From Natronomonas pharaonis DSM 2160 (lineage in GTDB: Archaea; Halobacteriota; Halobacteria; Halobacteriales; Haloarculaceae), in contig NC_007426.1 of the NCBI RefSeq assembly GCF_000026045.1, positions 1,178,001 through 1,242,000 on the forward strand: a stretch of 64,000 nt of DNA, read 5' to 3'. The notes beneath the pieces were generated by a model. The model was not told where the DNA came from. It ran no database searches and worked only from the letters and a program-made list of their open reading frames with translations. Position 1 is the stretch's first letter; each line of letters starts with the position of its first letter. Below are positions 1 through 64,000 of this stretch, one piece after another. A program made the translations under genes and the position numbers.

Positions 1-24
1 CAGTAACGGACGGCGACGGTCCGT

Positions 25-1281
25 TTAGGCGAGGTCGTAGAGGTTGTCGACGACGGCCTCGGCGTACTCGCTGGTGGCGAGCTTCTCGGCGTCTTCGACC
101 TGTCGCTCGATGTCGTAGGTGACCTTGCGGTCGACGATGGTCTGTTCGACGGCGTCGCGAACGAGGTCGGCCGCGTCGTCCCAGCCCATGAACTCGAGCA
201 TGATGCGACCCGAGAGAATCATCGCGGTGGGGTTGACCTTGTCTTGGCCGGCGTACTTGGGCGCGGAGCCGTGGACCGGCTCGGCAAGCACGCGTCCGTC
301 GCCGATGTTCGCGCCCGGCGCGATGCCGAGGCCGCCGATTTGGGCGCCACAGGCGTCCGAGAGGTAGTCGCCGTTGAGGTTCGGCATCGCCAGCACGTCG
401 TATTGGTCGGTGCGAGTTAGAATCTGCTGGAGCATGTTGTCGGCGATGCGGTCGTTGACGACGACGGCGTCTTCCGGCGGCTCGCCGTCCCGTTCTTCCC
501 AGAGGGTGTCCTCGGTGATGACCTCCTCGCCGTACTCCTCGCGGGCGACCTCGTAGCCCCAGTCACGGAAGGCACCCTCGGTGAACTTCATGATGTTGCC
601 CTTGTGGACGAGGGTCACAGAGTCGCGGTCCTTTTCGAGGGCGTAGTCGATGGCCTGCCGGACGAGGCGCTTGGTGCCGAACTCGGTGATTGGCTTGACG
701 CCAATACCGACCTCACCATCGTGGATGACATCGTCGTATCCCATCTGCTCTTCGACGAATTCCTTTACCTCTTGGACCTCGTCGGTGCCGGCTTCCCACT
801 CGATGCCGGCGTAGACGTCCTCGGTGTTTTCCCGGAACGTGACCATGTCCATCTGCTCGGGCTGTTTGACCGGCGACGGGACGCCGTCGAGGTGGTAGGT
901 CGGACGGATGTTCGTATAGAGGTCGAGCTTCTTCCGCAGGGCGACGTTGAGACTACGGAAGCCCGCCCCCACGGGCGTCGTTAGCGGCCCCTTGATGGAC
1001 ACTTTGAACTCCTTGAGTGCCTCGATTGTGTCTTCCGGTAGGTTCTCGTCGTACTTTTCGCGGGCCGACTCCCCAGCGTAGACCCGCATCCAGTTGATTT
1101 CACGCCCCGTCGCGTCAGCGGCCGCTTGCAGGACCTTCTGTGCTGCCGGTCCGACGTCCGTCCCGATACCGTCTCCGTGAATAATTGGAATAACCGGGTC
1201 GTCCGGAACGATGAGTTCGTCGTCCTCGTCTACCGCTACTTTCTCTCCCTCGGCTGGCACCTCGACTTTGTCGTATCCCAT
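25..1281 (-). CDS. icd: Isocitrate dehydrogenase (NADP+)
   Basis: Oxidatively decarboxylates isocitrate to 2-oxoglutarate in the TCA cycle, in the cytoplasm. The 418-residue product has the usual length. HGDGIGTD sits at residues 35-42, the isocitrate-binding GPLTTPVG with a following RSLN at 98-112, RENTEDVYAG from 150, and the metal-binding NLNGDYLSD in the C-terminal half. The first 28 residues are acidic, typical of halophiles. The gene stands alone and diverges from the asparaginase-like gene. NADP+ preference is inferred from similarity to prokaryotic-type Icd and cannot be read off directly. Confidence 0.96.
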   Translation of the reverse strand: MGYDKVEVPAEGEKVAVDEDDELIVPDDPVIPIIHGDGIGTDVGPAAQKVLQAAADATGREINWMRVYAGESAREKYDENLPEDTIEALKEFKVSIKGPLTTPVGAGFRSLNVALRKKLDLYTNIRPTYHLDGVPSPVKQPEQMDMVTFRENTEDVYAGIEWEAGTDEVQEVKEFVEEQMGYDDVIHDGEVGIGVKPITEFGTKRLVRQAIDYALEKDRDSVTLVHKGNIMKFTEGAFRDWGYEVAREEYGEEVITEDTLWEERDGEPPEDAVVVNDRIADNMLQQILTRTDQYDVLAMPNLNGDYLSDACGAQIGGLGIAPGANIGDGRVLAEPVHGSAPKYAGQDKVNPTAMILSGRIMLEFMGWDDAADLVRDAVEQTIVDRKVTYDIERQVEDAEKLATSEYAEAVVDNLYDLA

Positions 1282-1434
1282 ATCGGGGGCCTTCGGCCGG
1301 CCCCATCAAAGGCGTACCGCTCTCGCGGCGAATTTTGCATGAACAACCGGGAAGAACCGCGGGGGAGTTCCACACGTACAGGAATCCGACGAAAAGCCAC
1401 AAACCGTAAGCAGGCAGGGGTCATACCGGGGGAT

Positions 1435-2319
1435 ATGCGAACGATTGTCCATGGCGGTGCGGGAACAGCTCCGGCGGAGCCGAACGAACGGCTCGCGGTG
1501 CTGGAGGGAGCCGCCGATGCCGGAGCCGACGCACAGACGCCGACCGAGGCGGTCTGTGCGGCCATCCGCCGGCTGGAGTCGGCCCCCCGATTCAACGCCG
1601 GTGTCGGCAGCGCCGTTCAATCCGATGGATACATCCGGACTGACGCGGGGCTGATGACGGACGACAGGTCTGTTGGTGCTGCTGCGGGGATGCCCGGTGT
1701 CGAACACGCTATCGATGTCGCCCGGACAGTCAAAGACGAGACGCCGCACGTTCTCGTGGCTGGCGTCCACGCCGTCGACCTCGCGGAGACCGTCGGCGTC
1801 GAGACCACCGTCGACCTCTGGACCGACCGGACGCGACAGCGGTGGGACGACCTCGATACGAAGCCACCGGACGAGTTGGGCGACCAACTCGCGTGGGTCA
1901 CCGACCGGTTCGGCGGCGACCCCGCCGGCCGCGACGGAACGGACCACGACACCGTCGGAGCGGTCGCAACCGACGGCGACCGCATCGCTGCCGGCACCTC
2001 GACGGGCGGCCGCTGGCTGGCGCTTGCCGGCCGCGTCGGCGATGTCCCGCAGGTCGGCTCCGGCTTCTACTGTACGCCAGCCGGTGGAGTCTCTGCCACC
2101 GGTGCCGGCGAGGATATCGCGCGACAAACGCTTGCCCGCTCGGCAGCCGACCGCCTCGATGCTGGCGACGATGCACAGCGGGCGGTCGAGGCAGCCATCG
2201 ACGACTTCGACGAGGCTGTCGAGGGAACTGCTGGTCTCATCGCGCTGACGCCCGACGGCGACGCCGGAGCGGCATACAGCAGCGAGGCGATGCAGACCGC
2301 GGTTTCCGGAACGCTCTGA
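1435..2319 (+). CDS. Isoaspartyl peptidase / L-asparaginase family Ntn-hydrolase
   Basis: Type-2 asparaginase fold, autocleaved into alpha and beta subunits and expected to hydrolyse isoaspartyl peptides or L-asparagine. The 294-residue product begins with the family hallmark IVHGGAG. It carries RFNAGVGSAV near residue 53 and the autocatalytic HDTVGAVA, in which Thr173 would become the N-terminal nucleophile of the small subunit, followed by STGG. The open frame extends back to 1126, but the family N-terminus fixes the start at 1435. The precise substrate (isoaspartyl peptide, Asn or glycosyl-Asn) cannot be decided from sequence. Confidence 0.9.
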   Translation: MRTIVHGGAGTAPAEPNERLAVLEGAADAGADAQTPTEAVCAAIRRLESAPRFNAGVGSAVQSDGYIRTDAGLMTDDRSVGAAAGMPGVEHAIDVARTVKDETPHVLVAGVHAVDLAETVGVETTVDLWTDRTRQRWDDLDTKPPDELGDQLAWVTDRFGGDPAGRDGTDHDTVGAVATDGDRIAAGTSTGGRWLALAGRVGDVPQVGSGFYCTPAGGVSATGAGEDIARQTLARSAADRLDAGDDAQRAVEAAIDDFDEAVEGTAGLIALTPDGDAGAAYSSEAMQTAVSGTL

Positions 2320-2337
2320 GCCGGCCGATGCCTGTCA

Positions 2338-2343
2338 TTTATA
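2338..2343 (+). promoter_or_regulatory. TATA box of nurA
   Basis: TTTATA is centred about 27 nt upstream of the ATG at 2368. This is the spacing expected for a leaderless haloarchaeal transcript and it supports that start. Confidence 0.55.
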
Positions 2344-2367
2344 CCCGATAGCGCCCCAGACCCGGTA

Positions 2368-3630
2368 ATGACGCTTGACCCGGTCCACTTCGACGGTATC
2401 GCAGGGTTGGCTGACCGCATCAGCCACCGCGTCGATGCCACGGACCACGATGCCTTCGCCGAAACAGTCTTCGAGGAGTTTTTAGACCCGCTCTGGCACG
2501 ACGGCGACCGCATCGTCGAACCGCTTGGCGAGTTACGCCGTCGCCGCATCGACATCGAGGACGCCGCGCTTCAAGACGCGCCGTTCCCCACCCAGCACGG
2601 CCTCGATTCAGGCACCATCAACCCGACGACGTTCACGAACGGACTCGTTATCGACATCGCCCACGCCGCGATGGCAGCAGTCCCTTCGGAGCTTTCGCTC
2701 CATCGCTCGCGGACCGTTGTCAAGACCGTCCACTCTAACGACCGGACGGTCGACTGCAACGAAGACGACTGGAGCGGCTTCGACCGCGATGGCCCCGACG
2801 GCGACTACTTTTCTCGCGGGCGTGTCCTGCAAGCGCCACACGTAAACCGGTACGAGGAAGGCGTCGTACACGCGCTCTCGTTGTATCTCGCCGAGGTCGA
2901 ACACGCCCTCGACAACGCTGAGGCGGTCGAGGACCTGCTCGTCCTCGATGGCCCAATCTATCCGAAGGGGTTGCTCGCGTGGTCCGACCGCTCCCCCGAA
3001 CTCGCGGACCTACTGGTGGAAAACGAACGCCCCCGCGATGTCGTCAGCAGCTACCTCCGGCTCGTCGAGCAGTTCGCCGACCGCGGCGTGCCGCTTGTCG
3101 GCGTTGTCAAGAACAGCGCCTCGAAGGCGATTACCCGTGCTGTCCGAAACGAAAAACGCGCCCCGTGGGTCAACGATGCCGCGTTCTTCGAGCGAGTGCT
3201 CCGTCGGACCGGCGACGACGGCGAGCTACGAACCGACGCACTGACCTTCACAAACTGGTTTGTCTCCCGCTGTGGCGTCGACGAGCCGCTGTCGAAACAC
3301 GGCGATGCGCTTGGGCTCGAGCGGAACCGTCCACCGGAGGACTACGAAGTGACGTTTTGCTGTGTTTTCGACCCGCGGACCGAGCTGCTGTTCCGGGTTG
3401 AGGCACCAGCCGTTGTCACCCGTGACCCGGAGCTGCGGGAAGCGCTGACAATGCAGCTACTCCGGGATATTGCCCACGAGCGAGGGCCGCCGCTGGCTGT
3501 CGCCAAGGCCGACGAGTTGGCTCGCATCAGCCGCGACGAAAAGCGGGCGCTCGTCAAGACTATCGAAGAGCGGTTCGACGCCCAGGAGGCGACAGACTAC
3601 AACGACGAGCGCTGGACCGGCCCGGTCTGA
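2368..3630 (+). CDS. nurA: DNA double-strand-break repair nuclease NurA
   Basis: NurA is a 5'-3' nuclease that works with the HerA helicase and Mre11-Rad50 in resecting broken DNA. The 420-residue product has the haloarchaeal NurA pattern. An aspartate-containing strand (GLDSGT near residue 79, metal ligand) is followed by GLVIDIAHAAM, DGPIYPKGLL near residue 193 and GVVKNSASKAI near 246. No herA lies next to it, although the two genes are often paired in archaea, so the partner must be elsewhere. The gene has its own TATA box and is followed by a separately promoted membrane-protein gene. Confidence 0.88.
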   Translation: MTLDPVHFDGIAGLADRISHRVDATDHDAFAETVFEEFLDPLWHDGDRIVEPLGELRRRRIDIEDAALQDAPFPTQHGLDSGTINPTTFTNGLVIDIAHAAMAAVPSELSLHRSRTVVKTVHSNDRTVDCNEDDWSGFDRDGPDGDYFSRGRVLQAPHVNRYEEGVVHALSLYLAEVEHALDNAEAVEDLLVLDGPIYPKGLLAWSDRSPELADLLVENERPRDVVSSYLRLVEQFADRGVPLVGVVKNSASKAITRAVRNEKRAPWVNDAAFFERVLRRTGDDGELRTDALTFTNWFVSRCGVDEPLSKHGDALGLERNRPPEDYEVTFCCVFDPRTELLFRVEAPAVVTRDPELREALTMQLLRDIAHERGPPLAVAKADELARISRDEKRALVKTIEERFDAQEATDYNDERWTGPV

Positions 3631-3698
3631 CGACGCAAAAACGGCGACCGTCGCCGGGAAGCGAAGCGACCTTTGTCCGGGAACACGAAACGAACGGT

Positions 3699-4301
3699 AT
3701 GTCAACGGCTTCCGCCCCGTCCTTTGCCCGTAACCATCCGAAGGCGCTCGCCACCGTCGTGACGCTCGTCGGATACGTCGTGGTCATCGGAACCCTCTAC
3801 GGCGACTTCGGCCTCTACCCGGAGATTTCCGAGTCGACCGTCGACCTGCTGGCACACGCCATCGCCGTGGTCAACGCCGCGACAATCGCCTGCCTCGTCG
3901 CCGGCATCTACTGGATTCGTGCCGACGAGATACAGAAGCACCGCGCCGCAATGCTGGCTGCCTTCGGGCTCATCCTCGTCTTCCTCGTGCTGTACCTGCT
4001 GAAGACGGGGGGCGGCGGCCGCAAAGAGATTCTCGCCGGCGAGCCGCTCCGGGGAGCGTATCTCGCGATGCTCGGCATTCACATCTTCCTGTCGGTCGTC
4101 GCGGTGCCGTTCGTGCTGTACGCCATCACGCTCGGACTCACTCGGACGCCGACCGAACTCAAGTCGACCGCCCACGCCACCGTGGGCCGCATCGCCGTTA
4201 CGACCTGGCTCGTCAGTCTCGTACTCGGCATCGTCGCCTACCTGATGCTGACGTTCTACTACGGACCCGAGCAGGTCGAGTTCGTCCGTGGGATGGCATA
4301 A
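3699..4301 (+). CDS. DUF420 family membrane protein
   Basis: A 200-residue integral membrane protein with about five hydrophobic helices. Family members contain conserved His residues near helix ends; here candidates are in LLAHAIAVVNA, KHRAAMLAAFG, GIHIFLSVVAVP and STAHATVGRIA. DUF420 proteins often occur near heme-copper oxidase genes and are suspected of a role in oxidase assembly, which fits the cox locus 4 kb downstream. A TTTG-type TATA element lies about 26 nt before the ATG. The cyclo-ligase start follows after one base, so the two are probably co-transcribed. Confidence 0.82.
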   Translation: MSTASAPSFARNHPKALATVVTLVGYVVVIGTLYGDFGLYPEISESTVDLLAHAIAVVNAATIACLVAGIYWIRADEIQKHRAAMLAAFGLILVFLVLYLLKTGGGGRKEILAGEPLRGAYLAMLGIHIFLSVVAVPFVLYAITLGLTRTPTELKSTAHATVGRIAVTTWLVSLVLGIVAYLMLTFYYGPEQVEFVRGMA

Positions 4302-4302
4302 A

Positions 4303-5010
4303 ATGTCAGCGACCGATAAGGAGACGCTCCGGTCGCGCATCTGGGACCGGCTTGAATCGGACGGGCTTGCCAGATTTCCATTCCCGCCCCACGGCCGGAT
4401 TACCAACTTCGACGGGGCGGCCGAAGCGGCCCAGCGGGCGATGGACCTGCCCCAACTGGCCGACGCCGGCGCGGTCAAGGCCAACCCCGACGCGCCGCAA
4501 CTGCCGCTCCGGCGGCGGCTGCTCAAGGACGGAACGACCGTGTACATGGCCGTTCCCCGGCTTTCGGAGCCAGCGTGCTTTGTCGAACTCGACCCCGAAT
4601 CGCTCTCGGACCTCGATGCTGCACCGACCGTCTCCCACATGCGGAACTACGGCCGCCCCGTCGAACCCCCGTCGATGCCGTCGATAGACGCTATCGTCGT
4701 CGGTAGCGTCGCTGTCACTCGGGATGGCGTCCGCGTTGGCAAGGGGGAGGGCTACAGTGACCTCGAATACGCCGTCCTGCGTGAGTACGGGCTTGTCGAC
4801 GACGGAACACCGGTCATAACGACTGTCCACGACGTACAGGTTGTCGACGAGACGGTAGCCGCAGCGGCACACGACGTACCGATTGATATCGTCTGCACGC
4901 CGACGGAGACGATACGGCTCGACAGCGGCTCGAAGCCGGACGGCATCGACTGGGACGCCCTTGACGACGACCGACGCGAGGCCATCCCGGTGCTGGAATC
5001 TCTCGATTAA
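4303..5010 (+). CDS. 5-formyltetrahydrofolate cyclo-ligase family protein
   Basis: Expected to convert 5-formyl-THF to 5,10-methenyl-THF with ATP. The 235-residue product carries the C-terminal family pattern GSVAVTRDGVRVGKGEGYSDLEY around residues 135-157 and the proline-rich substrate region RNYGRPVEPPSMP near 110. It resembles the long archaeal/MTHFSD-type branch more than compact bacterial enzymes, so true cyclo-ligase activity is an inference. The in-frame GTG at 4288 lies inside the preceding gene, so the ATG at 4303 is preferred. Its stop shares four bases (TTAA) with the convergent ABC permease gene. Confidence 0.8.
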   Translation: MSATDKETLRSRIWDRLESDGLARFPFPPHGRITNFDGAAEAAQRAMDLPQLADAGAVKANPDAPQLPLRRRLLKDGTTVYMAVPRLSEPACFVELDPESLSDLDAAPTVSHMRNYGRPVEPPSMPSIDAIVVGSVAVTRDGVRVGKGEGYSDLEYAVLREYGLVDDGTPVITTVHDVQVVDETVAAAAHDVPIDIVCTPTETIRLDSGSKPDGIDWDALDDDRREAIPVLESLD

Positions 5011-5786
5011 TCCGTTCTGGGCAGTGCGTACGCGCCCGCGGCGAAGAAGACGACTGCTCCGGCTGCCAGCACCACGAGATTCAGGTACGGGTCGCTGCCG
5101 ACCAACCCGGTTCCGCCGGTGTTAGCGACCGGCTCGTAGGTTGCCGCCCGGAGCCCACGTGCGAAGTACGTCAGCGGCGACAGGTCCAAAAGCGGCACGA
5201 ACCACTCCGGCAAGAGCGCGGGCGGGACGAACGTCTCTGAGAGGAAAAGCAGCGGAATCGCAATCCCGTTTGAGGCCGCAATGGCGCCGTCCTGTGAGTC
5301 CGCGATGCGACCCAGTATCGCGCCGAGCCCACAGAACAGCGCAACGCCGAGCGCGACGTACGGGACCACAAGCAGCGAGAACGTGAAGGCTGCGTCGGTA
5401 ACGAGCAACACGAGCCCAAGGATGAGCAGCGACGCCAGTCCGATGACGACGACGTTGACAAGCGTCTGGGCGAACAGCCACTCCGCTCTGGAAAGCGGCG
5501 TCGTCGCCAGCTTCTCGAAGCGGTTGCCGCTCCGGTGGCGCGCGACCTCACTACCGACCCGAGAAAGCGGGGTAAAGAGCACGACGACTGCCAAATAGCC
5601 GGCGACGTAGTAGCCGGCCGGCTCGGCGAAGAGCCCGCCGCCCGTGGGGTCCGTCCCGACCAGCGCACCGAATATCAATATCAGAATCACGGGGAAAAAG
5701 AACGTGAAGAACACCGCTGTCCGTCTGCGAACGAAGGCATACCACGCTGCCCGCGTCTCGGCTGCGATGCGGCCCGCCCGGCTCAT
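5007..5786 (-). CDS. ABC-2 type transporter permease
   Basis: A 259-residue permease with six predicted membrane helices, the partner of the ATPase gene upstream, which it overlaps by ATGA. The N-terminal helix region AFVRRRTAVFFTFFFPVILIL and the central HRSGNRFEKLATTPLSR coupling segment are typical of ABC-2 exporters. It is the last gene of a leftward group that starts with the heme synthase ctaB, so a role in oxidase maturation (heme, copper or another cofactor) is plausible but unproven. A drug or lipid exporter remains equally possible from sequence alone. Confidence 0.88.
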   Translation of the reverse strand: MSRAGRIAAETRAAWYAFVRRRTAVFFTFFFPVILILIFGALVGTDPTGGGLFAEPAGYYVAGYLAVVVLFTPLSRVGSEVARHRSGNRFEKLATTPLSRAEWLFAQTLVNVVVIGLASLLILGLVLLVTDAAFTFSLLVVPYVALGVALFCGLGAILGRIADSQDGAIAASNGIAIPLLFLSETFVPPALLPEWFVPLLDLSPLTYFARGLRAATYEPVANTGGTGLVGSDPYLNLVVLAAGAVVFFAAGAYALPRTD

Positions 5787-6703
5787 GGCGACGCCTCCGT
5801 AACCGGTTCGCCGCCGGCAGCGACGTCAGTGCCAGTCAGCGCGACATAAACATCGTCCAGCGACGGCTGTCGCCAGACGAGGCCCTCGTAGTCAGCGCCG
5901 GCATCGTCAAGCGCCTCAACGACAGACGGAATCTCCCGCGGACCAGCGGGGACGGCGACGTGGCGCTCGTCGGGGAGTAGCTCGTACCCAGCATCTCGCA
6001 GCGCCGTCTTCGCGGCTGTCCCATCGTCCGCTTCGACGACCAGTCGGCTGTCACCGCCGTGGCGCTCGACGAGCTCCGAGGGCGTCCCGAGCGCGATGAG
6101 TTCACCGTCGGCGAGCATCCCGACCCGGTCGGCGAGTTCTTCGGCCTCTGCCATGTAATGTGTCGTCAGCAGGACCGTCGTTCCGCCCTCGGCCAGCCCC
6201 TCGATGAGCCGCCACAGGTCACGGCGACCGCGGGGGTCAATGCCGGTCGTCGGCTCGTCGAGAATCAGGAGGTCCGGGTCGTTGACGAGCGTCGTCCCGA
6301 CACACGCGCGACGCTTCTGTCCGCCGGAGAGGTTCTCGTAGGCGGTTGCAGCGCTGTCAGTGAGTCCCACATCATCGAGAATGGCGTCGGTATCCCGCGT
6401 CTCGTCGTAGAGCCCGCCGTAGTAGTCGATGAGCTCCCGGGCCGTCAGCCGCTCGGCCGGCGTAAACTCCTGTGGGAGCAGTCCGATTCGGTGCCGGGCC
6501 ACCGATTCGGGGGACTCACCGAAGACGGAAATATCGCCTTCGGCCGCGGTCGTCCCCGTCAGCGCCCGGATGAGCGTTGTCTTCCCGGCTCCGTTCGGCC
6601 CGATGAGCGCGAACACCTCGCCGGCGTCAACCGACAGGGAGACACCGTCGAGCGCCACCGTCTCGCCGTATTGGCGGCGCACGTCGGAAGCACGAATGAC
6701 CAT
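5783..6703 (-). CDS. ABC transporter ATP-binding protein (exporter type)
   Basis: A 306-residue ATPase with Walker A GPNGAGKTT near residue 37, Q-loop LLPQEFTPAE, signature LSGGQKRR, Walker B LLILDEPT and H-loop TTHYMAEAEEL. A C-terminal domain of about 80 residues follows, ending in the WRQPSLDDVYVALTG motif common in ABC-2 exporters of the CcmA/NatA/DrrA group. It overlaps its permease by four bases and lies 54 nt after the Cys-containing membrane protein gene of the ctaB operon. Confidence 0.93.
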   Translation of the reverse strand: MVIRASDVRRQYGETVALDGVSLSVDAGEVFALIGPNGAGKTTLIRALTGTTAAEGDISVFGESPESVARHRIGLLPQEFTPAERLTARELIDYYGGLYDETRDTDAILDDVGLTDSAATAYENLSGGQKRRACVGTTLVNDPDLLILDEPTTGIDPRGRRDLWRLIEGLAEGGTTVLLTTHYMAEAEELADRVGMLADGELIALGTPSELVERHGGDSRLVVEADDGTAAKTALRDAGYELLPDERHVAVPAGPREIPSVVEALDDAGADYEGLVWRQPSLDDVYVALTGTDVAAGGEPVTEASP

Positions 6704-6757
6704 ACAGAACGCCGGTGGGCCGTGGGCTAAAGGCTACTGTTCCAGCCGAGCGCCGCA

Positions 6758-7423
6758 CTACGAGAGCCAGCGCCGAAACTGGCCGAGACCGGGGCGGTAC
6801 GAGAGCAGCCCCACGGTGACGACGAAGACCGCAGTACTAATCGCGTAGCTTTGGAACTCGATTGCGGCCTGTGCGACCGCGCCGCCGCCCCCGACGACAC
6901 CGCCGACGAGCGCGGCGATGACCGGCAGCGTACAGGAGACACACGAGAACAGCCCGAGCAGACCGCCCGCGACGGCGTGTTTCGCCTCGACGGCAGTCAC
7001 GTAGATGAGGTAGGCCAGCACGCCGTAGCCGAACGCCGTGTACGGGATGATGGCAAACTGGAGATACTCGCCGGCATACAGCACTGCTGGGTTCCACCCC
7101 GGTGGAAGCTCAGTCGCCTGTATCAGCAGTCCGGTTGTCGGGCCTGACGCCGGACCGAACAGCCCGCCGACAAAGCCCAACACGAGGAAGTAGCCGCCGG
7201 CGACCGCACCCGCGAGCGCCTTCGTGCGACGGGCGGCGGGCGGTGGCGACACCCGAAGCAGCGCCCAGACGCCGACTGTTATCCAGACGAGCGGCACCGC
7301 CCAGTAGGCGGTTGGCTGCCGTTCTGCGAGCAGAGCGTAGCCGAGTGCGGCCAGTACAAGCGCGTTCGCTACGATGGCCGTGTAGATGAGCGTCCAGTTC
7401 GGGTCCTTGTCAGTGGCCGTCAT
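6758..7423 (-). CDS. Membrane protein of the ctaB operon, with a CxxC in a membrane segment
   Basis: A 221-residue protein with about six hydrophobic helices and no enzyme family I can name. It contains SCVSCTLPVIAALVGG near residue 160. This Cys-x-x-Cys at a helix end resembles metal or thiol sites of assembly factors. The start ATG overlaps the ctaB stop as TGATG; an in-frame GTG one codon upstream (7426) is the alternative. Tight coupling to ctaB suggests a job in heme or copper delivery to cytochrome oxidase; this is inference from position. Similar proteins are, as I recall, conserved in haloarchaeal cox loci. Confidence 0.75.
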   Translation of the reverse strand: MTATDKDPNWTLIYTAIVANALVLAALGYALLAERQPTAYWAVPLVWITVGVWALLRVSPPPAARRTKALAGAVAGGYFLVLGFVGGLFGPASGPTTGLLIQATELPPGWNPAVLYAGEYLQFAIIPYTAFGYGVLAYLIYVTAVEAKHAVAGGLLGLFSCVSCTLPVIAALVGGVVGGGGAVAQAAIEFQSYAISTAVFVVTVGLLSYRPGLGQFRRWLS

Positions 7424-8787
7424 CACACCGCGAGCGAATCGATAAGTATCGCTACGAGCACGAGCCCGAGATAGGCGTTCGAGGCGTGGAACGAGCGGAA
7501 GGCCGCCCGGTCGGTCTGCTCGTAGTGTAGCTCAACGACGGCCCACAGGAAGACGCCGGCCGCAAGCACTGCCGTCGCGGCGTAGAGCCACCCGAGGTCA
7601 GTGACGGCCGCGAGCGCCCCCGCTCCCAGAAGCGTCGCGCCCAAGTAGAAGACGATGTGTTTTCTGGTCTCGGTTTCCCCGCGAACGACGGGCATCATCG
7701 GGAAGCCGCCGCGCTCGTAGTCGTCCTTGTAGGCCAGCGCGAGGTTATAGAAGTGGGCGGGGGTCCACAGGAAGATGACCGCGGCCAGCACGAGTCCGCC
7801 GATGCCGATGGTTCCGGTGACCGCCGCGTAGCCGATGAGCGCCGGCAGCGCGCCAGCAGCGCCCCCGATAACCGTGTTCTGGACGGTGTTGGGTTTGAGG
7901 ATGAGCGTGTACACGACGCTGTAGAAGGCGATGGCGGCGAGACCAAGCGCGGCCGCGAGCAGATTGACAGAGAGGAACGCCCACAGCGAGGCGACGGCCA
8001 GTAGCCCACCGAACGCCAGCGCGTTCGCCACCGGGACCTCGTGGGTCGCAATCGGGCGGTCCGACGTTCGCTCCATCCGCCGGTCGATGTCACGCTCCAG
8101 TACGTGGTTGAACGTTCCGGACGCGCCGATAGCCAGCACGCCACCGCCGAGCGTGAACACGACGGTCCGCACCGTCGGCGTTCCGGCGATGACCATGCCG
8201 GCCCCAGCGACCAGACAGAGCAGCCACATGAGCCGTGGCTTCGTCAGTTCGAAGTACGCCCGCGCGGTGGCCTTGGCTCGGGCCAGCCCTGAAAGCGCCG
8301 GCTGTTCGGTGGCCGCGGGTTCCTCGTCTACCGGCGGTGCCAGTTCCGGCGGTGACTCCGGGGCATCGTCGCTACCGGTCTCAGCTTCGAGATGCCACGC
8401 GAGCCCGACGACGAGTACCGCGAAGATGGCCATCGCGACGAACAGATGGAGGTTTGCAAGTGCCGAGCCGGTCGCCACCAGCGCCCCGAGAACGACCTGT
8501 GCCGGATACAACGCGAGCGCGAGCGCGAGTGTGGTCTTTACGCGGGCTGTCGTTTCGGACCACCCGACGACGGCCGTCGCAATAACGAGCAGACCGACGA
8601 CGGCGGCCACGCCTCGGTGGAGCACAGCGACGGGCACCGATGGGTCCGAGAGGTCCCCTCCACAGAGCGGCCATCCTTGACAGGCGGCCGCCGCGTCGGC
8701 GAGTGCCGCTGTCGCGCCGACGACAACGAGGACGTAGACGCCGACGACCGTCGCGGAAAGCAGCCCCGAGAACCCAGTCGTACGCAT
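7423..8787 (-). CDS. ctaB: Fused compact heme A synthase-like domain and heme O synthase (protoheme IX farnesyltransferase)
   Basis: The 454-residue product has two parts. Residues 1-135 form four helices resembling half of CtaA/Cox15: a Cys-pair loop CQGWPLCGG and His residues in VLHRGVAAVVG and NLHLFVAMAIF. After an acidic Pro/Glu linker, residues ~175-454 form heme O synthase (UbiA family), with ELTKPRLMWLL, the Asp-rich NHVLERDIDRRMERTSDRPI and the second Asp-containing YKDDYERGGFPMMP. CtaB farnesylates heme b; the N-terminal domain might then oxidise heme O to heme A. An upstream GTG or other start near 8811 would fall inside the TATA box, so 8787 is preferred. It diverges from coxB. Confidence 0.88.
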   Translation of the reverse strand: MRTTGFSGLLSATVVGVYVLVVVGATAALADAAAACQGWPLCGGDLSDPSVPVAVLHRGVAAVVGLLVIATAVVGWSETTARVKTTLALALALYPAQVVLGALVATGSALANLHLFVAMAIFAVLVVGLAWHLEAETGSDDAPESPPELAPPVDEEPAATEQPALSGLARAKATARAYFELTKPRLMWLLCLVAGAGMVIAGTPTVRTVVFTLGGGVLAIGASGTFNHVLERDIDRRMERTSDRPIATHEVPVANALAFGGLLAVASLWAFLSVNLLAAALGLAAIAFYSVVYTLILKPNTVQNTVIGGAAGALPALIGYAAVTGTIGIGGLVLAAVIFLWTPAHFYNLALAYKDDYERGGFPMMPVVRGETETRKHIVFYLGATLLGAGALAAVTDLGWLYAATAVLAAGVFLWAVVELHYEQTDRAAFRSFHASNAYLGLVLVAILIDSLAV

Positions 8788-8810
8788 TGTCCGATATCTT
8801 CGGCTGCCCA

Positions 8811-8817
8811 TACTTAG
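8811..8817 (-). promoter_or_regulatory. TATA-like element of ctaB operon
   Basis: CTAAGTA, read on the minus strand, is centred about 27 nt from the ATG at 8787. It fits leaderless transcription and rules against a start at 8811. Confidence 0.45.
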
Positions 8818-8858
8818 ACCCCCCGCTTCCAGCGGGACAGTCGGAAGTCGGCACTTAC

Positions 8859-8864
8859 TTTAGC
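8859..8864 (+). promoter_or_regulatory. TATA-like element of coxB
   Basis: TTTAGC lies about 27 nt before the coxB ATG at 8888, back to back with the ctaB promoter in a 100-bp divergent region. The two oxidase operons are therefore probably expressed together. Confidence 0.45.
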
Positions 8865-8887
8865 TGGTACTCCAATAGCCAGCCAAC

Positions 8888-9640
8888 ATGAGAGTCACGC
8901 GCATCGCGCCGGTCGCGCTCGTCGGGGCCCTTGCGCTGCTCGCGGTCGAGCCCGTGGCCGCCCAGAGCACTATCCAAGACGAGCTCATCACCGACCTCAA
9001 CACGACCCTACTGTACGCAGCGATTCCGATAGCCATTCTCGTCGAAGCGATTCTGATATACGCGGTCGTCAAATTCCGGAACAACGACGACCCTAAGCCG
9101 ACCGAGGAGAACCGACGGCTCGAAATTACGTGGACGATTGCAACCGCCATCGTCCTGCTTTTCGTCGGCTTTGCCTCCTATCAGGTGCTCGCTGTCGAGG
9201 AAGTTGGTAACCCACTCGAAGACGAAGACCGAATCGAACCGTCAGTCTCGGAGGACCTCGAGGGGGCTGTCGGTCCGTACGAACACGAAGAGGATGCTGT
9301 CGAAATAGAGCTTGAGGCCTACCGGTACGGCTGGGAAGCGAGCTACGCCGACGGTGAGGTAAGCGAGTTCGACCAGATACGGATACCGACTGACAGACCG
9401 GTTTATATCCACATCTATGCGTCCGACTGGCTCCACATGCTTCACGTGCCGGAGCTCAACCTGAAGCAGTCCGCCTTCGTGGGTGAGTACAACACCATCA
9501 AGACCGAAGCCTACGAAGAGGGGAGCCACCAGTTCTACTGTACAGAGTACTGTGGGACCGGCCACTCCCAGATGAACGGTGAGTTCACGGTCATGGACGA
9601 CGACGAGTTCGACGACTGGCTCGACGAGCAACTCGAGTAA
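8888..9640 (+). CDS. coxB: Cytochrome c oxidase subunit II
   Basis: Carries the CuA electron-entry site of the oxidase. The 250-residue product has a cleavable-looking signal (cleavage near VAAQS at residue ~25), two transmembrane helices (about 37-60 and 77-100) and an extracytoplasmic cupredoxin domain. The copper ligands are visible: His in WLHMLHVPEL, then Cys, Cys, His and Met in YCTEYCGTGHSQM. The domain end is rich in Asp and Glu. It starts the rightward cox gene series and is expected to accept electrons from a copper protein (halocyanin-like) or cytochrome c. Confidence 0.96.
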   Translation: MRVTRIAPVALVGALALLAVEPVAAQSTIQDELITDLNTTLLYAAIPIAILVEAILIYAVVKFRNNDDPKPTEENRRLEITWTIATAIVLLFVGFASYQVLAVEEVGNPLEDEDRIEPSVSEDLEGAVGPYEHEEDAVEIELEAYRYGWEASYADGEVSEFDQIRIPTDRPVYIHIYASDWLHMLHVPELNLKQSAFVGEYNTIKTEAYEEGSHQFYCTEYCGTGHSQMNGEFTVMDDDEFDDWLDEQLE

Positions 9641-9783
9641 GCCCTCGTCGCGCGTTCGACCGCCTGCCGTTTTCCGTTCCTGTTTTCGCTGCCGCTACCA
9701 GTACTGTCGCCGGCCCAACTGTCGCGTCTTGAGGCGCAGCCGTTTTGCGAGGGTTTTTGACCCTCCACTCGAATCAAGCGCGT

Positions 9784-10650
9784 ATGAGTGTCGAGACAGA
9801 CGACGGACACGGCCATGGTCACGGCCACCACCTTCCGGCCGTCGAGGACTGGCCGAAAGGATTCGGTGAGGCCTCTTGGTGGCCCTTCATCGCGGCCCTC
9901 GGTGGGTCGGGACTGTACATCGGTGCAGCGCTTTTCGTACTGGGACAGCCGGAGCACGGCGTCGTCAGCCCGCTTGCTGGCCCGCTCGTTTTCGTCCTGA
10001 GCACCGCCGCGTTCCTCGCCGGCCTGTACGGCTGGCTCTACCACGCCTTCATCGTCGACTTCTGGGCTGGGGAGGCAGACGACCACGGGTTCCCGATGAA
10101 GCTAACAATGCTGTTGTTCCTCGGGACCGAAGTCGCTACCTTCGGAGCCGGGTTCGTATACTACTTTTTCATCCGGGCCGACGCATGGGCCAACCTGCCG
10201 CCGATTGTCGCTGACGGAAACGTCCTGAACGCGCTCGTCATCGCGAACACGCTGATTCTGATAGCCAGTTCGGTTACGATGCACTACGCCCATCACGCGC
10301 TCCTGAAGGACAACCGAAAGCGGTTCGTCCGGCTGCTTGGTGCGACGCTCCTCTTGGGGCTTATTTTCCTCGCCGGCCAGACCTACGAGTACTACGAGTT
10401 CATCACGGTCTACGGCTTCGGACTCACTGACGGCGCATACGGGTCAGCGTTCTATGCGCTGACCGGCCTCCACGGTCTCCACGTCGCTTTGGGCGCTGTC
10501 CTGCTGACGATTCTGTTCATCCGGGCGATATACGGCCATTACTCGCCCGAAAAGCACGTCTCGGTCAGCACCGTCTCGATGTACTGGCACTTCGTCGACA
10601 TCGTCTGGGTGTTCCTCGTCGTGGTCCTGTACGTCGGGGCCATCGTCTGA
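9784..10650 (+). CDS. coxC: Cytochrome c oxidase subunit III
   Basis: The 288-residue, seven-helix subunit III stabilises the catalytic core. Recognisable stretches include FLGTEVATFGAGFVYYFF (with the conserved Glu), LLGLIFLAGQTYEYYEF and ALTGLHGLHVALGAVLL near the C-terminus, ending in YWHFVDIVWVFLVVVLYV. The N-terminus has seven His in DDGHGHGHGHHLP, a possible metal-binding tail. An in-frame start at 9745 is possible, but a TTTTTG element about 28 nt upstream of 9784 favours the shorter form. It lies 143 nt after coxB. Confidence 0.94.
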   Translation: MSVETDDGHGHGHGHHLPAVEDWPKGFGEASWWPFIAALGGSGLYIGAALFVLGQPEHGVVSPLAGPLVFVLSTAAFLAGLYGWLYHAFIVDFWAGEADDHGFPMKLTMLLFLGTEVATFGAGFVYYFFIRADAWANLPPIVADGNVLNALVIANTLILIASSVTMHYAHHALLKDNRKRFVRLLGATLLLGLIFLAGQTYEYYEFITVYGFGLTDGAYGSAFYALTGLHGLHVALGAVLLTILFIRAIYGHYSPEKHVSVSTVSMYWHFVDIVWVFLVVVLYVGAIV

Positions 10651-10719
10651 CTGACGAACGCTTCTGTTTTCGTTGTCGCCAACCGACGCGCCTTTGAACC
10701 GCTGGTACGACACACCGGT

Positions 10720-11130
10720 ATGGGCACGGAGTCCGACTCGGAGCGGATGGCAGACCGATACGACAAGACAAGTCCGTGGCCGCTCGTCATTGTTCTCGGG
10801 CTCGTCCTCAGTGAGATTGGCATCCTGTTCAATGTCTACCCGGTTGCTATTGCCGGCCTCGTCATGTTCGTCGGTAGCGTCTCGGGTATCATCAGCGAGG
10901 CGGGATACGTCGCCTCCCCGTGGCGGCTCGTTTCGGGGCTCGGGCTGTTTCTCGCCGTCGTCGGCGCGTTGGTCATCTGGACGCAACTCGACGCCGTTTC
11001 GGTTGACGCTGCCGCGACGGCCGTCGCTGTCCCCGCAAACGATATTGTCCAGCGTGGCGTGACTATCGCCGCGACCGGCGGGGTACTCGCAATCGGCGGT
11101 GTTGTACTCCCCCGGCTGCGAGGGCGCTGA
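10720..11130 (+). CDS. Small membrane protein of the cox locus
   Basis: A 136-residue protein of unknown function. A hydrophilic N-terminus of about 22 residues is followed by four hydrophobic segments, with SVSGIISEAGYVASPWRLVSG between the second and third, and a short RLRGR tail. A second start at Met10 (10747) is possible, but a TTTG element about 26 nt upstream supports 10720. Its position between coxC and coxA makes it a candidate accessory subunit or assembly factor. I recall similar proteins only from haloarchaeal oxidase loci. Confidence 0.75.
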   Translation: MGTESDSERMADRYDKTSPWPLVIVLGLVLSEIGILFNVYPVAIAGLVMFVGSVSGIISEAGYVASPWRLVSGLGLFLAVVGALVIWTQLDAVSVDAAATAVAVPANDIVQRGVTIAATGGVLAIGGVVLPRLRGR

Positions 11131-11190
11131 CCCCTCCGAGAGCGTGCGGAACCAGTAACCTCTTAATGTCCGTGGACAAATGAGCGCTCA

Positions 11191-11478
11191 ATGAGCAACA
11201 GTGTCTTCGACCGCGAAACGATGCTTGACCTGTCGGTCAACGTGATTCCGCTGGCGGTGCTGCTGTTCTTCATCGCCGCGTTTGCCGTCATTGCGCCGTT
11301 CCCCGGAAACGCTGTCGTCGTCGTTGTCCAGATGAGCATCATTGTCCTTACTGGCTTCGGGCTCGCCGTGCTGACGTACTACTCCGGCAAGGCGGTCGCC
11401 GGTGACGAAACAGACGACCAGATTCCCCCTGGATACTCACGCGAGGACGCGGCCGGACCCGCTCACAAAGAGGAGTAA
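11191..11478 (+). CDS. Small two-helix membrane protein of the cox locus
   Basis: A 95-residue protein with two membrane helices (about 16-38 and 44-66) and a hydrophilic, charged C-terminal tail of 28 residues ending in HKEE. Size and topology resemble small accessory subunits of heme-copper oxidases (subunit IV-like), and it lies directly upstream of coxA. Function is inferred from position. A CTTAAT element about 27 nt before the ATG suggests its own leaderless transcript. Confidence 0.75.
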   Translation: MSNSVFDRETMLDLSVNVIPLAVLLFFIAAFAVIAPFPGNAVVVVVQMSIIVLTGFGLAVLTYYSGKAVAGDETDDQIPPGYSREDAAGPAHKEE

Positions 11479-11594
11479 ACCGCCCCTTACTGGGGGGGCT
11501 CCCCCTCGGTAGCTGCTGCAGCGTCGCCGGAAACCGACAGCGGATAACGCAACCTTTCTTTACCAGTAGTCCTACCGAATGGGTAGAGACATAC

Positions 11595-13358
11595 ATGGCT
11601 GCAGAACAGCTCGCGTTGGCAGTTCTCATGGGGGCGCTCGTGCTTGCGGCGTTTGGGTTCGTCGCCCGCGTGCAGAACTGGCATCTCCCGTTCGTTGGTG
11701 GCCAGCGGGTCGCCACCGACGGCGGTCACGCGCACAAACCCGCTGGTATCACCCGCTGGCTAACGACTGTCGACCACAAGGATATCGGCATCCTGTACGG
11801 CATCTACGGTGTCATTGCCTTCCTCTGGGGCGGCGTCGCCGTCATGTTCATGCGCTTCGAGCTCTGGACGCCCGGAGCAACACACATGAGCACCGAGATG
11901 TACAACGCTTTGCTGACGAGCCACGGCATCACGATGCTGTTCCTCTTCGGGACGCCGATCATCGCGGCCTTCGCGAACTACTTTGTCCCGCTGCTCATCG
12001 GTGCCGACGACATGGCGTTCCCGCGCATCAACGCCATCGCGTTCTGGCTGCTCCCGCCGGGGGCCATCCTCATCTGGGCTGGCTTCTTCACGATGCCGCT
12101 GGACATCGGTGTCGGACCGGCCGAGACCTCGTGGACGATGTACACGCCGCTTTCGGTTGAGCAGTCCAACGCCGGTGTCGACCTCATGCTCCTTGGGCTT
12201 CACTTAACCGGCGTTTCGGCGACGATGGGCGCTATCAACTTTATCGCGACCATCTTCACCGAACGCTCCGACGACGTGACCTGGGCGAACCTCGACATCT
12301 TTAGCTGGACCATTCTCACACAGTCCGGCATCATCCTGTTTGCCTTCCCACTGCTTGGCAGCGCCCTCCTCATGCTGCTGCTCGACCGGAACTTCGGAAC
12401 GCTGTTTTTCGCCACCGAAGGCGGCGGACCCATACTGTGGCAGCACCTCTTTTGGTTCTTCGGTCACCCCGAAGTCTACATCCTCGTGCTGCCGATGATG
12501 GGTCTCGTCTCGTGGATTCTGCCGAAGTTCGCGGGCCGAAAGCTATTCGGGTTCAAATTTGTCGTCTATTCGACGTTAGCAATCGGTGTGCTCTCCTTCG
12601 GTGTGTGGGCACACCACATGTTCGGGAGCGGCATTGACCCACGCATCCGTGCGTCGTTCATGGCGACATCGCTGGCGATTGCGATACCGTCCGCGGTCAA
12701 GACGTTCAACTGGATTACGACGCTCTGGAACGGCAACATCCGACTGACAGCACCGATGCTGTTCTGTCTCGGCTTCGTTGCCAACTTCGTCATCGGTGGC
12801 ATCACCGGCGTTTTCCTCGCGTCGGTGCCGGTGAACCTCCTGCTCCACGAGACCTACTACGTCGTTGGTCACTTCCACTACATCGTGATGGGGATGATTG
12901 CCTTCGCCGGCTTCGGTGCCATCTACTACTGGTTCCCCATCGTTACCGGCCGTATGTACAACCGCCGGCTCGCGAAAGCGCACTTCTGGCTGTCGATGAT
13001 CGGCTCGAACATCACGTTCTTCGCGATGCTGATCGCTGGCTACCTCGAAATGCCGCGGCGGTATGCGACCTACGAGTTCGACCCGAACCTTGCGCCGCTG
13101 ACTGAAGTTACACTGCTGCATCAGGCGATGACAGTCGGCGCTGTCATCATCGCTGTCGGGACGTTGCTGTGGTTCGTCAACGTCGTCTGGTCGTGGAAGA
13201 AGGGCACGGAAGTCACCGACCCCGACCCGTGGAACACCAAAGAATACGGACTCCACGGCCGCGAGTTCGCGTGGTTCGAACAGCAGCTCGCTGCCACTGA
13301 TGGCGGCGACGAGGAGCTTGCGACGGACGGCGGCGAACCAGCCGACGAAGCACAGTAA
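11595..13358 (+). CDS. coxA: Cytochrome c oxidase subunit I (type A heme-copper oxidase)
   Basis: The catalytic subunit reduces O2 to water and pumps protons. The 587-residue product has 12 core helices. Visible ligands and residues: LTSHGITMLFLFG (low-spin heme His), FWFFGHPEVYILVLP with the CuB His, the D-channel Glu and the cross-linked Tyr, WAHHMFGSG with the two further CuB His, and ETYYVVGHFHYIVMG with both heme-axial His. The Glu in GHPEVY points to an A1-type oxidase. The acidic C-terminal tail (AATDGGDEELATDGG) is a halophile-style extension. All three core subunits are therefore encoded here. Confidence 0.97.
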   Translation: MAAEQLALAVLMGALVLAAFGFVARVQNWHLPFVGGQRVATDGGHAHKPAGITRWLTTVDHKDIGILYGIYGVIAFLWGGVAVMFMRFELWTPGATHMSTEMYNALLTSHGITMLFLFGTPIIAAFANYFVPLLIGADDMAFPRINAIAFWLLPPGAILIWAGFFTMPLDIGVGPAETSWTMYTPLSVEQSNAGVDLMLLGLHLTGVSATMGAINFIATIFTERSDDVTWANLDIFSWTILTQSGIILFAFPLLGSALLMLLLDRNFGTLFFATEGGGPILWQHLFWFFGHPEVYILVLPMMGLVSWILPKFAGRKLFGFKFVVYSTLAIGVLSFGVWAHHMFGSGIDPRIRASFMATSLAIAIPSAVKTFNWITTLWNGNIRLTAPMLFCLGFVANFVIGGITGVFLASVPVNLLLHETYYVVGHFHYIVMGMIAFAGFGAIYYWFPIVTGRMYNRRLAKAHFWLSMIGSNITFFAMLIAGYLEMPRRYATYEFDPNLAPLTEVTLLHQAMTVGAVIIAVGTLLWFVNVVWSWKKGTEVTDPDPWNTKEYGLHGREFAWFEQQLAATDGGDEELATDGGEPADEAQ

Positions 13359-13588
13359 CCTCTCACCCAACCGCGCTTTCTGCCTCGGCGTTTCGATAGG
13401 CCGCAACGATACCAGCGCATGCCTCGCTAGCCGCAGCACGATTCATTCCAAGAGTGGGCTGGTTGGGCGGCAGAAACAAAAACAGTAGCCGACGCACCGA
13501 CGGCTGTTGGTTCGTGCTGATGCTACCGCTGAACGATACGGTCAGCCCCCGCCCCAAGGGTGGGCCGACAGGACTGCGGAACGACGCG

Positions 13589-13699
13589 TCAACTCGACGT
13601 AATGACGAGAATAAATGCAGTTGTCGCCATGAGCAATGCGACCCCGACGAGCACGACGAGCAGATACTCTTTTTCGGTGAACTCGCGCGTCTTAGCCAT
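13589..13699 (-). CDS. 36-residue single-helix membrane peptide at the cox locus
   Basis: The frame encodes 36 residues: a charged N-terminus (MAKTREFTEKEY) followed by one hydrophobic helix (LLVVLVGVALLMATTAFILVI) and a short TSS end. A CTTTTG-type TATA element centred near 13725 lies about 26 nt upstream of the ATG, matching leaderless initiation. It is convergent with coxA and divergent from the next small membrane-protein gene. Size and topology resemble tiny oxidase subunits such as CtaH/CbaD-like peptides, but no family can be assigned. Translation is unproven. Confidence 0.6.
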   Translation of the reverse strand: MAKTREFTEKEYLLVVLVGVALLMATTAFILVITSS

Positions 13700-13720
13700 A
13701 CACGTAATAGGGAGCATCAT

Positions 13721-13730
13721 CTCAAAAGCG
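13721..13730 (-). promoter_or_regulatory. TATA-like element for the 36-residue peptide gene
   Basis: CTCAAAAGCG on the plus strand reads CGCTTTTGAG toward the gene. It is centred about 26 nt from the ATG at 13699. Confidence 0.4.
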
Positions 13731-13790
13731 TTTCAACTCACGGCGGCGTGCTCCAAAAGGCTCATTCGGACGGTTGGCGTATCAAAAGAT

Positions 13791-14060
13791 GTGAGCGATT
13801 CAGACAGCGCAGGCGTCGGTGGCAGGCGGATTATCGTCGGTCTCTACATCATCGTCGTCACAATCGCCGGCCTCTTGGGAGCGATAATTGGTAGCGCCGG
13901 CCTTCGCGACCTCGAGCCCGTTTCATTTCTTGGCATCGTCACATTCCAACCGACGCCAACCGGACTCGCCGCATTCGGTATGACAACGGTCGGCTTCGGC
14001 CTCGGTCTCGTCTTGCTCCTCGTCGTGGTTGTCTCGCGTCGGATTCCCGACGAAGCATAA
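13791..14060 (+). CDS. Small two-helix membrane protein downstream of coxA
   Basis: An 89-residue protein with two hydrophobic helices (about residues 14-36 and 58-80) joined by a short loop containing FQPTPTG, and a basic RRIPDEA end. The start is uncertain: GTG at 13791 begins the hydrophilic SDSDSAG leader, and no ATG lies close upstream in a sensible place. As I recall, similar proteins are annotated simply as cox cluster proteins in haloarchaea. It is the last gene of the oxidase region, convergent with the RND exporter operon. Confidence 0.65.
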   Translation: MSDSDSAGVGGRRIIVGLYIIVVTIAGLLGAIIGSAGLRDLEPVSFLGIVTFQPTPTGLAAFGMTTVGFGLGLVLLLVVVVSRRIPDEA

Positions 14061-14096
14061 AAGCGCTTCTGCGCTTGGAGGCGGCGAGAAAAGCAG

Positions 14097-16604
14097 TCAG
14101 GCTACCTTGTCCCGAAGCAGGTTCTGAATTCGAACTACTGTCTCGGACTCCATGGCCAGCTCGTAGGTGAAGATAGCCGGTGGGAGCGCAATGATTGCAG
14201 CGGCAAACGAGTAGACGACGGACAGCGCCATCAGCAGTCCGAAGTCGCCGAGTACCGGCGTAATCGCGAAGGCGAGCGCGCCGGTCCCCAGCGATGTCGT
14301 CAGCATACTGCCGGTCAGCGCGCCGCCAGTGCCGGTCAGCGTCGTCTCTAGAGCGTCGGATGTGTCTTCTTGTTTTTTGAACTCGTCGATAAAGCGGTGG
14401 GTGATGTGGACAGAGTAAGCGATACCGATACCGATAGATATCGACAGAATTGTCGCTGTCAGGGCGTTTAGCGGCATATCTAGCAGCCGCATCGTTCCGA
14501 TGAGGAACGCGACGGCGATCATAATCGGGAAGACGTTGACAATCCCTAAGAGCGGCTGCCGTTCCAGCCATCCATAGGCGATGACGAGGAAGACACCGGT
14601 AAGCACCAGCGCTAGGACGAGACCCTGAATCGCCGACTCAAAGATTATGTCGCTGATAACGTCGAAGACAACGATTTGACCGGTCGCTGTCGCGCTGTAA
14701 CGGAAGTCTTCGGAGAACTCCCTCGCGTCGTCGCTGATTTCACCCTGCGAGGCGTCGGCGTCAACGCCGAACTCGATTTGTGCACCGCGGCGGTCGTCGG
14801 TGAGGTACTGGTCGGCCTGCCGGCTGACTGCCGGCGGCGCTGCGTCGAGTTCGTTGTATATCATCCCGAGGTTCCGGTTTGGAATCCCGTCTCCGGTTCT
14901 GTCGTTCCGGTCGACTAGCGCGGCAAACTCCGGATTCCGTTCGGCGTACTGGTCAATGACGTTGATGATACTTGTCTCGTCGGCGGCCCCACCTGGCCCG
15001 ACTGCAAGACTATCGGGCGGGTCATCCGTCGGTTCAGCAAGCGCTTCCAACGCATGATCCTCTTCGAAAGGCCCCTCAACAAAGATCGTGACCGACTCAC
15101 CTTCCATCGCGGCAAAGCGGTCCTCAAGGAGGTTGATGGTCTCCGTAACAGTATACTCGCCGGGGGCAAACGGTTCCGGGATGTACTGAACGTAGGCAGC
15201 CTCTTCTTCCGGCGGGAGGAAGTCTTCGTTATCGAATGATGTGTCGACACCCGACCCGTAGGCCCCCATCCCGGCTCCGGCAAGGAGGATGACAACGACA
15301 AAGACAACCGGCGCATTCTGGCTTGCTTTCGACGGCAAGGCGAGAATCCGGCCAAGCGCAGATTCCTCGGAAGCGATCGGCGTCGAGTTGAACTCAGGCA
15401 CATTATACTTTTCTCGAATCCGGTCGGCTTCGATTTTCGCTGCCGGGAGGAACAACCCGAAAACAAGGAATGTGAACACGATACCGACCGCGGAGACGAT
15501 ACCCAAGTTCCGTATCGGGTCAAGATCGGAGACGACGTTCGCGCCGAATCCGAAAACCGTCGTCACTGTGACGATAATGAAGGCGATGATGAGCTGATTA
15601 TTGGCTGTTCGCATCGCCGTCACCGGGTCGTATCCTTGGATGGTCTCCTCGCGATACCGGTTGATAATGTGAATGCCGAAGTCGACTCCGACTGCTAGCA
15701 ACAGCACCGGGACCGAAATCATGTTCTGGTCGAACGGAATCCCGGCATGTCCCATGAAGCCGAATGTCCAGATAATCGTCATCAGCAGGGCAAACAGCCC
15801 CATCATAAGGTCAATCGGGTCTCGGTAGGCGACGACGAGGAACGCCAAGAGCAACACGACGACAATCGGCATCACGATGGCCAGTGAATCACCGATAATT
15901 TCCCCGAACTCGCTTTGGGTAATACCGGTACCGAACACACGCAAATCGCCGGGTTCGTCGTCGGCGATACTGTCGATGGTCGTCTGAATATCTGCTAAGT
16001 CATTATCATCAAACCCTTGTGGGACATCATGGCTGATGGATGTCATTGACGCCGATGCTGACGCCTCTGTTTCGCTGAAATCGTTACCCAACTGTATCGC
16101 AAAGCTCTCATCTTCCTCCGCGGCTTCGCGGACGGCTCCTCTAATCTCGGTTGGCGTCGCATTCTCGACGGCTTGCCGGTGGGCAGCCATCGATGACTCG
16201 GCAGTTACGTCCTCATCAAGCGCTCGTGCGACGCTGACAGGCGGCCCGCCCGCTGAAGCCATCCGAAGGTCCTCACGCTGCTCAACTCGCTCAAGCACCG
16301 TCAGCGAACGGAGCAACTCTCCCCTAGTGAGCACGTCACCGCCGACATGAATCAACTGTGTCGATGCCGTGTCCTCAGTGAACGGTCCCTCGAACTGTTC
16401 GTTGATAGCGTCAAGGGCCTCCTGCTCGGGAATATCTTGCGTGAACCCCTCGGTCGCATCGTCTTCATCCTCTACTGCTGGGACGCCGGCGGCGAAGGCA
16501 GCCGTAGCGAGCAGAAAGACGAGGACGACCGTCTTCGGACGGGTGACGATAGACTCCTTGAGCGTATCGAAGACGGTTTTCGCCCGCTCGCTACCGGCTG
16601 GCAT
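14097..16604 (-). CDS. RND superfamily (MMPL-type) exporter
   Basis: An 835-residue protein with two repeated halves, each having a large extracytoplasmic loop and a bundle of six helices (12 in total). First-half signature: PVLLLAVGVDFGIHIINRYREE; second half: ISIGIGIAYSVHITHRFIDEF. Both carry the Asp/Ser-Tyr pair seen in archaeal and MMPL-like RND proteins. The family exports lipids, hydrophobic drugs or hopanoid/sterol-like molecules using proton flow. The gene directly abuts (TGA-ATG, no spacing) a secreted CARDB-like protein gene, and the pair is preceded by a divergent TetR gene, so inducible efflux is likely. Substrate unknown. Confidence 0.88.
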   Translation of the reverse strand: MPAGSERAKTVFDTLKESIVTRPKTVVLVFLLATAAFAAGVPAVEDEDDATEGFTQDIPEQEALDAINEQFEGPFTEDTASTQLIHVGGDVLTRGELLRSLTVLERVEQREDLRMASAGGPPVSVARALDEDVTAESSMAAHRQAVENATPTEIRGAVREAAEEDESFAIQLGNDFSETEASASASMTSISHDVPQGFDDNDLADIQTTIDSIADDEPGDLRVFGTGITQSEFGEIIGDSLAIVMPIVVVLLLAFLVVAYRDPIDLMMGLFALLMTIIWTFGFMGHAGIPFDQNMISVPVLLLAVGVDFGIHIINRYREETIQGYDPVTAMRTANNQLIIAFIIVTVTTVFGFGANVVSDLDPIRNLGIVSAVGIVFTFLVFGLFLPAAKIEADRIREKYNVPEFNSTPIASEESALGRILALPSKASQNAPVVFVVVILLAGAGMGAYGSGVDTSFDNEDFLPPEEEAAYVQYIPEPFAPGEYTVTETINLLEDRFAAMEGESVTIFVEGPFEEDHALEALAEPTDDPPDSLAVGPGGAADETSIINVIDQYAERNPEFAALVDRNDRTGDGIPNRNLGMIYNELDAAPPAVSRQADQYLTDDRRGAQIEFGVDADASQGEISDDAREFSEDFRYSATATGQIVVFDVISDIIFESAIQGLVLALVLTGVFLVIAYGWLERQPLLGIVNVFPIMIAVAFLIGTMRLLDMPLNALTATILSISIGIGIAYSVHITHRFIDEFKKQEDTSDALETTLTGTGGALTGSMLTTSLGTGALAFAITPVLGDFGLLMALSVVYSFAAAIIALPPAIFTYELAMESETVVRIQNLLRDKVA

Positions 16605-18194
16605 TCATTTCCTCCGGTACCAGTAGAAGCCGCCGCCCGCAGCGAGCAGGACGACGCCGACGAGTAGCCACGGCAATCCGTCTTCAGCCTCGGTGACGTT
16701 GTAGGCGACGCGTGTCGTATCGGAAAGCTGGCTGTTGCCGCGCTCGTCGTCATATCGGAAGTCGAACTCGATGGGGTACGTCTTCGGTGTTGCGCCGGCT
16801 TCGGCTTCGAGTTCGAACGTCATCATTGTCGTCTCACCGGGGTCGAGTTCCTCGACGAAGCCCTCATCGTCGTCGCTGTCAAGCGGGTCGTCCGCAAAGA
16901 GCCGCGCTTCGACGTCGGTTGCCGTCTCGTCAAGGTTGTTCGTCACCTCGACATCGATGAGTTTGGTCTCGCCGGCCGCTATCTCGCGGTCCTCGACATC
17001 GACGAGGAACTGGTCGCGCCGGGGGGCGATTTCAGAGAAGGCGTCGGTGTCCTCGTACTGGCGCAGTTCGTTGTCCGCGTTGCGGTAGGTGACCATCATG
17101 TCGAAGACCCGCGGGACGGCTTCGGCCTCGCGTGTCATCTCGATGGGCATCCGGAAGTCGGCAGACTCCCCTGGGTCAAGCGCGCCGACGGCGACGCGTT
17201 GTTCGACTGGGACGGCGTTGGGGTCTTCATCGGCAAAGCGGACGACAGCACTATTGGCCGTCGTTGGGCCGGTGTTGGTGACGGTGCCGTAGAGGTCGCC
17301 GCGCTCGCCGACGCGGAGTGTCGAGTCGATATTGGAAATCGAGAAGGTCTGTTCGGCTTCCGGCGTCGTTCCGCCGATAAGGCCTTCCTGAAGGCCATCG
17401 GTCGCGTCTTCGTCGGTGTATCGGACGGTACCGTCGAAGGCGAACTCCCGGATGCTGGCATCGGATGGGACAGTCACGTCGTAGTTGAGTGTCGTCTCCT
17501 CGCCGGCGGCAAGTTCACCGATGCGGGTTGTATCGGACTCACGTTCGCCGAAGAGGAAGCGAGAACTCTGTGTTTCGAGTGTCAGTTGCACATCGTCGGC
17601 ATCCTCGTGGCCGATGTTTTCGAGCGTCACTTCGGCAGTACCGGTGTCGCCGATCTGTGCGTCGGAGTCGACGCCAGTAATTTTGAAGTACGGTCCTTCA
17701 TCGACGGTGATATCGACGGTTCGAGTCACCGTCCGAGTGCGGTCTTGGGTTGAGCCGCCCCGCTGTGAGATAGCTGAGGTGTAGGAGTATCTGAGGTCGA
17801 CATCAATTTCGTACTCTCCGGGCTCGACGTCATCGGGGACCGTCACAGCGATGGGGACCTCCCGTGGCTCGTTTTCACCGACCGAGCCGATAGCCATTTT
17901 GCCGGTTTCGACCTCGATACCACGCTCGCCTTCAGCTTCAAGCCGGACGTTACGGGCGGTTGTGACGACCTCACGGTTGCCGGGCGCACCGGTCGTTACC
18001 CGGCCATCGTTTGTTACCTGTAATGTGAGTTCGGACGTTGCCTCAGGCGGCAGGGTTTCATCGGGTGCCTCGACATCGAGGTCGGGGCTGCCCTTCACGA
18101 ACAGCGGGTCCTGCATTTGCCCGGCGGCAGCCCCCGCCATAGCCCCAACAAATAGCACAGCGAAAACGAGTGCAAAGGCCGTCAGACGGCGCAT
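16605..18194 (-). CDS. Secreted, membrane-anchored CARDB/COG1361-like protein, partner of the RND exporter
   Basis: The 529-residue product has an N-terminal signal (hydrophobic core residues 5-22, cleavage near AAAGQMQ), then several repeated beta-sandwich modules of about 110-120 residues. Each has the pattern 'V.N.G...A..V..' and 'L.PGE...' (for example VTNDGRVTTG, LENIGHEDADDV, VTNTGPTTANSA, VTNNLDETATDV). A single C-terminal helix (LPWLLVGVVLLAAGGGFYWY) and RRK anchor the protein outside the cell. Such CARDB-like repeats bind or space partners at the cell surface. It is first in a two-gene operon with the RND pump, so it may act as its periplasm-side adaptor; this is inference. Confidence 0.82.
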   Translation of the reverse strand: MRRLTAFALVFAVLFVGAMAGAAAGQMQDPLFVKGSPDLDVEAPDETLPPEATSELTLQVTNDGRVTTGAPGNREVVTTARNVRLEAEGERGIEVETGKMAIGSVGENEPREVPIAVTVPDDVEPGEYEIDVDLRYSYTSAISQRGGSTQDRTRTVTRTVDITVDEGPYFKITGVDSDAQIGDTGTAEVTLENIGHEDADDVQLTLETQSSRFLFGERESDTTRIGELAAGEETTLNYDVTVPSDASIREFAFDGTVRYTDEDATDGLQEGLIGGTTPEAEQTFSISNIDSTLRVGERGDLYGTVTNTGPTTANSAVVRFADEDPNAVPVEQRVAVGALDPGESADFRMPIEMTREAEAVPRVFDMMVTYRNADNELRQYEDTDAFSEIAPRRDQFLVDVEDREIAAGETKLIDVEVTNNLDETATDVEARLFADDPLDSDDDEGFVEELDPGETTMMTFELEAEAGATPKTYPIEFDFRYDDERGNSQLSDTTRVAYNVTEAEDGLPWLLVGVVLLAAGGGFYWYRRK

Positions 18195-18308
18195 GCTTTC
18201 CCTCTAGAGCAGTTTCCAACTGTCGTTCGGTGACGGAGGGGCGGTCCGTCATCCGGTACTTCGGTCTGTGGGGATCCGCCGTGCAGCATTGTAGATACAC
18301 ACTGTTCA

Positions 18309-18339
18309 CGAATACAAAATGCTTTTGTTTTTGTATTCG
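18309..18339. promoter_or_regulatory. Palindromic operator candidate between the RND operon and the TetR gene
   Basis: A perfect inverted repeat with 11-bp arms, CGAATACAAAA and TTTTGTATTCG, separated by 9 bases. It is AT-rich in a GC-rich region and lies 48 nt before the TetR-family start. The symmetry and position are those of a TetR-type operator that could control both the regulator and the divergent efflux operon. Confidence 0.7.
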
Positions 18340-18386
18340 CAATTGAGGGACAACACCGGGCCGGAGGGGGCCGGCGAGAGCCACGA

Positions 18387-18995
18387 ATGAAGGGATTTAC
18401 CGACGAAGAACGGGACCGAATCGAACGCGAGTTGCGCGAGGCTGGCCGGGAGCTGTTTGCGAGCTTCGGCCTCGAGCGCACGCGAATCAGCGACATCACC
18501 GACGAGGTCGGCATCGGCACGAGTACGTTCTACCAGTTTTACGACTCGAAGGCCGAACTGTATCTCGACGTCATCTACGAGGAGGTGACCCAAATCGGCG
18601 ACGACGTCGCCGACGAAATCGCCGATGCGGAGTCGCTCGAAGAGGAAATCCGCCGGACGCTGACGTTGCTTTTCCGGAAGCTCGAAACCAACGACATCCT
18701 GTATCAGGTGCTCGTCGAGGACGACGGCCAGCGGCTGCGAAACCAACTCGACGCCGACGTCCAGAAGCGTCACCATGAGAACAAATACCGGACGCTCGGC
18801 CCGCTCGTCGAGCGCTGGACCGAAAACGAGCGATTCCGGGCCGACGACCCGGAGGTCGCCCTCGACATGCTCGGGGCCGTCCCGCAGTTTGTCGCCCACA
18901 GACGGCAGTTCGACGCCCTCGACCGCAATGACGCCTACGAGCCCGCCCGGGAACTGCTGGTCGAGACACTCACCGACGGGCTGGTCCTCGAGTGA
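18387..18995 (+). CDS. TetR/AcrR family transcriptional regulator
   Basis: A 202-residue regulator. The N-terminal helix-turn-helix spans residues ~10-57, with ISDITDEVGIGTSTFYQFYDSKAELYLDVI being close to the TetR consensus (split here: TDEVGIGTSTFYQFYDSK). The remaining helical domain (60-202) should bind a small ligand and dimerise. The gene diverges from the CARDB-RND operon and a perfect 31-bp palindrome lies between them, so local repression released by an efflux substrate is the simplest model. Confidence 0.9.
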   Translation: MKGFTDEERDRIERELREAGRELFASFGLERTRISDITDEVGIGTSTFYQFYDSKAELYLDVIYEEVTQIGDDVADEIADAESLEEEIRRTLTLLFRKLETNDILYQVLVEDDGQRLRNQLDADVQKRHHENKYRTLGPLVERWTENERFRADDPEVALDMLGAVPQFVAHRRQFDALDRNDAYEPARELLVETLTDGLVLE

Positions 18996-19088
18996 CCTGT
19001 GATTTCCGTCATACGACTGCAGTCGTTGGATGCCCACGACACTGTACCGCTTAATCGTCGCCGTGGTCCCGCTGCAAGGTGGGGCCGA

Positions 19089-21854
19089 CTAACCGCCGAG
19101 TACGTACGCCCCACCGACGATGACCGCCGCGCCGACTGCGTGTCTGGCCCCGACTAGGCTCGTCAGCGCCCCGACGAGTTCGCCGAGGGCGTCGGCCGGC
19201 AGGTTATCATCGACCGGCTCTGCCGGGTCGTCAACGGGGTCATCACCGCCCGCAGCGATGACCTCTTCGGGCTCCGGTGGCTCGACAACGACCTGTCCGG
19301 ACGCCTCGTCGTCGGGTGTCACAACAGTGTAGTTGTAGGTCCCGGCTTCGAGTCCGTCAGGCACATCGAAGTTGAACGGTGCCGGCTCGTCGGGCTCGAC
19401 GGTTCTGTTGGTCTCTGCTATCTGAGCGTCCTCAAAGACGAACTCGATGGGCTTTCTGTCAGCCGCGTTGCCGGTGTTTTCTATCGTTGCCGACACACGC
19501 GTGTCGTTGTCGCCCTCGGTCATTGTCACCGGATTGCCGACATCGGTGACGATGAACTCGCTCGGGTCGTCGAGGTCGTCGACGACATCCGCAGCGCGCT
19601 TGTCAGCGAGCCGCTGGTTGGCGTAGAACTCCGCTTCGACATCTTCTCCGACCCGGAGTGTCGAGAGGTCTTCCGTGGCGCTGAAGCTGCCGTCTTCGTC
19701 TATCTCGACTTCGTCGATGGTGATGCGGGTCGGATTCGTCCGGTTGTGAGCGATGAGTTGGATGTGGGTCTCCGTCCCCGGTGCGACGTTTGTCGTTCCC
19801 TCTATGGTTACTTCGGTTCCGTTGTGGACCAGCAGCTCATCGGCGACGGTCGTACGGTCGTACTCGGCACTGGGGTCTTCGATGCGGAACGGCGCGATGT
19901 CGGTCTCGCCGGTCTCGCTTGTCCGGTAGTAGGGGTAGTGTTCGGTGTTCGGGTTCTCGTCGACGAGGTCGGGGTCGATGCTGTATGCCGGTGGCCGGAC
20001 GCCGAGCGGCACGTCAACGAACCGGTGTCGGGCGTCTGACGGTGATTCGTAGCCGAACTCGACATCGAACTCGTCGCCGTGGCGGACCGAGCGGGTAAAC
20101 GGACCCGAGTCGCGAGTATCGAGGACAACGTAGAACCGGTCGATTTCGCTCAGTTCCTCGTCTTCGTGGGCTGGCAGGACATAGGCATCGCCGTCCGCTG
20201 GTTCATTGAAATCAATCTCAGTTGGAGCCGTGTTGGGGTCCGAGTTGGTTTCGCTGACGTTGACGATAATGCCCTCGTGGGCGTCAACGACGCTGCCAAG
20301 CGCTCGGGGATGAACACCCTCCTCAAACGGCGGTTCGGAGCCATCACCGAAGGCAAACAGGTTGCCATAGATGCCCGTCGCCTCGATTTCGAAGACGAGT
20401 CGGTCGCCCTTCGCGACCGTCTCCCGTTCGGTAAGTTCGTCAAGTAGCTCGTTGAGGCTGCCGGTCTCTTCGACGCTGTTTGCGCTCGCTTGCGGGGCGA
20501 CGTGGGTCGTTACCTCTCCCGGCTCCGGCTGATTCAACAGCAGGTTCGACCGCCCTAGCGGATAGTCGAAGTCGGGTATCTCGTCGTCACGCGTGATGAC
20601 TGTTCCTTCCGCTCCCGCGACGATTCGATAGCGGTCCGGCTGAAGCGGACGGGGCTGTTCGGTCATATCGAGTTCGGCCCGGTATTCGTCAAGCGACGCT
20701 GCTATCTCGTCACCCTCCCCTTCCTCGTCTTCCCTGAAATCCACATCGTCGAACTCGGTTTCATCACCGTGGAGATAACTGTGAACCGTCCCGTCAGTGA
20801 TGTAGACGGCGTCCGCGGGTGCATCAGTTCCGAGCAACCGTGTGTTGACTGTCAGCTCACCACCGTCGAATTTGACGATATCGAGGAAATCGTTGACGCC
20901 TTCCTCGGCGGTCGTTCCGTCAGCGCCGACAAGCAAGTACGTCTCGTCGAGGCCATCGAGGCTAACGTCCATCGTCACGAGGTCACCAGCCGGCACCTCG
21001 TAGAGGTCTTCGTCGAATTCGACATCGATCTCCGGCTCCTCGACTTCGAGCGGGATGACTGTCTCTTCACGAGAACGGTCGACGCTGATAACGAACTGAT
21101 AGTTAGCAGCGCCGACGTGAGTGAACGAGGCCTCGATTTCCGGCACAGGTGGCTGTTCGCCGGCATCAGCTGGCCGATTGATGAGCAGGCGGTCGCCGTC
21201 GGTCTCGACGCCGATATCTTCGTGGTCCCTATCGACACTGAAAATCGACTCCAGTTGGTTGCCGTCCAACCCCGGCGAGGATACCACGACGTGTTCTGCG
21301 GGACTCCCGTCAGCTTCGACCGACAGTGTTGTTTCGTCATCCGGTCCGATACTGTCGACCGGGTCGTCGGCGAACGACGCAGCTATCTCACCGAACTCGA
21401 CGGTTTCAGTTGCCGGCTCGCTGGTCCCCTCCCCGCTGTGAACGGTCAGCGTTGCGGTTGCCTCGTCAATAGTCGGGTTTCGAAGCGAGATGGTAGCTAC
21501 GGCTGAGACGTCCTCACCGCCGGCCGTCTTCGTGAAGGTAATAACACCACCAGATGCATCGGCGTCGTCGAAGTCACCGGTGTCGACGATATCGATGAAC
21601 TCGCCGTTTTCACTCTCTGTCCACTCCGTAACGTCGAGCTCGAAGACGAGATTTTGGTTCTCAGAGACGTTCGCGACATCTCCTCCGACCTCGTACTCAG
21701 CTATCGCGCCGGCGAGCTCGTCGTCGGTATCGAATTCGAAGTCCTCGATTTCGGGCTCGGCCGCCGCTGTGCCGGCACCAACAGCAACGACGAAACCCAC
21801 CACTATCGCAACGAGCGCCAGCCGACGCAATCCGGAGGGACCAAGCGATGACAT
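19089..21854 (-). CDS. Large secreted surface protein (S-layer/BGTF-like with CARDB-type C-terminal module)
   Basis: A 921-residue exported protein. The signal covers residues ~1-32 (hydrophobic LALVAIVVGFVVAVGAG, cleavage near TAAAEPE). The body is very acidic beta-rich sequence with several N-x-S/T sequons (for example NVSE, NDTR, NRTV, NYTV), suggesting N-glycosylation. Residues ~780-880 form a CARDB-like module (ATIENTGNAADRKP, VPDGLEAGTYNYTV). A Pro/Glu/Asp linker leads to a C-terminal hydrophobic segment (HAVGAAVIVGGAYVLGG). The overall plan matches haloarchaeal cell-surface glycoproteins, but I cannot name a function. The GTG at 21881 is less likely than the ATG at 21854 because a TATATAAG element overlaps it. 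Confidence 0.75.
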   Translation of the reverse strand: MSSLGPSGLRRLALVAIVVGFVVAVGAGTAAAEPEIEDFEFDTDDELAGAIAEYEVGGDVANVSENQNLVFELDVTEWTESENGEFIDIVDTGDFDDADASGGVITFTKTAGGEDVSAVATISLRNPTIDEATATLTVHSGEGTSEPATETVEFGEIAASFADDPVDSIGPDDETTLSVEADGSPAEHVVVSSPGLDGNQLESIFSVDRDHEDIGVETDGDRLLINRPADAGEQPPVPEIEASFTHVGAANYQFVISVDRSREETVIPLEVEEPEIDVEFDEDLYEVPAGDLVTMDVSLDGLDETYLLVGADGTTAEEGVNDFLDIVKFDGGELTVNTRLLGTDAPADAVYITDGTVHSYLHGDETEFDDVDFREDEEGEGDEIAASLDEYRAELDMTEQPRPLQPDRYRIVAGAEGTVITRDDEIPDFDYPLGRSNLLLNQPEPGEVTTHVAPQASANSVEETGSLNELLDELTERETVAKGDRLVFEIEATGIYGNLFAFGDGSEPPFEEGVHPRALGSVVDAHEGIIVNVSETNSDPNTAPTEIDFNEPADGDAYVLPAHEDEELSEIDRFYVVLDTRDSGPFTRSVRHGDEFDVEFGYESPSDARHRFVDVPLGVRPPAYSIDPDLVDENPNTEHYPYYRTSETGETDIAPFRIEDPSAEYDRTTVADELLVHNGTEVTIEGTTNVAPGTETHIQLIAHNRTNPTRITIDEVEIDEDGSFSATEDLSTLRVGEDVEAEFYANQRLADKRAADVVDDLDDPSEFIVTDVGNPVTMTEGDNDTRVSATIENTGNAADRKPIEFVFEDAQIAETNRTVEPDEPAPFNFDVPDGLEAGTYNYTVVTPDDEASGQVVVEPPEPEEVIAAGGDDPVDDPAEPVDDNLPADALGELVGALTSLVGARHAVGAAVIVGGAYVLGG

Positions 21855-21959
21855 ACCCGTGGTTGGGCTTATATACCCCACTTCGAGGTATCAACGTTCG
21901 GGTCGTATTCGCGCCCGAAACCCGGGCTGAGCCGGCCACCGGCACGGGTGCTGGCAGCG

Positions 21960-22190
21960 TTACCCCATCGCGACGTAGGTGTGCGTGTCGTCGACGCCGT
22001 CGAGGCTCTGAATCGAGGTGGCGGCGATGTCCTTGACATCTCCCGGCGACTCAACCTCGGCCTTCGCGATAATGTCGACATCGCCGGCGACGATGTGCGC
22101 CGAGACGACGCCCTCGATGGCCTTGATGTCGGAACGGAGCCGGTCGGCCTCGCCGGTGTTGGCCTTGACCGTAATGTAGGCGACAACCAC
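21960..22190 (-). CDS. Stand-alone Lrp/AsnC ligand-binding (RAM) domain protein
   Basis: A 76-residue protein made only of the Lrp/AsnC effector domain (beta-alpha-beta-beta-alpha-beta), without the DNA-binding helix-turn-helix. Visible pattern: AYITVKANTG, VVSAHIVAGDVDIIAKAEV and DTHTYVAMG. RAM proteins oligomerise and bind amino acids or other small ligands, modulating full-length Lrp regulators or partner proteins. It starts at GTG 22190. A paralogue of identical length lies on the other side of the MgtE-like transporter gene (23593-23823). Confidence 0.85.
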   Translation of the reverse strand: MVVAYITVKANTGEADRLRSDIKAIEGVVSAHIVAGDVDIIAKAEVESPGDVKDIAATSIQSLDGVDDTHTYVAMG

Positions 22191-22322
22191 GGGTCAGTCC
22201 CCCTGAAGACGGGATGTGCGTCGTCGTCCGGCTCGCTGTAGGGTCGTGGCATTAGTACACATAGATTGCTGTACGACGAGGGGGATAAACAATGTTGCTC
22301 AAAAAATCGCGCTGCGAACGGA

Positions 22323-23345
22323 CTACAACAGCTCCGCCAGCAGGAACGTCGCCAGTCCGAAGTAGATTAACAGCGCAGTCACGTCTTTGATTGTCGTCAC
22401 GAGCGGGTCCGACACAGCTGCGGGGTCGTAGCCGGCTTTGTTCGCCAGCCACGGGATGACGTAGCCGACGACGGAGGCGACGACACAGACGGCCACAAGC
22501 GCGATGAAGACGACAATGGCTATCGTCTCAGCGTGTGGGTCACCGCGGAGCACCCGCCAGCCGTAGGCTGCGCCGGCACCGAGGCTGCCGATAATGAGAC
22601 CGATAGCGAGTCCGATAAGCCCCTCACGAGCGAAATGTCGCATCGCGTTCCGGTCGTCGATATGGCCCAACGCGAGCCCGCGGACGAAAATCGTCGATGC
22701 CTGTGTACCGACGTTACCGCCCATGTCCATGATGACCGGAATGAAAAACGCGAGTGCGACTGCCGTCTCCAGTGTCGCCTCATACTCCTCGATGACGGCA
22801 CCGGCGAGCAGTCCACCGACGAGTGCGACGATGAGCCACGGGAGTCGCAGCCAGAGTATCTTCGGGACCGATGATTCGAGAATTGCCGTGCTCCGGGACG
22901 CCTCGATGTCCCGGAAGGTCATCCCGGCGCTTTTGAGGATGTCTTCGGTGGCTTCTTCCTCGACGACATCGACCATGTCATCGGCGCGGACGATGCCGAC
23001 AAGCGTGCCGTCGTCGACGACTGGCAGGGCTTGGAAGTCGGTGTCGGACATGGTCGCCGACACTTTCTCGGGGTGGGCATCGGCGTCGATAGTCACGAGG
23101 TCCGTCTCCATGATGTCGGTGACGAACTCGTCCTCGTCGGCGTTTAGAAGCTCCCGGAAGGAGGCGACGCCGGTGAGGTTCCCTTGGTCATCGACGACGT
23201 ACAGGAAGTAGACAGTCGTTTCTTCATCGACCGGGGAGAACTCCCGGAATTCCCGTATCGCTTCGCCGACGAACGTGTCCTCGTCGACGGAAACGTACTC
23301 GTTCGATACAAGCTCTCTGGCGCTGTCAGCGTGTGTCTCCACCAT
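22323..23345 (-). CDS. MgtE-like magnesium transporter with CBS pair, lacking the N-terminal MgtE domain
   Basis: A 340-residue protein. Two CBS domains cover residues ~20-130 (VSVDEDTFVGEAI and LPVVDDGTLVGIVRADD regions), then a connecting helix and five membrane helices from ~165 with the MgtE signature PVIMDMGGNVGTQAST. Bacterial MgtE has an additional N-terminal superhelical Mg-sensing domain of about 130 residues that is absent here. It should transport Mg2+ or another divalent cation, gated by cytosolic Mg2+ bound to the CBS layer. A GTAAAAAC box about 25 nt upstream supports ATG 23345 over the GTG at 23357. Confidence 0.85.
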   Translation of the reverse strand: MVETHADSARELVSNEYVSVDEDTFVGEAIREFREFSPVDEETTVYFLYVVDDQGNLTGVASFRELLNADEDEFVTDIMETDLVTIDADAHPEKVSATMSDTDFQALPVVDDGTLVGIVRADDMVDVVEEEATEDILKSAGMTFRDIEASRSTAILESSVPKILWLRLPWLIVALVGGLLAGAVIEEYEATLETAVALAFFIPVIMDMGGNVGTQASTIFVRGLALGHIDDRNAMRHFAREGLIGLAIGLIIGSLGAGAAYGWRVLRGDPHAETIAIVVFIALVAVCVVASVVGYVIPWLANKAGYDPAAVSDPLVTTIKDVTALLIYFGLATFLLAELL

Positions 23346-23365
23346 CGTTTTCACCACAAATGAGT

Positions 23366-23373
23366 GTTTTTAC
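23366..23373 (-). promoter_or_regulatory. TATA-like element of the mgtE-like gene
   Basis: GTTTTTAC on the plus strand (GTAAAAAC toward the gene) is centred about 25 nt from the ATG at 23345 and indicates a leaderless transcript. The remaining intergenic sequence to 23592 is AT-rich (AAAAATATTATT around 23508-23520, probable promoter of the rightward RAM gene) and holds no convincing gene. Confidence 0.45.
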
Positions 23374-23592
23374 GCGGGACCCTCCAGCGAGGGCGGCCGT
23401 CGTCGATACAGTCGTCGCGACGGGGCCGACATCGGCTCCGCCGCCGACAGCGCCACTGGGAATGGATGCGGGTGCGGACATACAGGAGGTGCAATGATTA
23501 GACAGTACAAAAATATTATTCGAGACAGGAAAACAAACGTCACGGGTTAACACGACGAAAGCGATTTGTCAATCCATGTTGGATACCCACAC

Positions 23593-23823
23593 ATGGCTCG
23601 TTCGTTCATCATGGTCAAAGCCGACACCGGCCGAGCGAGGGCGCTGCTAGAACGATTCAGCGACCTCGATTACATTGCCGACGCGAACGTCGTCGCCGGC
23701 GATATCGACATCGTGCTCGAAGCCGAAGCCGACGAAGTAGCCGATATCATCGACTCCGTGGCAACGAATGTCAGGGCGATAGAGGGCGTCGTTGATACGA
23801 AAACCTACGTCTGTCTCGAATAG
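23593..23823 (+). CDS. Stand-alone Lrp/AsnC ligand-binding (RAM) domain protein
   Basis: A 76-residue effector domain without helix-turn-helix, paralogous to the product at 21960-22190: FIMVKADTGRA, DANVVAGDIDIVLEAEA and DTKTYVCLE align position by position. Likely forms ring-like oligomers that bind a small ligand. The gene diverges from the mgtE-like gene and precedes a cupin gene by 46 nt. An upstream in-frame ATG at 23566 gives an N-terminus that does not fit the domain, so 23593 is used. Confidence 0.85.
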   Translation: MARSFIMVKADTGRARALLERFSDLDYIADANVVAGDIDIVLEAEADEVADIIDSVATNVRAIEGVVDTKTYVCLE

Positions 23824-23869
23824 GCGGGCCCTGCGTCGCACCTATTATGCTGGACGCAGTAGCCCCGGT

Positions 23870-24253
23870 ATGGCCGAGTACAAACACGTTAACTACGACG
23901 ACATCGAGCCGGTCTCCGGCGGCATGCACTTCCTCCGGGAGCCGCTCGACAGCGAGCGCGTCGGCGTCACCGTCGCTCGCTGTGAGCCGAACTGGAACAG
24001 CCGCCCCCACGACCACGCGGACAACGACCACGAGGAGATTTACGTCCTCATCGAGGGAGAGGCAACTGTCGTCATCGATGACGAACCCGTCGAGATGGAG
24101 ACCGGCGACGCCGTCTGGATTCCGCCCGAGGCGACGAGGCAGATACGGAACGACGACGAGGAGTGTGCGTTCGTTCTCGTGAGCGCTCCGGTGTCGCTGG
24201 AGCCGGACGACGGAGAGCACGCCGAGTGGACGACGGACGGCTTTATCGGCTGA
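23870..24253 (+). CDS. Cupin domain protein
   Basis: A 127-residue single-domain cupin. Motif 1 is visible as [20 protein letters not shown] (His residues plus Glu for a metal) and motif 2 as [18 protein letters not shown], where the usual His is replaced by Arg/Gln, so metal binding may be incomplete. Small cupins act as dioxygenases, isomerases or sugar/metabolite binders, and the substrate is not evident. The 3' end overlaps the convergent thymidylate kinase gene by 11 bases. Confidence 0.85.
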
Positions 24254-24833
24254 GAAGCGTTTCGACCGTCTCGACGGCCGCCTCGACAACAGCCGATTCA
24301 GACTGCGTGGCATCGATTCGGTGGAACCGCTCCGGCTCGGCCTCGATAAGGCGCTCGTAGTTTTCACGCACCGATTCGAGGTAGTCTGCGGCCTCGAACT
24401 TGTTCGTCGCGCCGGCCCGTTCGGCCCCGACTGTCGGCGGGACATCAAAGTACAGCGTCGCATCCGGCGGTCGAGTAAACGGCTCGTGGACTCGCTTGAC
24501 ATAGGCCATCGGCTCGTCGATGACACCCTCCAGTGTCGCGCCCTGATAGGCGTAGCGGGAATCCGAATACCGGTCCGAGACGACGGGTTCGCCGGCTTCG
24601 AGCGCTGGCCGGACGACCCGGGAGAGGTGGTCGGCATGGTCGGCGGTGTAGAGAAACAGCTCCGCGAGCGGGTCGGCGTCGGCGTCGCCTATCGAGCGTT
24701 CGACCGCCGAGCCGTACCACGAGTCGGTCGGCTCGCGGGTAAAGGTCGTCTCCTCGGCGGTGAGCCGCTCACGCAGTGCCGCGTGGGCCGTCGACTTGCC
24801 GCTGCCGTCGATGCCTTCCAGCGTGATGAGCAT
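24243..24833 (-). CDS. tmk: Thymidylate kinase
   Basis: Phosphorylates dTMP to dTDP for DNA synthesis. The 196-residue length is normal. P-loop GIDGSGKST at residues 7-15, TREP near 33, the [12 protein letters not shown] dTMP-binding DRY motif near 87, and the LID region around [13 protein letters not shown]. Basic residues in the P-loop differ from the E. coli-type LID arrangement, as in many archaeal enzymes. It stands alone between the cupin gene and dgcA. Confidence 0.93.
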
Positions 24834-24880
24834 ACCTCGGTGGTGAGAGAGCAGACGTATAGTAGCCTCGGGATGCCCCG

Positions 24881-25912
24881 CTACCGCGGGGCCACGCCGG
24901 TTCCGCAGTCGACCGCTCCGAGGTCGAACCGACCGTCGGAGACGGAGACCCCCTCGTAGGGGTCCGAATCGAGCAGTAACGACCCATCAAGGTCAGCATA
25001 CGAGAGCAGCGGCAACAGCTGTGCCGCTGCGGCAATCGAGGCGTTCGTCTCGACCATGCACCCACACATCACGTCGAGTCCGTGGGCACGAGCCGTGTAA
25101 ATCGCCTCGACAGCCGGCGTCAATCCGCCGGTCTTCATCAGCTTCAGGTTGACGATGTCGCAACTGTCGGCAACGGCCGGAATATCACCGGCAACAACGC
25201 ACGATTCGTCGGCGGCGATGGGCAGCGGCGACTGCTCGTAGACCCGCCGCAGCCCTTCGGCGTTACCGGCTGCAACAGGCTGTTCGACGAACTCGACGCC
25301 GTAGTCGGCGAGGGCTTTGCAGTTTCGGACGGCCGCAGATGGTGTCCACGCTTCGTTCGCGTCGACGCGTATCGTTGCTTCGGGGGCGATTTCCCGCACC
25401 GAGCGTACGATGTCGCGGTCGCGCTCGGAGCCGAGCTTCAGCTTCAACACCGGATACCCAGCATCAACAGCCGCTTTGGCTCGCTCGGCCATTGTCTCCG
25501 GGTCGTCCAGCCCGACAGTGTACGAAGTCGGTGGACACGAGGCCGACGCGGAAAGCCCCAGCAGCCGATAGACCGGCTCGCCGAGCAGTTTCCCCGCCAA
25601 ATCCCATAGTGCGGTATCGACAGCAGCCTTCGCCGCCGGATTATCGCCGGCGACAGTCGCCATCCGCTCGTGTACCTGGTTTCGGGCGTGTGGGTCGCCG
25701 ATAGACTCGACAGCGTCGAGTAGCTCCGGTAGCAGTGCCGCGACGGTATCCGCCGTTTCGCCGTAATACCGGGCGGGGGCTGCCGCGCCGTAGCCGGTCG
25801 AACCATTGTGCTTGATGACAACGATAAGGTTCTCGACTGTCCGCTTCGTCCCACGGGAGATGGTAAACGGCGTCTCCAGCGGTAGCTCGACGCGTTCGAT
25901 GCTGGCCTTCAT
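24881..25912 (-). CDS. dgcA: Enolase-superfamily epimerase, probable N-acetyl-glutamate racemase of a D-glutamate pathway
   Basis: The 343-residue MLE-subgroup enzyme has the catalytic KxK in VLKLKLGS (around residue 161), metal ligands in [12 protein letters not shown] and ADES, and the second catalytic Lys in NLKLMKTGG. It is classically annotated as L-Ala-D/L-Glu (dipeptide) epimerase. However, its ATGA overlap with a DUF1611 gene matches the DgcN-DgcA pair reported in marine proteobacteria and haloarchaea. In that pathway DgcN acetylates D-Glu and DgcA racemises N-acetyl-D-Glu to the L form. I favour that assignment by operon context; the dipeptide alternative is not excluded. Confidence 0.82.
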
Positions 25913-26919
25913 AGCTGTTCGACAATCGGTGCCGCCGACTGTCGAACCGGGTCGACCACCGGGACGCCGAGTTCGTCGGCGTAGTCGTCGATAGCTGTCT
26001 CGGCCGCTCCGCCGTCGAGATGGGACGTATTCAGTGCCCCCCCAAGCAGCGTTGTCGGGGCGACGGGTTCCGCAAGCGACAGGTACTGGTCGGCAACCGC
26101 CGACGGTTCAGGGATGGCGAAGTCCTCGTAGCCGTGCACCCGCTTGCGGCCGGCCTCATGGCACAGCACCAGCCAATCGGGCTGTGTTCCGTGAAGCAGC
26201 CCGCAGGTAACAGGCGAGTAGGCCGGATGCAGAATCGAGCCCTGCCCCTCGACGAAGAGGTAATCGTGGTCCTCGGCCGCTGTCGCGACCAGCCGCTCTG
26301 CGGCCCCGGCGGTAAAGTCGCTGATGGTGCGGTCTATCGGAATGCCATCGCCGGCAATCATAATCCCCGTCTGGCCGGTCGGGACGAAGCCGGCATCAAG
26401 GCCGGCCTCACGAGCCGCCTCAACGAGTTCCAGCGTCGTCGTCATCTTGCCGGTCGAGCAGTCGGTGCCGACCGTCAGCACGATTTCCGCATCGAGGTCC
26501 CGGGCGATACCGTCGGCAACAGTGAGGTCCGCAGGAGGCTGTCGGACATCGCGGAGTTCGACGCCGTATTCATCGGCCAGTGACGTGAACTCCTGGTCGT
26601 CGGAGAGGAAATAGTGCAGCCCGGAGACGACATCGGCACCGCGCTCGATAGCTGTCCGAACGTCCGGCCGCCACGACGCATCGAAGCCGCCGCCGATGGG
26701 CGCGATACCGATGTACAGCGCGTCGAAGTCGGGCGCGTCGGCAGCCGACGCCACGACCGGTATTTCCGCGTCAATATCGTCGAGATGGTCGCCGACAGCT
26801 GTGCCGGCACGCTCGCGGTCGAGAACAGCGACGACGTCGTCGGTACCGTACCGGAGGACTCCAACCGCGGTTTTGGCTCGGCCGGGGAACTGCTCGTGGG
26901 CAAGAATTGCGACTCGCAT
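25909..26919 (-). CDS. dgcN: DUF1611 family protein, probable D-glutamate N-acetyltransferase
   Basis: A 336-residue protein of the DUF1611 family. The N-terminal half is Rossmann-like (DALYIGIAPIGGGF near residue 68), and the C-terminal half is P-loop-like with VGTDCSTGKMTTTLEL near 149, QTGIMIAGDGIPIDR, and VEGQGSILHPAYS near 228. DUF1611 members were long called putative NAD-dependent epimerases; work on DgcN identified D-glutamate N-acetyltransferase activity. It overlaps dgcA by four bases, a stable two-gene unit for recycling D-Glu from bacterial wall material. Activity here is inferred. Confidence 0.82.
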   Translation of the reverse strand: MRVAILAHEQFPGRAKTAVGVLRYGTDDVVAVLDRERAGTAVGDHLDDIDAEIPVVASAADAPDFDALYIGIAPIGGGFDASWRPDVRTAIERGADVVSGLHYFLSDDQEFTSLADEYGVELRDVRQPPADLTVADGIARDLDAEIVLTVGTDCSTGKMTTTLELVEAAREAGLDAGFVPTGQTGIMIAGDGIPIDRTISDFTAGAAERLVATAAEDHDYLFVEGQGSILHPAYSPVTCGLLHGTQPDWLVLCHEAGRKRVHGYEDFAIPEPSAVADQYLSLAEPVAPTTLLGGALNTSHLDGGAAETAIDDYADELGVPVVDPVRQSAAPIVEQL

Positions 26920-26944
26920 ATCTCACCACAGCCGGTGGGTGTAC

Positions 26945-27823
26945 TTAAAGACCGTAGAGTCGGACGGACCAAAACTCCCTGACGGCGTCTTCAAGCGCCG
27001 GCTTGGGCTTGCCGGTCGCGTTGACCGCCGCCGTGGCGTCGGCATCGAATTCGCCGATTAGCCGGCGGTCACCGACGACGTAGCGACGCTCGGCGTCGAT
27101 GTCGTCGAGTGCTGCCGACGCTTTCTTTATGTGCTTTTGTATCTGTTCGTCGCGGATGCGCTCGAAGCGCGACTGTGAAAAGCCGCCCTTCGAGTGGTCG
27201 CTTTTAACGTTGCTCGTAACCGTCCTGATGTCGACTCGCTCGTCGCCCTCGTAGACTCCAACGGCAAAGATGTCCGACCGGACGACAGCGAGCGCGTGCC
27301 GGCCGGTCGGTACAAACCACGACCGCTCAACCGTCGGCCGACCAGCCCATTCGACGAACGGTTCCGGCGCGACCGGCGGTCGGAGCGCGGTTGCGAGCAC
27401 CCCGGCGTCGTCGACACAGACGAGACACGGGGCTGCCCGCCGGACCAGCGGCGTCCGGTCGCCGAGCTGCTCGGCGAGTTCATCCGGCACGTCGTCATCG
27501 ACGTACGCGGTCAGCACACCCTCGGGCTTCGCCTCGAATGATTCTACCCGCGAGAGCACGGCATCGCGCCGTTTTCCGTGGAGTGTTTCTTTACGACGGA
27601 ACCCGATTTCAGCCGACTCGGATTCCTGCTGGAGCTTCCCTTCGAGGTCAGCGATACGGTCTTCGAGCCGGTTTATCCGCTCCTGTGCGGCCTGCTTTTC
27701 GCTGACTGCGTCGGCACGACGCTCGCTTTCGGCCTCCAGCTGGGCCGCCAGCCGGTCCCGCTCGTCTTCGAGTTCGGCGATTTGCTCTTTGAGCTCCGTC
27801 CGGCCGAGAATGTCGTCGAGCAT
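26945..27823 (-). CDS. Vms1/Ankzf1-like (VLRF1) peptidyl-tRNA hydrolase
   Basis: A 292-residue protein. Residues ~5-75 are a long coiled coil rich in Glu/Arg, followed by an eRF1-like VLRF1 domain. The key catalytic loop is VTSNVKSDHSKGGFSQSRFERIRDEQI around residue 205 (quoted in part: HSKGGFSQSRFERIR), where the Gln corresponds to the residue used by yeast Vms1 to release nascent chains from stalled 60S-bound tRNA. Archaeal versions are predicted ribosome-rescue factors. It lies alone on the minus strand, 24 nt after a small DUF gene. Confidence 0.85.
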   Translation of the reverse strand: MLDDILGRTELKEQIAELEDERDRLAAQLEAESERRADAVSEKQAAQERINRLEDRIADLEGKLQQESESAEIGFRRKETLHGKRRDAVLSRVESFEAKPEGVLTAYVDDDVPDELAEQLGDRTPLVRRAAPCLVCVDDAGVLATALRPPVAPEPFVEWAGRPTVERSWFVPTGRHALAVVRSDIFAVGVYEGDERVDIRTVTSNVKSDHSKGGFSQSRFERIRDEQIQKHIKKASAALDDIDAERRYVVGDRRLIGEFDADATAAVNATGKPKPALEDAVREFWSVRLYGL

Positions 27824-27847
27824 CGGCGGACCGACGGCCCGCGCCGC

Positions 27848-28213
27848 CTAAAATCCCGCGGGGCCGTCCGCCGCTCCGTCCGGCCGTGCCGGCGAGTCGG
27901 GAGCCAAGCCGAGCAGTTGCTTTGCGCGGTCGGCTTTCGCCAGCAGCACTTCTTGGAGCGTTGGCGGATTCTCGACGCCGGCCGCCGAAAGGGCCGATTC
28001 CGGGAGGCCAACGGTTCGGCCAGGGACATCGTCGGCGCTGTGAACCGGTACGTGTGCCGACCCGATTTTCATCACGAGGGGGGCCTCTTTCCCGTCGTAG
28101 AGCTGCTCGTTTACCTGCTCGTGGTGGTTCCGATGCATCACGGCGTGGTCACCGCCGTACGGCTCAACGTAGAGCCGCCCGAGGTAGTAGCCGCTTGAGA
28201 ACTGTTCAAACAT
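27848..28213 (-). CDS. Haloarchaeal conserved protein (DUF5802-like)
   Basis: A 121-residue soluble protein of unknown function. The N-terminal half is ordered (MFEQFSSGYYLGRLYVEPY, MHRNHHEQVNEQLY, PLVMKIGSAHVPVHS); the C-terminal 40 residues look flexible with Pro/Ala/Asp. I recall similar haloarchaeal proteins under DUF5802. It is followed, 24 nt later, by the Vms1-like gene on the same strand, so the two may share a transcript; a ribosome-related role is only a guess. Confidence 0.7.
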   Translation of the reverse strand: MFEQFSSGYYLGRLYVEPYGGDHAVMHRNHHEQVNEQLYDGKEAPLVMKIGSAHVPVHSADDVPGRTVGLPESALSAAGVENPPTLQEVLLAKADRAKQLLGLAPDSPARPDGAADGPAGF

Positions 28214-28398
28214 GCCGCTACATGTGTGTTAGATATTGTCACACATAAGCGTTTGCCGTGTCACTTTCATCGCCGTGCGAGTCGACTTTTTATGTCACCC
28301 CGGCTGCCGGTCTTTCAGCCCTTCTGCCGCATAGCTCCCCCGCAGTCGTCGGATTTAACGGATATAAACGGTCCTGAACGGTCCGAACGGTGGTCGGG

Positions 28399-28410
28399 TT
28401 TTTATATATT
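28399..28410 (+). promoter_or_regulatory. TATA box of the secreted low-complexity protein gene
   Basis: TTTTTATATATT is centred about 26 nt before the ATG at 28431. It is one of the strongest TATA boxes in the window and indicates a leaderless, well-expressed transcript. Confidence 0.6.
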
Positions 28411-28430
28411 CGCTAGCGGAGTCAGTAGCA

Positions 28431-29210
28431 ATGAGTGGGACCGCACTCCGCGTTGGGGTACTCGCCATACTGCTGGCGGGGGCAATCGCGCTCGGGGGGT
28501 TCGCCGCTGCCCCGACCGCCGCACAGTCAGTTTCAGAGAACGCCTCCGTCGGCGCGGAAATATCCGCCTTCATGCAGACGACCGACGCGGCGACCGAACG
28601 AGACGTTGACGACGGCATGTTCGAGACCGCGTTCGACCGTGCTGAAGACCGGGCCGAACGGGAGGCGCTCGTCGAGCAGCGCCGCCAGCACCTTCAGGAC
28701 CGTTTCCAGCGGCTCGCCGACCGACGCGCGACACTCGGTGCGGAGCCAACCGTTCGTAACCGCTCTCTCGCTGCCCGCATCGACGCGGGTGCAAGCGGAA
28801 TCGAGCGCTCAGTGAACCACACCAAGCGGTCCGCAGCCGACGCAGGTGTCGACGCCGAGTCGCTCGACGAACTCCGGGCGAACGCCAGCCGGCTTCGAGG
28901 CCCGGAAGTAGCCGAACTCGCCCGCGGACTCGCTGGGCCGCCGGATGACCGTGGCCCGCCCGGAGAGCGCGGCCCCTCGGATGGCGACAGCGCAGGCCCT
29001 GGAGCCGGCGATAGGGGGCCGGGAACTGACGAGGAGGCACGTGGCGGCCCAGCAGAGCGTGGTGGCCCCGGCGGGGGTTCGGCTGCTGAGTCGACACCGG
29101 ACGAACGGTCCGACGCGGACCCTGACGCCCGCGACAATCACGCCGATTTCACTCCCGACGGACCGAGTGACGGCCAGCCCGGCGACCGGCCCGGCGGTCC
29201 GCCCGCATAG
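28431..29210 (+). CDS. Secreted protein with helical domain and Gly/Pro-rich disordered tail
   Basis: A 259-residue exported protein. The signal covers residues 1-32 (cleavage near PTAAQSV). Residues ~35-165 are helical and charged (AEDRAEREALVEQRRQHLQDRF is partly coiled coil). From ~167 on there is a low-complexity Gly/Pro/Asp region with repeats such as GPPDDRGPPGERGPSDG and GGPAERGGPGGG. No membrane anchor is visible. Function unknown. The next gene, on the same strand, encodes an ArsR-like regulator with its own TATA element. Confidence 0.72.
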   Translation: MSGTALRVGVLAILLAGAIALGGFAAAPTAAQSVSENASVGAEISAFMQTTDAATERDVDDGMFETAFDRAEDRAEREALVEQRRQHLQDRFQRLADRRATLGAEPTVRNRSLAARIDAGASGIERSVNHTKRSAADAGVDAESLDELRANASRLRGPEVAELARGLAGPPDDRGPPGERGPSDGDSAGPGAGDRGPGTDEEARGGPAERGGPGGGSAAESTPDERSDADPDARDNHADFTPDGPSDGQPGDRPGGPPA

Positions 29211-29270
29211 CTGGTCTGGCCGCGCCGGGTCGCGTCACCCTTTTTCCCTCTCGGACCGAACTGGTAGGTG

Positions 29271-30068
29271 ATGGACTCCGCCGCACTGCTGGACCTCCTC
29301 GGAAACGAAAACCGTAGACGCATCCTGCGGCTACTGGCGCGGCGGCCCTGTTACGTGACAGAGATCAGTGATTACCTCGGCGTCAGCCCGAAGGCGGTCA
29401 TCGACCACCTCCGGAAGCTCGAGGAAGCCGGCCTCGTCGAATCACACGTCGACGACGGCCGCCGAAAGTACTTCTCTATCGCCCGGAATCTCCGGTTGGA
29501 GGTCAACGTGACCCCGTACGATTTCGGCACGAAAAGCGCCTACTCGGCGTCGCCGAACCTCGATATCACGTCTTGGAAGCACGTCTCGCTGCACGTCGAG
29601 CGGGCCACGCAGGCGGCGGCCGAACTGAACAGCGAAGAGGAGACTGAAGACACAGATATAAGAACCGACGCTGCCGGCGCATCCGACAGTCCCCCAGCCG
29701 ATGTGGCCGACGGCGCATCCGACAGTGATTCTCCCGGTGATGCCGACCAGCCACCGAACGCGGACCTCGCGGGGCTCGCGGCCGACCTCGAACAGCTCGA
29801 ACGGCTGGAAAACGAACTCTCGATGGCCCAGCGGTGGGTACAGGGCCGTCTCACAGAGACGCTCGACCGCATCAGCGACCATTTCGACGGCGTCGACGGC
29901 CGTTTCTACGCCGAGCTCCTCCGCGGTCTCGCGACCGGTCCCGAGCCCCCAGACCGGCTCGCACAGCGGGTCGATGCACCGCCGGACGTCGTCGCCGACG
30001 CGCTGGAGGGGCTAGCAGCCCACGGCGTCGTCGAACGCGACGGCGACCAGTGGCGGCTCAACGTCTGA
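29271..30068 (+). CDS. ArsR-type winged-helix protein with second C-terminal HTH-like domain
   Basis: A 265-residue regulator. The N-terminal winged helix (1-70) includes LLGNENRRRILRLLARRPCYVTEI and YLGVSPKAVIDHLRKLEEAGLVE (the recognition helix). A middle region with acidic linker (EEETEDTDIRTDAAGASDSPP) is followed by a C-terminal domain ending VVADALEGLAAHGVVERDGDQWRL, which resembles a second winged helix. A TTTTT element about 28 nt upstream supports the ATG at 29271 rather than the GTG just before it. Targets unknown; it could regulate the preceding secreted protein. Confidence 0.82.
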   Translation: MDSAALLDLLGNENRRRILRLLARRPCYVTEISDYLGVSPKAVIDHLRKLEEAGLVESHVDDGRRKYFSIARNLRLEVNVTPYDFGTKSAYSASPNLDITSWKHVSLHVERATQAAAELNSEEETEDTDIRTDAAGASDSPPADVADGASDSDSPGDADQPPNADLAGLAADLEQLERLENELSMAQRWVQGRLTETLDRISDHFDGVDGRFYAELLRGLATGPEPPDRLAQRVDAPPDVVADALEGLAAHGVVERDGDQWRLNV

Positions 30069-30092
30069 TACAGGCCGCTGGATGCCGCCGCG

Positions 30093-30611
30093 CTATATTT
30101 CTCTCGTCAGCCCGTCCCTGAGGTCGCGGCCGAAGTACGCTCCGAGAAGGCCGGCAGCCGCGCCCCCGAGGCCGCCGAGGATAGTCAGCGAAATCCCGAA
30201 GCCGCCGAGCACCGCAACGACCGCGAAATCGAGGAACGTACTCGCCGCGACCGCACCGCCCCCCGCGGCAGCCACCTCGGCGTACCGCCGTTCGTTGACG
30301 ACGAAGCCGAACAGGAACGCCGCCGCGAAGACGCCGACCAGCCCGGCCCCCGGAAGCGGCAGGAACGTACTCGTCGCAAAGAGGCCGACCGCAATCAGCG
30401 CGAACGCGATGAGGAACGACCGCGGGGAGAAAAGCGACGTCGCCTTCGACTTCGCCCGGCCGGTGAGTCCGGCGTCGGTGCGGTCGGCGTCGGTGGTTTC
30501 GGGCGTTTCTGCCCCGCCGGCGTCGCCGAGCGCATCGCCGGTGCCGAACTCCAGCGACTCTTCGCTGACATCCCCCGAGCGGTCGCGGGTCGTGGTCCGG
30601 TCGCGGCTCAT
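30093..30611 (-). CDS. Haloarchaeal membrane protein, function unknown
   Basis: A 172-residue protein with a hydrophilic acidic N-terminus (1-60, rich in Thr/Asp/Glu) and four hydrophobic segments with many Gly/Ala, ending in LGAYFGRDLRDGLTREI. It resembles DUF456-like haloarchaeal proteins, without certainty. The frame is open far upstream (to 31436) only because it lies opposite gatD; the ATG at 30611 is the first plausible start. It is divergent from gatD with 99 nt between. Confidence 0.65.
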   Translation of the reverse strand: MSRDRTTTRDRSGDVSEESLEFGTGDALGDAGGAETPETTDADRTDAGLTGRAKSKATSLFSPRSFLIAFALIAVGLFATSTFLPLPGAGLVGVFAAAFLFGFVVNERRYAEVAAAGGGAVAASTFLDFAVVAVLGGFGISLTILGGLGGAAAGLLGAYFGRDLRDGLTREI

Positions 30612-30710
30612 AGTTGCCTTGTAGGACGCCAGCGGTATCGGTCTTTCCCAGTCGGTCTCATGTCGCCGCGAAGGGAGGCTTTCAAGTCCGCCCGCGCGGT
30701 ACCGGCTGGT

Positions 30711-31955
30711 ATGAACCCCGGGGACCGCGTCCGCGTCGACCGTGCCGACGTTACCTACGAGGGCGTGCTCATGCCCTCGACGACCGACGAACACCTCGTC
30801 GTCAAGCTTGACGGTGGCTACAACGTCGGCATCGACCGCGCCGACGCCGACACAGAGGTACTGGAGACCGACACCTACGACGTTGCTGAGGCCCAGACCG
30901 CCGAAGGAACGTCCGAGATTACCTTCGAAGACGACTTGCCGACGGTGTCGCTCATCTCGACAGGCGGCACAATCGCTTCGACTGTCGACTACCGCACCGG
31001 TGCGGTAACGGCCCAGTTCGACGCTGAGGACGTCCTCCGCGCCGTCCCCGAACTCGCCGGCCGCGCCAACTACCGCGGCCGCGTCGTCGCGAACATCCTC
31101 TCTGAGAATATGACGCCGGAGGTCTGGCAGGAGCTCGCCGAGGCGGTCCGCGAAGAGATCGAAGCCGGCGCGGACGGCGTCGTCGTGATGCACGGCACCG
31201 ACACGATGCAGTACACCGCCGCTGCGCTGTCGTTCATGCTTGATACGCCGGTCCCCGTCGTCTTCACCGGCAGCCAGCGCTCCGCCGACCGCCCTTCCTC
31301 GGACAACGTGATGAACGCTGTCTGTGCCGTCGAGGCTGCGACCGCAGACCACTCGGAGGTGCTGGTCTGCATGCATGCGACCGAATCGGACGACAACTGC
31401 GCTCTCCACCGTGGCACCCGCGTCCGGAAGAACCACACGTCGCGCCGGGACGCCTTTGAGACGGTCGGCGCGGAGCCGCTCGGCAACGTCGACTGGGAAA
31501 CCGGCGATGTGTCATTCCGCCGCCCGGTCGCCGACCGCGGCGACGCGGACCCGCGGCTCCAGGGCGAGCTGAACACGGATGTCGAACTCGTCACGTTCGT
31601 TCCCGGAACCGATGCCGACCGGCTTGCTGTCGCCGAGGGCGCGGACGGCCTCGTCATCGAGGGGACGGGCCTCGGCCACGTCAACACTGACTGGATAGCC
31701 CGTATCGACGAGCTAACCGACGATGGGACAACCGTCGTGATGACGAGTCAGTGTATCGAGGGCCGCGTCTGCGACCGCGTCTACGACACCGGCCGAGACC
31801 TGCTTGATGCGGGTGTCATTGAAGCCGGCGACACGCTCCCGGCGACCGCCTACGTCAAGCTGATGTGGGCGCTCGAACACGCCGACAGCGTCGCCGAGGC
31901 AATGCAGCGTCCGCTTGCCGGCGAGCTACAGGAGCGGTCGACACCCTGGACCTGA
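30711..31955 (+). CDS. gatD: Glutamyl-tRNA(Gln) amidotransferase subunit D
   Basis: GatD is the asparaginase-like subunit of the archaeal GatDE complex. It supplies ammonia for converting Glu-tRNA(Gln) into Gln-tRNA(Gln). The 414-residue product has an N-terminal beta domain (1-75, GDRVRVDRADVTYEGVLMP) followed by an asparaginase fold. Catalytic motifs: STGGTIAST near residue 85 (Thr), MHGTDTMQYT near 161 (Thr-Asp), and the Lys in RVRKNHTSRRDAFE. gatE is not in the window. The stop overlaps the next start as TGATG, so the GNAT gene is probably co-translated. Confidence 0.95.
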   Translation: MNPGDRVRVDRADVTYEGVLMPSTTDEHLVVKLDGGYNVGIDRADADTEVLETDTYDVAEAQTAEGTSEITFEDDLPTVSLISTGGTIASTVDYRTGAVTAQFDAEDVLRAVPELAGRANYRGRVVANILSENMTPEVWQELAEAVREEIEAGADGVVVMHGTDTMQYTAAALSFMLDTPVPVVFTGSQRSADRPSSDNVMNAVCAVEAATADHSEVLVCMHATESDDNCALHRGTRVRKNHTSRRDAFETVGAEPLGNVDWETGDVSFRRPVADRGDADPRLQGELNTDVELVTFVPGTDADRLAVAEGADGLVIEGTGLGHVNTDWIARIDELTDDGTTVVMTSQCIEGRVCDRVYDTGRDLLDAGVIEAGDTLPATAYVKLMWALEHADSVAEAMQRPLAGELQERSTPWT

Positions 31956-32854
31956 TGGCCGATATTGCTGTCCGACCGGCCCAAGCCGACGACTACGAAG
32001 CCGTCGCCGCGTTCACTGCCGACACGTGGCAGCGGCTGGACGGCGACTACATCCCCGACGTCTTCGACGAGTGGGTCGCATCCGACGGTCCCACCCAGCG
32101 GACGCTCGTAGCGACCGTCGAGGACCGTCCGGTCGGGCTTTGTCAGGGCGTGTTGCTCTCCGAAGACGAGGCGTGGGCACAGGGGATGCGCGTCGACCCG
32201 GAGTACCGCGGCCGCGACATCGCCCGCCGACTCGTTACGGGGGTCTTCGAGTGGGCAGCAGACGCCGGCGCGACCGTCTGCCGAAACATGGTGTTTTCGT
32301 GGAACGAGGCGGGCCTTGGGCTCTCCCGGTCTGTCGGCTTCGAGCCGCTGGCGTCGTTCCGCTGGCTGGAGCCGACACCGGATGCCGACGCCGACTGCGG
32401 GCTGGCTGTCGACAGTACCCCCGACGCAGCGTGGCGCGGCTACCGCCGTAGCGACGCCTGCCGACGCCTGTACGGGCTCGGACTCGACACCGACGAACCG
32501 TGGGCGCTGGCGGAGCTGACACGCGAGCGGCTGGCGGCCGTCGAACGCCCGCTCGTCGTCGCCGATGACGACCACATTAGAGGTGTCTCCTACCGAGTGC
32601 GAACGACCGACGAAGAAACCGATGACGGCGAATCGGTCAGCCGCGCCGAATACGGCGTCGGCGCGTGGAACGACGCCGAGGCGCTTTCGGCGCTTTCGGC
32701 CGCTGTCGCTCGTGATGCAGCTGCCGCAGGCGCAGACCGAACGCGGCTGCTGGTCCCCGAGACGCCGCGGCATATCTCCGATGCGGCCGCCGTCGGCGTT
32801 GCAGCCGCTGATGCGCCCGACTTCGTGCTCGAACGGGAACTAACCCGGTACTGA
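31955..32854 (+). CDS. GNAT family N-acetyltransferase
   Basis: A 299-residue acetyltransferase. The N-terminal GNAT domain (1-145) has the acetyl-CoA pyrophosphate loop in MRVDPEYRGRDIARRLV (R/Q-x-x-G-x-G/A type) followed by CRNMVFSWNEAGLGLSRSVGFEPL. A second, degenerate domain of about 130 residues follows (YRRSDACRRLYGLGLD..., ending in DFVLERELTRY), as in two-domain GNATs. Substrate unknown. Overlaps gatD by one base and the convergent gene at its 3' end by 15 bases. Confidence 0.85.
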   Translation: MADIAVRPAQADDYEAVAAFTADTWQRLDGDYIPDVFDEWVASDGPTQRTLVATVEDRPVGLCQGVLLSEDEAWAQGMRVDPEYRGRDIARRLVTGVFEWAADAGATVCRNMVFSWNEAGLGLSRSVGFEPLASFRWLEPTPDADADCGLAVDSTPDAAWRGYRRSDACRRLYGLGLDTDEPWALAELTRERLAAVERPLVVADDDHIRGVSYRVRTTDEETDDGESVSRAEYGVGAWNDAEALSALSAAVARDAAAAGADRTRLLVPETPRHISDAAAVGVAAADAPDFVLERELTRY

Positions 32855-33214
32855 CTGTTCTGTACCGATGACGACGACCTCTCGCAGCTCCAACGCCGCA
32901 TCGAACTCCTGTCGCCGGTCGAGGTCGCCAGCGAGCTGTCCGAGCTGTTCACGATGGGCGCGGCGGAGCGCTCGCCACGCCTGGTCGTCGAGACCCCATT
33001 CATCGCCGAGCGTCTGCCAGTGGCCCTCCTCGACGAGAAAAACGGTCCGGTCGTCGTCGTCGTGGACACACTCGTAGCGACGGCGGTACGCATCGCGGCG
33101 GTCCGCGAGCCGCGACTGGGCGTCATCGACGAGCTTCGGAAGCTGCTCGCCGGAAACAGACGCTTTTGCGGCCGCGAGTACGAGGGCGTTGCCGTCAAGT
33201 GGGTCCCCGCTCAT
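32840..33214 (-). CDS. Conserved haloarchaeal protein at the end of the samp1 operon
   Basis: A 124-residue soluble, largely helical protein (DDAQSRLADRRDAYRRRYECVHDDDDRTVFLVEEGHWQTLG, in part). It has a VFLVEEGHWQ strand followed by WGLDDQAWRALRRAHREQLGQL helices. No family recognised. The ATG overlaps the stop of the upstream DUF1952-like gene as TGATG, so it is the fourth gene of a tightly packed set with samp1. A role linked to sulfur transfer or protein modification is only guilt by association. Confidence 0.7.
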   Translation of the reverse strand: MSGDPLDGNALVLAAAKASVSGEQLPKLVDDAQSRLADRRDAYRRRYECVHDDDDRTVFLVEEGHWQTLGDEWGLDDQAWRALRRAHREQLGQLAGDLDRRQEFDAALELREVVVIGTEQSVPG

Positions 33215-33468
33215 CAACCGCCCGCCCTGACCGCCTTCCGCTCGAAGGCCTCGATGACGGGGTCGAGCTCGTCGCGGTCGCCCTCGAAGCGGATTTCGAC
33301 CTCGGAGAGCCGTATCGACCCTGCCGGCGACACGGTCCGGGCATCGAGCGTTGCCGCCCAGCCGTCGCCCTCAACGCGGCTCTCACCGTTGTGCTCGCCG
33401 CCGAGCCCTTCGAGATACGAAATCGCCAGCCGCTTCGAGATACCGCGGAACGTGCGTGTTTCCTCCAT
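33214..33468 (-). CDS. MoaD-related (DUF1952-like) small protein ending in Gly-Gly
   Basis: An 84-residue protein with a predicted ferredoxin-like layout (ETRTFRGI strand, SKRLAISYLEGLG helix, WAATLDART strand, LSEVEIRFEG strand, ELDPVIEAFERKA helix). It resembles the domain fused after MoaD in some bacteria. It directly abuts samp1 (TAG then ATG). It also ends in AGG, like ubiquitin-like SAMPs, although the fold does not look like ubiquitin. Whether the terminal Gly-Gly is functional is unknown. Confidence 0.65.
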   Translation of the reverse strand: MEETRTFRGISKRLAISYLEGLGGEHNGESRVEGDGWAATLDARTVSPAGSIRLSEVEIRFEGDRDELDPVIEAFERKAVRAGG

Positions 33469-33750
33469 CTATCCGCCCGCGACCGGTGGAAAAATGCTCA
33501 ACCGGTCGCCGTCGGAAAGCTCCGTCGCAGTGCCATCGAGGTGGACGACCTCCCGGCCGTTCCGCAGGACGGTCAAATGCGGCTGGATGTCGCCATCGTC
33601 GTCGAGGATGTCGCCGGCAAGCTCGGGGAACTCGTCTTCGACAGCCGCGAGAACGTCGCCGACGGTCGCTTCCGCATCGAATGTCCGTTCGATTTCTTTC
33701 GTCCCGACGGCCTCACGGAACGTCGCAAAGAACCGGAGTGCAAGCTGCAT
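33469..33750 (-). CDS. samp1: Ubiquitin-like small archaeal modifier protein (SAMP1/MoaD family)
   Basis: A 93-residue beta-grasp protein with the family core FFATFREAVGTKEIE, a middle VGDVLAAVEDEFPEL helix, LRNGREV and the conserved C-terminal LSDGDRLSIFPPVAGG. The terminal Gly-Gly is adenylated by the E1-like UbaA for conjugation to lysines (sampylation) or thiocarboxylated for molybdopterin/tRNA sulfur transfer. H. volcanii SAMP1 has the same length class. The in-frame upstream region to 34035 is antisense to another gene; ATG 33750 is the start. Second gene of a four-gene operon. Confidence 0.9.
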   Translation of the reverse strand: MQLALRFFATFREAVGTKEIERTFDAEATVGDVLAAVEDEFPELAGDILDDDGDIQPHLTVLRNGREVVHLDGTATELSDGDRLSIFPPVAGG

Positions 33751-33772
33751 ACCCGTCCTTCGACCGCTGGCC

Positions 33773-34159
33773 CTATAAATCGGACAGGCGGATGCCGTCC
33801 TCGACGAGCCGCGCGTTCCGCTCGCGGTCCAGCTGGGCGGCCAGCCAGTCGTGTTCGTAGAGCTGTTCGATGCAGTCGGCATACAGATTCCGCCAAGCGA
33901 TGGCGTAGATGGGCGACTGTCCCCACGCCCGTAGCTCCGGGACGAAGGCGTGGAACCGTTCGATGCGGTCCTCGAAGTGCTCGACGAGGTCGAGTATCGC
34001 CTCGGCCGCCTCGCCCTCGTCGGCAGCCGCCTCAATGAGCCGCTCGAGACGGGCGTTGTATCCCTCGATTGCCCTGTGCATGTCCTGTGCGGCTGCGCCG
34101 TCGTCGTCCGGCAGCGACTCGACGAGCGGCTGTGGGACGCCGAGCTGTATCTCGTCCAT
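33773..34159 (-). CDS. Conserved haloarchaeal helical protein heading the samp1 operon
   Basis: A 128-residue mostly alpha-helical protein (MHRAIEGYNARLERLIEAAADEG, AILDLVEHFEDRIERFHAFVPEL, WRNLYADCIEQLYEHDWLAAQL). No catalytic motif stands out. It lies 22 nt before samp1 on the same strand and probably shares its promoter; conservation next to samp1 would make it a candidate partner. Function unknown. Confidence 0.7.
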   Translation of the reverse strand: MDEIQLGVPQPLVESLPDDDGAAAQDMHRAIEGYNARLERLIEAAADEGEAAEAILDLVEHFEDRIERFHAFVPELRAWGQSPIYAIAWRNLYADCIEQLYEHDWLAAQLDRERNARLVEDGIRLSDL

Positions 34160-34197
34160 GCTGGTTGGTGGCAGCCGCCGATAAAAAAGCTGACCCG

Positions 34198-34512
34198 CTA
34201 GTGCTCCTGTGCGGCTGTCTGAAGTAGGTCTGAGGACCGAATATCTGATTGGCCATGCTCGGCCCGCGTCTCACGGACCTCGTCTGCAACCGCTGGCTCA
34301 ATATCTGCTGCCGGCGGCGCTGAGAGTGCCTCATCGACGGCTTCGCCTGCCGACCCGGCGGCAGCAACGACAGCGTCACCGGCGTCGTCAACTGGTCCGA
34401 TGCCAGTCCCGACAACGCCGCCCGCGAACGCAAGGCTGACCGTGCCGATGAGCACGAACAGGAGTGCGATGAGGAGCTTGACAGCACCGAGTGCTGAGGG
34501 CACTATCCTCAT
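34198..34512 (-). CDS. Small membrane-anchored haloarchaeal protein
   Basis: A 104-residue protein with one or two N-terminal hydrophobic segments (VKLLIALLFVLIGTVSLAFAGGVVG, residues ~11-36) and a long acidic, Ala-rich tail (DAVVAAAGSAGEAVDEAL...). It could be a signal-anchored extracellular protein. Function unknown. It precedes the samp1 operon by 38 nt and may be transcribed with it, though a link is not otherwise supported. Confidence 0.65.
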   Translation of the reverse strand: MRIVPSALGAVKLLIALLFVLIGTVSLAFAGGVVGTGIGPVDDAGDAVVAAAGSAGEAVDEALSAPPAADIEPAVADEVRETRAEHGQSDIRSSDLLQTAAQEH

Positions 34513-34545
34513 TTCGGACGCTGGTGAAAAAAGTGTTCGGCGGCG

Positions 34546-36303
34546 CTACTGTTTTTCTTCACAGTGTCGAACATCGACGGCGACACCGCGAGTCGATTCT
34601 GCCATCGCACGGCCGTGGGCTGCCGCCCGGCCCACGCCGACCGCCTTCGGTCCCTCGAAGACGACCTCGTCGCCGGGGCGAATCGACCCGTCAGCGTCGA
34701 GAACGCCCGGTGCGAGCACGCTACCGCTGGGGACGAAGGCATCGATAGTGACCGTCTTCGTCGGGACATCGCTTTCCTGCCACGCCCGCGCGCCGGCCAT
34801 CGACAGCGAGAGCGTCCCGTACTGGGGGACCATCGCCGCCAGTTGCGTGCCGTCGGCGTCGGTCACCCGCAGCGAGGGGTATCTGCCACCGGTCTCGATG
34901 CCGGGGCCGAACACCGCATCGCCCGCTCCGGGGCCGAATTGATAGTCGGCGATAGCCCGCACCGTTGCCGCCTCGCGGGTCTCCTTCCGATAGGCGTCCT
35001 CGCCGGAGAGCGCCTCCGAAAGCGCCGAGAGCGACTCGCCGGTCGTCGGGTGGTCGGTCGCCGTGTACTCGAAGCTGATACCGAGGCTGTCTTCGACCCG
35101 CTCGCAGATATCCCGATAGCCGTCGCCGGTCACATGGGCGATGTGGCGGTCGTAGTTGGCCCGCTCGAGGTAGCGTTCGAGAACGGAGGCGACGAAGTCG
35201 ATTTCCGTCTCCGTCCACCGGCCGGTGACGACGCTGTCGTAGTGCTGTGCCGGATAGGTCGTCTCTAGCTCGTTCGGGACAACGCCGATGGGCGAGGTCA
35301 TCGAGACGACGTGGCCGCGATACTGGATGGCCCGCATGAACTGCTCGTGGCTCTGGGATTCACTGTAGGGTTTCCGGGCCGAGCACGGCACCAAGACGAG
35401 TGGAGCCTCAAGCCGCCGCTCGTAGCGGCTCGTAACCCGGTCGGCGAATCGCTGAATCTCTGGCCGCCGGAGGGCGTCGTCGCTGGCTGCCAGTAGCTCG
35501 CCTCGCCGGAAGACTGGCGTCCGTTCTTCGATGTAGCTGTACTGCTGGTCGAGTCGCCGGAACGCCGCCGTCAACCACGCTTCGTGGCGAGCCTGCCCCT
35601 CGATGTAATCGCGGAGGCGGCCGTCGCTGATTCGCGTTCTGACCCGCGACAGCTCCGCCCGGAGCATTGCGGCGTTGTGGTCGGCGCAGTCGCTTCGGGT
35701 AAACGCCTCGCGTCCGCCCTGACAGGCCGGACAGGCACACGGGAGTTCTTCGAGGTCTTCGAGAAAGGCCTCGCCGTCGGTCGTCAGGTAAAACCCCTCC
35801 AGACCGCGCGCTCGCGCCCGTTTCTCGTCGACGAGGTCGACACCGGCGTAGACGAGCGTCGCGACGTTGGCCGGCGTCGCCACACCGGAGAGGTAGAGCG
35901 CGGCGTCGTCGGGGATTGCCTCTCGGACAGCCACAACGGCCTCGACAAACGCCGCTGCATGCCCGACGTAGCCCGGTGCACCGGCCAGCACGTAGGCGTC
36001 GGTCCCGTAGTCGTTGGCCGTCTCCGGCGAGACGACGGCCGCGCTGGGGGAGGATACGTTCGGCTGGTCAGTCTCGAACGCTTCGGCGACCGTCTCATCG
36101 GTGCCGGGGGGCAGCGCCCGGTGAGGCAAGACAGTCAGCGCCGATTCGTCGCCGTCCGGGACAGACTGGTCGGCATGCCAGAGGCTCCCAGCGTCGGTAA
36201 CGATGTCGTCGACAGCGGCCGGCGTCCGGCGCGACTCGTCGAGCCGCAACTCGCCCCGGCGGGCGGCGCAGTCGCGGCCGTGAATCTCGAAATACTCGGT
36301 CAT
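34546..36303 (-). CDS. arcS: Archaeosine synthase (ArcS, TgtA2), alpha subunit
   Basis: Converts preQ0 in position 15 of tRNA towards archaeosine; ArcS adds lysine to preQ0-tRNA, which a radical-SAM partner (RaSEA) resolves into archaeosine. The 585-residue product is paralogous to TGT but lacks its catalytic Asp. It has the Zn-type [12 protein letters not shown] near residue 195 and the ArcS hallmark PC-x3-KPY-x2-S-x2-H in [14 protein letters not shown]. It ends with a PUA RNA-binding domain (~500-585). The start overlaps the tgtA stop as ATGA, so the two archaeosine genes form an operon. Confidence 0.95.
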
Positions 36304-37862
36304 GCGTTTTCGTCCTCGCCGGGCGGGTAATCCTCCTTCGGTTCGTCGCCGTCCATGTCCGACTGGGCGCTGTCTCGTTCCGGGTGGTCGCTGTCTGCAC
36401 CTAAACGCAGCAGCTCCACCCCGTCGGGTAGCGAATCGAGCGCCGCGTCCGGCCAGCCCCAGTGTGCGACGGCGAACTCGGTCTCGGGATGGTCGTCGAC
36501 GAGCCGGCGGACGCCCTTGGCGGCGGCCTCGTAGGCCCGGTCATCGAGCCGCTCGGGGAGTTCGGCGGTCAAGGGGTAGCTGTCAGACAGTGCCGGCGGA
36601 AACGGACCGAAAGGCGGCTGCAGCCGCCAGGTCTCGTCGAACCGGCTGTTGTCGCCGCCCTCCGACAGGAGCACGCGGTCGCCGTCGACGGACAGCCGGC
36701 TGAGCCGGTCGTGATGCCGTTTGACCTCCGGTCGGCGCGCCGACTCACCGGAGAGATAGAAGAACGACCCTTTGGAGACGGGGTCGTCGCGTTCGAGTTG
36801 GTCGGCCGCCTCCAGCAGCGCCCGGTAGCCGTCGACCATCGCAGGGTGGCCGCGAGCGCGCCGCTCGACGAGCTCAAGGAGGTTGCCCTTCTTGATGGCC
36901 TGCTTTATCGTCCGCAGTTCCTGGAAGCTGACGTGGAGGTTGTGTCGGGCCAGCAGCCGCTCGCGTTCGGTGTCGTCTTCGGCTTGTAGCTCTGCCGGCG
37001 TGTGGTCAGCACAGACCGGACACGAGCAAGGCAGATATTCGAGGTCATCGAGGTGGTCGGTGCCAGCGACGGTGAGATAGCGGTCGTCGCGGGCATACAG
37101 CGCGTAAGCGGCCGAGTCAAACAGGTCGCAGCCGGCGGCGACTGCCAGTGCGAACATCATCGGATGGCCGGCTCCGAACAGATGGACCGGAGCGTCCGCG
37201 CCGAGTCCTCGCTTCGCTCCGAGAATGGCCTCAATCATATCTCCGTACCGGTAGCTGTTCATCAGCGGCACGACGGCCCCAACGGGGAAGACATCGAGAG
37301 TCGTCCCGTAGGCGTGTTCGGCCGCCTCCTCACGGAGGTCCGGGTAGGTGCCGCCCTGCACCGGTGCGTTGACCAGCATCTCGCCGGTGTCAACCGTCTC
37401 AGCCGCTTCGAGCCGCGCCTTTGTCGTTTCGAGGTCGGCAGCCGTCTGCTCGCGGCTGGCTTCCGGCGGCGTCGGGATATCGACCGGAGTGCCGATGTCG
37501 GAGCCGATGTCGCGCTGGAACCGGAGTATCTCCTCGTTTGTGACCGATATCTCGCCGTACTCGGAGAGCTGAAACGAGCCCGAGTCGGTCATGATGGCCC
37601 CCGAGAAATCGAAGAGGTCGTGTAGTCCGTCCGCAAGGGCGCGTTCACGGTATTCGTCGCTGCCGTAGAGGATATACCCGTTAGTGATGAGAATCTGTGC
37701 CCCGAACGTCGATTCCAGCTCTGCCGGGGCTATCGTCCGGATATGTGGGTTGACGACCGGCAAAAGCGCCGGTGTCTCGACGGTGGTGCCTGCCCGCGGA
37801 ACGGACAGCTCGCCGATACGGCCGGCGGCATCGCCGTCCCGACGTTCGAAAATATCGCGCAT
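36300..37862 (-). CDS. tgtA: tRNA-guanine(15) transglycosylase
   Basis: Exchanges G15 of archaeal tRNAs for preQ0, the first archaeosine step. The 520-residue product has the catalytic region [17 protein letters not shown] near residue 90 (nucleophilic Asp), [14 protein letters not shown] near 168, [31 protein letters not shown] (in part) near 225, and the zinc site [11 protein letters not shown] with a downstream [10 protein letters not shown] His. The acidic C-terminal tail (ending [15 protein letters not shown]) is unusual. First gene of the tgtA-arcS operon. Confidence 0.96.
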
Positions 37863-37921
37863 GTCACAGCACGGGGGCCGGGCCTAATAAGCCGATTGAA
37901 GCCGAGCGCGACCGGACGCTG

Positions 37922-38803
37922 TCAGAAGATGCTCGCCTGCTGGTAGACGGAGATGCCGTCGCTGGTAATCTCGTAGGGCTTTGTCTCCCGGGAGTGGTTG
38001 GCGTTCCGTATCTTCTGTATCTCGACGGCCAGTCTGGTTTCCTTGAAGTCGGAACGAACGTATTGGAGGACGAAGACGGCGTCCGTCAGATACTCGATGA
38101 TGCCGTATTTCGAGGTGTAGGAGTCGGTGTCGCTGACCTCGCTTGTGACCATTGTGCTAATGCCGGCAGACTTCAGCGCTTTCGTGAAATCAAAGACCTC
38201 TGTCCGGCGGGCCGACTGCTCGTCGTACATCATCTCCAGCAACGACACCGAGTCGAGAACCAGTCGCTCGGCCCCGAAGGCGTCGATAAGCCGCGGCAGG
38301 TCTCCGCGAATGGACGTGAGGCTGTTCGCCATCTCGATGGGGTCGAGGTCAACGACAGCGAGCTTGTTCTCGGCCATGTACTCGTCGAACGGCCAGCCCT
38401 TCTCGGTGGCGGCTCTGCGGACGGCGTCTTTTGTCTCCTCAAGTGTGATGTAGACGCCGCGTTCGCCGTTTTCGATGCCCTCGTTGAGGAACTGCAGCCC
38501 GAACGTCGTCTTCCCGGTCCCGGCAGAGCCCATCACGACCATCAGCGACCGCTCGGGAACGCCGCCCTGAATCATGTTGTCGAGGCCGTTGATGCCGAGG
38601 TCGATGCGGGGGATGTCGGAATCAAACTCCTCGTCGAACTCCTCGCTGCCGCCGCTCCCGGCATCGAAGGCACTTTCGAAGTCATCGGTGCTTGGCCCGT
38701 CGCCCCCGATTTCGCCGTCGAAGGCGCTCTCGAAGTCGTCGGTGCTTGGACCATCGTCGGGGCTATCCTCGGTGTCCTGCTCGAACCAGTCGTCGTCGCT
38801 CAT
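37922..38803 (-). CDS. KaiC/RadA-like ATPase with acidic repeated N-terminus
   Basis: A 293-residue single KaiC domain ATPase. Walker A GSAGTGKTTF near residue 95, YITLEETKDAVRRAA, Walker B LVLDSVSLLEMMY near 185, and the C-terminal sensor-like VEIQKIRNANHSRETKPYEITSDG, which is typical of KaiC-like proteins. The first 70 residues are strongly acidic and contain GPSTDDFESAFD twice in tandem. Haloarchaeal KaiC-like proteins act in signalling or motility and oscillation-like outputs; which applies here is unknown. It diverges from nadK. ATG 38803 fits better than the start at 38851. Confidence 0.85.
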   Translation of the reverse strand: MSDDDWFEQDTEDSPDDGPSTDDFESAFDGEIGGDGPSTDDFESAFDAGSGGSEEFDEEFDSDIPRIDLGINGLDNMIQGGVPERSLMVVMGSAGTGKTTFGLQFLNEGIENGERGVYITLEETKDAVRRAATEKGWPFDEYMAENKLAVVDLDPIEMANSLTSIRGDLPRLIDAFGAERLVLDSVSLLEMMYDEQSARRTEVFDFTKALKSAGISTMVTSEVSDTDSYTSKYGIIEYLTDAVFVLQYVRSDFKETRLAVEIQKIRNANHSRETKPYEITSDGISVYQQASIF

Positions 38804-38975
38804 TGTCCACCCGCGCTCGGCTCGCGCATACCGACAGTTAACGGCCTCCATTGTTAATGTTGTCCGCTCTGTTGCCGAACAGTCAGCCGGTGGACGCCGA
38901 CCGTTGATGACCGCCCCACTGACCCGCAGCCGGCTCCGGGGGGCTTTTAGTCACGGGGCAGCCAACGGAGGGACA

Positions 38976-39788
38976 ATGGAGTTGGGCATCGTTGCCAAGC
39001 GGGAGACGCCGCGTGCCGTCGAGCTCGCCGACCGCATCCGACGACACGTCGACGTTCCCGTTACGCTCGACAATCTCACGGCCGACGAACTCGACGCGAA
39101 TGGGACCGATGTCACGTCGCTTTCGGCCTGTGACTTGGTTGTCTCTATTGGAGGCGACGGCACGTTCCTGTTTGCCGCGCGCGAGGTGTCACCGACCCCC
39201 GTCCTCGGCGTTAACCTCGGCGAGGTCGGCTTTCTGAACGCCGTTTCCCCGGAGGAGTGTGTCGAAACCGTCGCTGGCGTCGTCGAACGGATGCAGGCGG
39301 GCGACGCGGAGCTACAGGAGCTACCACAGCTGCAGGCAACCGGCCCCGGACTGTCCCTACCGGCCGCAGTCAACGAGGTCGCGGTACTGGGGCCACAGCG
39401 CGGCCGCGACAACGGTCTTGACATCGACGTTCGCGTCAATGGCGAGGGCTACTCGTCGGGCCGCGCCGACGGCGTACTCGTCTCGACGCCGACCGGCTCG
39501 ACAGCGTACAACCTCAGTGAGGGCGGTCCTATCGTCCATCCCGATGTGTCCGCCTTCGTGGTCACCGAGATGTGCGCCGAGTCGTCGATGCCGTCGCTTG
39601 CGGTCCCGACAGACCGGACTATCACCGTCCATGTCGACGGGGCTGACCACGCCGTCGTCGCCGCCGACGGCCGGACGCGTTCACAGGTTGCGCCGCCCGC
39701 CGAAATAACGCTTGCAGTCGCCGCTGACCCGGTCCGTATCGCCGGACCGAAACTCGAATTCTTTACGGCGCTCGACAAGCTCGATTGA
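38976..39788 (+). CDS. nadK: NAD kinase
   Basis: Phosphorylates NAD+ to NADP+ with ATP or polyphosphate. The 270-residue product has the signature SIGGDGTFLFAAR (residues ~53-65), NLGEVGFLNAV, NEVAVLGP and the GRADGVLVSTPTGSTAYNLSEGGPIVHP stretch (in part) that binds substrate. A CTTTTAG element about 29 nt upstream supports the start at 38976; the open frame upstream to 38574 is antisense to the KaiC gene. It is followed by mptA with 57 nt spacing. Confidence 0.93.
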   Translation: MELGIVAKRETPRAVELADRIRRHVDVPVTLDNLTADELDANGTDVTSLSACDLVVSIGGDGTFLFAAREVSPTPVLGVNLGEVGFLNAVSPEECVETVAGVVERMQAGDAELQELPQLQATGPGLSLPAAVNEVAVLGPQRGRDNGLDIDVRVNGEGYSSGRADGVLVSTPTGSTAYNLSEGGPIVHPDVSAFVVTEMCAESSMPSLAVPTDRTITVHVDGADHAVVAADGRTRSQVAPPAEITLAVAADPVRIAGPKLEFFTALDKLD

Positions 39789-39845
39789 AGCCGCGGGCTG
39801 CCACTTCCAAAAGCCATAATGGGGCTGCGAGCCTCCCTATTGCCA

Positions 39846-40775
39846 ATGAGCCAACAGCTGCCGGACGTACAGGCGTCGAGCCCGGACGTGAGCGTCGGGC
39901 TTTCCCGTGTCGGCGTCACCGGCGTCGAAAAGCTCGTCAAACTCCACCGCCCGAACGACCGCCCCATCGTGCTGATGGCCGAGTTCGATGTCTTCGTCGA
40001 CCTCCCGAGCTGGCGGAAGGGGGCCGACATGAGCCGGAACATGGAAGTTGTCGACGAAATGCTCGAAGAGGCTGTCTCCGAGCCCGCCCTTAGCGTCGAG
40101 GATGTCTGTGGCGATGTCGCCGAGCGACTCATCGAGAAACACGACTACACGACACAGGCCGAGGTCCGCATGGAGGCCGAGTATATGATTCGCGAGGAGA
40201 CGCCGGCGACCGACCGACCGACGCAGGCGACCGCCGACATCATCGCCTCGGCGACCGCCGACGAGGACGGCAACACCCGCGAAGAAATCGGCTGCCACGT
40301 CGTCGGCATGACGGTCTGTCCCTGTTCACAGGGGATGAGCGAATCCCGCGCCCGTGATGTCCTCGAAGGACTCGATGTCGACCGCGACACCATTGACGCC
40401 TTCCTCGAGGAGGTCCCTCAGCCCGGCCACTCCCAGCGCGGCCACGCCACGCTGACAGTCGAGACCAGCGGCGACCCCGATGTCGACCTGCGGACGCTTA
40501 TCGACATTGCCCGCGACTCGATGAGCGCCCGCATCTACAATCTCGCAAAGCGCCCCGACGAAGACCATATGACCTTCGAGAGCCACAGCGACGCGAAGTT
40601 CGTCGAAGACTGCGTTCGCTCGATGGCAAACGGGCTTCTTGAGGAGTACCCCGACCTTCCGGATGACACAATCGTCCGGATGGAACAATCCAACGACGAA
40701 TCGATTCACCAGCACAACGCCCACGCCGAGCGCGTCGCCGAGTTCGGGCAGCTTCGCCGGGAAGTCCGCGACTAG
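39846..40775 (+). CDS. mptA: GTP cyclohydrolase MptA (type I-B family)
   Basis: Fe(II)-dependent opening of GTP to 7,8-dihydroneopterin 2',3'-cyclic phosphate, the entry to archaeal pterins; in Haloferax it feeds both folate and archaeosine synthesis. The 309-residue product shows [14 protein letters not shown] (metal Cys near residue 158), [15 protein letters not shown] (His) and [21 protein letters not shown]-like CATAATG is about 27 nt before the ATG. Its stop shares CTAG with the convergent histidine kinase. Together with tgtA/arcS and the cyclo-ligase, this gives the window several pterin/deazapurine genes. Confidence 0.93.
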
Positions 40776-42166
40776 CGTTCGGCCTGTGGCAACGATAGCG
40801 TAACGACGTTCCCCTCGCCGTCAGCGCGCCGGCCGAATGTGAGCTCCCCGTCAGAGAGGTCGGCGACCCAATACACCAGCCACAGCCCGAGCCCGGTTCC
40901 GTGGTTAATAGCCGAGAGGTCAGCCTCGGTAAACAGCGGTCGGATTTCGTTTTCGGGTATCGGTGGTCCGTTGTCGATGATGTTGATGGTGATTCTTTCC
41001 CCCTGACACTCAACGACAGCCGTCACCTCCGCGGCACCGTCGGCGTGCTGGATGGCGTTTTCTAGCAGCTCCGCAACCGCTTGGTTGATTTTGGGGATGG
41101 CCTCAGCAACGGCAGTTGACGGCTGTCGCAACTTGATAGGAACCTCCGGATAGCGTTCCCGCGCGTTTTCGACCGCCGTTGACACGCAATCAGCAATGTC
41201 GACAGTCACCGTTTCGTTGGCCCCCGAGAGGACCTCAACGACCTCGCGTCCTTTCTCGGCGGTGTTCAGGAGGTCCGTCGCAGAATCGATGACTGTTCCC
41301 ATGCCGGATGGGGCGTCCGGGTGTGCCCCTCTCTGGATGAGTTCCGCGTGGCCGAGTACGATGTTCATCGTGTTCCGGATGTTGTGTCGGAGTAAATCGT
41401 CAAGCACCCGAAGCTGCCGCTGGCGGCGATAGCGGTCTGTCACGTCCCGTGCCGTCCCGACAATCCGGACAACATCACCGTCCTCAAAGATGGGTTCGGC
41501 GCGAACCCAGACGCGACGACGGAACGAGACACTCGGGTCGACCCAGTACTCCATCTCGACCGACTCGCCGCCGGCGAGGCGCTCCATCCCATCCCGGGCC
41601 TTCGACCTGTCCTTGGGACGGATGCCATCGAGGAACCGCTCGGGGTTTTCTCGAACCTCCGCCGTTGGTTGCCCCCAGATGTCCTCGTAGGCATCGTTGA
41701 CAAACAGCATCTCGTCCCAGTCAGCCGAGACCGTCCAGAGCACGTCGTTCGTGTTGGCGGTCAACTCCTCCAGCCGCGTCCGGAGTTCGTTACGCTGTCG
41801 CTCGGCGCGCTTCCGCTCGGAGATGTCGTGGGAGCTGGCGACGTAGCCGTCGAAATCCGGCAGCTTCCGGTTCGACAGGCGTGTTTCGAGCCACACCCAC
41901 CCACCATCAGCGCTCCGATGACGGTACTCGACTGTCTCGGACGCGCCTTCAGGAGCCGAACGGAGTGACTCAAAGCGCGCCTCCATCTCCGGCCGGTCGT
42001 CGGGGTGCATGCACTCGAAGGTGTTCAGGCCGACGAACGCATCGGGGTCGTACCCCAGCAGCCGCGACACCGCGTCGTTGGCGTACTGATAGGTCCCTGC
42101 CTCGTCGATAACGACAATTTTTGCCTGACTGTGGTCGAGCAGCGACGCCAGGGTCTCTGCGTCCAT
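40772..42166 (-). CDS. PAS-domain sensor histidine kinase
   Basis: A 464-residue cytoplasmic kinase without membrane segments. PAS domain 1 (~5-120, with PAC-like [18 protein letters not shown]), PAS domain 2 (~128-250, [19 protein letters not shown]), a phosphoacceptor helix [21 protein letters not shown] around residue 260 (His) and an HATPase domain with N-box [15 protein letters not shown]1 IDNGPPIP and G2 GTGLGLWLV. Bacterio-opsin activator-like haloarchaeal kinases share this plan. No receiver-domain gene is adjacent. The signal may be redox, light or a bound ligand. The upstream TTG at 42169 is rejected for ATG 42166. Confidence 0.92.
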
Positions 42167-42240
42167 CAAGGCTCTGTGCTAGAGGTTTACACGGGGGCGT
42201 AATTTGTGTTTTGGTGCCCTCGGAAATACGAAAAGGGCAG

Positions 42241-43047
42241 TCAGAAGGTGAGCTCTTCGGCCTGCTCCCACCGCGGTTCGAACTCGCTGCGGACGCTCTG
42301 GGCGAATTCCCGGTCTTTGAGGTCTATCATGGCAAAGACCTCTCGGTTCTTCAGCGGATGCGGGACCTCGATGGTTACTTCGTTGTCGTCGATGAGCGTG
42401 AACGTTCCCGTGACATCCTCGCTGATGCAGACGGTGAACCGCTCGTTTTCGGTCAACGAGGTCCGGTAGCGCTCGCCGATAGACTCGGGCAGCACGGACA
42501 TGACCTCCGGCCGCATCAGGAGTCGGACGTCGACGCCGCGGTCCATCGCATCGGTGAGCTCGTCGAGAATGAGCGTTCCGACCGTATCGATGTCGAAGAA
42601 CTGCTCGATGTAGCTGGAAAGCACCATAACCACCTCGGAGTCGGCCGCTGAAATGCGTTCCATCAGCAGGTCGACCGTCTCGTCCGGCCCGACAGCGGCG
42701 GTCCAGAAGGTGTCCTCTACTGGCTCGGCGGTTTCCAACTCGCCGCTGAGTTCGTCGACGATGCTCTCGTATTGGTTTGCCTTTTCGTCGAGTTCGCGCT
42801 TTTTATCCTCCAGCAGCCGGTCGAGCGCCGTCGACGGCTCGACGGCGACGTATTTTTTCGGCCGCGAGGCCGACTGCGAGCGGACGAGGTTGTACTGCTC
42901 GATGCTGTTCAGCACGTCGTAGATGCGGCCCATCGGGACATCGCTGACACGGGACAACTCCTTTGCCGTCGTCGGCCCGGTCTTCAGGAGCGCGCGGTAT
43001 GCACGGGCTTCGTACTCCGAGAGCCCGAGGTCTCTGAGACTTGCCAT
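42241..43047 (-). CDS. TrmB family transcriptional regulator
   Basis: A 268-residue regulator. The N-terminal winged helix (residues ~6-75) carries LGLSEYEARAYRALLKTGPTTAKEL and SDVPMGRIYDVLNSIEQYNLV. A short coiled coil follows (DRLLEDKKRELDEKANQYES), then a phospholipase-D-like TrmB sensor region with LLMRPEVM. TrmB proteins sense sugars or other metabolites. A TATAAAC box about 27 nt upstream indicates leaderless transcription. Targets are unknown; neighbours give no clear pathway. Confidence 0.9.
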   Translation of the reverse strand: MASLRDLGLSEYEARAYRALLKTGPTTAKELSRVSDVPMGRIYDVLNSIEQYNLVRSQSASRPKKYVAVEPSTALDRLLEDKKRELDEKANQYESIVDELSGELETAEPVEDTFWTAAVGPDETVDLLMERISAADSEVVMVLSSYIEQFFDIDTVGTLILDELTDAMDRGVDVRLLMRPEVMSVLPESIGERYRTSLTENERFTVCISEDVTGTFTLIDDNEVTIEVPHPLKNREVFAMIDLKDREFAQSVRSEFEPRWEQAEELTF

Positions 43048-43070
43048 TAGTCCCCGTTCACGGGCCGATG

Positions 43071-43078
43071 GTATAAAC
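43071..43078 (-). promoter_or_regulatory. TATA box of the trmB-family gene
   Basis: GTATAAAC on the plus strand (GTTTATAC toward the gene) is centred about 27 nt from the start codon at 43047. Confidence 0.5.
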
Positions 43079-43096
43079 GCATCGGGAGTTTAGGCA

Positions 43097-43207
43097 ATGT
43101 TTGAGTTGTTGTCGGCTATGCGGAGGTACGAGCGGTCGAACGGCCTGTTTCCAGTCGTTCTGCTCGCTACTGTGCTTGCGTACAACAGGCTCTGTCGACT
43201 GCCTTAG
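43097..43207 (+). CDS. Possible 36-residue peptide with a hydrophobic helix
   Basis: An ATG-to-stop frame of 36 residues (start MFELLSAMRRYERSNG, then a hydrophobic FPVVLLATVLAY and a basic end RLCRLP). It fills the 156-nt gap between the TrmB gene and the thioredoxin-domain gene and overlaps the end of the latter by four bases on the opposite strand. A TTTAGG element lies only about 9 nt upstream, so promoter support is weak. Codon use is intermediate. It may be chance. Confidence 0.25.
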   Translation: MFELLSAMRRYERSNGLFPVVLLATVLAYNRLCRLP

Positions 43208-44820
43208 GGTGCCGGCCCCGACGCCGCGCGGTCGAGGAGCTCGTCGGGGGCTTCCGCCGGCGCGCTCGTTTCGCCGCTTCGGACGACGACGGCTGTCTCC
43301 CGGTCTTCCGGCACGACGACCTTTTCATGGTCGGCGATCCGGAGCGCCGCCCGATGGAGGTCGCTGCCGGCCGGCGGCGTCCGAACGACGACCGGGTCGT
43401 AGTGGGCACGTGCCGCCGCGGTCGCATACTGGGCGACCTCGACGCCCATTCGTTCGTAGGCTCCTGCGAAGGCTGCGATTGCGTCGGTCGCGGCCGTCAT
43501 GTAGCGGTCATCGCCGGTGAGCCCCCACAAATCGAGCAGCGCGTCGGCGAACTCGGCGTTCGTCTCTAGCGGATACAGCGGTCGGCCGAGCAATCCGGCT
43601 CCGGTCGGGTCGCCGTCACGGAAGGAGCCGTCGGCCGTCTTGAGGCGGTCGATGGCGTCGTCAGCGATGGCCCGGGCCGGCTCCAGCCAGCCGTCAGGGC
43701 CGGTTACCTGCGCAGCGGTCGTTAGCCCAGCCAGCAGCCGGGCATGGTCGGCCAACAGTCCGGTCTCGCTTGCATCGTCTGCAAAGTGGCTGACGTGGCC
43801 GTCGTCGACGAGCGTCTCGAGGACGTGGTCGAGGGCGCGCTCGGCGTACCGTGCCGGGCTGTCGTCGTCGGTGAGCGCTGCAATCTCAAAAAGCGCCTCG
43901 GCGGCCATCCCATTGCGGTCGGCAAACACTGTCTCGTCGACGTGGGGCGGTTCGGCATTCTCGCGCTCTGTCGGCTCCAGCGTGTAGTAGTCGCTTGCGG
44001 CCTGGCTGCCAGCAAACGCCTCGCCGGCCCATGCGGTCGTCGTGAGATAGTCGACGGTCCGCTCGGCGCTTTGCAGGTAGGCCTCCTCGCCCGTATAGAG
44101 GTAGCCGTGGGCGAACGTCGAGACGAGCGCGGCGTTTTCGTCGACGAGCTTTTCACGGTGTGGCTCGCCCCAGCTTCGGGTTTCGGCGAACCGATAGAAG
44201 CCGCCGTCGTAGGTGTCGAGCAGGTGGGTTCGAATCGCCTCCAGCGTCCGCGTTGCCCGCTCGCGGTCCCGCTTGAGCGCAAACGAGACGGTCCGTGGCA
44301 GCGGGAACTTCGCGCCCGTGCCCCAGCCGCCGAACTCGTCGTCGAAGGACGCAGCCACCTGTTCGACCATGTGCGCCTCGATGGCGGCCGTTACCTCGCC
44401 AGCCGGCCGGTCGTCGTCGGACAGCGACCGTGGCACGCGGCCAGCAGCCCCGCCCTTTGCGTCCCACGATTCGCGGACGCTGTCGAGGACCTGCCGGAAG
44501 CCGTCGCGGCCGAGATACGTCGCCCCCGAGAGCACTTCGCCGTCTGGCGTCAGAAAAACCGTCGTCGGGAACCCGCCCATGTTGTATCGCTCGCGGACGC
44601 GCGGGTGTTCGTCGACGTTGACCCGTACCGGAATGAAGCTCTCGCCGATGTTGGCGGCGAGCTTCGGGTCCGAGTAGACCTCCTCGTCCATCCGGTGACA
44701 CCAGTCACACCACGGCGCGGTCAGCGAACAGAGTATCGGCGTCTTCTCGCGGTCGGCGCGGGCGAACGGTTCTTCGCCCCACGCGTGCCAATCGACGAGT
44801 GTCCCGTCGCGAAAGGTCAT
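43204..44820 (-). CDS. DUF255 thioredoxin-domain protein (YyaL/SSP20-like)
   Basis: A 538-residue protein. Residues 1-125 form the DUF255 thioredoxin-like domain with active-site-like CSLTAPWCDWCHRMDEEVY and GGFPTTVFLTPDGEVLSGATYLG; the remainder is an (alpha/alpha)6 barrel like N-acylglucosamine epimerase/mannosidase folds, with VDENAALVSTFAHGYLYTGEE near residue 225. Bacterial homologues are about 680 residues, so this haloarchaeal form is shorter. The catalytic role is unknown; the CxxC suggests redox or sugar chemistry. Confidence 0.85.
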   Translation of the reverse strand: MTFRDGTLVDWHAWGEEPFARADREKTPILCSLTAPWCDWCHRMDEEVYSDPKLAANIGESFIPVRVNVDEHPRVRERYNMGGFPTTVFLTPDGEVLSGATYLGRDGFRQVLDSVRESWDAKGGAAGRVPRSLSDDDRPAGEVTAAIEAHMVEQVAASFDDEFGGWGTGAKFPLPRTVSFALKRDRERATRTLEAIRTHLLDTYDGGFYRFAETRSWGEPHREKLVDENAALVSTFAHGYLYTGEEAYLQSAERTVDYLTTTAWAGEAFAGSQAASDYYTLEPTERENAEPPHVDETVFADRNGMAAEALFEIAALTDDDSPARYAERALDHVLETLVDDGHVSHFADDASETGLLADHARLLAGLTTAAQVTGPDGWLEPARAIADDAIDRLKTADGSFRDGDPTGAGLLGRPLYPLETNAEFADALLDLWGLTGDDRYMTAATDAIAAFAGAYERMGVEVAQYATAAARAHYDPVVVRTPPAGSDLHRAALRIADHEKVVVPEDRETAVVVRSGETSAPAEAPDELLDRAASGPAP

Positions 44821-44871
44821 ACTCCGGCTTTCGGCGGCGGGCGGGAAAGAGCTTCGAAAACGGCGGTTCGG

Positions 44872-46560
44872 TTAGTCGTCCTCCAAAACGAGAATCCGGA
44901 GGATGTCGCCGTATGCGGGCCGCGTTATCAGCACGCCGATGAGGACACCAACGATGGTGATGATGGCAAAGCCCTGCAGGTCACCCAGCGAGAGGACCGC
45001 AAGCGGCGACATGGCGAGGATTGTTGTCGCCGCCGCGGCCCCGATAACCCAGAAGGCCTTCTTAAACCTCGATTCGAACACCTTTGAGGTGCTCACATCA
45101 CCCTGTTGCATGATTTCATCCGCGATTATCACGAGGTCGTCGACCCCGGTACCGATGACGGCGATGAAGCCGGCGATGTGAGACAGGTCGAGCGGTAAGC
45201 CTACCGCGGCCGCAAAGCCAAGCAGGATGTACACCTCGGAGCCGGCGGTCAGCAACATCGGCGCGGCGACCTCGGGCTTGCGGTAGCGGAAGAAGACCAT
45301 CACGGCGACCGCGAAGATAGCCGCAGCGCCAGTCACAAGCGACAGCGCTTTGAACCGCTCTGCGAGGCTCGGCAGCAGGAAGAACGACGTGCCGCGGTTG
45401 TCGATGTCCAGCTCCGTTCGGAGCGCGCCAGCGCGCATGTTGATTTCGAGGTCACGGGCGTCCTCGAAGGAGGTCGTCGTCGTTCGGTAGGAGGGGTCAT
45501 CGTCGAAGGCCCCGCTGGCGAACGACGACGAGAGGTTCGGATTCACGCCTGCCGCGAAGACGACCTCGCCGTCGAGGACCGTCATCAGACAGCGGCCGGG
45601 TTCGTCGTCCAAGTTCTCCTCCAGCGAGCGGCTGAGGTCGTAGTTACAGCGGACGCCGCCGTCCTGGTCGAATCCGTGGTCGCGCATCGCTTGGCCGAAC
45701 CGGGGGCCGGCCTGTTCGTCGAGCCGAATCGGGACGTAGTAGCCGTCGTCCTGTCGTGCCTGTCCGATATCAGCGAGGTCGTCCTGGTCGAGTAGCGACC
45801 GAGTCTCGTAGTCACCGTCGTCTCCGGGGAACAGCGCCCAGATTTCGACCTGTCCCCGCTCGCCGATGAGGTCAACGACCGTCTCACGGTCGGCGCCCGG
45901 TACCTCGACAACCATGAACTGCTGGCCGGGGGCGCTTACCTGTGCGGCCGACCCGCCGCCGAGGCCGCGTTCGCGGAGTCGGTCGTTGAGGACATCCTCG
46001 ACGCCGTCTCTGGTGTCGCCGGTAACGCCCATCCCGACATCGCCGGTGTCAACACTGTAGCCGGCTTCCTGCATCGCCGCAGCGAAATCGCTCCGTTCGA
46101 TGCCGCCTACGTATTCGTCTTGGAAGACCTCGACGGTACCGTCCTCGGCATCGGCTCGGACGTCACCGGTCCCGAGGTCCAGTTCGTCCTGTAGTGTCTG
46201 CTCGATGTCGCCCTGTTCGTCAGGGCCGAACTCGAGGTTCGAGACGGTCATCCCGATAAAGGGTGCCCGCACCTGTGTCCCGCCGGACAGTTCTAACCCG
46301 AACTGGAGGTTCGTTATCTGTGAGGCGGTCGCGACATCACCGTTGACCTGCCCGACGGGTTGTTCGCCATCCGGGTCCCCGTCGGGCTGTGCGGCTTCCA
46401 TCTCGTCGCCCTGCTGTTCGCCCTCTATCTCCGGTGCCGCGTCGCCCGTCGGCTCGTCGGCCGCGTCGTCACCGAGTGGTCCGAACAGGGCGACTGTACT
46501 TATCAGTACGAAGACGACAAGCAGCCAGATACGCCAGTGTTTCTTGAGTTGCAGATTCAT
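44872..46560 (-). CDS. secD: Protein-export membrane protein SecD
   Basis: SecD with SecF uses ion flow to assist Sec-dependent export. The 562-residue product has an N-terminal helix, the conserved LQFGLELSGGTQVRAP near residue 90, a large extracytoplasmic domain with LNDRLRERGLGG, and five further helices from ~410, where VIGTGVDDLVIIADEIM carries the Asp of the proton path. Residues 35-75 are an acidic halophile insertion. It overlaps the secF stop by ATGA; the gene order secF-secD is the archaeal arrangement. Confidence 0.96.
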   Translation of the reverse strand: MNLQLKKHWRIWLLVVFVLISTVALFGPLGDDAADEPTGDAAPEIEGEQQGDEMEAAQPDGDPDGEQPVGQVNGDVATASQITNLQFGLELSGGTQVRAPFIGMTVSNLEFGPDEQGDIEQTLQDELDLGTGDVRADAEDGTVEVFQDEYVGGIERSDFAAAMQEAGYSVDTGDVGMGVTGDTRDGVEDVLNDRLRERGLGGGSAAQVSAPGQQFMVVEVPGADRETVVDLIGERGQVEIWALFPGDDGDYETRSLLDQDDLADIGQARQDDGYYVPIRLDEQAGPRFGQAMRDHGFDQDGGVRCNYDLSRSLEENLDDEPGRCLMTVLDGEVVFAAGVNPNLSSSFASGAFDDDPSYRTTTTSFEDARDLEINMRAGALRTELDIDNRGTSFFLLPSLAERFKALSLVTGAAAIFAVAVMVFFRYRKPEVAAPMLLTAGSEVYILLGFAAAVGLPLDLSHIAGFIAVIGTGVDDLVIIADEIMQQGDVSTSKVFESRFKKAFWVIGAAAATTILAMSPLAVLSLGDLQGFAIITIVGVLIGVLITRPAYGDILRILVLEDD

Positions 46561-47426
46561 TTTGCGATTCCCTCGTACTTGTAGTAGCGGAGCAGGCTCA
46601 CGTTGAGCAGGTAGGTGTTCATCAGGTCAGCCAGCAGCCCGAACACGAGGATGAGGCCGACATCCGGCAGCAGCGGGATGCCGAGCAGCGAAGCGACGAC
46701 CGTCATCACTATCATCGCCGCGATAGAGGTGACCGTCATCGTCACACCCGTCCGCATCGCACGGAACGTCGAGGTATAGAAGTCCCCGTGTCGCCTGAGC
46801 ACGTGGTTGTTCAAGAGCAGGTCCGAGTCGACTGAATACCCGATAAGCATCAACAGCGCTGCGACCGTCCCAAGCGTCAGTTCGATATCGAAGAGTCTCA
46901 TCAGCGCCAGCGGAATCATGATGTCCGAGAAGGCAGAGGCGATGACGGCGATGGACGGGACGAACGTCCGGAACATCGCCGCCACGAGCAGTGCCATGCC
47001 GGCGAAGGCGATGGCTATGCCGAACAGTGCCTGCTGTTGTGAGTCGGCGGCGAAGCTCGCGGAGCGTTCGCCTTCCTGTTGTATCTCATAGCCGGCAGCC
47101 TCTGCCTGGGCGACGAGGTCGCCGAGGTCGTCGTAATCGCCCGACTGGAACTCGATAATGTAGGTGTTACTCGTCGGCGAGCCGACCTGCGTTATCGACT
47201 CGACGGGTTCGTCGAACTGCGCTTCGATCTCAGCCTGCGAGTCGGTGGTTTCGACTTGGAGCTCCGCGCCGCCCGTGAAATCCATCCCGAGGGCGACCGG
47301 CGACCCCGTCACCACCGTCGCGACAGCAAGAATCGCGAGCGCGAACGCCAGCACGGCGAGCGGAATCGTCACGAGCTGGCGGTTGGTGTAGTCGGAGTAG
47401 TCGACTTTCGGTACCGACAGGTCCAT
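46557..47426 (-). CDS. secF: Protein-export membrane protein SecF
   Basis: Partner of SecD. The 289-residue product has six helices, the hallmark LGMDFTGGAELQVE near residue 45, and in the last helices LIGYSVDSDLLLNNHVLR (SecF core with Asp) and FGLLADLMNTYLLNVSLLRYY. The ATG at 47426 is the first start fitting the hydrophilic N-terminus (MDLSVPKVDYSDYTNRQ); the open frame upstream is not conserved sequence. First gene of the secF-secD operon. Confidence 0.95.
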   Translation of the reverse strand: MDLSVPKVDYSDYTNRQLVTIPLAVLAFALAILAVATVVTGSPVALGMDFTGGAELQVETTDSQAEIEAQFDEPVESITQVGSPTSNTYIIEFQSGDYDDLGDLVAQAEAAGYEIQQEGERSASFAADSQQQALFGIAIAFAGMALLVAAMFRTFVPSIAVIASAFSDIMIPLALMRLFDIELTLGTVAALLMLIGYSVDSDLLLNNHVLRRHGDFYTSTFRAMRTGVTMTVTSIAAMIVMTVVASLLGIPLLPDVGLILVFGLLADLMNTYLLNVSLLRYYKYEGIAK

Positions 47427-47506
47427 GCGTTCCGATGTGAATCCCCCGTGAATAAGGGTTGTCGTTCGCGTGTCGAAAGGGTCGACCCGCTTCAGGCGGG
47501 CGGTCC

Positions 47507-47692
47507 TCACCACCGGATGTCTACCGGGAGGTTCCGGACCACCGTCCGGCGGAACCGCCGAGAGACGGCAGTAAGCACGAGGAAGTAACAGCCGGCCCCG
47601 AGCGCAACCAGCGCAGCAACAGCCGGAAGGAGCCACTCGAAGAGCCCAGCGCGTTCGAGCGCCCACCGGAACAGCAGCACGGCACCGGCCAT
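47507..47692 (-). CDS. Small membrane protein, probably 5'-truncated
   Basis: From the first ATG the frame encodes 61 residues with two helices and an RRFRRTVVRNLPVDIRW tail. The frame stays open without a start codon up to 47785, and the extra residues (AESDVALVQVYGIEGAAAV just before the ATG) look like genuine protein. They end at a TAG next to a decayed transposon gene (tnpB) that begins near 47800. No TATA element fits the ATG. The gene has probably lost its original N-terminus to the insertion; a functional short form is not excluded. Confidence 0.5.
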   Translation of the reverse strand: MAGAVLLFRWALERAGLFEWLLPAVAALVALGAGCYFLVLTAVSRRFRRTVVRNLPVDIRW

Positions 47693-47802
47693 GACGGCCG
47701 CCGCGCCTTCGATGCCGTAGACTTGGACGAGCGCAACGTCGCTCTCAGCGCCCTTGACCGCGGGACAATGCGGACGAAGGGCACGCTAGCCTTGACTAAG
47801 GA

Positions 47803-48418
47803 CGAATCAAACAGGAACGCCGACGCTATCACACCATTACCACCCGCTGTCGGGAACACGGAAAGACGGGTATCCACCGAAAACCCAGTGACAAAGAAGA
47901 GCGGTTCATCGAGTGGGTGTTGCATCGACTCTCCCATGCTGTCGTGGGGCTCGCAGGGCAGTTCTTGAGCCCAGTCATCGTGTTCGAAGATATGGGCGGT
48001 ATTCGCGACGAAATGCAGTACAGTCGTATATGAGCTAGCGGTTGCACAAGCTCCCGTTCCTCAAGTTCGAGACATCCGTCTCGTACAAGGCAATGTGGCG
48101 AGAGATTCCGACGGACACCGTGGGCGCCTACCACAACTCGAAGACGTGTTCGTGCTGTGGTGAGCGCGGTAGTCGGCAGTGACGGCGGTTACGGTGTCCA
48201 AACGACGAGTGTGACGTGGTGCAAGACCACGCTGACGAAATGTTCCGGTGAACATTGTGTGGCGTGGGAGGGCGAAACTTGACCGTAACAAAATGAATTA
48301 CCGGACGCACAAAACTCAACCACGAGCTCGGTTGGTGCGTCTGTCCGGTTCGGGGCGCGTAAACCGCCCAACCTCATCCCTTTGCCTCGCGGAACAGGGA
48401 GTGCTACAGCACGGCTGA
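47803..48418 (+). pseudogene. Decayed TnpB (IS1341/IS605-type) gene, C-terminal part
   Basis: The region reads as the C-terminal third of a haloarchaeal TnpB in three pieces. Frame 1 has RIKQERRRYHTITTR, then a DKEERFIEWVLHRLSHAVV and VIVFEDMGGIRDEMQY block, ending at TGA 48031. A +2 shift then gives RLHKLPFLKFETSVSYKAMW and the zinc ribbon NSKTCSCCGERG with a TGA at 48180, CPNDECDVVQDHAD and another TGA at 48249. Another shift gives VNIVWRGRAKLD and a tail to the stop at 48416. The N-terminal RuvC-like part is missing. The 256 bases after it to the next gene hold no gene I can support. Confidence 0.85.
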
Positions 48419-48674
48419 GGGAACTACAAAAGCTCGAGCCACCGCGTCAGAGGCTGTTTTACGAAGAGAAACAGATGCTCTCGCCGCGGTCAGTCGTTAA
48501 GCGCCCAAACGAACGACTCGGCGTGCGAAACCTTGCTATTAACATTCTGTCCCCGAGAGGGCTGTAACTAAAGTATGCACCGTCCAGTACAAACGTAAAG
48601 GATGGTCAAGAGCGCTCGAACCGACCGACAGAGGTTTGCTAACCCCCTCCGTAGCGGTGCTGGACCGATACTGA

Positions 48675-49577
48675 ATGTCATCCGGCACCGAGCGCGACCC
48701 GTCACGTCCACCGGCGGTGAGACGGCGTGAGGACCTCGACGGCTGTGGCTGTCTTCGCTGCCGCGGGCTCGATTACGCGGTCGTCAGCCGTTCGTTCGGC
48801 GCGGCGTTCATCTGGGGCGGCCGACTCCTTCGGCGGCGGCCGTCGGTCCTGCTGGTGTTTGTCCTCGTCGGCGTGGCCCAGCAGCTTTCGCTGCTCGTGC
48901 CAATGGAACCCGGCATCGCTGCCGCGTTCGTCGGTATTGCGGGCGTCTTCTTCGGACGGGGGTACGCCGGCCTTGTCGGGGCGGGCGACCTCCGCGGGTC
49001 GGACGCTCGATTCCCACCGGTGGTCGCGGCAGCGACCCGACTGCCGGCGGCACTCGGTGCCTTCGGCGTCGCGGCGCTCGGTGCGGCGGCTGTCGCTGTT
49101 GGGCTTGTCATTGCTGGCTCCCGTGCCGGCCCGGCGCTCGCGACGACGCTCGGGGTCGGCGGCGGCCGGGTCTTCGATGCGCTCGTGTTGGCGGCGGCTG
49201 TCGGTGTCGTCGTTTACGTCCTCGTCAAGTGCTGTTTCGTCCCTGAAGCGTGTTTCATCGGTGGGTACGGGCCGCTCGAGTCGATACGGGTGAGTTGGGC
49301 GTTGACGACGATGCACCGGCGAAAAGCCGTTGCACTAACCGCCGGACTGGTCGCCCTGTTTGCTGTCAGCGTGGCGCTCGAAGCCGGCGTCGACGCCGGC
49401 CGGCCGGTGGTTATCTCGGTGACATTCGCTGGGACGACCGTCCCGGTCCGGTCGATTGGGCTCTCGACCGCGACGGTCCCGCGGCTCGCGGCTGACGCCG
49501 GGCTGTCGGCGGTGTACTATCTGGTCTTTGCACACCAATACGTGCAGGGACTGGTCGATGAAGCGGCTGCCGTCTGA
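48675..49577 (+). CDS. Polytopic membrane protein, function unknown
   Basis: A 300-residue protein with a hydrophilic N-terminus containing GCGCLRCRG (three Cys, possible metal-binding) and about six hydrophobic helices rich in Gly/Ala/Val. It has a CCFVPEACFIGGYGPLESIRVSW motif between helices, then LTTMHRRKAVALTAGL. It resembles haloarchaeal DUF7847-like membrane proteins only loosely. The gene is convergent with the ArsR-like regulator, with a 4-nt gap between stops. Confidence 0.7.
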   Translation: MSSGTERDPSRPPAVRRREDLDGCGCLRCRGLDYAVVSRSFGAAFIWGGRLLRRRPSVLLVFVLVGVAQQLSLLVPMEPGIAAAFVGIAGVFFGRGYAGLVGAGDLRGSDARFPPVVAAATRLPAALGAFGVAALGAAAVAVGLVIAGSRAGPALATTLGVGGGRVFDALVLAAAVGVVVYVLVKCCFVPEACFIGGYGPLESIRVSWALTTMHRRKAVALTAGLVALFAVSVALEAGVDAGRPVVISVTFAGTTVPVRSIGLSTATVPRLAADAGLSAVYYLVFAHQYVQGLVDEAAAV

Positions 49578-49581
49578 GCGG

Positions 49582-50097
49582 CTACTGGCCGAACAGCTCC
49601 CGAACCGTATCCGAGGCGCTCTTCCAGACGGCGATGAGCGCCGCTGGTGCGCCGACGCCGGCGACGAGGCGCTCTATCGCCTGCCGAACCCGTGGCCGGT
49701 TTTCCTCAGTGCCGAGCACAAGCACCGTCGGGTCGGCGGCGACGGCATACACGTCCATTTCCCGGCCCTTCTCCGAGTAGCAGACATCGACGACCTCGAT
49801 GAGTTCGGCTTCCCGAAGCTTGTCGAGGTGGTAGCCGGCGTTCTGCAGCGAGAGCCCGAGCCTCTCGGCGACCTCGGAGGCCGTACACGGCGCGTCGTTC
49901 AGCACACAGAACACATCGCGGGTCGTCTCCGCCGAGAGCGCACCGAACAGCTGTTCGGCGCGTTCGTCGTCGACATAGAGGACTGCGGGGTCGCCGCTGC
50001 GTTCGGGTGTCTCGTCCGTTCGTGTCGGCAGGAGTCTACTCATGGTGTCGTCGGACTTGCCGGCGGTCCTGTTTCCAGTTCCGGCGTGTGAAAGCAT
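49582..50097 (-). CDS. ArsR-type winged-helix regulator
   Basis: A 171-residue regulator with a winged helix: QLFGALSAETTRDVFCVLNDAPCTASEVAERLGLSLQNAGYHLDKLREAELIEVVDV region (residues ~48-105; quoted in part: LGLSLQNAGYHLDKLREA). Its C-terminal part may bind a ligand or dimerise. Two starts are possible: ATG 50097, whose TATA-like TAAAAC lies about 28 nt upstream, and ATG 50043. I favour 50097. A 6-bp-arm palindrome covers that TATA element, so autoregulation is plausible. Confidence 0.8.
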   Translation of the reverse strand: MLSHAGTGNRTAGKSDDTMSRLLPTRTDETPERSGDPAVLYVDDERAEQLFGALSAETTRDVFCVLNDAPCTASEVAERLGLSLQNAGYHLDKLREAELIEVVDVCYSEKGREMDVYAVAADPTVLVLGTEENRPRVRQAIERLVAGVGAPAALIAVWKSASDTVRELFGQ

Positions 50098-50112
50098 AGT
50101 CGTCCCGGTTGC

Positions 50113-50128
50113 TAAAACGTTGGTTTTA
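50113..50128. promoter_or_regulatory. Palindrome over the ArsR-like gene promoter
   Basis: TAAAAC-GTTG-GTTTTA, perfect 6-bp arms with a 4-bp spacer, located about 17-31 nt upstream of ATG 50097 and overlapping its presumed TATA box. It could be an operator for the ArsR-like protein or simply a symmetric TATA region. Confidence 0.4.
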
Positions 50129-50213
50129 CCCACTCCGTCCGGTCCTTTCGCCGTCGCAGCGCGGCGGCGGCCGAGGCGTCGGGCTTTTGGCCCCGCCGTC
50201 CGAATACTCGGTA

Positions 50214-50843
50214 ATGTCACCCGACCTCACCCGACGGGGCTACCTCGCTGTGACCGCCGCGGCCGGCGGGGCGGCGCTGGCGGGCTGTTCTGACGATGTC
50301 ACGGCCGACCCCGACGCCATCGATGACGCCGACCGACCGGCGCTTGGTGCCGAGAACGCCCCCGTGACGGTTACTGTGTTCGAGGATTACGGCTGTCCGG
50401 CCTGTGCGCGGTTCAAAGCGCAGGCGCTGCCGGCTCTCATCGACCAGTATATTGAAACAGGCGAGGTCAGATATCTGCACGCTGATTTCCCGATTCCGGT
50501 CGATGAAGCGTGGTCCCATCCTGTCGCCAACGCCGCCCGCGAGGTCTTTTTCGAGGCCGGTAACGACGCATTCTGGCTCTTTTCGTCGTCCATCTACGAC
50601 CATCAGGGGAGCTACTCGCTAGACGCCATCGAGACCGTCGCCGCTGACGTGGCCGACGACGAGGCCGTCGGTGCGGCCGCCCGGGCCGCTGCCGACGAGG
50701 AAGCCCACAGCGAACGCATCGCTGCCGACCGTGACCGCGGCGAGTCATGGGGCGTCGGCGGGACGCCGGCCGTCTTCGTCGACGAAACGGAGGTCGACCC
50801 CGCCTACGATGAGATTGACAGCGCTATCCAAGACCGGCTCTGA
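50214..50843 (+). CDS. DsbA-family thioredoxin lipoprotein
   Basis: A 209-residue exported thiol-disulfide protein. The N-terminus has a Tat-like TRRGY followed by a hydrophobic core and lipobox LAGCSDD (Cys ~24), indicating a lipid-anchored extracytoplasmic protein. The thioredoxin domain shows VFEDYGCPACARFKAQAL (CPAC active site near residue 63) and the cis-Pro loop VGGTPAVFVDE near 184. A CTTTT element about 27 nt upstream supports ATG 50214. It diverges from the ArsR-like gene. Confidence 0.88.
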   Translation: MSPDLTRRGYLAVTAAAGGAALAGCSDDVTADPDAIDDADRPALGAENAPVTVTVFEDYGCPACARFKAQALPALIDQYIETGEVRYLHADFPIPVDEAWSHPVANAAREVFFEAGNDAFWLFSSSIYDHQGSYSLDAIETVAADVADDEAVGAAARAAADEEAHSERIAADRDRGESWGVGGTPAVFVDETEVDPAYDEIDSAIQDRL

Positions 50844-50861
50844 GACAAGACATCGTGTGAA

Positions 50862-50990
50862 CTACCCCATCCTGCTCGCGCTGACGCGCTCGCTGAGGGT
50901 GGGGCTTCCTGGTTCCGCGACGCGCTTTTTCACGGACGGTCGGCGTGCGCCGACAGTCCGCGCAGGGAGCGCAGTCTCCGCAGGCGTGGA
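50862..50990 (-). mobile_element. Remnant of a TnpB C-terminal tail
   Basis: On the minus strand the frame ending at 50862 reads STPAETALPARTVG, then KKRVAEPGSPTLSERVSASRMG. This closely matches the variable C-terminal tail (STPAETALP..., KRV.E.GSPTL) common to haloarchaeal IS1341-type TnpB proteins as I remember them. Nothing recognisable of the catalytic part remains upstream, so this is a fossil end of an IS200/IS605-group element. It is not an intact gene. Confidence 0.55.
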
Positions 50991-51093
50991 TTTGGAGCGT
51001 CCCACTCCTACTCGGTGGTGACGGCGGAATCTGTCTCGACCGTCCTTTTTGTCGGACTCTAAGCCGAGACGATGAGTAGTTGCCATCACGGTT

Positions 51094-51327
51094 CCAGCCT
51101 TCGGCTGGCACCGTTATAAATTCATGGAACAGAGTGCAAACAATTCTGTGACGGCGTGGACGAATCGCAGAGCGATTCGTTCGCACACCAGAAACAGAGA
51201 TTTCTGGGGACGCTGTATCCCCTCCCTACTGCGTCCTCAGAACGCAAAGCGTTCTGATGTGCGAACGAGAGCTCCGCTCTCGTTAACGCTGCTTGTCCGC
51301 TACGCGGACTGCGCTGCTCGTTGAGCA
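51094..51327. repeat. Array of tight hairpins in a gene-free stretch
   Basis: Six perfect inverted repeats with 3-base loops occur within 234 bp: 51094-51108 (arms CCAGCC), 51160-51180 (ACGAATCGC), 51237-51257 (TCAGAACGC), 51264-51284 (AACGAGAGC), 51295-51309 (GTCCGC) and 51315-51327 (TGCTC). A seventh, 51188-51207 (CCAGAAA, 6-base loop), also lies here. Together with the TnpB tail remnant this fills the 582-nt gap 50844-51425, in which I see no gene. Possible origins are REP-like or transposon-derived sequence. Confidence 0.75.
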
Positions 51328-51425
51328 AGGGAGCTTAGCGCCTCAATTCAGCTAACACGATACCCGCAGCCAAGCGGCGGCGCGAGGTCAAAACGTTTTA
51401 CCCGTCGATTCTCCTCTCGGTAGCT

Positions 51426-52613
51426 ATGAGCTACACCATCGGACTCGTCGGCAAGCCCTCTGTCGGCAAGTCCACCTTCTTCAACGCCGCGACGATGAAC
51501 GACGTTCCCGAGGGAGCCTATCCGTTCACGACCATCGACCCATCGATGGGTGAGGCCTACGTTCGCGTCGAGTGTGCGGCCCCGGAGTTCGACCACAGCT
51601 GTACACCGAACCACGGCTACTGTGCCGACGGCATGCGGTTCGTCCCGACGAAGCTGGTCGACGTGGCCGGGCTCGTTCCCGGTGCCCATGAAGGAAAGGG
51701 GCTCGGAAACCAGTTCCTGACCGACCTCAACGAAGCCGACGTGCTGATACACGTCGTCGATTTTACTGGCGAAACTGACCTCGAAGGCGAGCCAACCGAG
51801 GACCACGACCCACGTGACGACATCGACTTCCTCGAAAACGAACTCGATATGTGGTATCTCGATATCCTCGAAAAGGGTATCGAACGATACGAGTCCGGCT
51901 ATCACGGCACCGAGCGCGACATCGAGGCCGACCTCGCCGAACAGATGTCGGCGTTCGGCATCGGGGAGGACGAACTCAAGCAGGTCATTCTCGCACTCGA
52001 CCTGCCGCTTGCCCCCGAGCCGTGGGACGCCGCCGACCGCGAACGGCTAGCCCGCGAAATCCGCATCCGGACGAAGCCGATGGTCATCGCCGCCAACAAG
52101 ATGGACACCGAGGCCGCCCAAGAAAACTGGGAGCCGATAACGTCCGACCCCGACTACGAGCACCTGACGTTCGTGCCCGTCTCGGCCCACGCGGAGAAGG
52201 CTCTCAAGCAGGGCGACGAGCAAGACGTTCTCTCGTACCGCCCCGGCGACGACGGGTTCGAAATAACCGCCGACCTGCCGGACGAAAAGCAGGCCGGCCT
52301 CGAACAGATACGCGAGTTCATCGACGACTTCGGCGGCACCGGCGTCCAGTCGGCGCTGGAGACCGCGCTCTTCGATGAACTCGACGCGATTGCAGTCTTT
52401 CCCGGCGCGCGCAAGCCGCAAGACGACGGCACCTTCCTGCAGGATTGTTTCGTGCTTCCCGGCGGCTCGACCGCCGAGGAGTTCGCCTACTTCCTCCACA
52501 CCGACATCGGAGATGGGTTCCTCCATGCCCACGACGTTCGGTCGGGCCGGCAGGTCGGGGCCGACACCGAACTGAGCCATCGCGACGTCGTCGAAATCAC
52601 GACGACGAACTGA
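51426..52613 (+). CDS. ychF: Redox-regulated ATPase/GTPase YchF (OLA1 family)
   Basis: A 395-residue Obg-like ATPase that associates with ribosomes and stress responses. G1 GLVGKPSVGKSTFFN at residues ~6-19, switch I PEGAYPFTTIDPSMG, G3 DVAGLVPGAHEGKGLGN near 79, NKMD (in AANKMDTE) near 225, and a TGS domain at the C-terminus (FAYFLHTDIGDGFLHAHDVRSGRQVG, in part). The CxxxxxGYC region (SCTPNHGYC) is found in archaeal members. A TTTTA element about 28 nt upstream supports the start. Confidence 0.95.
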   Translation: MSYTIGLVGKPSVGKSTFFNAATMNDVPEGAYPFTTIDPSMGEAYVRVECAAPEFDHSCTPNHGYCADGMRFVPTKLVDVAGLVPGAHEGKGLGNQFLTDLNEADVLIHVVDFTGETDLEGEPTEDHDPRDDIDFLENELDMWYLDILEKGIERYESGYHGTERDIEADLAEQMSAFGIGEDELKQVILALDLPLAPEPWDAADRERLAREIRIRTKPMVIAANKMDTEAAQENWEPITSDPDYEHLTFVPVSAHAEKALKQGDEQDVLSYRPGDDGFEITADLPDEKQAGLEQIREFIDDFGGTGVQSALETALFDELDAIAVFPGARKPQDDGTFLQDCFVLPGGSTAEEFAYFLHTDIGDGFLHAHDVRSGRQVGADTELSHRDVVEITTTN

Positions 52614-52683
52614 GCCGTCGTCGAGTTCCGGATGACGCTGCCGGGCGCGAAAGCCCCAATAGTCTCAGGACCTACCCCTAGCC

Positions 52684-54030
52684 ATGTCAACAAGACTCCC
52701 GGAACCGCCGGAAGCGGGGCTTCTCAACGCGCTCCGGTTTGGGACTGACACCTTCCGGTTTCTCGAAGGGATACAGGCCCGGTTCGACGACGGAACATCG
52801 GTTTCGATTCCGGGACGGCCGCCGCTTGTCGTACTGACCGGTCCCGACCTCGTCGGTGAAGCGCTTGACCGTCCGGAGGATTTCCCCCGTGTTCCCGCTC
52901 AGGATGCGGTGACGATGATAGCTGAGAACGGCCTCGTACAGAGCGAGGGTGCGCTCTGGTCCCAGCAGCGCTCGGTGATGGCCCCGTCGTTTAGCGGCGA
53001 GCAGGTGACCGCCTACGCGAACACAACCGGGCGGCGAATCGAGGCCCGGGCCGACCAGTGGGCAGCCGCCGGAGCGAGAACAACCGACCTCCATCGGGAG
53101 ATGACCTCTCTCACCGTCCGGGTTGCCTCGGAGATACTGCTGGGTGAGGACATCGGCACGGAGCGCGCCGACCAGTTCCACGAGTGGATGCAGGTCGCGG
53201 GCGAGGAGTTCGAATTCGGTATCGAAACCGTCCTGCCCGACTGGGTGCCGACGCCGACATCGGGCGAGTTCGAGCAGGCGGCAGCGGGTATCCGGGAGCT
53301 GAGCGAACAGCTCATCGAACGCCGACGGGAGAGCCTTGCTGCCGGCGAACGTCCCGACGCGTCCGATATGCTCACGATGCTCATTCGCGCCGAGGACAAC
53401 CCCGATATCGACTATCCCGAAAACCAGATTCGAGACGAGGTCGCGACGTTTCTCATTGCCGGCCACGAGACGACGGCATTGAGCCTCACCTACACATTGT
53501 GCCTGCTGTCGTGGCATCCCGAGGCTCGCCGCCGGGTTCGCCAAGAGGCCGACGAAGCTCTCGGCGACGGACCGCCAACGCACGACGACCTCGCGGAGCT
53601 TACGTACACTCGGCGGGTCTACGATGAGGCGCTACGCCTCTACCCGCCCGCGTGGGGTGTTTTCCGGCAGGCAAACGGCGATGTTACCCTCGGGCAGTAT
53701 ACCATCCCGGACGGTTCAGCGGTCATCATGCCGCTGTGGTCGATTCACCGCGATGGCAGCTACTTTGAGCAGCCCGACACGTTCGACCCGGACCGCTGGG
53801 AGCGGCGCACCCCGAGAGCTGTCGACGCCTATCGTCCCTTTTCGAGCGGCCCGCATGCGTGTATCGGCCGCGGGTTCGCGCTGGCCGGATCGACGCTCGT
53901 CCTTGCGCGACTCGTCCGCGATTTCGACATCGACGTTCCGGAATCAGCGCTAGACGACCTCCGGTTGACGCCGACGCTCCGGCCAGCCGACGGCGTCGAA
54001 GCAACAATTCAACCAGTCGGCGGTCGGTGA
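52684..54030 (+). CDS. Cytochrome P450
   Basis: A 448-residue class P450 without an N-terminal membrane anchor. The I-helix motif IAGHETTALSL near residue 258, EALR (ExxR) with YPPAWGVFRQ near 315, the PERF-like FDPDRWERR, and the heme ligand loop FSSGPHACIGRG with Cys near 400 are all present. The substrate is unknown; halophile P450s may act on terpenoids or fatty acids. No ferredoxin or reductase gene is adjacent, so electrons must come from elsewhere. It is convergent with the E1-alpha gene. Confidence 0.92.
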   Translation: MSTRLPEPPEAGLLNALRFGTDTFRFLEGIQARFDDGTSVSIPGRPPLVVLTGPDLVGEALDRPEDFPRVPAQDAVTMIAENGLVQSEGALWSQQRSVMAPSFSGEQVTAYANTTGRRIEARADQWAAAGARTTDLHREMTSLTVRVASEILLGEDIGTERADQFHEWMQVAGEEFEFGIETVLPDWVPTPTSGEFEQAAAGIRELSEQLIERRRESLAAGERPDASDMLTMLIRAEDNPDIDYPENQIRDEVATFLIAGHETTALSLTYTLCLLSWHPEARRRVRQEADEALGDGPPTHDDLAELTYTRRVYDEALRLYPPAWGVFRQANGDVTLGQYTIPDGSAVIMPLWSIHRDGSYFEQPDTFDPDRWERRTPRAVDAYRPFSSGPHACIGRGFALAGSTLVLARLVRDFDIDVPESALDDLRLTPTLRPADGVEATIQPVGGR

Positions 54031-54055
54031 CCTGCGGGGTGCCTCGCCTCCGGCC

Positions 54056-55195
54056 TCAATGCTCCTCACGTAGCGCTTTGTCGCCGTACTCCTCGCGAAG
54101 CCGCTGTAGGTACGCACGCTGTGATTTGATATCGTCCGGGAGTTCCGCGTAGGCGTCCGCAAAGAGGTCGTCGGGGTCCGGCTCGACGGCCATCGCTTGG
54201 TCGACGGCGTCGGCGACGGTCGCCTCTACGTCCGATTCGACCGCCGAAACCGCCTCATCGTCGAGCAGCCCGAACTCGCGGAGGAAACCCTCAAACCGCG
54301 GCAGCGGGTCCCAGCGCCGCCAACGCTCGACGGCCTCGTCGGTCCGGTACGCCGAGGGGTCGTCGGCGGTCGTGTGTGCGCCGAAGCGGTACTGCACGGC
54401 CTCGACGAGCGACGGCCGGCTTGCCGTGCCGGCGTCGGTCGGCCGCTCGTCGTCCGATTTCGCCCGGTCGAGCGCCTCATCCATGACCTCGTAGGTCGCA
54501 AGCGGGTCCATCCCGTCGACACGGACACCCGGGAAGCCATAGGCTTCGGCCTTCGCCGCGAACGTGTCGCTTGCCGTCTGTGCGGCCTGCGGCACGGAAA
54601 TCGCCCACTGATTGTTATTACAGACAAACACCGCCGGCACGTCGAAGACGCCGGCAATGTTAGCTCCTTCGTGGAAATCCCCCTCGCTGGTTGCGCCGTC
54701 GCCGAAGTGGCAGACAACGGCCCGGTCGTCGCCGCGGAGCTTTGCGGCCCATGCCATCCCGACGGCGTGTGGGACGTGCGCCGCAATCGAGATGTTCAGC
54801 GGCGCGATGTTGTGCTCGACGAGTGTCGCGTTGCCGGATTCGTAGCCCATCCAGTAGCGGATGTAGTCGGCGAGGCCGCCGCGGTCGATGACTGCACCGT
54901 GTTCGCGGTACTGATAGCTCACCCAATCGTCGTCATCGAGGGCATACATCGAACCGAACTGTGCGGCCTCCTGACCGGCAAGCGGCGCGTAGGTGCCGAT
55001 TCGCCCCTGCCGCTGGAGGCTGACCATCCGCTCGTCGAAGTGGCGCGCAAGGCGCATATCCCGGTGTAGCTCACGTAGCCGGTCGTCGGAGAGCGGCGGC
55101 TCGTAGCCGTCGACGAGCGGCTGTCCGTCGGCATCAAGCCGGCGGTGGAGATTCTCGCCTTCGGCGAAGGCGTCGATGGCGTCCGCTGTGTCCAT
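54056..55195 (-). CDS. Thiamine-dependent 2-oxoacid dehydrogenase E1 component, alpha subunit (orphan)
   Basis: A 379-residue E1 alpha, with the thiamine diphosphate signature GDGATSEGDFHEGANIAGV and VCNNNQWAIS around residue 165-200, and RYFG-like QYRFGAHTTADDPSAYR (phosphorylation-loop analogue). It resembles pyruvate/branched-chain dehydrogenase E1 alpha. The beta subunit, E2 and E3 are not neighbours, so it is an orphan copy or pairs with genes elsewhere. The substrate cannot be decided. Confidence 0.88.
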   Translation of the reverse strand: MDTADAIDAFAEGENLHRRLDADGQPLVDGYEPPLSDDRLRELHRDMRLARHFDERMVSLQRQGRIGTYAPLAGQEAAQFGSMYALDDDDWVSYQYREHGAVIDRGGLADYIRYWMGYESGNATLVEHNIAPLNISIAAHVPHAVGMAWAAKLRGDDRAVVCHFGDGATSEGDFHEGANIAGVFDVPAVFVCNNNQWAISVPQAAQTASDTFAAKAEAYGFPGVRVDGMDPLATYEVMDEALDRAKSDDERPTDAGTASRPSLVEAVQYRFGAHTTADDPSAYRTDEAVERWRRWDPLPRFEGFLREFGLLDDEAVSAVESDVEATVADAVDQAMAVEPDPDDLFADAYAELPDDIKSQRAYLQRLREEYGDKALREEH

Positions 55196-55273
55196 GCCGA
55201 ATGCACCGCCGCCGCGGACATAGCTTTGGGGGCTGTCGGAACCGGCGGGTCCCTCGCGACGATAGGGCGCAAC

Positions 55274-55280
55274 GCTTTTT
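55274..55280 (+). promoter_or_regulatory. TATA-like element for the 40-residue peptide gene
   Basis: A T-run (GCTTTTT) is centred about 27 nt before the ATG at 55305, consistent with leaderless transcription. Confidence 0.4.
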
Positions 55281-55304
55281 CATTGCGGCGGCCTCCCTCC
55301 GGAC

Positions 55305-55427
55305 ATGAAAGACTACATCATCGACGAAGAACAGCATCTGTCGCCGGTCGTCGTCGTTACGACCGTCGCACTCGTGGCGATTTTCGGGTTCGGGCTCCTG
55401 TATCAGGCTGTTTCGCTTGCTTTGTAA
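55305..55427 (+). CDS. 40-residue single-helix membrane peptide
   Basis: The frame encodes 40 residues: a charged start (MKDYIIDEEQHLSP) and a hydrophobic helix (VVVVTTVALVAIFGFGLLYQAV) with a short SLAL end. A T-rich TATA-like element sits about 27 nt upstream. It lies in the 296-nt gap between the E1-alpha gene (divergent) and the salactin-like gene. Small haloarchaeal membrane peptides of this type are poorly annotated; function unknown. Confidence 0.6.
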   Translation: MKDYIIDEEQHLSPVVVVTTVALVAIFGFGLLYQAVSLAL

Positions 55428-55491
55428 CTGCAGCACCTATAGTTGGATGTCGCGGGTCTTTTATTAGGCTCCACTGAGTTGGCTATCTCAT

Positions 55492-56574
55492 ATGAGCGAC
55501 GACTCAACAGAAGAACCGGACGAAGACACCACGGAAGAACCGGACGAAGACACCACCGAGGCGACCGAAGGGGCAGCCGTCGGCGTTAAGCTCGGAAGCA
55601 CACGAACCGTTCTGAAGACCGACGACACCGTCGACAAGATGCTCACGTGTCTGGCGACCTACGAGGACGCTCTCACCGGCGAGGAACGCATTCTCTACGG
55701 CGAGGAAGCCGCCCGCGAGTACCCTGATACCGTTCGGTATATGCTTCGGTCGGGGCTGCCGGAGGACGACGAGAACGCCGAGGCCGCCGCGAAGTTCTTC
55801 CAAGCGGTCGTTGAGGCCAACGACGTTCCCGAAGCAAGCGGCGTCGTGTACGCGGTCCCCACGATGGAAAACGAGGCCGGCATCCGGAATCTCGAATCGG
55901 TCATCGAATCGGCTGCCATCGGCGACGTCTTCACCCGCGCATATCCTGAATCCCTCTGTGGAGCGGTTCCGGTCTTCGGCGGTGTCGAGGCGCTTGACGA
56001 AATCTTCCTCTCGATTAATCTCGGGTCGACGAACCTCGAAGCCTGTGCCTTCCGTCGTGGCGAGGCCCTCGCACCGTATGCGACCGGCGGTGTCACCGGC
56101 AGCGAAGTTGACCGCCGTATCGTCTCCTACATCGAAGAAGAGACACAGGGCCGAGTCAACGTCGACCTCACGACGGCCCGCGAATACAAGGAGGAACACG
56201 CCAACTTCGACGCCTTCGAGCCGTTCACGGACGTCATCCAGCAGCCCGGCGGCGGCGCACACGAGTTTACCATTGAAGACAGTGTCATGGACGCCTGCGA
56301 CGAGTATCTCGACGAGGTTGTCGACGCCGTCGCCAACGAGTTCCTGCCGGAACTGGCAAACGACTACATGAAGGTCTATCAGATCGCTCTCGATGAGACA
56401 ATCGTGCTGACCGGCGGTATGGCCTGCATCCCGGGGCTCGTCGACGAGTTCGAGCGGCGGCTCAGCGATGAGCTCCAGCGGGACATCAAAGCGGATGCGG
56501 CCGACCGTCCCGACCTCGCAGCCGCCGAAGGCGCACACGAAATCGCTAGCCAGCTGCTCAAACACCAGTCCTGA
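55492..56574 (+). CDS. Actin-like ATPase, probable salactin
   Basis: A 360-residue protein of the actin/Hsp70/MreB superfamily. After an acidic N-terminal tail with TEEPDEDT repeated twice come phosphate-1 loop GVKLGSTRTVL near residue 30, phosphate-2 INLGSTNLEACAFR near 175, TGGVTGSEVDRRIV, and the adenosine loop VLTGGMACIPGLVDEFE near 303. The haloarchaeal actin salactin (Halobacterium), which forms dynamically unstable filaments in chromosome partition, has this organisation as I recall. The assignment is inferred from motifs and lineage; a different actin-like family is possible. Confidence 0.75.
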   Translation: MSDDSTEEPDEDTTEEPDEDTTEATEGAAVGVKLGSTRTVLKTDDTVDKMLTCLATYEDALTGEERILYGEEAAREYPDTVRYMLRSGLPEDDENAEAAAKFFQAVVEANDVPEASGVVYAVPTMENEAGIRNLESVIESAAIGDVFTRAYPESLCGAVPVFGGVEALDEIFLSINLGSTNLEACAFRRGEALAPYATGGVTGSEVDRRIVSYIEEETQGRVNVDLTTAREYKEEHANFDAFEPFTDVIQQPGGGAHEFTIEDSVMDACDEYLDEVVDAVANEFLPELANDYMKVYQIALDETIVLTGGMACIPGLVDEFERRLSDELQRDIKADAADRPDLAAAEGAHEIASQLLKHQS

Positions 56575-56623
56575 TACACTGCGAGGGCGAGGACTTTTGC
56601 CGGCCGCCGCCGTCGGCTCGGCT

Positions 56624-57049
56624 ATGCGTACCGACTCCGACTCCCCGTGGCTGCTTGGTGGGCTCTGTCTGATCGCAGTGGCGGCGGCGGGCATCCTCCA
56701 TGCCGTCTACATTCCCCGCCACATTCCTGGGTCGTTCTCCCGTGCACTGCCGTATCTCGTGGTTGGCTGGGCGAGCTACGCCTTCGTCTTCTATGCGCTC
56801 GGGCGGCTCGGACCGCTGGCCTCCGGGATGCCGTCGATGCGGGCGCTCGATTTCGGACTCGGGCTGTTTCTGTTTTCGATTGTCGTCAGTGGTCTCTTCG
56901 ACGCCGCCGGGCTGACACTTACAGTAGCGCCCGGTCTGCACCTGCTTCCGGCGCTCGGACTCTACGTTGGCCTCGCGCTCGCCGGCTGGGGGTTCGGTGC
57001 GCGAACCCGTGCCGTCAACCGAATCGCCGCTGAAGCCGAGCGCGGCTAG
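56624..57049 (+). CDS. Four-helix membrane protein, function unknown
   Basis: A 141-residue protein with four hydrophobic helices starting at residue ~8 (WLLGGLCLIAVAAAGILHAVY), a His/Arg-Pro loop, then LPYLVVGWASYAFVFYAL, LDFGLGLFLFSIVVSGLF and LHLLPALGLYVGLALAGWGF, ending in a charged tail. It follows the salactin-like gene by 49 nt on the same strand. It shares its CTAG stop quartet with the convergent Usp gene. No family recognised. Confidence 0.65.
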   Translation: MRTDSDSPWLLGGLCLIAVAAAGILHAVYIPRHIPGSFSRALPYLVVGWASYAFVFYALGRLGPLASGMPSMRALDFGLGLFLFSIVVSGLFDAAGLTLTVAPGLHLLPALGLYVGLALAGWGFGARTRAVNRIAAEAERG

Positions 57050-57480
57050 TCGGTGCCACCGTGGACGAGGACATCGACATCGCTTCGCCGAACGACGTGT
57101 TCTGTGACGCTGCCGAGCATAAGCCGCTCGACACCACCCCGCCCTCGCGTCCCCATGACGATGAGGTCGGCTTCGACCTCGTCGGCGTAGTCGAGAATCG
57201 TCTCCGGTGCCGGCCCGGTCGGCGTTGCGGTCGTCACCTCGATACCGTCCGTTGCCGCCGACGCCACGACCGACTCGACGACGCGCTCGGCCCGGTCACC
57301 GAGTGCCTCCGCCGCCGAGGTCCGCTCGCCGGGAAGCTGGTAGTCGCTTAGCGGACCGGTGTCGGCGACACAGATGACGTGGACGCGGCTGCCATGAGCG
57401 CGCGCGATGTCGAAACCGCGGGTCGCGGCGGCGGTCGCGTCCTCGCTGCCGTCGACCGGCAGCAGTATCTCTTCGAACAT
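57046..57480 (-). CDS. Universal stress protein (UspA family)
   Basis: A 144-residue Usp with ATP-binding motif GTRGRGGVERLMLGSVTEHVV near residue 112 (G-2x-G-9x-G-S/T) and the N-terminal ILLPVDGSEDATAA. It should bind ATP and protect or signal under stress. ATG 57480 fits the conserved start; an upstream frame to 57528 is not conserved. A second Usp lies at 59443-59874. Confidence 0.9.
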   Translation of the reverse strand: MFEEILLPVDGSEDATAAATRGFDIARAHGSRVHVICVADTGPLSDYQLPGERTSAAEALGDRAERVVESVVASAATDGIEVTTATPTGPAPETILDYADEVEADLIVMGTRGRGGVERLMLGSVTEHVVRRSDVDVLVHGGTD

Positions 57481-57505
57481 AGTGGTACAGAGGGCCTCCC
57501 GGTGC

Positions 57506-57832
57506 TTATAACGCACCGGAGATAACAACGAGGTTCCACAGCGTCACCGCCGCCCCAACGACCGCAAGCGCAAGCGGCACCGCAACGCGGCCGGGCGTCC
57601 GAAGCAGCCGCCAGACGACGTAGAACGTCGGGAACACGACGACCTTGATGCCAATGAGCGCGCCGCGACCGTAGGCGTCAATCAACGGTCTCGCTATCGG
57701 CCCGGCTTCGGCGACACCGCCGAGCGACAACCCCCAGAACGTCGTCACCGTGTCACCGACGCCGTACAGTAGTAAAGCGGCTATCCACACCTCGCGTTCG
57801 CGCTCCGCGAGCCGCGGCAAGAGTCCTCCCAC
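57506..57832 (-). CDS. Small four-helix membrane protein (DUF5658-like)
   Basis: A 108-residue protein with GTG start and four helices. It has the YGVGDTVTTFWGL motif followed by EAGPIARPLIDAYGRGA, which resembles DUF5658-type proteins (D/G-rich helix 1, Pro-containing loop). It lies 25 nt upstream of the Usp gene on the same strand and may be co-transcribed. Function unknown. Confidence 0.65.
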   Translation of the reverse strand: MGGLLPRLAEREREVWIAALLLYGVGDTVTTFWGLSLGGVAEAGPIARPLIDAYGRGALIGIKVVVFPTFYVVWRLLRTPGRVAVPLALAVVGAAVTLWNLVVISGAL

Positions 57833-57846
57833 GTCGGCCGGTCAAC

Positions 57847-57987
57847 CTACGGCAATATAACTGCAGCGACGGCCACGGCGACACATAGCGTCAGCCCGGC
57901 GATAATGAGGAAGTCGGCACGCGGTGTGAGATACGCGCCCGGCTCCTCAGCGTTCGCTTCGGTCGCTGACGGACGGTCTGCTTCCAT
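57847..57987 (-). CDS. 46-residue single-helix membrane protein
   Basis: The frame from ATG 57987 encodes 46 residues: an acidic soluble start (MEADRPSATEANAEEPGAY), then FLIIAGLTLCVAVAVAAVI as one helix and a short end. It lies 14 nt before the four-helix protein gene and looks like the first gene of a small operon with it and the Usp gene. A longer start at 58038 is less likely. Confidence 0.5.
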   Translation of the reverse strand: MEADRPSATEANAEEPGAYLTPRADFLIIAGLTLCVAVAVAAVILP

Positions 57988-58095
57988 ACCATACCGTCCG
58001 CATTCGACGGTTATCAACGCAATCTGTGTTTCGAGCACTGAATCGCCTGGTACCGCGACGGCAATAGCTTTGCCGCCGTGTCCCGTATATCAAAT

Positions 58096-58580
58096 ATGGC
58101 CGAGAACCGAGACCTCAGACACCCAGACCACGTCATCCCGCCGCAATCGGACGCTATCCGTAGTCAACAACCTCGGGGTCAAGCCCCGAGGCTTGTCGGT
58201 GGACTCGCCGCGTCGTACCTAACTTACTTCGGTATTACTCTATACCGAGTGTCAGGCGTTCACGGGTCTTTGACCCCGACTTGGGGGCTGGTTGACTGGC
58301 AGCCCGTGGCTGGCAACACTTGTGGCTGCCATCCACTACAAGATATTACGGAGTCAAACAATTTAAACTTTGACACTCGGGAGAGTGTCGGCTTCCTCCT
58401 CGGGGTCAAGCCCCGAGGTATCCGCCTTGCGTTTTTGATGAACTCGACCGCGGCGGCCGCTCGCTGTTGTGTTGTCTCCGCTGCGGGCGGCAGGTCGCCG
58501 CCCTCCGACACGGGGACTCGTGTCTTTTCTGTGGCTCTAATGCCATCGTCGTCGAATCGTGGTCCTCACCCGGCCGCTGA
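58096..58580 (+). pseudogene. Zinc-ribbon protein gene interrupted by a hairpin-bounded insertion
   Basis: From ATG 58096 the frame reads MAENRDLRHPDHVIPPQSDA and then enters an insertion. After 58418, a different frame encodes YPPCVFDELDRGGRSLLCC followed by LRCGRQVAALRHGDSCLFCG to a stop at 58578. Removing 58156-58418 (263 bp) restores one 73-residue protein with four or more Cys in a CxxC...CxxC zinc ribbon. The intact product would be a small metal-binding haloarchaeal protein; in this strain it is probably inactive. Confidence 0.7.
58156..58418 (+). mobile_element. 263-bp MITE-like insertion bounded by identical hairpins
   Basis: A 21-bp hairpin (8-bp arms CCTCGGGG/CCCCGAGG, loop TCAAG) occurs in direct orientation at 58171-58191 and 58398-58418. 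Between them there is no transposase gene but several short inverted repeats, for example ACACTC-GGGA-GAGTGT near 58374-58389. Hairpin ends without terminal inverted repeats or target duplication are typical of IS200/IS605-group elements, so this is probably a non-autonomous derivative mobilised by a TnpA elsewhere. Confidence 0.65.
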
Positions 58581-58608
58581 ACTGCCCGCTTGAGTAGTTT
58601 CGCATCCG

Positions 58609-58899
58609 TTACCGATACAACGAGGCGTAAATCATGGCGAATCCGACGATGAACGGGACTGTCTCGGCGATCTGGAAATACTGAAGGCTGCGACCGATTC
58701 CGCCTTGCACACCGAGTTGCGTTGTGAGGTTCGTCACCCCGACACCCATGCTGAGAAACGCGAACCCGATGAACGCGTACTGGAGCCGCTCTGTCGGCTG
58801 CTTTCTGTAGGCTTGGAAGCTGATTATCGTCAGCCCGAGTGTAAGTCCGAAAAGCAGCAGTCGCATCGAGATGAGAACCGCTTGCAAGAGGTCGACCAT
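58609..58899 (-). CDS. Small three-helix membrane protein paired with a winged-helix regulator
   Basis: A 96-residue protein with three hydrophobic helices (LISMRLLLFGLTLGLTIISF; FIGFAFLSMGVGVTNLTTQL; VPFIVGFAMIYASLY). I recall such proteins (DUF7521-like) following ArsR-type regulators in many haloarchaea. It lies 93 nt after the regulator gene on the same strand, which suggests a regulator-membrane protein module, possibly for membrane stress or sensing. Function unknown. Confidence 0.7.
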   Translation of the reverse strand: MVDLLQAVLISMRLLLFGLTLGLTIISFQAYRKQPTERLQYAFIGFAFLSMGVGVTNLTTQLGVQGGIGRSLQYFQIAETVPFIVGFAMIYASLYR

Positions 58900-58992
58900 G
58901 TGAGTCCGTTTATGTGCCCCCGATAAAAATACCCCGCTGGCGGCGCGAAATCTCCGGGATATTCCGGTCTGTGCCTTCCGCCACGGGCCGGT

Positions 58993-59364
58993 TTAGTCTT
59001 TTCCGAGGTCGTCCCACAACTGCGTAAACCGGTCCGGAAGGTTCTCCCGGCGGTAGATACGGACCTTGTACTCGTCGTCTTCGAGTTGGATGACAGTACT
59101 GTCGAAGTTACACTCGTAGATGTTGTAGTGGTTGCCGTCCCCCGAGACCGCGGTCCGCTCGACAACGAGGTCGTTCGACTCGAGTACCTCCAGTCGACGG
59201 TAAATCGTCGGCAGCGAGAGGTCACATTCGTCCGCAAGCTCCTTTGCCGACCGTGGCTCGCGGCTTATTGCGGCGAGTACGTCCCGTGCGTGCTGGTCCC
59301 CGATGGTATCGAGGATATCTTCGATGGTTTGCTCGCCTTCCACAGACGTGTGTACTATCGGCAC
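58993..59364 (-). CDS. Winged-helix (ArsR-like) transcriptional regulator
   Basis: A 123-residue regulator. The DNA-binding domain is residues ~12-75: DTIGDQHARDVLAAISREPRSAKELADECDLSLPTIYRRLEVLE (core DLSLPTIYRRLEVLES is the recognition helix). The C-terminal part (VIQLEDDEYKVRIYRREN) may dimerise. Together with the small membrane protein gene downstream it forms a two-gene unit. Target genes unknown. Confidence 0.85.
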   Translation of the reverse strand: MPIVHTSVEGEQTIEDILDTIGDQHARDVLAAISREPRSAKELADECDLSLPTIYRRLEVLESNDLVVERTAVSGDGNHYNIYECNFDSTVIQLEDDEYKVRIYRRENLPDRFTQLWDDLGKD

Positions 59365-59442
59365 TCAAAAGTTCTTTCGCCGATGACGGCCCCGACAGAC
59401 GAGACGCGGCGTTTCAAGTAGGTGGCCATCGCAGGAGCCGAC

Positions 59443-59874
59443 ATGTACGATTCCATCCTGTTGCCGACGGACGGCAGCGAGAACGCCAGCGAAGCGCTTT
59501 CCCACGCCATTGAGGCGGCAAACTCCTACGACGCCGATTTACACATCGTCTCCGTCGTCGACGAACGCGTCATCCTCGCGGCCGCGCCGGAGGACAAAGA
59601 GGAGGTCAGGGAGGACCTCGCTGCTGAAGCCAACGATGCTGTCGAGGAACTGACCGCCCGCGCTACTGACGCCGGCCTCGACGTGACGGCCGCAACGCCC
59701 AGCGGTGTCCCGTACCGCGAAATCCTCTCGTATGCCGACGACGAAGCGGTCGACCTGCTTGTGCTCGGAACCCACGGCCGGACCGGACGCGAAAAGCGGC
59801 TCAACCTCGGCAGCACGACCGAACGCGTTATCAAAGACGGCGACCGGCCGGTGCTCGTCGTCGATATCAGCTAA
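59443..59874 (+). CDS. Universal stress protein (UspA family)
   Basis: A 143-residue Usp: ILLPTDGSENASEALSHA at the N-terminus and GTHGRTGREKRLNLGSTTERVI (residues ~110-131; quoted motif GTHGRTGREKRLNLGS) for ATP binding. Its stop shares CTAA with the convergent FAH gene. It is distinct from the Usp at 57046-57480 (different subgroup by sequence). Confidence 0.9.
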   Translation: MYDSILLPTDGSENASEALSHAIEAANSYDADLHIVSVVDERVILAAAPEDKEEVREDLAAEANDAVEELTARATDAGLDVTAATPSGVPYREILSYADDEAVDLLVLGTHGRTGREKRLNLGSTTERVIKDGDRPVLVVDIS

Positions 59875-60581
59875 TCGCCGCCGACGGTGTTACGAAGCGT
59901 TCCGATACCCTCGTAGTAGATTTCTATCTCGTCGCCGCGTTCGAGCAGGCCGGGGTTTGCCGGGCTGCCGAAGCTGATGACGTCGTCTGGCTTGAGCGTA
60001 AACCGCTCGGAGAGGAAGGAAATGACCTCTCGCGGCTTGATGAACATGTTCTCGGTGTTGTCCTCCTGCCGGAGCTCGCCGTTGATGTGTGTCGTCATGT
60101 CGAGGCCAACGGGGTCGATGTCAGCGACGACCGGACCGAGCGGTCCGGAGGAGTCGAACGCTTTCCGGGCGGTGCGACGCTCTTGGTCGAGACAGTCGAG
60201 GTCGTTGAGGATGGTATACCCCCGAACGACATCATCGACTTCGTCCTCGGCGACGTTTTTGCACTCGGTGTCGATGACGGCCGCAAGCTCGCCGGCGTAG
60301 GTTAGCTCCTCGGAGAACGACGGGTACGGAATCGGCGTCTCGGGGTCGTGCAGCGAGACCGGGGGCTTGATGAAAAAGTCCGGGACCTCCGGTACCTCGT
60401 AATCCATCTGGTCGACTTTCTCGCCGAAGTTTCGGCCGACACAGTAGAAGACCGACGGCTCACACGGCGCGAGTAGCTCGTATTCCGCCGGTTCGTAGCT
60501 CCCCTCGTCGGTGTGAACGGTTCCATCGTCGTACTCGCCTTCAAAGACGCCATCGTCTGTGTCGATGCGTGCGAACTTCAT
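59871..60581 (-). CDS. Fumarylacetoacetate hydrolase family protein
   Basis: A 236-residue FAH-fold hydrolase or decarboxylase. Substrate/metal motifs: YCVGRNFGEKVDQM near residue 46, FIKPPVSLHDPE, YAGELAAVIDTECKNV (metal Glu), GYTILNDLDCLDQE and the C-terminal VISFGSPANPGLLERGDEIEIYYEGIG (in part). Family members hydrolyse acylpyruvates or decarboxylate 2-oxo acids in catabolism of aromatics or C4 compounds. The substrate is not evident; the context (Usp and SRAP) does not help. Confidence 0.88.
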   Translation of the reverse strand: MKFARIDTDDGVFEGEYDDGTVHTDEGSYEPAEYELLAPCEPSVFYCVGRNFGEKVDQMDYEVPEVPDFFIKPPVSLHDPETPIPYPSFSEELTYAGELAAVIDTECKNVAEDEVDDVVRGYTILNDLDCLDQERRTARKAFDSSGPLGPVVADIDPVGLDMTTHINGELRQEDNTENMFIKPREVISFLSERFTLKPDDVISFGSPANPGLLERGDEIEIYYEGIGTLRNTVGGD

Positions 60582-60606
60582 ACGCGGGTGAGCGGCGGCC
60601 GGTCCC

Positions 60607-61308
60607 TTACCGTTGCCGGTCTGTGTCGGCCGGCTTGATGAGCCCCGGCCGGTCGTTGCTCGGGTCGTTGACCGCACTCGATACTGGTGTGATACGCATG
60701 TTATCGCCGGATGCGGGCGACAGCGAGACCGAATCACCGTTGAGCCACGCGCCCTCATCGTCAGCATTGAGGATGACTGCCATGCGATGGTGGAGCGGCT
60801 CTACGACCCCGTTCGGCTCTGTTGTCAGTATGGTGAACGTCTCCAGCGGCTCGGGGTCTCCGCCGTCGGTAGCCCCGTCGCCGAAGGCGTCCAGCCCAAC
60901 CTGTTGTGTCTCGGGGGTCCACCGTTCCCAGACCCCCGCCATCGCGAACGGGCGGTCGTCATCGAAGGCCACGCGGTAGGGACGCTTGCCGTCGCCGCGG
61001 TCGGCCCACTCGTAGAAGCCATCGGCGAGGACGAGACACCGGCGACGCTGGTAGGCCTCGGCAAAGGCCGGCTTTTCGGCAACCGTCTCGGAGCGGGCGT
61101 TGATATGGCCGCCGCTATCATCATCGGCCCATCGGGGAACGAGCCCCCACTCCAGACGCTGAATGCGGCCGGGGTCGGTGTCGACGACGACCGGCAGCTG
61201 CTGTCCCGGTGCAGCGTTGTACCGCGGCTCGAACTCGAAACCGACGGTCGCGTCGAACCGGGATTCAAGTTCGTCGGGCGGCGTAAAGAGCGTGTATCGC
61301 CCACACAT
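60607..61308 (-). CDS. SRAP family DNA-protein-crosslink protein (YedK/HMCES-like)
   Basis: A 233-residue SRAP domain. The catalytic Cys is residue 2 (MCGRYTLFTPP); after removal of Met it forms a thiazolidine link to abasic sites in single-stranded DNA and shields them. Other motifs: RYNAAPGQQLPVV, WGLVPRWAD, NARSETVAEKPAF, RRCLVLADGFYEW (Glu) and EPLHHRMAVIL (His). ATG 61308 is certain because Cys2 is essential; the longer frame to 61416 would bury it. Confidence 0.93.
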   Translation of the reverse strand: MCGRYTLFTPPDELESRFDATVGFEFEPRYNAAPGQQLPVVVDTDPGRIQRLEWGLVPRWADDDSGGHINARSETVAEKPAFAEAYQRRRCLVLADGFYEWADRGDGKRPYRVAFDDDRPFAMAGVWERWTPETQQVGLDAFGDGATDGGDPEPLETFTILTTEPNGVVEPLHHRMAVILNADDEGAWLNGDSVSLSPASGDNMRITPVSSAVNDPSNDRPGLIKPADTDRQR

Positions 61309-61454
61309 ACAGCCGCGTATGCGTTCCGGCTCGAAATAGGTAGCGAACGTGGCGGCGCGCGGCGCGTGCTGCACAACAGCGCATTGACATCCGGTCTGCT
61401 GTTCGGACCCTCGCAACCGAAATATCCATTGTGTGGGAGCATGTACCGTAGTGT

Positions 61455-61637
61455 ATGCCTTCAGCCACAGTTGCGTGTCCGTACTGTGAGACAGACAACA
61501 CCGTCACGGTACCTGATGGGGTGGACATCAAGAAGGTCGTCAAGTCGTATCGGACCGGCATCCGCGGTGACAAAAACGTCTCCGAGGCCGAGTGTGCAGG
61601 CGGCCATCACTTCGGCGTCAAATACCGGTCGAAATAA
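61455..61637 (+). CDS. Small zinc-finger-like protein
   Basis: A 60-residue protein with VACPYCETDNTVTV (CxxC) and a second half containing SEAECAGGHHFGVKYRSK, where Cys and His could complete a zinc site. The middle is basic (VKSYRTGIRGDKN). Similar small Cys-rich proteins are abundant in haloarchaea, and some bind RNA or DNA. It diverges from the SRAP gene. Function unknown. Confidence 0.7.
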   Translation: MPSATVACPYCETDNTVTVPDGVDIKKVVKSYRTGIRGDKNVSEAECAGGHHFGVKYRSK

Positions 61638-61713
61638 AGTACGTATCGGGACAACAGACCCGCGAGAGAGGAACGGACGAAGTCTACGACCGCATCGGTC
61701 TGTCGGTCCGTTT

Positions 61714-62010
61714 TTAATGTCCGTGTCCCATCATCTCTTCGAACGGCTGTCCGAACCGTTCTTCGAAGAGCTCCATTGTCCGCTCCATCGCTTGCTCGTT
61801 TGCATCGCTTTCTTCTACACCTATGTCGCCCTGTGCGTGGTGGAGGACGGCGTGGAGCTGCTGTGCAACGCCGAGCATCGCGAGGTCTCCGATAACCGTT
61901 GGCATCCCTTCGTCGCTTTCGTTAAGAACATCGATTGCCTCGGGTACTACTTCGATTTCGTCACGGTTGTCCGGCGTTTCGATGGTAACGGTAACAGTGT
62001 CGTCAGCCAT
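61714..62010 (-). CDS. Small conserved haloarchaeal protein (possible DUF7545)
   Basis: A 98-residue acidic, helical protein: a beta-start (VTVTIETPDNRDEIEVVPEA), then a central LAMLGVAQQLHAVLHHAQG helix with His, and an EEMMGHGH tail. It may bind a metal through His. I recall similar haloarchaeal proteins under an unassigned DUF. The ATG at 62010 is used; the open frame upstream to 62217 overlaps the tRNA region and is not coding. Confidence 0.65.
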   Translation of the reverse strand: MADDTVTVTIETPDNRDEIEVVPEAIDVLNESDEGMPTVIGDLAMLGVAQQLHAVLHHAQGDIGVEESDANEQAMERTMELFEERFGQPFEEMMGHGH

Positions 62011-62066
62011 ACGTGCTCTGCCGTAGCCAGATACAAATATTATTGGGAGCTGATGACAGAAATCAG

Positions 62067-62090
62067 TGGGCCGGGGCGGATTTGAACCGC
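62067..62090 (-). repeat. Fragment of a tRNA gene 3' end (T-arm and acceptor strand)
   Basis: The 24 bases match, with one difference, the 3' end of the tRNA-Val gene at 62165-62188 (T-arm GCGG-TTCAAAT-CCGC and acceptor strand). Upstream on the minus strand no 5' acceptor strand or anticodon arm is recognisable. It looks like a duplicated tRNA 3' end, as left by integration at attachment sites, or a decayed tRNA gene. The 74 bases between the two copies hold small hairpins (for example GAGAAC...GTTCTC, 62091-62113). Confidence 0.65.
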
Positions 62091-62164
62091 GAGAACTCGC
62101 TTCGCTCGTTCTCTGGGCACAAACCGCTGAGCCCATCCGCTCTTCACGTCCGTTCATCGCAGAA

Positions 62165-62239
62165 TGGGTCGGGGCGGATTTGAACCGCCGGCTTCCTCCG
62201 TGTGAAGGAGGTGTCATAACCGACCTAGACCACCGACCC
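62165..62239 (-). tRNA. tRNA-Val (anticodon CAC)
   Basis: A 75-nt cloverleaf on the minus strand. Acceptor GGGTCGG pairs with CCGACCC plus discriminator A; anticodon stem CCTCC/GGAGG encloses loop TTCACAC, giving anticodon CAC (reads GUG); T-arm GGCGG-TTCAAAT-CCGCC. The D-arm is GTCT...TGAC with one mismatch. No intron. The CCA end is not encoded. A partial second copy of its 3' end lies at 62067-62090. Confidence 0.95.
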
Positions 62240-62286
62240 AGCGAAAGAAGATATCGCCGCCCCGGACTTAACCCTTTTCAACCGAC

Positions 62287-62556
62287 CTAGTTGTCGTCGC
62301 GGTGCTCCCGGTAGCCGTTGATTTTCTCTCGGGCATCCGCAATCGCTTCCCGTGTCTCGCCTTCTGCACGCTCTTGTAGTGCCGCGAGGTCCTCCCGTAC
62401 CTCCTCGAATCGGCCGGGCTCCGGCTCTTCTTCTTCTCGGTCGATGAGGTCGTCGACGCGCTCGCGGACCGGTTCGAGTTCTTCGGCGACGCCTTCCTTG
62501 GCGGTCTGTCCGGCGCGTTTCAGGTAGTAGCGGGTGTCTTCGAAGTGTTTGTTCAT
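62287..62556 (-). CDS. Small helical acidic protein (DUF7553-like)
   Basis: An 89-residue soluble, highly charged protein predicted as two or three helices (DTRYYLKRAGQTAKEGVAEELEPVRERVDDLI; RFEEVREDLAALQERAEGETREAIADAREKI, both cited in part), with heptad-like spacing suggesting a coiled coil. Similar haloarchaeal proteins are annotated with an unassigned DUF as I recall. It diverges from the IscA-type gene. Function unknown. Confidence 0.65.
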   Translation of the reverse strand: MNKHFEDTRYYLKRAGQTAKEGVAEELEPVRERVDDLIDREEEEPEPGRFEEVREDLAALQERAEGETREAIADAREKINGYREHRDDN

Positions 62557-62706
62557 GTTTCGTAAATATATACGCTATCAGAGAATAAAACCATTATGGC
62601 GGAGGGGTCCAGCGTGACGCCCGTCCGGTAGGCTCTCTCGGCACGATACCGGCCGGACGTCGTTCCGAGCGTCAGGGTTATTGACATAGCCATAGTATAG
62701 TGGTAT

Positions 62707-63060
62707 ATGAGCCAGAGCGTCGACACCGACCCGGTCGAGGTCACCGAGGACGCCGCTGAACAGGCGATTTCCCTCATCGAAAACGAGGGCTACGATACCG
62801 ACGAGGCGGGCCTCCGGCTGTTCGTCCAACAGGGCGGCTGTGCCGGCCTATCATACGGGCTCCGCTTCGACGACGCACCGGAAGACGACGATGCGATTAC
62901 CGAACATCACGGGCTCCGGGTCTTCATCGACCCGTCCAGCCAGAACTACATCGAGGGGTCCGTACTCGACTTCGAAGGGGGACTGCAAGGCAAGGGCTTC
63001 AGCGTCGAAAACCCCAACGTCGAAAGCGAGTGTGGCTGCGGCGAGTCGTTCCGGACGTAG
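62707..63060 (+). CDS. Iron-sulfur cluster assembly/insertion protein (HesB/IscA/ErpA family)
   Basis: A 117-residue A-type carrier that transfers Fe-S clusters to apoproteins. The three conserved Cys are visible: GGCAGLSYGL near residue 44 and ECGCGESF near 110. The remaining DEAGLRLFV and LRVFIDPSSQNYIEGSVLDF (in part) match the family. No other isc/suf gene is adjacent. The gene is followed by a DUF2062 membrane protein gene after 63 nt. Confidence 0.93.
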   Translation: MSQSVDTDPVEVTEDAAEQAISLIENEGYDTDEAGLRLFVQQGGCAGLSYGLRFDDAPEDDDAITEHHGLRVFIDPSSQNYIEGSVLDFEGGLQGKGFSVENPNVESECGCGESFRT

Positions 63061-63123
63061 GTAGCGTTCGTACTGCTGATTCGTCCGCTACATTTCTTAC
63101 GCTGGCAGTCAAATACAGAACGA

Positions 63124-63624
63124 ATGGCCTCCAGCCGTCTCGGGTCGTACCGTGCGCGGATACGCGGGGCGCTCCGAACCGCCCTCGAAGAGGAGCATCC
63201 GCCGAAGGAAGTCTCCGGGAGCTTCGCGCTCGGCACGTTCATTACGATGCTGCCGACGCTCGGGACAGGGCTGGTGCTCTTTGTCGTGCTTGTGGCAATC
63301 TTCGACCGCATCAGCAAGGTCGCGCTGCTCGCCTCGGTCGTCGTGTTCAACCCGGTCGTCAAGTGGGGCGTTTACGGAGCGAGTTTTGCGCTCGGGGTGG
63401 CGATTCTCGGCCCGGTCGAAGGCGTTTCCCCGACGAGTGCTTCGCTGTCGGCTGGTCCGGACATCATCGTCCGGCTCCTTGTCGGGAACCTCATCCTCGC
63501 AGTCATCGCCACTGTCATCAGCTACTTCGTCGTCTATCGACTGGCGGTTGCCTACCGGCACACCGAGGTCGGCGAGCGCATCGAGGAGGCGGTCCACGAT
63601 ATCGCCGACGAACTCAAAAAGTAG
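63124..63624 (+). CDS. DUF2062 family membrane protein
   Basis: A 166-residue integral membrane protein with an N-terminal amphipathic, basic region (SRLGSYRARIRGALRTA), the DUF2062 hallmark SGSFALGTFITMLPTLG near residue 32, VVVFNPVVKWGVYGASFALG near 80, and a final helix before the charged C-terminus. DUF2062 proteins often lie with glycosyltransferases or envelope genes; here the neighbours do not fix a role. A TTTCTTAC element about 27 nt upstream supports the ATG. Confidence 0.85.
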   Translation: MASSRLGSYRARIRGALRTALEEEHPPKEVSGSFALGTFITMLPTLGTGLVLFVVLVAIFDRISKVALLASVVVFNPVVKWGVYGASFALGVAILGPVEGVSPTSASLSAGPDIIVRLLVGNLILAVIATVISYFVVYRLAVAYRHTEVGERIEEAVHDIADELKK

Positions 63625-63634
63625 CGGGGGCGGC

Positions 63635-63832
63635 TTACTCCAGCTCGAAGGCCACTTCGACTTCCGCTTGGTACTCGCGGCCGTCAGCGTTTGCTACCTC
63701 GACGCCGAACTCCTCGACTTCGGCCCAGTAGATGTTGTCGAGGGTGTCCTCAGCGCGGTCGAGGGCGTCGTCGGCCGCGGCATCGAAGCTCTCGTCGCTC
63801 GTTCCGATGAGCGTGATTTTCTTGAATACCAT
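63635..63832 (-). CDS. Dodecin (flavin-binding)
   Basis: A 65-residue protein. Dodecins form 12-mers that store riboflavin or lumichrome. Pattern: [30 protein letters not shown] then [16 protein letters not shown] (flavin-stacking Trp in IYW, Gln-like partner), and [13 protein letters not shown]. First dodecins were found in Halobacterium. The acidic composition suits a halophile. A TATA-like GCTTTAG is about 28 nt upstream. Confidence 0.93.
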
Positions 63833-63945
63833 CGCAGGCCGTCATTCTCCCCGAGGGCTACTAAAGCTATCTCCGAATCGAAAATAGGTTTCCTTTCCGG
63901 CGAGTTTTCCGTACGCTTTTGTGCCCCCGATAATCACGTTCGTGT

Positions 63946-64000
63946 ATGGACAGCATCGACGTCGACGAGTTGCGGCCGCCCGAGCGGCTGTTGATGGGTC
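63946..64000 (+). CDS. Class-V aminotransferase (partial, 5' end only)
   Basis: The window ends 55 bases into the gene. The visible residues (MDSIDVDELRPPERLLMG) resemble the N-terminus of haloarchaeal serine-glyoxylate/alanine-glyoxylate type PLP enzymes (PPERxLMGPGPS). A CTTTTG element about 29 nt upstream fits a leaderless start. Assignment to the family is tentative. Confidence 0.5.
   Translation, partial: MDSIDVDELRPPERLLMG

Follow-up and report, generated by a model that had tools for sequence, protein, structure and literature searches.

Almost all Halobacteria encode a heme O synthase whose N-terminus is a four-helix bundle of the heme A synthase (CtaA) family, in which both histidines and a cysteine pair are kept and the glutamate proposed to be catalytic is absent. 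We put at roughly one half the probability that this fused bundle is a Glu-less, bis-His heme-binding partner of a separately encoded CtaA and tethers the heme O synthase to that enzyme. The gene was analyzed in the window, by which we mean the whole 64,000-nucleotide stretch of Natronomonas pharaonis DSM 2160 (contig NC_007426.1, positions 1,178,001 to 1,242,000), and compared across haloarchaeal genomes.

Architecture and gene neighborhood of the fusion

The open reading frame lies on the minus strand (8787..7423), with an ATG at 8787 and a stop codon at 7423-7425, and encodes 454 amino acids, or 462 if counted from a second in-frame ATG upstream, at 8811 (Table 1). Its C-terminal 278 residues are a complete heme O synthase that scores above the curated cut-offs of both TIGR01473 (300 bits versus 210, over profile positions 2-281 of 281) and NF003349 (305 bits versus 246). 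The heme O synthase match spans residues 177-451, and PF01040 gave 199.6 bits for this domain. No Pfam family match was found in the linker between the two domains. At the N-terminal end, hydropathy revealed four hydrophobic segments within residues ~1-137, which carry the cysteine pair C36-QGWPL-C42, H57-R58 on helix 2, and H114 on helix 4.

Table 1. Features of the fusion gene and its neighbors (positions in the window)
Feature	Position	Strand	Evidence
CtaA-type four-helix domain, residues 1-137	8377..8787	-	Translation, conservation, motif census, profiles and shuffles, hydropathy
Ala54 codon, equivalent to B. subtilis E57 (H minus 3)	8626..8628	-	Residue census
Linker, acidic and proline-rich, residues 138-176 (39 residues)	8260..8376	-	Sequence
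Heme O synthase domain (CtaB/Cox10, UbiA fold), residues 177-454, and stop	7423..8259	-	TIGR01473, NF003349, PF01040
DUF7546 membrane protein, SCVSC motif	6758..7426	-	PF24412, 225 bits
Divergent cytochrome oxidase cluster	8888..13358	+	Pfam COX2, COX3, COX1
coxB	8888-9640	+	
coxC	9745-10650	+	
DUF7541	10720-11130	+	
DUF6684	11191-11478	+	
coxA	11595-13358	+	

The start codons of the fusion gene and of coxB diverge, with ~100 bp between them, and the stop codon of the fusion overlaps the start of the DUF7546 gene directly downstream. A similar DUF7546-type neighbor is present in genomes G021 and G039, and 46 of 65 fusion loci have one as judged by its motif. The stretch downstream of the fusion (5007-7426, minus strand) holds DUF7546, then a DrrA-like ABC ATPase and an ABC-2 permease, an order that appears again after the fusion in G021 (locus L216) and G039 (L239); DUF7546 and the ABC genes are possibly an oxidase- or heme-related transporter set. 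The window also encodes, at 3699-4301 on the plus strand, a DUF420 protein (120 bits). This family includes the oxidase maturation factor CtaM/YozB, and the gene is perhaps a further one for cox assembly.

Assignment of the N-terminal bundle to the CtaA family

The window protein scored 17.8 bits against PF02628, under the cut-off of 29.9. In the PDB, its N-terminal domain best matched heme A synthase from B. subtilis (6a2j, E=1e-4). We then used separate profiles for the N- and C-halves of CtaA, derived from 83 bacterial CtaA proteins and the B. subtilis CtaA sequence, against which the window domain obtained 39.0 bits for the N-half and 48.4 bits for the C-half. The medians over 109 haloarchaeal fused domains were 52 and 50 bits, respectively, versus maxima of 9-14 bits for 545 hydropathy-preserving shuffles. 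Orthologous fused domains also exceeded the PF02628 cut-off (e.g., 47.0 bits in G004 and 42.1 bits in G031). Since the half-profile scores lie far above those of the shuffles and orthologues pass the Pfam cut-off, membership of the fused N-terminal domain in the CtaA family is secure. The sequence-only reading, made before any database search, had described a half-size CtaA-type domain joined to a complete heme O synthase, and it was right about both. The comparison with CtaA profiles that it had called for bears out the family: the window sequence alone falls under the PF02628 cut-off, but the half-profiles place the domain well over the shuffles. An AlphaFold2 model calculated without an alignment had a mean pLDDT of 48 and was set aside.

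Absence of the glutamate and retention of histidines and cysteines

The E-x-x-H-R motif of CtaA sits on helix 2. Its glutamate (E57 in B. subtilis) has been proposed to be catalytic and termed strictly conserved, on the basis of alignments from which fusion proteins were excluded (PMC12808453). The corresponding residue in the window protein, three residues ahead of the first His, is Ala54, which the sequence-only reading had overlooked. Among the 109 fused domains this position is Ala in 91, Val in 16, Ser in one, and Phe in one, and Glu in none. The fused domain thus has the four-helix bundle, the Cys pair in the first outer loop, and the two histidines on helices 2 and 4 (H57 and H114) of a type 1A heme A synthase, and lacks the E-x-x-H-R with the catalytic Glu. 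Judged by its residues, the bundle by itself is without the one expected for heme O oxidation.

The remaining positions tell a different story from that of the glutamate. C36, C42, W39, P40, H57, and H114 are invariant in a set of 100 fused sequences (100/100 for H57 and H114), and H57-R58 is near-invariant across the larger set (n=109), where H57 is present in 107. This indicates that the fused domain is under constraint. One of the two exceptions has a disrupted reading frame, and the other (G021) has Tyr in place of the first His, a natural variant bearing on ligand roles. The Cys spacing is C-x5-C in all 107 readable fused domains. Because both axial-type histidines and the disulfide-type Cys pair are kept, the fused bundle probably binds heme, either b or o. 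A purely structural remnant of a former CtaA-CtaB fusion, devoid of heme, would agree with the loss of Glu, and bacterial CtaA-CtaB fusions are known (PMC8239418). We regard such a vestige as very improbable nonetheless, given the invariant Cys36, Cys42, Trp39, Pro40, and His114, the near-invariant His57-Arg58, and the fact that, among the fusion matches listed, the bundle is never lost apart from the heme O synthase.

Contrary to the fused domain, the separate haloarchaeal CtaA proteins, which are unfused, have Glu, both histidines, and Arg of the motif set (E-x-x-H-R and the second His) in 60 of 60 aligned sequences, and the spacing C-x6-C in 59 of them. The window genome has its separate CtaA at G000:C1:849310-850146 on the minus strand, 336 kb from the fusion. 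This eight-helix protein (type 1A*; L001, 1177-2067, minus strand) carries C-x6-C and EWFHR in its first half, and its second half matches no CtaA half. Across 39 sequences, no His is conserved in the second half of the eight-helix haloarchaeal CtaA. Apart from the bundle of the separate CtaA, the fused one is thus the only bundle with two His that we found in the CtaA family.

Distribution and co-occurrence with a separate CtaA

The suspicion that other haloarchaea share the arrangement proved correct, as the fusion was detected in 288 of 292 Halobacteria genomes. Both domains share one frame in the fusion matches inspected, barring a few genomes with frame-shifted or split copies, such as G009, G073, G149, and G176. 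A separate CtaA accompanies the fusion in 286 of these 288 genomes. The first search had counted 287, to which a profile search added G039, with a divergent separate CtaA bearing E-W-F-H-R, and from which it dropped G183 and G204, where it found the fused domain alone in assemblies that are 93-94% complete. The fusion is absent from G001, G007, G093, and G128, and in these four genomes neither a separate CtaA nor heme-copper oxidase subunit I (COX1) was found. The association between the fusion and the separate CtaA gave 5e-8 in a Fisher test, in which the genomes are non-independent and three of the four losers belong to one family.

The two genes are unlinked in most genomes. In G021 and G285, which represent two different small families of deep lineages, the gene for the separate CtaA immediately precedes the fusion and runs in the same direction. 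By ORF limits, the separate CtaA of G021 (L216, 1884-2435) overlaps the fused gene (2389-3843), the two forming one apparent operon, and in G285 the separate CtaA similarly overlaps or abuts the fusion. Plasmids or small replicons of haloarchaea carry additional copies of CtaA and the fusion, for example in Natrinema zhouii and Halobaculum sp. XH14; among these copies are L269 1354-1938 on contig C3 of G009 and the plasmid hits H10-H13. The plasmid records H11 and H13 name the fusion product just 'heme o synthase' and leave its N-terminal domain unmentioned.

These patterns bear on the proposal of the sequence-only reading that one polypeptide makes heme O and oxidizes it to heme A. A CtaA family domain joined to heme O synthase invites this view, and published work counts such proteins among the type 1A heme A synthases, as fusions with heme O synthase (PMC12808453). 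However, the Glu that is strictly conserved in the aligned, fusion-free heme A synthases (PMC12808453) is absent from every one of the fused domains, and a Glu-bearing CtaA is encoded alongside nearly everywhere. A bifunctional heme O/heme A synthase is therefore improbable, and the proposal is not supported. The same reading had held that a separate ctaA proven to be the only source of heme A would count against it; a separate ctaA does exist, in the window genome too, which corresponds to that condition in part.

Likeness to bacterial CtaA halves and origin of the fused bundle

Most of the bacterial type 1B CtaA listed combine C-x6-C with (I/V)E(Y/F/W)xHR in the N-half; in their C-half the Cys pair is spaced C-x5-C and the motif is free of Glu, one example being IVFxHR and another, in two Chloroflexota, VAWGHR. 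The fused domains show C-x5-C followed by a Glu-less x-x-G-H-R, often VAWGHR, and so share C-x5-C and a Glu-less x-x-x-H-R with the C-half of the eight-helix type 1B CtaA. This likeness extends to CSTWPLC and VAWGHR in the C-half of L162 versus CTTWPLC and VAWGHR in fused proteins. The placement is different, as the fused domain stands ahead of a heme O synthase and the bacterial C-half (B. subtilis 6A2J) behind an N-half. By motif, then, the fused bundle resembles a C-half, and the separate CtaA an N-half.

The difference between the N- and C-half profile scores had a median of -0.9 bits for the fused domains, favoring neither half, and of 19.6 bits for the separate CtaA, which were assigned to the N-half in 58 of 60 cases. 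Two IQ-TREE C20 trees joined the fused domains with the separate haloarchaeal CtaA (supports 96/67 and 82/89). All fused domains formed one clade (100/99), which makes the Glu-less state as old as the sampled haloarchaea. A phylum-wide search returned no strong CtaA outside Halobacteriales, only two weak matches (G313 and G470), and hence no archaeal outgroup past that order was at hand. AU tests rejected neither the grouping of fused domains with C-halves (p-AU 0.33) nor that with N-halves (p 0.29). These sequence comparisons mildly favor an origin of the fused bundle by archaeal duplication over fission of an eight-helix CtaA. Under fission, the slightly less favored origin, the bundle would descend from the C-half of a bacterial protein; the motifs fit a C-half, but both trees place the fused domain next to separate haloarchaeal CtaA and apart from bacterial C-halves. 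Given this placement, a C-half role of the fused bundle is an analogy unless the gene was split.

A proposed heme A synthase divided between two genes

In the pairing that we propose, the separate Glu-bearing CtaA, in either its four-helix or its eight-helix form, would be the catalytic heme-O half, and the fused bundle would correspond to the C-terminal bundle of bacterial CtaA, which binds heme b. The fused bundle would also be the docking point where heme O synthase could deliver heme O straight to heme A synthase. On the one hand, several observations are consistent with such a partnership. B. subtilis CtaA holds heme b in its C bundle and the substrate heme in its N bundle (PMC7327177), and CtaA is found in a complex with CtaB (PMC9145763). 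Within Halobacteria, Glu is present in every aligned separate protein and in no fused one while His and Cys are kept in the latter, the separate CtaA accompanies the fusion and is missing together with COX1 where the fusion is missing, and the two genes adjoin in G021 and G285. The fused motif is of the C-half type, and no His is conserved in the second bundle of the eight-helix haloarchaeal CtaA. On the other hand, the genes are unlinked in most genomes, the window genome included, and the four-helix CtaA of Aeropyrum pernix is reported to be a homodimer, with no partner of this kind (PMC9145763, PMC12808453). The eight-helix form carries a second bundle of its own, the trees set the fused domain with the separate CtaA, the half-profile scores of fused domains favor C-halves no more than N-halves, and the first His is Tyr in G021.

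The main rival limits the bundle to docking or hand-over. It would bind heme (b or O) and in this way feed or unload the heme O synthase, or anchor that enzyme to oxidase assembly, and would take no part in the heme A reaction, which the separate CtaA would carry out alone as a homo-oligomer. The retention of both histidines and the Cys pair but not of Glu agrees with this role, as do the description of archaeal four-helix CtaA as a homodimer (PMC9145763) and the mostly unlinked genes. By itself, however, it leaves unexplained both the His-less second half of the haloarchaeal eight-helix CtaA and the C-half-type motif of the fused bundle, and we hold it to be rather unlikely.

If the fused bundle and the separate CtaA do pair, haloarchaeal heme A synthase may be an enzyme of two genes, with its Glu-less, heme-binding half covalently linked to heme O synthase and both steps of heme A synthesis joined through this one half of the second enzyme, a wider claim that we advance tentatively and with less confidence than the pairing. 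The fused type 1A proteins would in that case have been wrongly classed as heme A synthases sufficient on their own. Pairing would also mean that Glu-bearing and Glu-less bundles, being separated, allow gene-by-gene tests of the two heme sites of CtaA, whose roles are still unsettled (PMC7327177, PMC12808453).

Relation to known systems

The fusion arrangement is already published. Of the 273 archaeal type 1A heme A synthases considered by Karavaeva et al. (2026, PMC12808453), 154 were reported as fusions with heme O synthase, most of them from Halobacteria, and theirs is the same gene arrangement as ours. That study counts the fusions as heme A synthase, whereas the fused domains examined here never have Glu and are nearly always accompanied by a separate CtaA. 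It also reports the longer haloarchaeal type, 1A*, alongside type 1A in just 10 of 121 cases, in contrast to our per-genome searches, which pair the fused domain with a separate CtaA almost everywhere. We found no published statement that the fused domain lacks Glu in the literature within reach, many subscription papers and supplements lying beyond it. Our results correct the reading of a gene arrangement found in almost all aerobic haloarchaea, in that the fused domain should not count as a heme A synthase.

Compared by description, the compact CtaA of A. pernix (class A/type 1A; PMC12808453, PMC9145763) shares with the fused domain four helices, a Cys pair in the first outer loop, and two histidines; the fused domain differs from it in the absence of Glu, in C-x5-C instead of C-x6-C, and in being joined to heme O synthase. 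The bacterial CtaA-CtaB fusions of Bdellovibrio, Ktedonobacter, and others (PMC8239418) likewise unite both families in one polypeptide, but by description they are among the eight-helix CtaA types that include the Glu-bearing N-half (PMC8239418). The nearest relative of the fused domain in our trees is the separate haloarchaeal CtaA (type 1A* or four-helix; e.g., Nmag_0636 of Natrialba magadii, PMC3403918), against whose profile the fused domain scored 73 bits. In N. magadii, separate ctaA and ctaB have both been predicted (PMC3403918).
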